A DNA stretch of 64,000 nt, taken from assembly GCA_963669155.1 (NCBI GenBank), contig OZ022583.1, positions 2,939,857 to 3,003,856 of the forward strand, written 5' to 3'. Made by a program: the position numbers and the translations under genes. A model generated the notes under the pieces. The model searched no databases and was not told where the DNA came from. It saw only the letters and a list, made by a program, of their open reading frames with translations. This DNA comes from Arbacia lixula. Lineage: Eukaryota; Echinodermata; Echinoidea; Arbacioida; Arbaciidae. Position 1 is the stretch's first letter. Each line of letters begins with the position of its first letter. This document shows positions 1 through 64,000 of the stretch, piece by piece.

Positions 1-419
1 AGCTTTCTATTTATCTATCCAAGGTTGTACATAATTATTAATTGGAAGTTAGTAAGACAGTGAGATTGATCAATAGGTATATAACAATGGAATGAAAGAT
101 AGACAGATAGAAAAATGTATCAATATATTAGTAGCTGGAAAGATAAATACATGAAATATAAATGCATAAATAAACAGATGGATAAATACACGAATGAATC
201 GAGATAGATAGCAACGTAGACAAATATAAGAATAGATCAACAGAGAGATAAATATACAAATATATGAATAAATTAACTGATAGGTACAGATAAATAGAAA
301 GATGGCTGAACATATTGGTAGATATTTATCAATTGATATTGATATTGATATGGATAAGTTATGTATAAATAAATAAATAAATATATAATTATACAAACAT
401 ATACATACATATACCTATG

Positions 420-589
420 AATAAATAGACAGATAGATAGATAGATAGACAGATAGAGAGATAGATCGATAGATAGATAGACAGATAGATACATACATAC
501 ATACATAGATAAATAGATAGATAGATAAATAGATAGATAGATAAATAGATATATAGATAAATAGATAGATAAATAAATAAATAGGTAGG

Positions 590-636
<47 letters not shown>

Positions 637-778
637 ATGGGTAGATAAATAAATGAATAAATAGGTAGATAGATAGATAGACAGATAGATATATAGATAT
701 AGATAGATATAGATAGATATATAGATAGACAGATAGATATATAGATATAGATAGATATAGATAGATATAGATAGATAT

Positions 779-825
<47 letters not shown>

Positions 826-951
826 CATACATACATACATACATACATACATACACATATACATACATACATACATACATACATACATACATAGATGAAT
901 AGATAGAATAGATAGATAGATAGATAGATAGATATACAGATAGTAAGATAA

Positions 952-1027
<76 letters not shown>

Positions 1028-1035
1028 ATAAATAA
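420..1035 (+). repeat. (GATA)n with (CATA)n interruptions
   Basis: Long GATA tetranucleotide array broken by ACATACAT blocks and GATATAGATA variants. The flank 1-420 is AT-rich and partly GATA-derived. It lies in the HEATR6 intron after exon 16. The long Ile/Tyr/Leu/Ser reading frames here are artefacts of the repeat. Confidence 0.95.
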
Positions 1036-1090
1036 ACAGATAGATAACGACAAACAAATTAAATGAAATGCCAGAGAAGATAGATAGCTA

Positions 1091-15435
<14,345 letters not shown>

Positions 15436-15463
15436 GTTTCATCACACGGAACAGGAATTCAAA
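15436..15463. promoter_or_regulatory. Compact bidirectional start region between HEATR6 and COQ5
   Basis: Only 28 bp separate the HEATR6 start codon (15433-15435, minus) from the COQ5 start codon (15464-15466, plus). Promoter elements for each gene must therefore lie here or inside the first exon of the other gene. ETS-type GGAA cores occur in the gap and a CCGGAA lies at about 15393-15398 inside HEATR6 exon 1. No TATA box is visible. CCGGAA sites are common in TATA-less bidirectional housekeeping promoters; that this is the promoter is an inference from position. Confidence 0.7.
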
Positions 15464-21582
<6,119 letters not shown>

Positions 21583-22036
21583 CTCTCAGATGTCATCCTG
21601 TACAGACATGTAGCAAGAGAGAACTGGATTCAACTGGTTTGATGAGGCTCTTTATTAACCAGTCATTACTGGATTAGACCAGTTTGATGTGACTATGTGA
21701 TGGCTTGATGTGCAGCTGGTTATAACTGGATCTAACCAGTTTATAGATACAGACTGGTATGCTCAAACCTAGGGATGACTAAGTTAGACATGCAGTCAGA
21801 TATCACTAGATCAAACTGGTTTGTTCAGACTTGCAACCAACCAGTCATTACTAGATCAGACCAGTATGATCAGATCATGTCTCGGTCAGACATTCAGCTG
21901 CATATTACAAGAAAAAAACTGGTGGATTTTGCCCCTAATATCGAGTCACATTCTTTGTGAGATGCTGGTTTACATTGTTCCGCTTTCAATAGATGTGTTT
22001 TTTGAGTACTTCATTGCATCAATCTGAACTTGTGAA

Positions 22037-22042
22037 AATAAA
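22037..22042 (+). terminator. Likely COQ5 poly(A) signal
   Basis: An AATAAA lies about 455 bp after the COQ5 stop. A second AATAAA at 22413-22418 is an alternative. The stretch 21583-22037, the presumed 3' UTR, contains many loosely repeated ACTGG/CCAGT words (about 21630-21930), some of them forming inverted pairs. Confidence 0.55.
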
Positions 22043-22070
22043 ATATAACCTAAGCAGTGCAATGGTGCTG

Positions 22071-22307
22071 TACTCTGACAAAAGGAAGCAACTAACAAAG
22101 GAGACTGTTCTTGTACATGAGCAAAATGTTTCTGTCACTTGCATGTGCATCAGTGCAACACTACATCATGTAAGATTGAATATCTCGCAGCAAGATTAAT
22201 ATTTCTTGTCCTGATTTTGGCTGTACATAGGGAATGCTGGGGTCATTCTAAGTATACCAATAACCCAGATTTGAGTGATTTGTCACTTGCTTCCTTTTGT
22301 CAGAGTA
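22071..22307 (+). mobile_element. 237-bp TA-bounded MITE, copy 1
   Basis: Inverted ends TACTCTGACAAAAGGAAGCA and TGCTTCCTTTTGTCAGAGTA. No ORF. The same element lies inverted at 57520-57756. It sits just past the first COQ5 poly(A) signal and before the second. Confidence 0.8.
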
Positions 22308-23560
22308 GTACAGAATGGTGATGGCAAGACGGAAAGAATATGGTGGGAGAGGAACAAGATACAGAGGATGAAAACCTTGATAGTGGTAATGACACTTCTG
22401 GAAGTTTTCATTAATAAAAGCCTGCTTGTGTATGTGTAATGTTGACTTAGATACATGTATTTTTCTTTTCTGATCATTGATTTTACCATGAAAGAAAATC
22501 ACAAATGTTACAATTTTCATTTTATATCAAAGTGTCTAGAAACCTATCCCTGATTCCCATTGTCACATTTATTACGTGAACAACCATATATGGAATGAGG
22601 CATAAGTGTTAAATTCATGAGAGATTATGGATTGGACTTCATGTTTTAGTTCTTTGGGTTATAATAATGGCAGCCAAACAACCAAGGAAGGCTCATGTAG
22701 GCCGATGTAGTAGCAACTAATGACACCCAAACATGACTTAAAGATTGCAATCCACAATGAGTAATCATATTTCTTAGTAAACAAGTTGTGCTACTTACTG
22801 CTACTTACTGAAGGGGAGGTATTGAGGATGTGCTACATTATCTTGATTACATTTCTAAATTTTTGAAAGGGAGGACATAATTTAAAGAGGAATTGCGGCC
22901 ATTTTTTATGTAAAATTATCAAGTCATAAAATGACTTGATGATGTGCCTAGGTGTGTTTCTTCATACACAAGTCCAAAACAATAATTATGTGGACACTCC
23001 TTTACAGATACCTGTGCGTACTTGTCTCCCGTCTAATCTGTGTGATACACTGAGTGTTGACAAACATGATATGATTATGATTGTAAACTCTTTTTCAATA
23101 TATGTTGGTGTGTGTCCATAGCTTTGTCAATTATTATTGTGATTTAATAAAATATACACGTAGTGTATGTGTCAATATGAATTAATAGTTGTCAATCTAT
23201 GATCTTTACTTACAGTGTGACAGATCTAAACCTTTCTCTTATCTCATTCTCCCTCTCTTACCCCTCCCCACCCCTCTCTAAATCTCTTTCTTTCTCTCTC
23301 CTTCTATCTCTGTTTCGTTTATTTTTAATCTTCCCTTCTCCTCTGTCTCCAGATAACTCTATCAAAAATTGTTGCTGCTTCCACTCCTCTTTGCCCTTTT
23401 TAGATTTTAACAATGTTCTCATTATATTCCTTCCAGTCTCTCCAGTCCACCCACATGCCCCTCCTCCGTCTTTCTCTCTCCCTCCACTTAAAACACTTTG
23501 TTATCAATGAAAGCAGAAAAGACAGAGAAACGGCATAAGTTTTTGTTTTCTGTTTCTCCC
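22308..23560. other. Intergenic, right of COQ5
   Basis: AT-rich with pyrimidine tracts from about 23220. An AATAAA is at 22413-22418. No coding region seen. Confidence 0.6.
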
Positions 23561-23571
23561 CCCCCCCTCCC

Positions 23572-23587
23572 TCTCTCTCTCTCTCTC

Positions 23588-23642
<55 letters not shown>

Positions 23643-23690
23643 ATTCTCCCTTTACTTAAACTTTTTGCACTCACTCTTTTTATCTTTGTC

Positions 23691-23762
<72 letters not shown>
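23572..23762 (+). repeat. Two (CT)n blocks
   Basis: Pure CT runs at about 23572-23638 and 23694-23762 flank the left edge of the proline-rich gene array. Another CT run is at 25654-25698 between array units. Confidence 0.9.
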
Positions 23763-23765
<3 letters not shown>

Positions 23766-23984
23766 GAAGCCCCTCCGAGTTTCTAAAGATGTGCGGATGA
23801 GCCAACTTAATGTGATTCGAAAGCGTTCGAAAGCATTCGACACCAATCTGTAAGCGTTTGGCTCACTCCAATTATCAGCGAAGTGAATAGAAACCGGACA
23901 CATAGTCCGATAGATCTTCGCCGCCCAAAGCTAAGCCGTTCTTTGATACCACGGGCTTTACATAATGGATGTAGAGACAATGGC

Positions 23985-24090
23985 TTCCCCACTAGGAGGT
24001 TCCGTCAATCACGCGCCTCTGCTTTTGATTGTTAGACAAGATTGTGACAAGACGAGGACCAATGAGAACACCAGTTCATAGTGCGCACGC
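23985..24090 (-). repeat. Weak fourth copy of the promoter-like block
   Basis: Contains TCAATCACGCG and GACCAATGAGAACACC, which align with TCAATCACG and GACCAATCAGAGGACC in the copy at 25247-25500. More diverged than the others and seen by eye only. Confidence 0.4.
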
Positions 24091-24689
24091 AACATTATGT
24101 GAGCTTTTCGAGGCAATAAAGGGAAGATGGAGAGTCAAGACAGTATAAGCATAATAAGCTACTGTGCTTATTCGTAAAGGTATCCGTGAACTTCTGAACG
24201 TATTACGTTGAAGAAAATAAAAGAGCTCAGTGACCCCCGTGAGAGCTGGTAGCAATGAGATTGAAATAAGGAATTAAATGCATGTATTTGTACATGTATA
24301 TATGTGTTTGACCGAGAGAGAGACCCTTTATTACCAGTTGCTTATTCAGGCTGTCATTTCTGTTGGCGAATTATGATTGTTCGGGAGTGCAAAGAATAAT
24401 GATAAGACTACAAGATTGTATAAATAATGAGAGTATGTGCGTAGATAGTAATAACAGAATGTGTATTTGAGAAAGAAGGGAAGTGTTATAGATAAGTAAT
24501 GGAACAGAACAAACACACGTATATGAAATTAGAAAGAAGGGAAGAAGACGTTGGATATCAAGATTTTTCTTACGCGTAGATATATTTGTTTAAATAGTAC
24601 GGGGAAATTAAGACAATAAAGATATATGAGTGTATGTACGGGAGAAAAAAGGTTTAAAGAGGTGAGCTGGAACGGAGCGAAGGAGGTGG

Positions 24690-24795
24690 CGGCAGCCGGA
24701 GGTGGTGACGATGGCGGTGTTGGTGGTAGCTGGTAGAAAGGTGTACACGCAACAGATGACGTTAAGGGTGTTGTAACATGTTGTGGCGACGGATT
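24690..24795 (-). pseudogene. Fragment of a second copy of the proline-rich ORF
   Basis: The minus-strand frame reads SPQHVTTP and then YQLPPTPPSSPPPAA, matching 26828-26912 of the intact ORF (QHVTTPVACKPSYQLPPTPPPSPPP). Sequence on both sides of the match is lost. Downstream DNA (24360-24580) also resembles the downstream flank of the intact copy (25705-25960), so this is a truncated duplicate. Confidence 0.7.
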
Positions 24796-25246
24796 CAATT
24801 GAACTTTGAACTTAGTTAATAAAGTTACTTAGTTAATAAAGACAAGTATACATTTTCAAGTGCACCAATTCAGTGATATTCAATGATTCCAATTCCGAAG
24901 ATGTATTCATTTTTTATATCAAAGTTCAATGCGCGTGCAGCAACTTTGATAATTGAAATTAGTTTGAATATAAATACGCAATGATATTTGGACAAACATT
25001 TAGTATCGTGTACATGTAACGTTCATGTATTTTAACCTGATTTGATTTTTTATTTAAAAATCAAAATGAACATCTGATCATCTACTTTACAAAACCAGAT
25101 CTCTGATCCAAAAAAGTCTACTCTAATCTCCTCCATGGACCATGCAAATTATTAGAAATATTTCTTATACATTTAGACTTTGACATATCCATGTAAAAGG
25201 CCGAAAGAATGCCTATTTTTTTAGCAGCCACCAACGTTAGCTAGGC

Positions 25247-25500
25247 TTCCATTCAATCACGACCGGTAAGACATCGTCAGCCACTAGGGTTTACGTGCGT
25301 GACGTATCCGGGTGACTATAGAGTAGATGATCGCTAATCATGAGCTAATCTTGACGAGAAGAGAAGATCAGACGTTTTTCTGATCCCTCCCGGTTTACTG
25401 CCCGCCGCCTGTCAACCTCAGGCATTCAGGCAGACTGACCAATCAGAGGACCGCAGTTCATTGTTCTGGTCTTGAACTAGACCTAAGAACATTTCCTTTA
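25247..25500 (-). repeat. Promoter-like block, duplicate copy A
   Basis: Shares, in order, TTCAATCACG, GTATCCGGGTGACTATAG, GATCCCTCCCGG, GCCCGCCGCCTGTCAA and GACCAATCAGAG with 29480-29700, and a subset with 27280-27370. On the minus strand it lies upstream of the gene fragment at 24690-24795. CCAAT is at 25439-25443. Confidence 0.7.
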
Positions 25501-25653
25501 CTGACGTTACGAGTTTTTATGTTTGATATTAGTGGAAATGATGAAGAAGAAATGTCGTTTATAGCAGCACATAGGTTAATTGTACACTGCCCATTTCCCT
25601 CTCTTACTTTTGCATGTACCTCCCCTAATCACACACCCTTTCTTTCCCAGCTC

Positions 25654-25655
25654 TC

Positions 25656-25698
<43 letters not shown>
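25654..25698 (+). repeat. (CT)n block inside the array
   Basis: CT run with TTTC interruptions between the duplicated units at 24.36-25.5 kb and 25.7-27.48 kb. Confidence 0.9.
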
Positions 25699-25700
<2 letters not shown>

Positions 25701-26098
25701 ATTTCTTGTGACGAATTTTGATTGTGAAGGAAAACTAAAGAATAAAGGCGATAGAGATATTTGAGAGTATGTGCAATATAGGAGTAACATAAAATGTGTA
25801 TAATAGAGACAGAAAGTATGAAACACATGGGAAAACACATAAAAAATGAAAGAAACATATCGATTGAAACGAAAGAAAGAAAGCGGAAGATTAGGATGCG
25901 GGCACAAAAATGACATGATATATGTTTGCGTTGTTGGATATCAAGATTCAGGAATGAGTATGATAATGTTTATATTCCAAGCGTTCACTCTCACTTTCAC
26001 AATACTCGCACTCTCATCTTTCGCGCATCCGTTCACTCATTTGAAACGAAACACTGAATAAACATATTCCACACACGTTTAAATTCAAGTTTGCAAGA

Positions 26099-26104
26099 TT
26101 TATT
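26099..26104 (-). terminator. Poly(A) signal of the proline-rich ORF
   Basis: AATAAA on the minus strand about 90 bp after the stop codon, with a second overlapping AATAAA just upstream. This completes a promoter-ORF-poly(A) unit of about 1.1 kb. Confidence 0.5.
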
Positions 26105-26190
26105 GAATAAATATATAGATATGGCAATATATTACATTCTGGCAACATGCTATTGATATGACTTTGTATGAGTTCATATAGATCCCTCGA

Positions 26191-27066
26191 TCACAAGGAG
26201 ACGACGTCGATGATGTCCTCTTCTTCTTCCTCTTCAGCTTCCTCAATCACCAGGCGGCGTGGTCGATGACTTGGCGGTTCTGTGTGGTTGTGGTGAGGAT
26301 AGATGCCGAATACTGGTGTGGCTGCAACATGATGTGGTAGCATGTTGAGGTAGTTGTATGGTCCTTGTTGGTAGACAGGGTACGGCGAACAGCAATACGG
26401 AGCAACCCCGCTGAGTATGGGCGGCAACCTGGGCCGGGCCACGAGGTACGGCGAGAACCGAGAAGCAACAATCCGGTAGCCAGTCATTGGTGAAACGAAC
26501 GGCAAGGCAGCGTCAGTATGGGACGTGATAACGGCCGGTGAGCCGGCGGCCGGAGGTGGTGACGATGGGGAGCGGCGCGCCACTGGGCTGCACGACGTAG
26601 GACTGGTGGTCTGCCCTACCCTAGACGGCTCCATGAACGGCAAGGCGGCGGTAGCATGGGACGTGATAACGGCCGGTGAGCCAGCGGCCGGAGATGGTGA
26701 CGATGGCGGCTGGCGCACCACTGGGCTGCACGACGTAGGACTGGTGGTCGGCCCTACCCTAGACGGCTCCATGAACGGCAAGGTGGCGGTAGCATGGGAC
26801 GTGATAACGGGCGGTGAGCCGGTAGCCGGAGGTGGTGACGGTGGCGGTGTTGGTGGTAGCTGGTAGGAAGGCTTACATGCAACGGGTGTTGTAACATGTT
26901 GTGACGACGGACTCCTCACCACTCGTTTTGCTGCTACACGACGTGGTGATGTTGTGCCGATCTTCCTGCATGTTGCAGCCAGCATGGCCAGAGGACTCGG
27001 CTTTCCGAGGTCGGTCGAATCAGCAGGCGGGAGGTGCAGATACTTGGATGTCGATACCTTAGGCAT
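26191..27066 (-). CDS. Unrecognised proline-rich single-exon ORF with 46-aa repeats
   Basis: The frame is open from 27237, but its first codon there is GTG and the frame crosses a TATA-like motif. I therefore start at the ATG at 27064-27066 (MPKVSTSKYLHLPP), giving 291 aa. Residues about 50-200 are Pro/Ser/Ala/Thr-rich and include a 46-residue repeat (period 138 bp) around PPPAAGSPAVITSHATAALP. Then come a Tyr/Pro/His-rich part (GIYPHHNHTEPPSHRPRR) and an acidic C-terminus (EEAEEEEEEDIIDVVSL). There is no signal peptide, membrane segment or known domain that I can see. A CCAAT box, a TATA-like box and an AATAAA bracket it, so it could be a compact intronless gene. A degenerate copy of part of it lies at 24690-24795. 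Function unknown. Confidence 0.5.
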   Translation of the reverse strand: MPKVSTSKYLHLPPADSTDLGKPSPLAMLAATCRKIGTTSPRRVAAKRVVRSPSSQHVTTPVACKPSYQLPPTPPPSPPPATGSPPVITSHATATLPFMEPSRVGPTTSPTSCSPVVRQPPSSPSPAAGSPAVITSHATAALPFMEPSRVGQTTSPTSCSPVARRSPSSPPPAAGSPAVITSHTDAALPFVSPMTGYRIVASRFSPYLVARPRLPPILSGVAPYCCSPYPVYQQGPYNYLNMLPHHVAATPVFGIYPHHNHTEPPSHRPRRLVIEEAEEEEEEDIIDVVSL

Positions 27067-27183
27067 TCTCGGGCTGTGAGTTGATAATGTAGCTGAGCAG
27101 CTGGTAATGAGCGTTGGTTGGGATGATGTGCTCGAAACGAGAGTAAGAGCATTAATAATGTCTTCACCGACATCGGCCAGCGC

Positions 27184-27339
27184 TTTATACCCTCTCATCT
27201 GCAGCCATGTCCGCCTCGCTAAAGTAGAGATGATCACTTCATTGAGCCTCAGAGATCACAGCTTTGTCAGATCTCCACCGCCTCGCCGCCCGAGCCATCC
27301 CTTAGTTGTCAACGCAAGCCGTCAGGTAGACCGACCAAT
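27184..27339 (-). promoter_or_regulatory. CCAAT and TATA-like promoter of the proline-rich ORF
   Basis: Read on the minus strand, ATTGG (inverted CCAAT, 27335-27339) is followed about 150 bp later by TATAAA (27184-27189), which lies about 120 bp before the chosen ATG. The block around the CCAAT box recurs at 25247-25500, 29480-29700 and, weaker, 23985-24090. Confidence 0.45.
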
Positions 27340-27479
27340 CAGCGGACCGCGTAGCCATTGTTCTCAACTTGACCGGGACATGATCAATGTTGCCACGGTG
27401 GACAATGCCACATTCACACGTATAATAGAATGCGGATACATATCCGTGAGTGTTCTGTTCTGGAATAATTTCAAACAAC

Positions 27480-28526
27480 CCGTCATATCTTAACTTAATT
27501 TGTACTCATATCACATTTGTTAAAGTCCGGTTGATGTAACCACTCGTCTCGCGCTTAATTTATCAAGTTTAACCAATATTTCAATAATCTCAATTTATAT
27601 TTCCCTCATCGTTTCCCGATTTACTTGTTGATGAATATAGTTTTTGTGGTGAGGTACATGCTAATGAAATTTATGCACTATCATCATGTGCATGTTTTGT
27701 TTTACATTTATAAATACTCTCTGGAGATCACGACCAGCTAAGTTTTACAGCTTTTGAAGGTCCCTTGTTTCCCGCCTATCTTTAGTTTGCATCAAATATT
27801 CTTATATATTGTGTTAGTATTATATGTACATCATTTTAAAAGGATGTTATTGTACTGAATAATGAAATGTGCTGATTCTGACAAATATAGACCGAGTTGA
27901 ACTTAATTTCATATCTTAAGATCCGATACTTAGTCCCAAAAGTATGATGAAATGTTGAAAACGCCCTTTTAATTGTACAAGGAATTGTACAAGGACCCCA
28001 AGGAAGAACAGCAGTATTTCATTAATACAGCTGAATTTGGGCTATCCTCCGTTTCTGATACTGTACATATGCTTCTTAACTTGTATACATTGTACAGTAT
28101 GTATTTTTGTCTTGATTCGGAAATAAATACAAACAATAACTCTGTTCGAATTATCAAATCGATCCGTTTTATGTTCCCATAGCTATAGATATCATCACCA
28201 TCGTTATCGTTGCTACGAATAACTTTTACCATCTCCTTCACATATATAGGCTAAGAATATCAAATTGTTGTTGTTATCAGCTTCTTTACAGTTATGGGCT
28301 TAGAAAAAAACACATATCTTTTCCCCTGCGCTATCAACTTGATCATGAATAATAACATTCACCGTTTGTTTAGAGTACAACTTTAAAGTGAAGCTTTCCC
28401 TTTTTGGAAATTTGAGGATGTTATTGATACATTGAACCACCAAGAGGCATTTTCATGCCTCAATTTTGACATTTTATTGAATTGCATTCAGAATACGCAA
28501 TGGAATTTGGACTTCTGTCTATCTAT
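27480..28526. other. Intergenic, AT-rich
   Basis: No gene or clear repeat recognised. It lies upstream (minus strand) of the proline-rich unit and next to the LINE fragment. Confidence 0.5.
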
Positions 28527-28869
28527 CTAGCCTATTTCTCTCCACTGTTGTAGGAATTCCTCATCATCATTTTTCCATTTTGATCCATCTTGTCCCATTC
28601 GTTTGCGTGTCACACTACCATACTCTCTAATAATATTTATCACCCATCCACGTCCTACTTTGCCTGCCTCTTCCTCTGGTGTTACCTCTGGGGATCCAGG
28701 CAGTTGATTTATGTGTCCATCGACCGTCTTTCCTCCCGGTCAGATGACTATCCCACCTCAATTTCTTCGATTTAATTTCCTGTTCTATGTCCCGTACTTT
28801 GGTTTTCCTTTTCAAATCCTGGTTTCTAACTATGTCCCTCTTTGTAACACCAAAAATAATTCTTTCCAT
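28527..28869 (-). mobile_element. LINE reverse-transcriptase 3' fragment
   Basis: The minus-strand frame has KVRDIEQEIKSKKLRWDSHL, then RKDGRWTHKSTAW and RGRGRQSRTWMGD. This is the C-terminal tail pattern of non-LTR reverse transcriptases (KWRWAGHVAR, RWT, RGRxxxRW). After a stop at about 28627 the reading continues one frame over as DDEEFLQQWREIG, the usual end of such proteins, so a 1-nt frameshift splits it. The 5' part, including the polymerase core, is absent: a dead 5'-truncated insertion. Confidence 0.8.
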
Positions 28870-29479
28870 TTTAACTTACATTAAATATATTATGCATGTA
28901 CCTTTTATTTACATGTATTTGAATGCAATATGAATTGAAATTTCTTTGAAACTTGTCACAAATTTTGCAATGAAGTTCATATCTTAGACCAAATGACATT
29001 ACTGTGAATCATAATCTCAGGTAGTTTTAAACGACAAATCATATGCACTTCATTCTCAGTGTGCATAACAGCGGTGTCCATTTTCTTCATTTGGGCCAGG
29101 TTCCAAACCCTTTCTATGCAATGCAAGAGACCAACTCTTCCCCCACCGCACGATGTTCTCAACATTATTATGTTGACAAAGCTAACATACTGACCTATGT
29201 GGTCGCTGTTTAGTTTTTAACATAGCCACATGTCTACACATTCCACAAAGCTTACGCCATTCTCGTCTGTGGGCCATGCGAATGATTGCAGATAATTGCA
29301 TACATTTAGACGACGACGTATCCACTTATGTGACGTGGACGAGCGCTCAATCTTAAACCTTTGAGTGTCACACAATGTACTGCTCATTGTGTTGTGTGTG
29401 TATTAATGGTGCATTTTACTTCAGAAGTGACAGGTTAAGGGTTAACCACCATTAATGATCGTAACTTTCTGCTGGGTTT

Positions 29480-29710
29480 CTATTCAATCACGCCTTAGTC
29501 TTTGTTGGTTACTATGCATGTATGGGGTTTATGCACGCGGCGTATCCGGGTGACTATAGGCGATCTTTATAAGAGAGCAGAAGATCAGAGGTTCTTTTGA
29601 TCCCTCCCGGCTCACCGCCCGCCGCCTGTCAAGCCTCGTCGAGGCCATCAGGTATACTGACCAATCAGAGTAGAGCAGTATATTGTTCTTGTCGTGAACG
29701 TGACAAGAAA
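29480..29710 (-). repeat. Promoter-like block, duplicate copy C
   Basis: Same ordered motifs as the block at 25247-25500. Read on the minus strand it has ATTGG (29661-29665) and TTATAAAG (TATAAA at 29566-29571), a good CCAAT-TATA pair. No matching ORF remains downstream on the minus strand, where a LINE fragment is found instead. Confidence 0.65.
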
Positions 29711-29877
29711 GCGTACCGTCCGCGTGGACTTGACTTAAAGAGCGCCAACAATAGGACTGCGAACCAAAGAGCACAGAATAATCTTTATGTTCATGCTTAC
29801 TTCATACATTATTCGATGTTAATAGTAAATTTTCAGTTGTATTTTTTAGATGTAAATGTAAAATCATGTTCTGTGAT

Positions 29878-30016
29878 ATGTTAACATGTAGAATATTTTA
29901 AGTACTGATTTTGTTATTGTTTGTAAAAATCAGTGGAGAATATAGATATCATTGAAAAGGAAAACACATATATAATTATGTTAACATGCAGATTATTTCA
30001 TGTACTGATTTTGTTA
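29878..30016 (+). repeat. Short direct repeat pair
   Basis: TATGTTAACATGTAGA...GTACTGATTTTGTTA at 29878-29919 recurs at 29977-30016 with a few changes. Confidence 0.6.
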
Positions 30017-32187
30017 CCCTACGAAACTAGTGATAACTGTGTTCTGAATTAGTTATCTGGTACAAACAAAATGTTTAGTTCCACATTTGTCCAAAAGTGA
30101 AAATCCCATGAAATATTCCGAGTTTTATTATAAACAATAATTCATAGAATGTCACAAAACTTGGAAATTTTGCTATGATACACTGGCTCACATTCAAAAG
30201 TTGAGCATTCTGTCCATCTTCTTGGATTCACATTGCAATAATCACTTATCATAAGCAGATCATCACGTTTGATACCAAGCTTCTGAAAGTGTGCAGTAGA
30301 TTTCAAAAGACCTTTCATAGTCATGTTATCGACTTGAACAATTATTCTTTTCTCATAGGCCTCTTTAAAAACAAATCACACATCACATGCCAGCTCAGGC
30401 AGCCTAGGTTGTATGAAATGATCCCACCTGTTATTTCATGGGTTTACGCAACTATATACGCCTACGACTATTGCAAGCTTGTTATTTTAATTCCCTCTCG
30501 CTGATCTCATTCACTTCACCTAAACAGAGCTCTTTCTACACATAGTTTGGCGAACTCTGTTCGGGAGTTTTTTTTTTATTGAGAGGCAACGTGGCGCATA
30601 GTCTTATCGCTTGCCCAACAAAGCAACACGCGCCATATGTTGCTCCGTATGTTGAAACCGAGTTGGCCAAACTCTGTTTAAGGGATCTGGCTATTAACGT
30701 GAGTGGCGCCATCTGTTTCGTATAGGTCTACAGGTGAATAGAGTGCAATGGCTTGCGGATCCCGTGGAATGATTCAATTAATTTCAAGCCAATTAAAAAA
30801 AAATGCATCTACATTATTTCTTTTATTCATTATTTATTCAAGTCTTCTTTAACAGCAAAGGGTAGGCAACCTCCGTTAAAAAATGCTTTATATGTGCGCC
30901 CTGTATAACATACAGTACAAAAAATACAGGTGGTATAATAAATAAACTGCGTAATTAGACAAACCTAATCAACATAACAAAATACACCTATATAACACTA
31001 TCAAAAAGGAACAAAAACAACAACAAAAGTACTTTGATTTACACGATTAAACAATGTTTTAAAAAAAAGTGGAAAGAAGGGGAGAAGAAGAGAAGGAGAG
31101 AAGAGTGAGATAAGAACAATTCTTTTTACAAATAAACAAAATTAACATACCTCTTCGGACAGCGAATGACATTGAACAATAAAACACTTATAGATTAGGC
31201 CTACAGTTGGAATTAGTATTCAAAAGAGATAAGCGAAGGATCGAGGCAAGAATCTAAACCCCGCCTACGCACATTCATGTAGTGCACACGTCAGCATAGG
31301 GTTGTTTAAATACAATAGCATTTGAGAACAGGCAATCAATCTCCTCATGCGCAATTGGTACATGTTTGAACTGGTAATTTACACCTTTCCCATACGTATA
31401 GGGCAATATGGAGTCTGGCAGAGAAGAGCCTTAAACGGTAGGCATATATATATGAGTTAAAACAAAACTGTAGTGTATGCCCTGTACTGCTTTGCGCGCC
31501 CATTGAATGAAGCGCCATTTGTTCCCCTCACTCGAAAATAACTTAAGTATATCAGGAAGGTGTTAGAACTGGAGTCGGCACGAAGAGTAATGTATTCCTA
31601 TACCAGTTGTGTTCATAGATAGCACAATATAATATTTGACGCGTTTGGTTCTTTGATCGAGGGAGGTCCGCCGTCAAAAATTTCATATCATATTGTTGCT
31701 TCGATTTTTTTTTTTTATAAATCATGAATTCTGTCGAAAACATGTCAGAGAAATGCCTCCATATCGCACATTGGGAAATCATATTCCCTTGCAAATATCT
31801 TGTAAACTTATTGTTTCACCTTCCATGGAAACAACCTCGATTTCATGTGCGGAGATGTCTGAAAAAGTTACGGACAAAATTCTTTCTACAATTTTATCAA
31901 AATTTCCCTCCGCTCACCCCCATCTAATTTCCAGATCAGCTATGAGCTCCCAGCGAAGGCTGAACGGTTGACATATTTCTCAAACCAGATTTGCTTTTGT
32001 TATTCAGAGGAAGGCATGGCGTAATTAGAAAGTACAGCGTATTGTTTGAAACACCTGAATGTCTTGAATTTTTATTAGGCAATTTTTATCTGAGCGCAGT
32101 CCATCCATGTTAGGTCCATGAATATATCGATCACCCTTGGAAAGGATTTGTTTACCTTGTTGCATGGTTGTGGGAGTATGTGTGGGA

Positions 32188-32270
<83 letters not shown>
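32188..32270 (+). repeat. (TG)n microsatellite
   Basis: Pure TG, about 40 units. Confidence 0.95.
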
Positions 32271-32272
<2 letters not shown>

Positions 32273-33106
32273 AATGTTGTCCCCATCCCCTCGCTCAGTT
32301 TGAAAATCATTCCCGTCGCCCATGACCGATTTTCTTGCAATAGTGGGCAGTGACTGCTTTGGCACTACTTTGGCAATAATTCCGGAAACTGTTTTCAACC
32401 CTGCGTACAGTACAGCACTCTATTTCTACATTGACACAACACACTACATGTAGTAATAGATGCTGAGGTAGCATGTCACGCAAATCTATTTACATTATAC
32501 TCTCCTTATACGAGGGAGGAACTCCCACCTCCCTGCTTATACTACAATGTTTAATTTGAGAGTTTAATTGTTTTGTTTCTTGGCACATATGCCGAGGCTA
32601 CACATGTTTTGAGGAAGTGGCTGAATTGAGTCTTTGCTTGCTGACTATTTTAATGATTATTGTCACGATTGCGTCTGCCTGCAAACTGCGCTGCAGTATA
32701 GGCCCTTTGACCCGTGGGTGTTTTATGAATGCCGTCACTCCATGGTTATCCCAGCATGCGCTTCAGTGACGGTCCCGCGCGCTATCGGCCTTCACATTAC
32801 AATTTTTATTTGGTGATCCATGGATCTCTTTATACAATGAAGACACACGTCAGGGACGATCGCGTCACCTACTAAAAGCGTTCCGTACACGTGCTACACC
32901 AATCACGTGCAGCAAGAAAACGCGCATGCAAATTACTCTTCATGACGCCACGCCCATCGAGGGTGCGTACTGTACATCAATTCATGTATTGTATGCATGG
33001 GTGCATGCGTTGTCACCGGCGCGCCCGGGCAAAGCTTCCGAGAAAAAGTGACAGTGCTATTTATGTATTATTGGCTCAATTCAAGTCGTGTTTTGGGTTT
33101 GTTTGT

Positions 33107-33116
33107 TTGTGTGTGT

Positions 33117-33147
<31 letters not shown>

Positions 33148-33154
33148 GGGGGGT
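33107..33154 (+). repeat. (TG)n followed by a G-run
   Basis: TG repeat ending in a run of over twenty G. A second TG plus G-run is at 33301-33335, about 195 bp away. Confidence 0.92.
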
Positions 33155-33805
33155 ACGTTTCTAGGTGAATGGGTAGACATATCCTTGTATGATAGTATCT
33201 CTACTGACAACATGATAAAAATATATGTACTATACGTCCACATTCTTTTCCGTGGAAACTGGAAAGGAATGTCCACTTCCACATATTTTTTAAAAACAAA
33301 TTGTGTGTGTGTGTGTGTGTGTGTGGGGGGGGGGGTGACAAGTGGTAATCTCATGCGCGTACAACTGTTGGTTCGTATTTACCAATAGTGACATTTAAAT
33401 CGATTTTAAAAAGATTATTTAAAGAATCTACCTGAAATCAAAGATGTCCAAAGGATTAGTAGAAAAATAATGATTGATCAAATTTTACGAAGCCTGCTGT
33501 TCAAAAATTAGACTCAGCTTATTTTTGAAATGTTAATCAAATTTGATTGATTATCTCTTTTTGCATTTTGTAACATTCTTATTGTTTCAACAACTCATAA
33601 CGAATACAATGATACATACATTGATAAATATAATACAATAATGATAATGATAATGATAATACTGCGATGAAAAAAAAAGTAGAGCTTGTGAGCTGGAACC
33701 CGTTGAACAAGAATGAATTTTAACAAAAATAATTGATTCTCATAAAGATTGATAAAATGGGAAATAAATATCTGTAACTTCAATGATGAATAACAATGTT
33801 AAATT

Positions 33806-33808
<3 letters not shown>

Positions 33809-33901
<93 letters not shown>

Positions 33902-33952
33902 GTTATTATTATTATCATTAGCATTATTATTATTATTATTATTATTAATAAT
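33809..33952 (+). repeat. (ATT)n microsatellite
   Basis: ATT units with a few CATT and GTT interruptions. Confidence 0.95.
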
Positions 33953-35078
33953 ACTTTTATTATTTTATGGGAAGCGGGGACGAAGGGTCGGAGGGGGGAG
34001 TGTCGAAGCGACATGACACACAATAATGAGCACACTGTGCGGACGCAGGAACTTACAAGATTATATGTAGGCATATAATTATGTATTTTTGAGCTTTCTT
34101 GTAAATGTGTCAGAGTTGCAAGTTGTTAGGTGTAAGGAATTCCAATATTTTGGTCCGTGGAATGTGAATAATATATTGACGAGGAGTGTTTCTGGTACGT
34201 GGAAGGCGGAATTGTGTTGATTTTCTGGTTGAATATGAGTGAAAAAAGTTCAGTTTTGTAGAAATAAATCTGCCTTATCACTGAGCTGGCAAGAATTGTC
34301 ATCAACGTCGATCTGCTTCCATTCATGTTTAAAATTAAGGTTCCAGCACAAATGTCTGCATAAACTAAACCATATTTGAGATGACTCGATTAAAAAAAAA
34401 AAAAAAAAAAGATGATGGACAAACGTATGCATGGATTGTACCTAACCTCACTCCAACATGATTGAATGTTTTAATAAAATGTGTTATTTCTGCAAAAATT
34501 TCGGATCAGAATACCTCGGCCTATAAAACATATGCACATGCACCTAGATCTCAAAGGTTTACATTTTCTAAATTGCTTAATGTTTTGATGTGAGTATTCT
34601 AAAATAAAGAGATAGATTGAGAGCTAACTAGCAACTTCGTGACAACTATTCACATGATTAGAGTTTCAGAAATGACGAATAACAGACTACCAAGGGATGT
34701 CTGGAGTAAAGACTATTATCCACCAACGTGCTCCGATTCGCGTGTCTGCGCAGACATTCTCAATTATGTATGCAAATGAGCAACGTGTTCACTTTTAGTG
34801 TGTACTACCATACTCACCTTTGCTTGTAAATAAGATCAGGTTAGGCTGTTACCTTACATGAATTTACCCACTGTATAATTTGTATTTTTATGTATTTATT
34901 CACTGTGTTTATATTGAAACATATTTATATTCCAGTATATGGTAAAATAAAATATAAGCTATCAAATATAAGATCTTAATACATTATAATAAGCTTAAAT
35001 TGATAGATCAAACATTTTTAAATGTTTTTTCAGAGAGCTGTGTATTTCAGAAGAGAGACTATCGCAGTAGTATTACAC

Positions 35079-35210
35079 CACGTGATTATGCATGCAGCGG
35101 CATAAACAAGGTAAATTGAGCAACGGGATTGGTTCATTTTCCCGTCATATGTAAATGATTGGTTGCGTCTATTTTAAGATAGGGGTGTATCAAAATAAAT
35201 ATATACATTT
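35079..35210 (+). promoter_or_regulatory. Likely MNT promoter: E-box, paired CCAAT boxes, TATA-like site
   Basis: Upstream of the MNT start codon are CACGTG (35079-35084), two inverted CCAAT boxes (ATTGG at 35128-35132 and 35158-35162, 30 bp apart), an octamer-like ATGTAAAT between them, and an AT-rich ATATATA at about 35199-35205. The spacing is that of a normal promoter. Whether transcription starts here is inferred. Confidence 0.45.
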
Positions 35211-35562
35211 GATATCTTATGACTCGTTACTTTTAGAAAGCAACTAATAGATATAACATTAAATAACAAGTGAGCACAAATGTGCACAAAAAGTCAATAG
35301 ATTCAGTCCAGCACTTGATAGAACCGATTAAGTTTCAAATAGTAGATCAACCCCAAACCGGTCATATGTAAATCAGTAATACGCCCGTCCATGTACATTA
35401 TGTTATTATTGTAAGTGTGCTGCGAAGCCATGGATCGCTCCACAACATCGCCGAGAATATGGTGAAGAATTACTTGAAAACTGTGTATCTTTGCCTTTAA
35501 AAGGATACCACAGTACTGACTTATCATTCTGCGATATATCTGGATTATAACTTGAGGAAATC

Positions 35563-35641
35563 ATGAATATCGATACACTTTTAGAAGCTGCGATGTACGT
35601 CGAGTCTGGCGGAGTCGTAGCTGAACGCTCATTTACACGTG
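35563..35641 (+). CDS. MNT: MNT exon 1, SIN3-interaction domain
   Basis: Encodes MNIDTLLEAAMYVESGG and nine more residues. The pattern (I/L)xxLLEAAxxxE is the amphipathic SID helix of MNT and MXD proteins, which binds the PAH2 domain of SIN3. The exon ends G|GTATGT at 35641 in phase 1 and pairs with the exon at 40230. The last bases plus the intron G form CACGTG (35636-35641). Confidence 0.92.
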
Positions 35642-38600
35642 GTATGTATGCACATGTAGTCGGCTTTGCGGCTGTGTGTAGGTCTTTACTGCATGACGTT
35701 GTGTGCATAAGTGTGTGTGTGTTTGTGTGTGTGTATTTGTGTGTGTATGTGTGTGTGTGTGTTTGTGTGTGTGTGAATGTGCATGTGCATACGACGGTTT
35801 TTGTAATGCCGATATAGTACAATGCAATGACATGACGTTGTTGATGCTAGTATACGCTGTATTGCTGTGTGTGTGTATAACGTAAGACGTAATACGAATG
35901 ATATAAGATCTAACATATTCTTGTTTTTCATATGCCTCATGTTTCCTGATGATCCATATGCATGTGCCTGTAATTATCTCGCACACCTGGCTGTACTTGT
36001 TATCTTATATCTTCATTCGTCAAACAACAATTTTGAGCGTACAATAAAAGGTTGGTTACGGCAGTCTGGTTTAACAGTGACAGATTGTCATATGACACCG
36101 CCAGATTCTCCGACACGAACCCTGTTTCACCCCAGTACAGCGGCATTGTAATTCTGGCTTATACATATTCAAATGAGCCGGCAGGGCCTCGGGCCGGGTC
36201 AACATAACAGTGCCGCGACATCTCGTGCACACTGCACTGGCTGGCTAAGCTTTTGGTAGACAGGAGTAACCGTCTCATTCGGGGCATTTCTTTAATCGAA
36301 ATTACATTTTTGGACAAGTATATCTCCCGAATAGGAGCCAGATGCAATCTCAGCAGATCCAACGTCCTACAGAGACTGATTTTTCAGTCTAAGCTAATGG
36401 TAACGCTATGGCTTGTTCTTCCAGATCTACTTCTATTTTCATACTACTGTACGTAGTGCTTTCTTTGGCAGATCTATAGTAGGACACTAGAATCTAGGTA
36501 CATGCAATGAGCGAACATATGTATGGACCTGCCAGTTGTACTTGCTTATCATCACTTCAATCTATTGACTAGTATTGTGATGCAATCATTGACTTTTTTG
36601 TCCTTGACCTTGCTGCAAGTCTTTTCGTTACTTAAACTAAAGTACGTAACAGTCAACTTTTTTGGAATAGGTAGATTTCACTTAATCGGACATCAATTTT
36701 CCTCATTTTGATGGTTTCTTTGAATTCATCCACAGCTTAAACTCAACAAAATTTGGTTATGGTTTAGGATCATGACCAACTTAGAGTAAGGTAGGGCTTA
36801 GTGTGGTTACAGGTAATATATCATTTTAGAGCTCTAACCTTTCTGATCATGCAATCGCAACTCTCAGCTACAGTAATAATAATAATAATAATAATAAAAT
36901 CATTTATAGAGCGCAGAAACTATATTTATATATTCTACTGCGCTACAAGAGCTTTTATATATGCACTTCTACTACGTAATGCTGTATAATTTTAAATCAT
37001 GGTCAGAGGTAGATTAGGTCTGTGTTTAGAACAAATAGGTTTTCACCTTTGATTTAAAGCTGTCTAATGTTTTAGATTTCCTGTACAATACAGGTTTCAA
37101 TGGCTTTTCAATACAATGCTTGTCTGATGAAGAAATCCCCCTTTAAACAACTGCCATGGTTACAAAGCATAACCACAGAGAAGACGAGACATGATTTAGT
37201 TTTGTTATAGGAGCTCTGGTCTGGATCAGGACAACTTTATTTAAGATTATTTGTAAAGATAGTGTGATCACCTGTTGGATAAGTTGCTAAAACATTACAA
37301 AAAATGATTTTGAGATGATCCTCCCTTGGCCTTGATCCTGATGTCAATTATGAATTGGACTTGTGATGATGGGCAGAATGGAACTTCTCATTTAATTCCA
37401 CGGATATCTCTTACATTTATAGCTTTTGGAATGATGATGTATCATTATTTGTAAATACATATGTATCATTTCAGAATTCTAAGAAAATAATGTTTGAAGA
37501 ATCCATCAGAGTGTAGAGAACTCATTAGTGACTTTTAATTGGTTCTAACAACCTTTCATGTGGGAATAATCGTTTCCTTATATCAGAAATGTACTAGCTA
37601 TGTGATTCTACTATAAGCACTTGCAGGTAGTCATTGGCTGCAATGTTTAGTTTGTGCATATATTATGTCTATTATCCTGCTAATTTCTATCTTTGATGAT
37701 GTCACAGGGGGAATCTTGAGTTGGAGGATATTTTGGAGGCGGGGCTTATCAGTGCTGAGAAAAAATATAGAAAAATTATTTTAAAATATAGGACACATAT
37801 TTCTATTGAACAGTTAGTGATTTTGTTATATACATGTACACTGTACATATTAAGTTGCATCAACAGAAGTCAACATACATTTTGATGATAGGGACCCTTT
37901 GAGTTTCATGAAATGCTAATTTCACAAATTAGACCTGAATGTACTGTTTCATGCAATGTATAAAATGATTTTTGTCACCAAAAGGGATACTGCAATCAGT
38001 GGAGGCAAGATGATGGCATCATAGCCTGTATTCATGTTCTTTCAGATTCTGAAAAGCAGTTGATTTCCTAAATGTCTTTGCCCAATGGTTATTAATGGTA
38101 TTAATATCCCAATGATGTACCTCCAGAAATGAAAATTTCCTTTCATAGAGCTCAAATGACTCATTTGACACACAACTTCTCCCCAAAATTCCCTTTTATT
38201 GTCTCTGTATGATAAAGACTTTCAATGTATTACAGTAAATGGAAAAACATATTGCTGCATGTACCAATTGAAATATTGAATTAACATATTTTAATTAAAT
38301 TAACATTAACACCAATACAGTGTATGATTGAGCAAAGACATTTAAGAAATGATTTTTTTTGTGAAAAAATGTGAAATTTAAGACATCAAAATAAAAAAAA
38401 AGGGAGAAAGAAAAGTAAGACTCGACGGTCACAGCCTCATCATGAATGAAGGGTAAAAGCACATGTGTGTAGGTTTCTTCCAGGTTCATATGGCTAGAAT
38501 AATATTGGGAGCCGTGTGGTGTCATTAACTGTACTCCCTGACCAACACTATTCAGTACTTGAGAGCTCCACGAATTAATATGCTGTCATCATTTTCAGAG

Positions 38601-41600
38601 ATACATATATTGTACATGCAGATGTAGCTAGCGGGCTTGCATATTCTACTACTTTTTTTCTCCTTTTTAAAAAAAATGTTTTCCTTGAAATTGTCAGTTA
38701 CATTAAGATTCGCTATAACTCTGCCATTCCATCCCCACCCCCATCTGCTATTCTCTTTGCCATCTCTGTCTTCTCATGTGACCCTCTTTTGTGTTCCTCA
38801 TTCTCTGTTTTTCTTCTCATGCATGTGCATACTTCATTCCCATTTCCTTCTTTTCTCTCTTCTCTTCTCGACCTTTTTCTCATCTCTTTGTCTTCCTTTT
38901 TGTCTCGCCCACCGGAGGTGAAGGCGAGACTAAGGGATCCAAATGGCGTCCGTCCGTCGTCCGTCCGTCGTCCGTCCGTCGTCCGTCACAAATGTTAAAG
39001 TTTACCTGCAAGACTCTCTTATGATCCATAACTTCACATGGGTTGCTTGGATTACAACCTAACTTGGGTCATAGATGCACTGGGGGTACCTTCATGGTAT
39101 GGTGGTGTTGGAGGTCACAGGATAAGGTCAAAGGTCATTTGAGGTCATTCGTTAAAGTTTACCTGCAAGACTCTCTTTTGACAAATAACTTCACATAGGT
39201 TGCTTGGATTACAACCTAACTTGGGTCATAGATGCACTGGGGGTACCTTCATGTTATGGTGCTGTTGGAGGTCACAGGATAAGGTCAAAGGTCATTTGAG
39301 GTCATACGTTAAAGTTTACCTGCAAGACTCTCTTTTGACAAATAACTTCACATAGGTTGCTTGGATTACAACCTAACTTGGGTCATAGATGCACTGGGGG
39401 TACCTTCATGTTATGGTACCGTTGGAGGTCACAGGATAAGGTCTAAGGTCATTTGAGGTCATACGTTAAAGTTTACCTGCAAGACTCTCTTTTGACAAAT
39501 AACTTCACATGGGTTGCTTGGATTACAACCTAACTTGGGTCATAGATGCACTGGGGGTACCTTCATGTTATGGTGGCGTTGGAGGTCACAGATTAAGGTC
39601 AAAGGTCATTTGAGGTCATACGTTAAAGTTTACCTGCAAGACTCTCTTTTGACAAATAACTTCACATGGGTTGCTTGGATTACAACCTCACTTGGGTCAT
39701 AGATGCACTGGGGGTACCTTCATGTTATGGTACCGTTGGAGGTCACAGGATAAGGTCAAAGGTCATTTGAGGTCATACGTTAAAGTTTACTTGCAAGACT
39801 CTCTTATCACACATAACTCATCACATGTTGCTACAATGGCAATCAAACTTGGATGATGGATGCACTGGGGGCACCTGCATGTTATTGTGCTGTAAGAGGT
39901 CACATGATAAGGTCAAAGGTCATTTGAGGTCATACATTAAAGTTTACTTGCAAGACTCTTGGTGAAGGCTTCCTAACTTGTGCACAGAATTGTGTGAGCA
40001 TGTGTGAGCATTACTGATGTAGATTTAGGCAAACATTACTCATGCACATTTATGCAAATTTATTCAAAGTCACTATTTTGCACCTGATTTTGATGTTGTC
40101 TGTTTAAAGTTGCTTATTTGTTTGTTTCAGTTTTCTTTTGCGTAGCAACGGAGATCGCGATATTTCTGGTTATTTTCGCAAGTGGGCGAGACACAATATT
40201 GCTAATGCCTTGTTTCTTCCCGTCGACAGGTAAAGACGAGATTGATTCCAAGATTCAGAAGCCCGTCAGCCCTGCATATCCATCGATCCTTGAGAAGCAA
40301 CTAACAGGACCTCCACCATCGCAACCTCCATCATCAGCCTCACCTCAACCACGATATATTCAGCAAGCACACATTGCCCCACCCCCACTGCCTTCAGCCA
40401 CACAACCAGCCGCGTCCCTTCCCCCTGGAGTAGTCACTACCCCTGCGAACACTCCCCCAAACTCCTCGTCCATCATCCAGCATGCTTCGCGCTTCAGCAT
40501 TGGGAGTCACCCCCTGCCGCTGTCCTATCACCTCTACCCTCACGCTCACCCACAACAGCTGCACCAGCCGTATCTGCCTCAGCATCATCCGCCACCGGCC
40601 GCGCCGTCATCGCATCACCCCTCCCAACAACCACCAGCCCCACCACATCACCATGCGCTACCACTGCATCGGCCGCAGCTTCAGGAAAGAACTGAGCAAC
40701 AACATCCTCCGTCTACCACCACCACCACCACCAGTGCTCCCTCCCCCTCCCCCTCTCCTTCAGGAGCCCCTCCTAGTCACCCCGTCCCACACCCACTCCA
40801 CCAACTCCCCTCCCACCATGCCCCTCCACACCACGTGGTCCCCATCTCCAGCTCCTCCTCCTCCTCCTCCCACCTTGTCACGCCCAAGCAAGCCATGGAC
40901 CTGCTGCATCTACACGTAGCCGAAGCTCAAGGGAGGACCAAACAGCAGCAGCAGCAGGCCACCCTGTCCCCCGTGCCCACCTCCAGGGGGGCCATACCCC
41001 ACCCCGCACCCCACCCCAGCAACATGAGCCCCAGGCTAGTGCATCAGATCGTCAGTCATGACCAGTGGGTCGCTGGAGAGAGGGCATCCTCACCCAAACA
41101 ATCACCCTCGCTTAGCAAGCCTTCTGCAGAGAGTGACTCAAACGACTCTGCGTATGATGGCAGTGGCAAGGACAAAAGGTGAGTTTGCGTTCTTCTTTCT
41201 TTTTCGATACTACAATGGACCTAAACACAAAGCTTATAAATGATTTTACTGTAAATCATGTAATGAAGTACTGGACCACATTTTGACGATCCTAATGTTA
41301 TATCTGTATGCATCTTGATCTCTCTTACAACACTTATTACATTAAGCTGACTTTATATGCCCTGAATGTGGGATGTAATCAGTAGAAAAATGTCATATCA
41401 CCTGGAATTAGAAACAGTGTTTTAACCCTTTTTATGCCACTCTGTTGTCCTATGGGAACTTCAACCATGCATTAGTTGAGGAAAAATACACCAATAGCAT
41501 AAGTACGGGTGAAATAATGTACACGTATGGTCCACCTCTGCCGTATTTCACCCTTGAATGGTCTTTCTCTCTGATGTAATGTATGTGAAGTAAAGAGCAA

Positions 41601-44600
41601 CTTAGGACTGAACCTGTACATGCAGCTGATTCTACACTCCTTATTTCTTATTTCCAAACATTAAGCCCCCCCCCCCCCCCCTTCCACATACAGGTACATT
41701 CATGTGTTCATTTTTTTTAGCAACAAGTTTCTTTGCAAATAGCACACAATAGAGTATGCAATGTTTTGCTGAAATCCTTGTGCATGAGTGCATTTCCCCC
41801 TGTGACAGGGAGGTACATGTACATTGCATCTTTACAATAACTACATTAGCGTAATACAGTACATTCTTGAATGTGGTTCACCATTGCGTGGGAGAAGTGC
41901 GTATTGTTATTGTTGTGCAAGCGCTCATACGTGCATGTATGTGATGACAAGACACAGAGGCCGTGCCACATCCGCCTGTGACGTTTTGCACGGGGAAGTG
42001 TTGTGGTTGTATGGGAGTAACGGGGGGGAAGTGGCATTTCCTGTAGGAGTGCGTAGTAGTGTGGAAGCAAGGCAGGTTCTTCCTCTGTCACTCACTAAAA
42101 CACAGATTAGTCACTAACACATACAGTGTCAAGCGCTCGTTATCCATTGTATAGAATGTATGTTCCTAGGTTGCATACAGTACATTCATGCTGAAAAGGG
42201 TATTGCTAAAGACGTGAGAACTTTCACAAGTTACATTTTTCTCAGTTTCTCTGGAAACTTCAGAACTACACCCCAGATGTTTTGTGTTTTTACTTGTTTT
42301 CATTAGAAGTTCACTGGTAGTTGTCAACTTGTTTTACATTTTATTTTTAAGTTCTGAGCCATGGCTATTGCTAGAGGCGGGAGAACTTACAAAAGACACA
42401 CTTTTTGCTCTATCTCTGAATACTTCAGGGCTACATGTGCCCTAAATAGTTTGTGGATGTTTATAGGTACAGGTACATGTGTAGTTGTTATCTTGATGTG
42501 CATTTACATTGTAGTTCCAACTTCCAAGTCCGTAATCTATCCATTCTTGTAAACATTCAGGGCTTTTGCTAGCTACCATTAATGAATCCATGTGATGCAT
42601 TCCAGACACAAACATACTCAAGTGGCAAAATAGGCATGCATACAAACTTTTTTGGCAACATACTTGTGTGCAAACATCGAACCCTTTTCTGTGCCAATAA
42701 ATCTGTTTTGACGCCTGAGCAAAAGAAATCTTGGCAAGAGCGTGTATGCACAGGTACAATGCAAGTTACCCCCCCCCCCCCCCCCCCTCCTTCAGAAAAT
42801 GTGCGGATTGCTTGAGTCAGAGGTGTCAGCTTAGATCACCAGAGTGCACAGTTTGTGTCACCATTTACTTACTGTACATACAAAACTGCTAATTGACACG
42901 AGGGGTGCGCTCTACACATACTTTGTACTATGCGTGTGCATAATATCCTTGGAGCGCGGGAAGGAAGTTGTTTATCTGCTCACAGCAACTGGACATTTCA
43001 TTCTCAATCTAAACATTTCTAGTTAAATTTATCAAAATGACCTGCAGTCCCTTCCTTTCAAGTCTGGCGGCACTTGTGAATGTTTCTTTTTTAATGGAAG
43101 ATCGAAGCTGCAGGTTGGTCTGTTGGGTGAAATAGAGAGACACCCAGTGTCTGCCCTTGTGTGTTGATGCATCATGCAATATTGTAATTCAGTACTGTTG
43201 GACAGATTTACTTCTTAGACTTGGTCCATAGTCCATAATCCATGGAACTAGATGTGTCCTCAAAGATGTGTCAAAATTGCACTGACGTTTATTTACTCTG
43301 AAAAAAATGCTTTTGGAAAAATCAAGATCTGCATTATTCAATACTGTATGTTTGTGCCTTTGCATGTCTATGTATTGTTGTTAACTTGATGTTCATTTAA
43401 ATGTCATGTAAAGTCGTGCTTTATCAGGATGATTATACTCCCACATGTAGTGATACAGTAGCTTAAATGGCTTTATGGCTTAAGGCTAGTGAAGAAATGA
43501 GACTTCTGTTAGGCGCAGGAAATCTTGATCCGCTTTGGCATGAGGGGGTGACTGGAAGTTGTTCAATGAATAAATAGTGTCTATGATAGAGAATGATTAA
43601 TTTAAAATGTACCCTTTGAAGTACAGAAGGCTGCAGTTAAAAAAAACCCAATATCTACAGATCTACAGTATATAAAACAAGGTAATTGTACACACATACT
43701 TGTTATCATTCTTGTTATGGTTTTACAATCTAACTGAAGAGCCGTGCAAACAAAATATGCAGGTATTCAAGATATTGACATCCTTTTGAACATACATGTA
43801 GGTCATATTATTTTCGTAAAAGAAGTAGAGAAGGATGCCATATTGTGGTAATTGATATATTGAATATAACAATGAAAATGTTATGAATGAATCCTTTAGC
43901 ATACTGTGCATGCATGGGAGTGAAATGTTTTGAGAAAGGTTTTCAAATGTACATGTATAATTTGGAAAAATGGTTGATCAGAAGAAAAAAAATGGCCGAG
44001 CCACACAGAGAGTTCAACATTATGATGTACTGTAAGGTGCATGTAAAAGAACAATGTTAACAAGTTACAATGTTGGTGGTGCTTTTGAGTTTTTGTGATA
44101 TCATGAACTTCTATGAAAAATATGTGTAGGTGTAAGCTACTGGTATCAACAACATGTTATGAGGCACAGGAGCCAAGTTTGGTTGTCGCCTACTGGTCGG
44201 CAAAAACACTGGAACCCTGCATGAAAATCATTGGTGTTTGCTGGAGAAATTTGTGGGATTTGACATTGAGTCGGTCAACAAGTTCTGTAGAACTGTAGAA
44301 GTGATGATCCCACCATTACATGTAGGTCTCTGAATAAAAAGATGTTATTAGTACATGCATGAAATGCTAATGTGCATGCTGTATATTGTGTGATACTTGC
44401 TAATAAGTTTCTCTACATGCCCAAAATTTGATGTTTGATTGTTTCTTCTTTGCCCTTGTATCTCCTCTTGCAGAGCTGGTATCAGAGAAGTTCACAATAA
44501 GCTTGAGAAGAACAGGTAAGTAAGAATGCACAATAGAAAACAGATCATGGTCATGTGACCTACTGCAATTAAAGATAGTTTTTAGACCCAAATCACACCG

Positions 44601-45237
44601 CATCTTAGTTGCAATAGACCATTTTTTTTCTGTATGGAAATTTTTATGTACGTTTTTCAATCAATACATTACAAATGGTAACCTCAAAGCTTGTCCGCGT
44701 ATCAACAACTAATAGATTAAGAGTACGTTCCACTGATTGAAATTGAATTACAAAATACAGGTGAATGAAATAATGCATTGCTATGCAGTTACATGTTGAT
44801 GGAAATTTGTGCATACATAATGAAAATGGCTTTCTAAATGTAGTAGTAAGCCTAAAATGAGAGCTTATCTTGTAAGGAGTTGCGATCAGATAATTGATTT
44901 GAACATTACAATACTATACCTTTTGTACATCACACATTTCTTCGCTTATTCACCAGTATATCCACATGTTAAAACACACACTATGCCTTTTAATCATTCT
45001 GTGCTATCTGAATTTTAATCAGAATGAAAATGAGAACGATTCAGATAATCTGTTTTTCATTATGAGCTACCGGTAGCTGTACTGTATTTCAAACATTTTT
45101 TTGTCTGTTTTTGTTTCATGCAATAATAGACTCATATACGTTAAATGTCAAGTGAAAGGAAACTAGAGAATATGTTATGTGCTGTGACTCCAATCTTTTT
45201 TCTAGGTTGAAGTCTACTGTACATTCATCGCTTCTTG

Positions 45238-45289
<52 letters not shown>

Positions 45290-48200
45290 CTTTTTATCTC
45301 ACTCGCTGTTTCTCTCCCCCTTCTCCCTATTTCTTGTTCTCTTTTAGTTGTATATTATTCACTTAAAATGCAAACAATTGACAATCAATATATGATATAT
45401 GCAACCCTTCATTTCCAATATCAACAAAAGGATCAAACATGAAACAGTAAATTTACTGTATAAATTTAAGGACCAAGAAGGACACTACAAATCACTTGAA
45501 ATCAACAACAATGTAGTGAGAAAGGGTTAAATTATCTGACTATGCATATATTGATTTTTTTTTCTAGTTTAAATAGTTTCATTCTCATGCAAATATGTCA
45601 AGAGACTGAAGAAAAGCTTTCAGATTTGTTGGTCTTTGAAAGATTTGGTGCAATGCGAAGTTTTATCTGTGGGCTGAATTCAGGGAAAGTTAGATGAATA
45701 GTTGTTGTGGGAATAAATTTGAATACTAGAGGAGACTGAAACCATTATAATAATACAATCTAATGAAAGTTTGAGAGAAATCAGTCATATTGTAAGTTTT
45801 TAATTCATGGAAATCATTATTTGCTTTAAATTCTTATCATTAACCTTCTTCTAGTGCACATCCAAATGTCTGCCAAGCCATACTGCACAGAAGTTGTTCA
45901 TGTGATTGTGCAACCTACTGTATGAGACATTACTAAATGCAACTTGAGATTTACAAAGCAAGATAAAAGGGTTAATGATAACACTTTAACTCACATTCAA
46001 CTTATTATTTAAATACTCTATATATTATGTATGTTACATAATATTTTCTTATGACAGGCGTGCACACTTGAAAGAGTGTTTTGACAACCTACGGTTGGGC
46101 ATACCGAACATGGAGGATAAGAAATCCAAGACGTCCAATCTCAGCATACTCAGAGGAGCGCTGCGATACATCCAGGTAAACATCGTCGTTTCTTACCCCC
46201 CCCCCCCCCACCCCCACCTCTGTTTTGTAAGGTGTTGTTGCACATGGTGTGAGTGTGATGAAAGGAAAGAGGTTGTAGTTGGTAAACGCAATAGAAGTGG
46301 TGTCGTCATATTAGCATGTTGTCAAGACAATTGCCTCTAAACAAACTCACTCCAGTGAGAGGTTATGCGGTCCTTTATTGTCTATCGGGCTAGTGTCCAG
46401 CATTCCTAATCAAAGTTCCCGCTGTGATCACCGCTGCTTGTTCTACCCGCATTGTTTAGAGCCAGTTATCTTGACAGTAATGCTCAAAAGACGTCACACT
46501 TCGGTACTCTATGGCCCATATTCACAAGGGTGGTTACACTTGGACTGAATGTACTAAATGTAGACTTACTTCATGGGGTGCAAAATAAATCATTGGATGC
46601 TGTCACAAAATCAATGATTTTCATGACAGAATCACAACAAAGGGAGTGGTTTCAATTATTTGGTGTGATAAGTATGTTAAGCATTTTCCCAGATATGAAA
46701 CATATTCATGAGTAATATTTACAAATTCATGAGAGCCTTTCAATTTATACTTGGCTATGGTCAGTGTTCAACAGTTGTATCATCACATTGGTTGCAATGG
46801 AAAAGATGCATACCAATACATACATACGTTTGTACTGTGTTTATAACCTGCAATTGAAATTGTACAAAGTACATAAATGCATACTGTAGATGTATGTAAG
46901 AAGTATGTACACTGTACATGTACAGTACATGTACACCATAGAGTAGACATAACATATGCGTGTGTATGCATATAAACGTTTGTCCATTTTGCATAATTGT
47001 CTAAAAGTATGATGCCTGAGCTAAAAATACACAGCCCCCTCTCTCTCTCTCTTCTGTTTATCTGTTTCTCTTTGTACGCATGTGAATATTTTGAATTCCA
47101 TATCTCTACTTTTTTTCCCCTTTGTTTTGTCTTCGACTTCTTTTCCCTAATCTTTGCCCACTTGAATGAATGATCGTGTGTACATTGTATGTTTATGTGT
47201 GTGTCTTTCTCTTTTTGTTTCGGTGTCTTTTTAAATTCTCTCTCTCTCTGTTCTGTTTTTGTGGTGAGTTTGTGACCTCTCCCGTTCCAATCTATCATAT
47301 GGTCTTCCATAACTATTCCCACTCATTCGCATATGAATACAGGTACATCATCAGTCTGGGTCAGAAAATATAGGTTATTCACTGTGTATAAGTAAAGCCG
47401 TTGTGCGCAGCATGTCCCAGTTTTGCTGCCCTCTCAATTAAACTGGTCGTTGGAACATGCCTTGAGTACCTGTAAATGTACGTAGGAGTTGAGCTCTACA
47501 ATAGGTTTGATGTCAGATGTAATGCCATCACTCCTGTCAAGCACAAGTAATCTTGTCACCTGATTGGGACACAATACCTGCTTGTTTGTGTGTCTGTTCT
47601 GTGTCTAACCAGCTGTCAATTTTAGGTTAGAAGGGAACAAAATCCTGATAATGAGTTGAATTGGGTAAGATTTAAAAAAGCCAGAGATGTATTGATGTAT
47701 TTGTGCTTGTACATATTATGGTTGTAGTTTAATTATCACACATGTCAAAAGTTGTGATGTGATGAAATACAATGAAGTACTCAGTTGTTACACACTCTTG
47801 AAATAAAAGGAGATGTCAATTTTGCCACTTTACCATTTTAGGAGCAGTTCACACCCCTAATACAAATTTGTATTCATAAAATGCAGAGAAATACTGCTTG
47901 ATTAAACTATGAATAAATGATAAAATAACAGTTATTTGAAGAAGGACAGTAGGATCACTACACCCAGGGAAAAAATTCATTCAAAATTTTTGGGGGCTAC
48001 TTTTCAAGCACATTGGCAGATTTGGCTACAATTTGACATTGTGTCTATGGGAATTTTGAGGGCTCTTTTAAGCATTTCAGGGGTGAAATCATCCCACGCT
48101 CCCATTCATTTTTTCCTGTGACTACACCTAATATAATACAGGCACTGCTATGTTTGCAGATTGGGAAATTGAGAAGCCAACCCTCAATATTCTATTAAAG

Positions 48201-51200
48201 ACAGCCAGTCCCTTTTTCAGATCACCACAAAACCATCGAAACATTGGCAAAACATATAGAGAACTGTTAGCAAGCTCTATATTCACAATTTGAAACTGAT
48301 ACGTAGTGTAAAATTCAAATAATGCACATAAACAACGTCTGATTAATAGTCTTTACCTCAGGCTCTTAGCAGTTTTTGTTGAAATATCTGCTTTATTGAT
48401 TAATCTGTTTATTAAATTATAAAACGCATTATGAAAAAAAAATTGTTCTATGGAAGGAATCATCTCCAAAGCTTGGTAGTTACTCATAAAATTAGGATTT
48501 CACACACGCATAATAACCACATAGATACTGTAACAAAGACTAATACTTTTTTCGTGGTACGAAAAAAGTCGGTTTGAAATTTAACGGCTGAAATTTTTTA
48601 CATATACAGAAAGCTTCAACATGCTATATTCTTAGAAATGGTCTTGAATCACACTTTCTTCAATTTACGATCGTGATAGACGATTTCAAATTCTAAGCTT
48701 GCAAAAGGGACGGACAATCTTTAAAGGTCAAGTGCAAAGATCCATGTTCATTGAAAGGTCAAGTTCGGATCCTGGAAATATATCCTTAATATGCTAAACA
48801 ATTTTTTTGTGATACAGATTGGTGTTAGGTTTTTGCTAAAGCATGTTCACTGAATAGATTTTGTTCTTTTCTCTATATATTAAATATTCATTTATCTCTT
48901 CATTCAATAGTTTCTTTGCTTTCAGTCACACATTTTTTACAAATACATACATTGAGATATCTGTTTTTTGTGGGAACATTTTATTGTTATGCAGCTAGGA
49001 AGTGTTTTGCAATTTCTCTTTGTACTCTGTAACACATCTGTTTCACTTTTCATTTCTCCTTCGTGGTTGTGAAGAAACTATTTTTTTTTAAAGACAATGG
49101 CACTTCATAGTTCATTTACCCTTGATATGCCACTGAGGCATTGTTAAATCTTAAAATGTCATGTGTTTACTTTTTCACCATTAATGCACACAAATCCCAT
49201 AGAGTGACATTTTATCTGGTACAGAAAGTGTTAGTACATGTAATCCTATGTAGCAGTAGTTTGTCTGGCACTGAAGGAGTAAATGTACACGTTTTTATTT
49301 CTTATTGAAAGGTGCTGAACCGCAAGGAGAGAGAGTTGGAGCACGAGCTGGACCGACTGGTCAGACAGAAGATTGAGAACCAGCAGCGCCTTCACCTGCT
49401 CAAGATCAAGAACGGCATGTCCACCAGTGAGACGGTCAAGCTGCCCTCTGAGAGGGACGAGGAGGAGGAAGAGGAGGACGATGCCCATGATCGCCTGGTG
49501 GTCGTAGAGAAAATGGACATTGATGTCGAGGCTCATGACGATGATAAGAAGAGTTACGATGAGGATGATCAGGCATCGACATCAACGGCTTCAGGTAATA
49601 AAGCAAGTGGTTGGTTGTGACTGAATGCTAAAAACAATTCTATGGATTCTATGCTGTGAAGTGTGGTAATTTTCCATACCGCATGTCGGAAAAAGTTACC
49701 CAGAATGTATCCTACAGCTAAGTCTGAATTTTGTTTGCAGTCAAGTCTGCTTCCGGCCTCGTATGAGACTAGTAGCTGAAATGATAGCAAAAAAGATTTG
49801 TTGGTCGATGCTTAATGCATAATGGGACATACTTGTCCTATGCAGAAATTGTGATTTGAATAAAACCTAAAAAATTGTAGTTCATGTTATCAGCTGCCTA
49901 TAACCGAAACATGTACATGTAGAAATGATATGTCATTATGTGATCATTTTATTCATGTTCGTCATTTGCTTGACTCTGAATCCTTTGCAGAAGCGGAAGA
50001 GGAGGAGAGGAAGTCACTGGTCCATTCCCGTTCTCAGTCTCCACTCCATCACCCTGTGACATCACACTTGATCCATGCCACCTACCCTCTCCCTGGAGTC
50101 TCAACCTCCTACCAGCAGTCCTTAGCTGGCTTCCACGCTGTCAGTCACGCTGCTAGCAGCAAACCCACCTCGGTGCCATACACAAACGCTCCTCCGCACC
50201 ACGTGATCGGGCTGAGCCGCTCGTCCAGTGAGGCGATGCTTCAGTATCAGGTCGCGAGAGACTCACAGCCACCGCCGGGCTCAGAGCTTGGGAGGGTGTC
50301 GCACAGACTGGACGTGGAAGGTTTGAGAGTGTGGCATGATTCAGCACCCACTGGACCACCTCAGGGTGTCAATCCAAGGACTACATGCTTACAGATGACC
50401 CAGGATAATGTGTCCACAGTGCTGCAGAGCGTCGCTAGTCAGATCTCACCTACCAGGTTGGAACCGCCACCAGCGGTAGTGACTCAGCCGTCTGGCGCTA
50501 CAGCAGGAAGCCTGACGCGGCAGACGGTTAGCCAACTCCTCGGGAAGCAACCGATGGCCAGGCAGCCGGTCAGACGGCAGGTGTCGCTGTCCCAGCAGCC
50601 GGTCATCCATTCTGCCCATCAAGCCTCCCGCCAGCTGCTGCCCAGGATCATGAACACCTCTCCACCAGTCAGGCTGGGCTTCAGCCCCACCACCCAGCCG
50701 AGCTTGACAGCTCCACCCAAGCCGGTCATCACGGTAGGAATCAACTCACTCCTTGCACAACCGTCTGTCATACAAACTGCCAGCACTCATAAAACTGTCA
50801 TTTCCAATGGGCTAGTACCGACTTCTGCAGCCGAACTGAGCACGGTAGCACAGTCTGGTGCTGGTGCTGGGCCCAGACCCCCACCGCCTGCACTGACGGC
50901 TTCATCCCCCTTGACAGCGCCCATAGCATCCCCCCTTGCAGCCCCCTATTCGACCCCCCTCACTGCCCCCCTCACATCCCCCCTGACAGCCCCTGTCTTG
51001 ACAAACCCACTCTCCACCACTGTGCTAGGAACGACGGAAGCTGCAGCAGCAGCAGTGTCTAAGAGCTTGATGACAGCATCTGTCATCACCCAGACATTGC
51101 CTGTGATGTCTCACAGCCCGTTCATCTCCCCCATCGCCCTCCAATCTCCAGCCACGGCTGGTGCCTCTCTCCTCTTCACCCACCCAGCCTCCAGCTACAT

Positions 51201-51810
51201 TGGCCTGCGCCCCTCCATGATCACCCAGCCCTTCATCGGGTCCTTCGCAGCCACTCGCCCTTCCCAAATCCAGGTAGCAAGCTCTGCCCAGGTGACCCCT
51301 TCCTCTGCCATCACCCAGCCGCTGGTTCACCCGTCTGTCCAACCCATCGAAGCCCTCAACAACTCCGCCATCTCCCTGGCCCTGGCACAAGCAGCACTCC
51401 CCAAGCACCTGCCTCAGCTCCCCGCCGCGGGCTTCCCTGGTGCTGTCAACATCAGTGGCCTGCCAGCAAGTGCATTAATGCCCAGCACCCTCCCTGGTAC
51501 GAGGCCTCCCTTCACCCCCAGCATCCCCTCCACCTTACCCCCGCCAACCCCCATCTCCACCCCCGCCCCAGCGCAGGTTAAACCCAAATCCTCCTCCTCC
51601 CCCGTCTCATCAAAAGGCAAAGGGTCACGGACAAAGCACAGTAAGAGCCTCAACGGTAAGACCGAGATCCAGATCACTACCTCCAAGATTGCAGAGACCA
51701 TGGCCAACCTGGTCAATTCCCAGGTCATGGCCAAGAATGGACACCCTACAAACACAGTCAACACCAGAACTAGTCAGCAGTCTGTGGTCGTCAAGTTAAA
51801 GCATGTTTGA
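35563..51810 (+). CDS. MNT: MAX-binding protein MNT, bHLH-zipper transcriptional repressor (6 exons)
   Basis: Exons: 35563-35641, 40230-41178, 44474-44515, 46058-46175, 49312-49594, 49991-51810 (TGA). All borders are AG/GT and the phases join to 3291 nt, about 1096 aa. MNT dimerises with MAX, binds CACGTG E-boxes and recruits SIN3-HDAC to oppose MYC in the nucleus. Order of parts: SIN3-interaction helix (MNIDTLLEAA, residues 1-13); a Pro/His/Ser-rich region (28-340); basic region REVHNKLEKNRRAHLK and helix-loop-helix (about 345-396); leucine zipper (397-432); an acidic stretch ending in DDQASTSTAS (about 480-490), which matches vertebrate MNT; then a 600-residue Pro/Ser/Thr/Ala-rich tail. Vertebrate MNT is about 580-590 aa, so this protein is nearly twice as long. 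The start is fixed by an in-frame TAA at 35548-35550. Confidence 0.94.
35709..35775 (+). repeat. (GT)n in MNT intron 1
   Basis: Imperfect GT repeat with TTTG and TATG interruptions, about 70 bp after the exon 1 donor. Confidence 0.9.
38901..40212 (+). mobile_element. GTCTCGCCCAC-ended element, copy 2, abutting MNT exon 2
   Basis: Starts TGTCTCGCCCACCGGAGG with a small hairpin (GTCTCGCC/GGCGAGAC), then a CCGTC minisatellite, then six tandem units of 157 bp (junction TACCTGCAAG or TACTTGCAAG at 39004, 39160, 39317, 39474, 39631, 39788, 39945). About 250 bp of unique sequence follow, ending GTGGGCGAGACA (40182-40193). Homology with copy 1 continues to about 40212, only 17 bp before MNT exon 2. 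The short frame reading MFVSVFFCVATEIA lies in the unique part of both copies and is probably not a gene. Confidence 0.78.
39004..39960 (+). repeat. 157-bp tandem repeat (six units)
   Basis: Junction spacings are 156 and then five times 157 bp. Each unit contains AGGTCA/TGACCT half-site-like words (GGTCAAAGGTCATTTGAGGTCA), so the array carries many direct repeats of the AGGTCA nuclear-receptor half-site. Units are very similar in the middle and more diverged at the right end. Confidence 0.85.
40230..41178 (+). CDS. MNT: MNT exon 2, proline/histidine-rich region
   Basis: Begins KDEIDSK after the split Gly codon and ends KDKR just before the bHLH. It holds long Pro, His, Ser and Gln runs, including CAG repeats at about 40945-40957 and CTCCT-type serine codons at about 40850-40870. 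The open frame runs upstream of 40230 only because the adjacent repeat happens to be open. Vertebrate MNT also has a proline-rich region here. Confidence 0.88.
44474..46175 (+). CDS. MNT: MNT exons 3 and 4, bHLH domain
   Basis: Exon 3 (44474-44515) codes for AGIREVHNKLEKNR and exon 4 (46058-46175) for RAHLKECFDNLRLGIPN, continuing to RGALRYIQ. The basic region has the His, Glu and Arg that read CACGTG in MYC/MAX/MNT proteins. The intron interrupts the basic region between two arginines, with phase 2 on both sides. Confidence 0.95.
45240..45285 (+). repeat. (CT)n in MNT intron 3
   Basis: CT run about 770 bp upstream of exon 4. Confidence 0.9.
46500..46650 (+). repeat. Interspersed repeat related to 4620-4760
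   Basis: The plus strand here matches the reverse complement of 4620-4760: TTTATTTTG, AGTCTACATT, ACCACCCTTGTGAA and AAAATCATTGATTTT recur in order. The 4620-4760 copy flanks the GTCTCGCC element, so this is either an older neighbouring repeat or part of a longer element. The plus reading (WPIFTRVV) parallels WPVFTRVV of the other copy, but no intact protein exists. Confidence 0.6.
48195..48728 (+). mobile_element. TTAA-bounded MITE, copy 2
   Basis: Same element as 18464-19005, with scattered substitutions and small indels; terminal inverted repeats TTAAAGACAGCCAGTCCC and TTAAAGATTGTCCGTCCC. Located in MNT intron 4. The TTAA borders would suit a piggyBac-like mobiliser, but the terminal bases are not the classical piggyBac ends. 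Confidence 0.82.
49312..49594 (+). CDS. MNT: MNT exon 5, leucine zipper and acidic DDQASTSTAS motif
   Basis: Starts VLNRKERELEHELDRLV, in register with helix 2 of the bHLH, with leucines at heptad spacing and then QQRLHLL. A run of Glu/Asp follows, then DEDDQASTSTAS. The last motif also follows the zipper in vertebrate MNT (by recall), which separates this gene from MXD, MAX and MLX. Confidence 0.94.
49991..51810 (+). CDS. MNT: MNT exon 6, long Pro/Ser/Thr/Ala-rich tail
   Basis: Single 1820-nt exon coding about 606 residues with no recognised domain. It begins with an acidic EAEEEE patch and has a degenerate PLTAP/SPLTAP pentapeptide array at about 50900-51000. It ends VVVKLKHV. Low-complexity tails are also seen in vertebrate MNT, but shorter. 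The tail looks disordered. Confidence 0.9.
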
Positions 51811-51899
51811 GAGCAATTCAGAAGGGGCTACTGCCTAGCATTGGACCTGGAAAAAGATATTTACAGATCAGGCTGACTAACATCCGTGTGTGTCCTATA

Positions 51900-52549
51900 T
51901 ACCATTGAGGCCTAGAAGTTTACATACACCCAGGAAATGCAAAGAAAAGTTGACACTTGCCAAACATCATAAATTTTACTGTATCTTATAAAATATTTGT
52001 CCTATAATGACAAATTTGATATCAATCAAATTAGTATGTCATGCTCCATCACATTGCTTTGTCATCAAGAGCTGAAAAACATTTAGGTGTCATTTTTTCC
52101 CAAAACAACTTCATATTTTAGACAAATTAAAAATAAAAACATGACAAAAGCATTTCATATTTGTGCTCGTTACTTCTCAACACAAACATTTCAGATTACA
52201 CTTTTTTGTAGAGTGATGACATATGATAGAAAGTGTAATATAAATCATAGATTTGACTTTTATATATTTCTATCAAACGATGTTTGAAAATATAATTACA
52301 AACAGTAGAATACATTTTGGCACAAATATTACTTTTGTTTCTTCAAGGAAAATTCCACCTGAAATTTAATTTAATCCAAACGGCATCCAAATCATGTGAG
52401 AGAGCTTAATATGCTCTTCCATATGATACCAAATTCATCATGGCACTATTTTATATTTCTAAAGATATAGTAAATTTTACGATGTTATGGCAAGTGAACA
52501 AATTTCACTGAATTCCATGGGTGTATGTAAACTTTTGGCCTGAACTGTA
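51900..52549 (+). mobile_element. Tc1/mariner-type MITE just after MNT stop
   Basis: Inverted ends contain AAGTTTACATACACCC (51915-51930) and its complement GGGTGTATGTAAACTTTT (about 52520-52537), bounded by TA. The GTTTACATACAC end is characteristic of Tc1-like transposons. The interior is about 650 bp, AT-rich, with no transposase. It starts 90 bp after the stop codon and so probably lies in the MNT 3' UTR. Confidence 0.75.
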
Positions 52550-55500
52550 CATGGTCTTGTAATGAATATGGGTGAACAATCTGTAGCAGCTGAGCTGAGT
52601 ACATGTACATGTATGTGTTAGTACAACCTATACCGCATGCAGTCAACAATATGGAAGAGGTCAGCTTTGAATGCCTTTAATATATCACTGAGGCTAGAAG
52701 ATTATGTACTAAGAGAATTCAATGTTGTAGGTCTGTAGCAATCAGGAATTCTCCAAATTGGGTGTGTTATGCCCAGAGTGTATACATGACCTATATGTAT
52801 TTGAAGATCCAGTGTACTGAGCATTCATATGCCTCCACTACAAGGTGGCCTGAGCCTGAGGATATATGCTTTCTTGTTGTCTGTCTGTCTGTCCGTCCGT
52901 CCTTCACCCAGTTAATCCTTATGCACCGGTCAACAATTTTCTTAATACTTGGTCCCTCTGTGTAATTTATGGGACTGGTCAACTGTCCACAAGATTGGGT
53001 CAAATCAATCCAAGGATGCAGATTATTGAAAATGTCTAAAACGGCTAAAAATTGATATATTTTTTTACAATAACTAGAAATTCAGTAAGATGAGATTTCA
53101 GGTCAAACCCGTCACGGTCAAATTTCAGCAAACTTTGCCAAACGTGCATTCAGATTCATATCTCCAGACTTCATGCAGTCAAATCGTGCTCGGTTGTGCC
53201 TACACATGTATCGTTGGGACACAGCAGTAACCAGGTATGCGCCCATTTTCTCCACACCTCTTACCACTATGCAAACATCGGCTCAAAACTTCTCCAAATT
53301 CAATTGAGCACTTATTTATAATGAAGGTCTGTATGTATACATAGAAAAATTGCCACTGTGTAATGTATATACCAATGAATATAATTATTGATTTTATTGT
53401 ACATCATTGTACATACCAGGATATATGTACAGTAATATTGTAAATAGAGATGGGAGGTGTATCAACGTCTGGATTGAGCTGTACCGTGTGTGACGAATTG
53501 TAAAGTATAAAGGATTTATGTCACGTAAAGTGACGACAGTGCCCTTGAAACCTGCACATGTACAGTGTATAACATACAGATCAAGAGTGTTCATCTCATC
53601 TGGCTTACTAGGTAGTCAGTGCACCACTTTGCAGTTGCATCACACACCTTCAAAAATAATCATTGGTTCGAGGACTAGCAAATGATTGCAATTTTTTGTG
53701 AAGTTTTGTTGTTGATAAAATCACGATGAATGGTTCTTGAATATCTATTGATATCGACCCCAAACCAGAAATAGGTAACCATTCACGTTTCACCAGAGGC
53801 TGACATCAACATTGACAGGTGTCAGTGGTGTTCGAATTCAGAATTATGCCAAATCTTTGCCACCCTTCTGACTGTTCATTTTCACCTCTCTTTATTTCAC
53901 AACTCCTCGCCCAAACCAGTAAATCTATTTCTGGTAAATGCACTGCCGAGAGTCCTTCTGCGTTTGAACTGGTGGGACTGGTATTGTGTCATGATTCTCC
54001 TGTTGGTGCAATAGGGGATTCCCCCTTGACAATGTCAGTGTTGTCAGATGCCATACCTGCAGAGATTTGGTTTGTTGGGTAGGTACTTGTGCAGAGGCCT
54101 GTTCAACTAAGCACACCTACTGGTTGCAGCCCACCAAAATTAGCTTTGAACCATTTATCAGGCATTCTGGATACGTTTTTTTGGAGATTAATGAATTTAA
54201 AATGGATGTCCTAGTGCAGTGTGATACAATCTCTGGGTGTACTGACTTCTAGTTAAGAACCATGTGAGCAGATCTGTTCAAGTCGAGATGAAATATGGCG
54301 CTGCCTTCGATCAGCTGTAGATCATGATCTATAACTCGGTACATATGGTGCCATTAGAGAGTGGTACTCTGAAAGCAAACTCAAGTCCCCTACAATTCAT
54401 GACTGGAATTGGCTTATTGGCACAGTTTTTGTCTTAAGTCAGTTTTCAGTATACCAACTGATTTGGCTAAGACAGTTTTAGACTTTGAATTTCTTTCAGA
54501 ATGCCACCCTGCTCCATGGATGTAGGATCACCTTATATTCATATGCCAAAGACACATGTTATTATCAAAGGACTTTATTACATAATCACCACTACATCCA
54601 AGGAAAGGGCAAGCGCCATGTGTTACCTTCAATGTACGAAGGTCATTTGGAGGTCATTCTGCTAAGACACTGGGGGTCGTATTCATGAAATCCTACCAGC
54701 CTAGTTGGTTCCTTCAAATGCATGCAGCTGAGTGCATTTTAGTTATGAAATCAAGGTTTCATGAGTACAACTCCAGGGGTACTTTGCCAAAGCATGTTGG
54801 GTTTGTGTTCATGAGCGTGTCTTGTTTATGTCGTGTATGAACATGTATGTGTGAGTTTTTGTGAGTTTGATACTGTGTGAATAAGCATTATGGGAGCTTG
54901 CAGGACCGTGATACATGTAGTACGTTGTATGACAGTACCGGTTTAATTCATGAAGTACGGTGAATGACAGTCCGCGGTGAAATTCATGTAAAGATTGTCT
55001 TAACTTTGACAATGAATCACCTGTTGGTATGAGGATTGGTGTTGGAAGTTAAGTTCATGTAGAACACTCAAGAATGCATTCAGGATCAATTCTTCTGCTG
55101 TGTCGTCACCGTGCCATGCATAACCATTCAGGATATCCCTGTAGGATGTGTGCCACTGTGGTAGCCTTTCAGCCAGCCATTGAAGGCACGCTGCAGCATG
55201 CTCTAGACCACATCTGAAGGCCAAGTTCCCAGGCTTGCTTCCTGGTCCACTTTGGCATGGCACGCATACAAATAGTAGCATTCTGACTCCAACATGGCTT
55301 ATCAATAAAACTTGATCTTGAACGCATTCTTGAGTAGAGAACTGTTTGGTATCTGTAGTACCCTGCAGTCGTCATGAATCTCTGGTCTGTTGTGATACCT
55401 ACTGGTATATCTCCTTTTAAACCTAGTAGCACCAAGCCAGGGAAAGCCTGGTGACTTATTTCACATGCCATATACCTCTGGTACTGAGAGAATTGAAAGT

Positions 55501-57519
55501 TTAAAGTCTCTGTGAGTGTTCTCAGTTTTCCTTTGTGATGATGCTGCTGTTTGTGGTTGTACAACTACAGAATATATCCATGTAATATTCTGGCATCGGA
55601 AAGGCAACAGATTTAAGTTGGTCTGCTTGAAATCATGAGATCCTGTCTAAATTGTATTTCATCTGAATACCTTGTGATCATGTAGGTATATTCCGATGTA
55701 AGTAATCATGCCTTCAGAGTAGTCTGTCACAAAACAAAATATGTTTGTGTTGAAAAGGGCTTTTCATTTTCCAGGGTGAAATGATAGTTAATGAGTGGTC
55801 CGGTCCAGTATCATAAATTCTCAGAAAATGTATGGTGCAACAGTAAATTATTCTAAACTAATAAGTCAATCATGTGCAGATAAATTTGTGGCAACACGAA
55901 AGAAAATTTTTTTTTTTTTTTTTACCATGACTAATTCTCCATAGTCCAGCAATTCTAGGAACACGCAGATTCGTTTTCACCCATTCATGGTCCGAGCCCG
56001 TTTTCTTCAACGTTTACATTCTAACACAAGTACCAATCAGTTGCACAATGGTCGGTTCATCAATTAGTGAAATTATTGTCAGTGTCAAGTTCTTGTTCCT
56101 TATCTGATCATGAGATGAATTAATTGTATTGTTTGAAATGCACACAGCTTGTAATAATAAATCATTCGGGTATCTAAAATGTTATCATGACTGAAAATTT
56201 ATTGAACTTTTATAGTATTTGAAGTGTTATCAATCATTATTGAATGTCAATTCGAATCCTGGGCTATGTCCTACAATATATAGCTTGTTAATTATGTGAA
56301 CTTGCACTTAATGGTGGCGTTTGTGGATACACCCAATACCCCTTGAACATTGTCATTGTTGGCATGGTTATTTACAATTATTTTATGGCAGGGTCTTGTG
56401 AGGCTTGACACTACACCTGTATGTCTTTGCCTACTCATGGTCAATAATCAATCTCATTGTATCGATGGGGTTCGTACTGGATAGTGAGGATAGTAAAGAG
56501 CAATACATCACAAGAGGTACATATCACGTTGATGTTCAGTGTGTGTGTTTAAGTTCCATCGCAATGTGAAGGACACACCATCCTGACTTCCAAAATTAAA
56601 GCAAGTAATTTGTTTTTTTGGGGAAGAGGGGTTTTGTTTTGTGTAAGCCATGCAGGGATGAGTCGTGGGTAAGGTTTTTTTGGGCTGAGCTGACTGACAG
56701 AGTGCATATAGTTGGCATTCTTGGGGAGTATACACTAGTCTGCACTGTAATATTCACAGCTAATGAGCCAGATTGAGCCATTAAAACAGTGTGTCCACAT
56801 ACGAGCAGTCCAACCAGGAGACAACGCTGTACAGTGTCTATGAGGACATCGCACTGCAAAGACATCATAGGCAGCCAGCAAAAGTTATCCAAAGTCCCCA
56901 TGAATGCTGACCATACGCCCCTTTAACCATCCTGGTACTAAGTTATTGAAAGCTCATTGGTTTTGTACACAGAATGTACACCTATTGTAATGAGAGGTTT
57001 AAATCTGAATGATTCCTTTATAACAGCGTGATGTAACAACAATAGCAGTGTTTAGTAGGATAGTAATGATTCCATGCCATGGCAGGCCCAAACACGTCAT
57101 AACCATAGGATATGAGCCCGGGGGTACAATGAAAATGCCCATGTTTTTTTAATGAAGGAAAAATGGTACATTTGGGGGATTGTAATCCCCTTAAGGTTTC
57201 TGCACTAATGATTGACAGGTGTTCAAACAAGGAATCCCACATGCAATGTCACAATAGGGATTGATTAAGAGGTCTGGTGGCATGTGCTCCCTAATCAAGC
57301 CAAGCCAGCTCTAACCGTTGTCAGTGAGTGGCTCTTTGGTATCATGTCACTTGTGAGAGAAAATAGGAAAAGGGAGTGGGTAGAATATCAGAAGTGTCAT
57401 TTTCAATAAAGAACTGTGTTGGTTATCAGGATGCTAGTTTTGTTCATGATGCAAGACCACGTTCTCAGCTTAAAGATTAGTGATTAGAGATTAGTTGATA
57501 ATAAGGAGCAACTCTGCCC

Positions 57520-57756
57520 TACTCTGACAAAAGGAAACAAGTGACAAATCACTCAAATCTGGGTTATTGGTATTCTTAGATTGTACCTAGCATTCCCTAC
57601 ATACGGCCAAAATCTGGACAAGAAATATTCATCTTGCTGCAAGATATTCAATCAAACATGATGTGGTGTTGCACTAATGCCAATACAAGTGACAGACACA
57701 TTTTGCTCATTTACAAGAAAAGTATCTTCTGTTAGTTGCTTCCTTTTGTCAGAGTA
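57520..57756 (-). mobile_element. 237-bp TA-bounded MITE, copy 2
   Basis: Reverse complement of the element at 22071-22307, same length. Both ends read CTCTGACAAAAGGAA(A/G)CAA. The interior shares TCACTCAAATCTGGGTTATT with copy 1. Intergenic, right of MNT. Confidence 0.8.
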
Positions 57757-58529
57757 GGGCAGAACTGTCATCAGTTTGAATATTACGTTGGGGTTCACCC
57801 ATTTTAGTTTGTCCATGTTGCAAAACCAAATTCTCAGCTTAAATCTCTTTGTCCCTAAGTCGATACCGTGTGTTGTAATTTATATGGAATTTCACTAGAT
57901 GGTACAGAGAGAGTTAAATTGTGATTAGTGATAAGTTTATTTTGTTTTGACATTTCCATTGTTGTGGTACTTTCCTCCGAACTATTGCAAATCTTTATTC
58001 AGAATCATCCAGATACTACTTCATGCTGAATGTCAAGTGTGTTGAAGTGGATGATGGCAAGTTGTCAATCATGATGTACAGCCTCGTTTCAGCACTGGAT
58101 TGTTTGTTGTACACGGCTGCATAGCGTTCTGTGAGCTCTATGATGACATTATTCAAATGATCTTGTACAGTATCTATATCGTGTATGTAATACACACCCT
58201 CTTTAAGAATATAGAGAGAAAAGTAATTTTTCTATGAAATGAAAAAAATGAGTCATGTCTTTATTTTATTTATATTTCTTAAAGTTTGTGTATGTGGGAG
58301 AGGGAGATGGGGAGGATGGGATGAGGGTTGGAGGGTGGGGAAGGGGTCAGGAGAGGGGAAGGGCGGGTAGAGAAATAGATGGGGGAGCAAGAGAGATGAC
58401 GAGAGACAGGAGACCAGTTCCATGCATCTTTCTATTTCCTGGGTTTCCTTTCTCTCTCTCTCTCTCTCTCTTGTTATCCCTTTCACTCTCTCTCTCTCAT
58501 CTTCCCCTCCCCAGCCCTCTCTCTTTATT

Positions 58530-58531
58530 CT

Positions 58532-58584
<53 letters not shown>
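58530..58584 (+). repeat. (CT)n then CA-rich
   Basis: CT run followed by CACACA words, intergenic; G-rich sequence lies just before it (58290-58400). Confidence 0.9.
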
Positions 58585-58586
<2 letters not shown>

Positions 58587-59664
58587 GCATTCACACACAA
58601 ACAACACACACACAGACAAGTGTGGGTGTGAGCACACACACATACAATGTCACTGATTTCAAATGGGCTTAAGAGCTTTAGTGAGCCACCCACTTCCTCA
58701 CTTCAAGTTTGTTTCTAGCTGAAATCCTTGCTTAAACCAATATTCTAAATGCAGGCACAGTTGTTGGTACAAGTGTACAGATGTTTTAGGCGCCATAAAG
58801 TCAAGTAAATCATGTCATCGATTTAATACCTAACCTTTCACTCTTAATACTAGTTATGCAGAAAACTCAATGCTTGCAGGAAAATGATTAAAGTCTGGAA
58901 ATCAATATCTTGAGAGGATAGTTGGTGAAAATTTGATATTTTCCAAGACTACAGTTTGAGGTCGCCTCATTTTATGATTTGTACCACTTTTTCTAAATCT
59001 AAACGTGACATGAGCCACAGAAATGTTGTTACTATGAACATACAAATACATATGGATATTGCTATAAATTCAACTCAAGCAAATCCAAAAAAGAAGGGTT
59101 TACAAACAAGTTACATCCCAGAAACAAAACAAGGAATCATGACGCAATAATTTTGTTCCACACAAATGGATTTAATAGTACATATGTATTGCACAAATTC
59201 ACAGTCCATGAGACCATACTTTGGCCCAGACATGGAACGTCCTGTCTCTTTTTTTTTTAAATCATGAAATCATATATACTACAGAACATCATACCGTGAA
59301 GACAAGTCACCTAGCACATGTCTATCTTATTAACACAATATGTACAATTTCTCAAAAATATGCCAACTGTCTGTGATATAAATGCCCCCATTTGCAAATA
59401 TTCCTCAAAAATGTACAAACCTTTATGGGTTAATAAAAAAAAAAGTTGTTAGGAGAAAATTCAATTCAAAGTTAAGCTTAATAGTATTACTTCAAAGAGT
59501 AACATAATATTGTAACACATTTAGTGACTGGGCAAAACTGCAGGTTCTCTGTACTTATGTCATCACACCATTTAATGTGTGTGTATCACATAATAGGTGC
59601 TCATTTGCCCCTTCTGTGGTGCGGAGTCCATTATGGTGTGTAAATCAACTCTTTTCTAGCCTAT

Positions 59665-59704
59665 AATCAGCGTTTCTAATCAAACGTCATTAGAAACGCT
59701 GATT
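59665..59704. other. Perfect 16-bp hairpin, intergenic
   Basis: AATCAGCGTTTCTAAT pairs exactly with ATTAGAAACGCTGATT across an 8-nt loop. No T-run or gene adjoins it. It could be a tiny foldback remnant. Confidence 0.8.
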
Positions 59705-62700
59705 CTAAGTTTAGAAAGTTTCTAAACAAACCCATGAATGTCCATTCACTCACCGACCATGGCACGCAAATCTGTCATTTCTATGTCACATTGAGTGAGA
59801 GAGCAAGAATCACTGTTGTGCAACACACACTGACTGATTAAATGGAGTGTGATGTCATTTGTACACAAACCTCAGCCTTTATGCCCAAACTAACTGGAAT
59901 GTAATTAATATTGAGTAATAAATTACTGATTATTGTTAAGGAATTAAATTTCATGCACCCTCATACATGGAGATTGTGATTTCAACTGAATGACAAAGTT
60001 ACTTTTGAGACAGCAGTCATCAAGTGTTTTTACACCCATGTTTGGAAGAAAATGAGATGAACTGATAGTGACTTTTATCAAGTCCTTACAAAATCATCAT
60101 TCCAGAAGTCCACTTCTGCAGACCTGAGACTGGGAACATATCTTATTAGCTATGCGTTTTGTATCCAAGCAGGCAGGTCAGAGAAACAGATTGGTGATAG
60201 GTTTCAGGAAAACTTGAAATGAATAACAACAAATATTGAGATGTTGTTCATTTTTAAGAAACCTTAAATAATGGCAACACACACTAGTTAGTGTCCTTGA
60301 TAGAAATCATGTCAAACAAAATTGACATATTTCTGTATTCATTGACATGTAACCTGCTCTGGTGTTTTCTAGACATACTGCAGGACTTATTTCCATCTTG
60401 AAACATGGAAATAAGAGAGGCAACTGTCCACAACGATGGCAACGATTCAGAAATTACATTATTCAGGTAGCTCACTCGTAACTTTTCTTGAGCATTTTTT
60501 TTCATATTTGATTTCTCTGCTCACAATTTTAATGTGAGTTTTCTCACACCTTTAGCAATCTGTTTTTCTGATTTGCCTAATTTCATTTGATTTTTTTAAA
60601 TAAAAACTGTAAAGACAATTCTAATCAGATGTGTATCATGAGGTATATACCAATATATATGACTCAAGAGCATCTCATCATTTCAAACTTCAATGGCCGA
60701 TTGCGTTTTACCTGTGATATTAACCCGTGTCACAGGTCAATGTGATCAAATCAAACCTCAAAAAACATAAGATATAAGAAGGTAGATTATATATTTGAGA
60801 GTTTACAAACTATCGTGCTTGTCAACCAAACGAGTTCCCTGAAGCAATTCAAGAAAAAAACAATGGTACTGTGTATTTTTTCATGTGTTTATCACAATAA
60901 ACTCTATAAAATACAGAAACTGTAACAAATGTCCATTCTTTAAACATGAATAACAAAAAAAATCAAAGAACAAAGTCATTTTGTACTCCCTCAGTACTAT
61001 CATACCATAAATTCCTGAAAATTGATATTGAGACACGAACGCACGTTTGATGTTTGCATTTTTAAGTATCTAAAAATAAATCAACGAATGGTGATTCCTC
61101 TGGTTGTGATTTCTTTTTTACAGATATACAATGTGCTGATTTCAAGAAACATCCAATGGTATTAACAGACAGCTATGGGATTCAGTGACGCAGACTGACA
61201 TCGGGGGGACCTTGCACATAGAGCAAAATATGGATACAATCTTAATTACAAAGAAACATTTACAATCAATGAAGGGTTACCAAGGGAACACGGTACATTT
61301 CAAGCATTTTATCACTGATATCACAGAGCACTGACTGAGGAATATCTCTATACATCAATAGTACTTTCAAATGATACAAGTCTATGTACATTTCTTGTGC
61401 TCACTATGTCATATCTGTAGACACTGTGTCTCTCTTTTTACAGCAATACATTATACATCGTCTTCTCTGTATTATACACATATACGGACAGCAATATCGA
61501 CATTGTTTACAGTGTTTGCTACAAAAATGCTACAAAACATAAATAAATACTCAACATATATCTCTCTAATATTTGGCTTAGTTAGACAATCATTTCAACT
61601 TATGTTCAATTGAGAATAATCAGCGAATATGTCTATTAAATATTCAATAGATATTCTGCCTTATAATGCATGGCATTTTAGTAATTTTCCAATTTAAATA
61701 ATTGTGTTATCTTTGCACGTTATTAAGTACTGCCAAAATCATAGCTCAAATGACAAGTTTATTAATTACCCATTACTTCAGTAAGTTAAATTCATACGTA
61801 CATATAATCCATTTTGGCAATTCCTTTGCACAACTGATAGGCATGGCTCATTCCCATTGAGAGATACATAGATGAACACACAGACAAGCATGCCAATAAA
61901 TAAAACTAGAAAAATAGATAAGTAACTTTGCAGAGTCGCATACATTTCTCAATGATGATACATACATTGTGCAATTCTTTGAAGTAAAGAAATCATAGAA
62001 TTTCTGAAGGTTAACAGCTTCACTGTTCAAAAATGCCTCCAAACCAAATCATCTTTATTTGCATTCATGCACAGCAATATGAAATTCACTGACATAAAGA
62101 TAATTCAACACCCCATTACATATGTTACCAGTGCCATCAACAACACAAATAACAAAGATGGACGTGGAAATGTACACAATCAAAAAGGAATAATACATCA
62201 TCAAGCTAATAACAAATGTAAAAAGTAACCTACCACAGCAACAAATAAGATTTGCAAATGACCACACAGATGCACAGTTAAATATATACAAATCAACAAA
62301 TGATTAAAAAAGTAGGATTCAGATCTACATATTTTGTCTAAAAAAATCTGTTAATAATCTCTCTATATATTCATGACCATTTGATACAAGACTACATGAA
62401 AATATTTTGGGAAGTAAGAAATCAAACTACACTTCAATGATGCCCATGAAAATAACAATATTGATTCAAAACTCTTTTCAGATATAGAAGAAGAATACAC
62501 TAATATTGTAATTGAATGTAGCCTTCAATTCAGTTTCTTTATCAAATCAAGTCATGCATTTCATTAGTATTTGGTGTCTAGAAAATGCAAGATAAAAATA
62601 AACTTTGTACAACATCTCTTCTAAGCTTTGAGCAATATTACTGTGCCTCCATAAAACAGCACCTTCCTTAATTTTGGATTCAACGTTAATGACATGCACA

Positions 62701-63199
62701 TGTATCAACATTGTAGTGCTTTTTTAAAGCAAAACAGTGAAATGAACGCAAAACCTTTAAATTGACAACACAAAATTATTTAAATCAGTTGTTTTGATGG
62801 CTTGCTTCCTATTTTTATGAATAGTCTCCTTGTGACTGGTGCACAATCTTCTGTAAATGTCAACATATTATGAAACTGAAACCATACATTAACCATTTCA
62901 GATGTAAAAATAAGAAATTGAAAAAAGAAAAGGAAACTCAGATGTGTGAAGAAGGTTGGCGTATGTACATCACGGGGTGAAAAGAAAACTAGTCCACAAA
63001 CAGAACGACACAATTTTGATAGATCCCGCTGAGAGCAGCCCTCCCACATCTTTACCATTAAAATAATCCAGGTTGGCATGGCAACGGGAGAAGAGTGGGA
63101 GGATGGCATCCTTGATAGATGCAACCAGTATTAAAGGCATGCAGTCACAGGGAATAGAGATTCTTTCTTTCTCTCATTCTCTCCACAGAGATAGAGACA

Positions 63200-63200
<1 letters not shown>

Positions 63201-63245
<45 letters not shown>

Positions 63246-63426
63246 GTGGGATTTACAGCTTTAAGCCAAATGGGGATGTCGGAATAGCTAGCTCGCATCG
63301 AGGAGACAGCTGACTGCAATTGATTGTTACACATTTACACATAAGAGGGGGGATTAAGGAGAGATGAGAGAGATGAGAGAGATGAGAGGCATGGAGTATG
63401 AGGAAGAGGGAGACAGACAGAGAGAG

Positions 63427-63466
<40 letters not shown>

Positions 63467-63480
63467 CAGAGAGACAGAGA
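63201..63480 (+). repeat. (CT)n and (GA)n blocks
   Basis: CT run at 63201-63243 and GA-rich tract at 63360-63480 on the same strand; the two could pair as an inverted repeat. Confidence 0.85.
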
Positions 63481-64000
63481 AAGAGCAAGATAGGGAAAAA
63501 AATAAGAAAGAGAGGGGGAGAGAGGAAGAGAGGTAGATTAACTAAGAAGTTGTGTAATGAAAAAGGATTCCAAGTCAAATAATTTAGAGTGGTTGGCAAA
63601 TTGATATCACTTCATAAAATAATGGCCTAAGATTGTACATGTATTTTCAATTCAAACAAGTGTATTTTGCAGTAAATGTGAGAAAGGGAAAGGAAAGAAA
63701 CAGCAAGAAAAATAGCTAGAGACAAATTCATCTGATGAGAGATGGTCCGTAAATAACACAAGGAGCTGGCCCATTACATACAGTCTGAGTTAATCTGCTA
63801 CCTGAAATAGACCGAGACCTCACATAAAATATTCAAACCATGGCTGTGATGACGTACTAAAGCACAAGAAGGTGTTGGAATGCAGCATCCCTGGCAGCAA
63901 ATTGCCATTTTATAAGCCAGCATTATCAGATGGGATTTGAAACATTTTTTAGCGTAATCCCGCTGTTAAAGCCTTGAAGCAACTGGTTATGGATAAAAGA

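Follow-up and report, generated by a model that had tools for sequence, protein, structure and literature searches.

A family of apparently Sp5-derived genes without zinc fingers in the genome of the sea urchin Arbacia lixula

A compact gene that lies among similar promoter-like blocks in the window (the whole stretch of 64,000 nucleotides of Arbacia lixula DNA analysed here) raises the question of where such a gene comes from and whether its product might still be in use. The gene, which we call W, occupies an open frame of 354 codons from stop to stop, a length that was reached by none of 1000 shuffles of positions 26001-27400 (the longest had 335), and translation from the ATG at 27066 yields 291 amino acids. 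An alternative start at 27198 (335 amino acids) is disfavoured because the TATA box at 27189 would fall inside the extended frame and because the relatives of W described below start at the homologue of 27066. Rfam and tRNA scans were empty, a search of solved structures gave incidental weak matches only (best E 0.032), and a viral origin was rejected, with no relative of W among viral contigs. The features of the locus are collected in Table 1.

Table 1. Positions of gene W, its parts and the surrounding units in the window
Feature	Position	Strand	Remark
Gene W, 291-aa Pro/Ser-rich protein with SP box, without Btd box or zinc fingers	26191..27066	-	
SP box SPLAMLAATCRKIG, W residues 24-37	26956..26997	-	12/14 to published Sp2 box
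LPPTPPPS	26836..26859	-	fits the FBW7 phosphodegron pattern
138-bp in-frame repeats, 2.5 copies, in W linker	26497..26847	-	
FGIYPHH, W counterpart of Sp5 FGLYPHH (shortly before Btd box)	26290..26310	-	
C-terminal acidic-hydrophobic tail EEEEDIIDVVSL of W	26194..26229	-	fits SUMO-interacting-motif consensus
Poly(A) signal AATAAA, 89 bases beyond last codon of W	26099..26104	-	
TATA box TATAAAG (-123 from ATG at 27066)	27183..27189	-	
CCAAT box (ATTGG on minus strand, -273 from ATG)	27335..27342	-	
Promoter block A, homologous to blocks B, C and 13 cluster-gene promoters	27200..27395	-	
Unit A 3' flank, alike to unit B 3' flank	25705..25960	-	
Promoter block B (decayed unit)	25249..25489	-	sequence match to blocks A, C
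Coding-sequence remnant, unit B	24690..24796	-	
Unit B 3' flank	24360..24580	-	
Promoter block C (decayed unit; no ORF remnant found)	29480..29709	-	match to blocks A, B
Extra unit-C match to unit-B 25113-25191	29247..29324	-	sequence comparison

The initial annotation counted four copies of the block, all in the same orientation. Three of these (A, B and C) are secure: none of 1000 dinucleotide shuffles matched the Smith-Waterman score of any pair, and the ungapped identities are 137/181 for A-B, 178/215 for B-C and 121/171 for A-C. The fourth, at 23985-24090, did not stand, in that its score against block B was reached by 9/1000 and 4/500 shuffles under one scoring and by 36/500 and 13/500 under two others, its scores against blocks C and A were reached by 96/1000 and 842/1000 respectively, and the best z against 13 promoters of related genes was 1.8 (100 letter shuffles each). 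The match there is weak and inconsistent, and the array has three secure copies. The reported likeness of the 3' flanks of units A and B was borne out (0/500 shuffles; 135 of 180 positions identical), as was the claim that a full single-exon ORF persists in one unit and a fragment of it in one other. The fragment in unit B (89/99 identical) aligns without gaps to 12 of 13 related genes and has four codons that are missing from W; no ORF remnants were found in unit C or at the claimed fourth unit, and a search of 23-30.5 kb with 13 related proteins recovered, besides W, only the unit-B fragment. CT runs are present at 23567-23765 and 25651-25697. When the genome was searched with block B (one query, E up to 0.001, counts being lower bounds), only blocks B and C were returned, that is, at least two places in the genome and not the many dispersed copies of a transposable element, which speaks against the genome-wide transposon that had been named as an alternative. 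The description of the array as local duplication and later decay of a small single-exon gene that carries its own promoter still fits.

The statement that no family could be recognised has to be given up, since the protein looks like a zinc-finger-less derivative of Sp5. The SP box of W is identical in all 14 residues to that of the Sp5 gene of the same genome, and a match as good as that to the published Sp2 box (PMC4368557, PMC2833205) would be expected 2e-8 times in six frames; the consensus for the box is given as SPLALLAATCSK/RIG/E in PMC2833205. Measured against the Sp family, W has the SP box but neither a Btd box nor the three C-terminal C2H2 zinc fingers. The Btd box (CxCPxC), which reads CRCPNC in the host Sp5, is absent from W, from all 13 proteins of a related cluster and from two more divergent relatives, L032 and L033; two CRCPQC strings elsewhere in frames of the window and two matches in cluster DNA all lie outside family proteins. 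A zinc-finger pattern that matches Sp5 three times has no match in any of these same proteins, and Pfam, which gives three zinc-finger stretches in Sp5 as a positive control, gave none in W, L032, L033 and the two cluster proteins scanned. Six-frame pattern scans for a zinc finger elsewhere in the window were also negative, as were Pfam scans of some of its frames.

The fact that the SP box of Sp genes is normally followed by zinc fingers might suggest that W is only the SP-box exon of a longer gene, spliced to a distant zinc-finger exon. In the host Sp5, however, SP box, Btd box, fingers and tail all share one open frame, an Sp5-like tail followed by a stop is already in place in W and 12 of the 13 cluster genes, and no zinc finger was found by Pfam in three frames of the 15 kb downstream of W or by pattern in the 120-kb cluster region. 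We regard this as the least probable of the explanations weighed here.

The birth and death of copies that had been proposed for the array is seen on a larger scale beyond the window. A cluster of 84 kb, located 10.9 Mb from W on the same contig, holds 13 near-full-length relatives and two tail fragments. A pattern search of the whole genome (607 Mb) for the SP box returned 16 boxes (reversed control, 0), of which one each belongs to an Sp1-4-, an Sp5- and an Sp6-9-like gene and the other 13 to genes that are zinc-finger-less as judged from the genomic DNA retrieved around each. The family of W has at least 14 copies in the Arbacia lixula genome and is apparently Sp5-derived, the copy number being a lower bound drawn from this pattern search and the 120-kb cluster region. 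The coding part is a single exon in W and the cluster genes; L032 and L033 are zinc-finger-less genes with a predicted intron. The poly(A) signal is found in W and 12/13 cluster genes.

Comparison with the cluster also gives a meaning to the block. Block A lies within the 400 bp upstream of W, and this stretch aligns with the corresponding upstream DNA of each of the 13 cluster genes (z 24.6-38.5); blocks B and C do so more weakly (z 6.0-10.2 and 7.4-12.8). All 13 genes have a TATA box, at -78 to -121, and 12 have ATTGG at -236 to -281. What had been called a promoter-like block is the proximal CCAAT/TATA promoter of the gene family.

Traces of the route from Sp5 to W can be read from both the protein and the gene structure. 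W and three cluster proteins match Sp5 just before the Btd box (0-4 of 2000 shuffles as high) and again at the tail (2-11 of 2000). The missing block is thus flanked by Sp5-like sequence on either side, which makes an internal loss of the Btd box and zinc fingers from an Sp5-like protein probable. L032 shows no match to Sp5 ahead of the Btd box (449/2000) and only a weak one at the tail (116/2000). The host Sp5 ends in DSEDEIVDVTSE. The consensus of the SUMO-interacting motif is a core of hhXh or hXhh with acidic flanks (PMC8616421), and under this loose consensus cores can be assigned as IIDV in W, IVDV in Sp5 and IDVV in L032, the consensus being absent from L033. Counterparts of LPPTPPPS occur in Sp5, L032, L033 and all 13 cluster genes. 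In Sp5, L032 and L033 an acceptor AG is followed by CT(T/C)CC, and their candidate first exons, which are predicted, end in LQ followed by GT. W and the cluster genes read straight through this site, with the predicted intron of their relatives exactly absent, and the absence of the intron relative to these predicted exons suggests that W and the cluster genes descend from a retrocopy ancestor. Any poly(A) tract or target-site duplication left by such a retrocopy would have been obscured by the duplications that followed.

Whether such copies are retained for a function can be judged in part from substitution rates (NG86, with 11 of the 13 cluster genes included), with the reservation that gene conversion within the cluster can distort dN/dS. 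Within the cluster, the ratio is 0.18 for residues 1-37, 0.87 for the middle and 0.13 for the last 12 residues; between W and the cluster the corresponding values are 0.13, 0.78 and 0.22, and the ratio for the whole gene is 0.67-0.69. Values as low as those of the N-terminus were found in 0 of 5000 random column sets, and as low as those of the tail in 46 and 142 of 5000; when the comparison is with contiguous windows of equal length, the counts are 18 and 31 for the N-terminus and 295 and 652 for the tail (each of 5000). The strongest constraint falls on the first 30 residues; taken by itself, the SP box gives 0.33 and 0.35 on few changes, and columns 31-45, which contain the end of the SP box, reach 1.78 in the cluster. 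No purifying selection was seen within the 138-bp repeats of W (2.5 synonymous and 8.5 non-synonymous changes between the first two), a region that is a gap in all 11 aligned cluster genes, or in the coding fragment shared by units A and B (2 synonymous, 9 non-synonymous). Purifying selection thus appears to act on the first 37 residues and, with less certainty, on the tail, and the middle of the protein is by these estimates near neutral. That both ends of the protein would be kept by selection suggests regulators without DNA binding of their own.

This pattern of selection already disfavours the view that the genes are functionless Sp5 pseudogenes, a view that could otherwise draw on the decayed units of the array, the changed or broken C-terminus of 2 of the 13 cluster genes, the two tail fragments and the near-neutral middle. 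W and 12 of the 13 cluster genes are moreover open from MPKVSTSK to the IDVVSL end (K05 has changed residues before the end), their promoters are laid out alike and the poly(A) signal is largely kept, and we consider a set of mere pseudogenes improbable. Even more so is a fast-diversifying immune family of the SpTransformer kind, whose changes in copy number would be driven by GA repeats at the borders of units and whose repetitive middle would be the functional part. The small clustered genes, the internal repeats of W, the fast middle, the CT runs between units of the window and the 24 GA/CT runs of at least 16 bp listed in the 120-kb cluster region are of the kind that this scenario calls for, and SpTrf genes have GA repeats on their flanks (PMC8634487); the constraint, however, lies at the protein ends and not in the middle, and the coding part is Sp5-like and in one exon, as against two exons in SpTrf genes according to the same source.

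The reading that we prefer, to which we assign a probability of about 0.6, is that W belongs to a retained family of Sp5 paralogues that lack DNA binding and work by contacts with other proteins, probably to tune Sp5 or the partners of Sp5. An Sp5 paralogue would have lost its Btd box and three zinc fingers internally, leaving the N-terminus with the SP box, the LPPTPP motif and the tail. Family membership, the lack of the DNA-binding part, the shared CCAAT/TATA promoter and tandem amplification with decay are seen in the sequence itself. The proteins, if made and nuclear, may dispense with DNA binding and work through SP-box partners and, by way of the tail, through SUMO; the most likely outcome would be competition with, or modulation of, Sp5 or other Sp factors in a short-lived and dose-dependent manner. 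PMC2833205 describes the SP box as a conserved stretch of unknown function in the Sp family, so that competition for SP-box partners is something that we infer. A more specific version, which we hold only tentatively, is that a multi-copy set of intronless genes of this kind provides proteins that act on Sp5, an effector of the Wnt pathway in axis patterning, as a short-lived, dosage-tunable brake or as a tethered partner, with selection keeping the SP-box end and the SUMO-binding tail.

An unlikely but still appreciable alternative is that the family proteins are not competitors and instead would join NF-Y as tethered cofactors at CCAAT promoters, their own included, so that they might be autoregulated. 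A CCAAT box is similarly placed in the promoters of W and 12 of the 13 cluster genes, which fits this idea, although CCAAT boxes are common in promoters and the ancestry of the family is apparently of the Sp5 and not the Sp2 type. In mouse Sp2, it is the N-terminal, SP-box-bearing region, and not the zinc fingers, that recruits the protein to NF-Y-bound promoters, residues 28-93 (SP box included) being required for chromatin binding and the fingers dispensable (PMC4368557). That part of Sp2 is, however, glutamine-rich, basic and far longer than the SP box, and the same paper leaves open the role of the box itself in recruitment.

Should the brake-or-partner version of the preferred reading be correct, the SP box and its N-terminal neighbours would constitute an autonomous interaction module. 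Descriptions of the Sp family centre on its zinc fingers, and a natural family that separates the SP box from the fingers, with the box and its N-terminal neighbours apparently under selection, would open the function of the box to direct tests; no natural zinc-finger-less Sp5 family was found in the open-licence papers searched. If the family proteins interfere with Sp5, they would add a new layer to the Wnt/Sp5 circuit, which sea urchin embryos need for removal of the anterior neuroectoderm network from the equatorial ectoderm (PMC12550998).

Among known systems, Sp5 itself (of the Sp5-9 group of Sp/KLF zinc-finger factors) shares with the W family a predicted first-exon motif ending in LQ, the SP box, the LPPTPP motif, an FG(L/I/V)YPHH-like segment before the Btd box and an EIVDVTS/DIIDVVS C-terminal tail, and differs in having the Btd box, the fingers, the intron and one copy as against at least 14. 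Id proteins are likewise relatives of transcription factors that retain the interaction part without the DNA-binding part; they keep a known dimerisation domain, whereas the SP box of the W family is not known as one. The SpTransformer (Sp185/333) clusters of sea urchins resemble the family in their small clustered genes, GA repeats and local instability, and differ in having two exons and in encoding immune proteins (PMC8634487); a sequence relation is not expected. A further comparison is with Sp2 deprived of its zinc fingers in mouse cells, in which the N-terminal part with the SP box can still act at promoter sites shared with NF-Y (PMC4368557); that deletion is artificial and was made in a glutamine-rich factor, whereas the W family is natural and apparently of the Sp5 type.

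The minus-strand gene of unit A (27066-26191, here called W) encodes an SP box, SPLAMLAATCRKIG, that agrees at 12 of 14 positions with the published box, against a chance expectation of 2e-8 over all six reading frames of the window, where the next-best matches reach seven positions. The box is given as SPLALLAATCSKIG for Sp2 (PMC4368557) and, in its family form, as SPLALLAATCSK/RIG/E (PMC2833205). Both a Btd box and a zinc finger were sought in the W protein, and neither was found.

The initial annotation recognised no family for this gene, a view that has to be revised. The host genome (607 Mb, with the window in contig C8) contains the pattern PLAxLAATC at 16 places and the reversed pattern at none. 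Genes of Sp make-up are listed in the table below; no zinc finger was found in the fetched DNA of the remaining 13 places, which comprise W, ten genes at C8:13.867-13.951 Mb, L003/L032 on C1 and L015/L033 at C8 23.755 Mb. Searched at the protein level, the 120-kb cluster region yielded 13 near-full-length genes and two tail fragments; these family copy numbers are lower bounds from the search of one genome. The cluster (C8:13.866-13.951 Mb) consists of two arms, with five plus-strand genes followed by eight minus-strand genes, and the two tail fragments are lone stretches of 21 residues. All 13 cluster proteins start with MPKVSTSKYLQLPS, and 12 of the genes are open through to the IDVVSL end, including K05 with its altered C-terminal part, while K12 is truncated by a frame change. 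W shares 60-63% identity with the other 11 genes. In-frame 138-bp repeats occupy its fast-evolving linker (26497-26847), where the 11 aligned cluster genes are gapped.

Because W and host Sp5 agree at 24 of 37 N-terminal residues and match at a common LPPTPP motif, in the segment directly before the Btd box (FGIYPHH in W, FGLYPHH in Sp5; 4/2000 shuffles as good) and at the extreme C-terminus (EEEEDIIDVVSL in W, DSEDEIVDVTSE in Sp5; 6/2000), the part missing from W would be an internal segment that carries the Btd box and fingers. Shuffles were as good in 0-2/2000 cases for the pre-Btd segment of three cluster proteins against Sp5, and in 2-11/2000 for their C-termini. Between L032 and Sp5 there is no match ahead of the Btd box (449/2000) and only a weak one at the tail (116/2000); the N-terminus of L032 is near that of the cluster (23/32). 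Sp5, L032 and L033 have a splice acceptor exactly upstream of the LP codons and a predicted first exon upstream that ends in LQ before GT; W and the cluster genes are continuous at that position, without an intron. This suggests that the intronless genes descend from a processed copy that later underwent tandem duplication; L032 is likely an intron-bearing relative. Since pS is 0.356 between W and the cluster and 0.113 within the cluster, W is, by this measure of divergence, an older branch.

In all 13 cluster genes a TATA box lies 78-121 bases upstream of the ATG. Twelve have ATTGG (CCAAT reversed) between -236 and -281, and twelve have a poly(A) signal within 300 bases downstream; the corresponding positions for W are -123, -273 and +89. 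The 400 bp upstream of W, including block A, align with the upstream regions of all 13 cluster genes (z 24.6-38.5), in keeping with the earlier description of the repeated block as promoter-like. Blocks B and C score lower (z 6.0-12.8), and 23985-24090 aligns with none of the 13 (best z 1.8; 100 letter shuffles in each comparison). The W product is likely to have 291 rather than 335 residues: translation of the cluster genes begins at the counterpart of 27066, and the longer reading places the TATA box within its first codons.

Repeated blocks of the window and Sp-type loci of the host genome
Feature	Position	Orientation or make-up	Basis
Block A	27200-27395	same orientation as B and C	pairwise alignment against shuffles
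Block B	25249-25489	same orientation as A and C	pairwise alignment against shuffles
Block C	29480-29709	same orientation as A and B	pairwise alignment against shuffles
L016		Sp6-9 make-up	Btd box and fingers
L018		Sp5 make-up	Btd box and three fingers
L017/L035		Sp1-4 make-up	glutamine-rich, Btd box within 10-kb stretch

Three homologous copies of the block are borne out, with pairwise scores reached by 0/1000 shuffles and identities of 137/181 (A-B), 178/215 (B-C) and 121/171 (A-C). The fourth copy proposed in the initial annotation, 23985-24090, is weak at best, as its scores were reached by 9/1000 shuffles against B, 96/1000 against C and 842/1000 against A; three scorings against B gave 4/500, 13/500 and 36/500. 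The matching downstream flanks and the decay of the units that it described were both recovered: units A and B have homologous 3' flanks, the full gene is present in A, a coding remnant (24690-24796) persists in B, and a search for one in C found none. B and C match further at 25113-25191 and 29247-29324. The unit-B fragment is 89/99 identical and better preserved than the block (Fisher p 0.004) or the flank (Fisher p 0.003), with 9 non-synonymous and 2 synonymous changes. Because it aligns without gaps to 12 of the 13 cluster genes and has four codons that W lacks, unit B is more than a damaged version of W.

The window is DNA of animal type: its first 15 kb contain a minus-strand DUF4042/HEAT gene, and a plus-strand helix-loop-helix exon near 46.06 kb is flanked by two long proline/serine-rich open frames (40094-51810, plus strand), a layout that we take to be reminiscent of an MNT-type gene.

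NG86 estimates of dN/dS for 11 of the 13 cluster genes (K05 and K12 left out) were 0.18 across residues 1-37, 0.87 in the middle part and 0.13 over the last 12 residues; the W-versus-cluster values were 0.13, 0.78 and 0.22. Whole-gene values were moderate (0.69 and 0.67), and the SP box alone, with few changes, gave 0.33 and 0.35. When columns were taken 15 at a time, the lowest values fell in the first 30 (cluster 0.06 and 0.18; W 0.16 and 0.05), and the third step reached 1.78 (cluster) and 0.90 (W). Random column sets were as low as the N-terminus in 0/5000 cases and as the tail in 46 and 142/5000. The tail carries the weaker signal, since contiguous windows were as low in 295 and 652/5000 cases, as against 18 and 31/5000 for the N-terminus. 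Inside W alone, tests for purifying selection saw none.

With its fingers absent, such a protein should be unable to read DNA. The LPPTPPPS motif of W, which has counterparts in Sp5, L032, L033 and all 13 cluster genes, fits the FBW7 phosphodegron pattern. The tail fits the hhXh/hXhh consensus with acidic neighbours given for SUMO-interacting motifs (PMC8616421). L033 (C8:23749001-23759000), the second of the divergent SP-box genes without zinc fingers, has the predicted first exon MATKSTEYLQ; it retains LPPTPPPS and lacks such a tail. The parts retained in W are the SP box, a phosphodegron-like motif and a SUMO-interacting-motif-like tail. Family proteins might alternatively be tethered to NF-Y at CCAAT promoters, as is shown for the finger-less N-terminus of Sp2 (PMC4368557). 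We regard as the likeliest mechanism that a short-lived protein would share the partners of Sp5 and thereby tune Sp5, which sea urchin embryos are reported to require for clearing the anterior neuroectoderm network (PMC12550998).

At the Sp1-4 locus, no zinc finger was seen in the 10-kb stretch, of which 3878 bases read N. Its Btd-box exon (L035:1-824; C20:14156001-14156824) seemingly occurs in at least five tandem copies, with a unit of 156-178 bp and five CTCPNC matches, and may represent a true exon duplication or an effect of assembly. A 157-bp tandem repeat, adjoined by the same 25-bp and GACGGAC repeats, is present at two places of the window in opposite orientation (5077-5564 and 38994-39959) and recurs next to this gene. 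The host's three genes of Sp make-up equal in number those reported for S. purpuratus, and three has been proposed as the ancestral number (PMC3087555).
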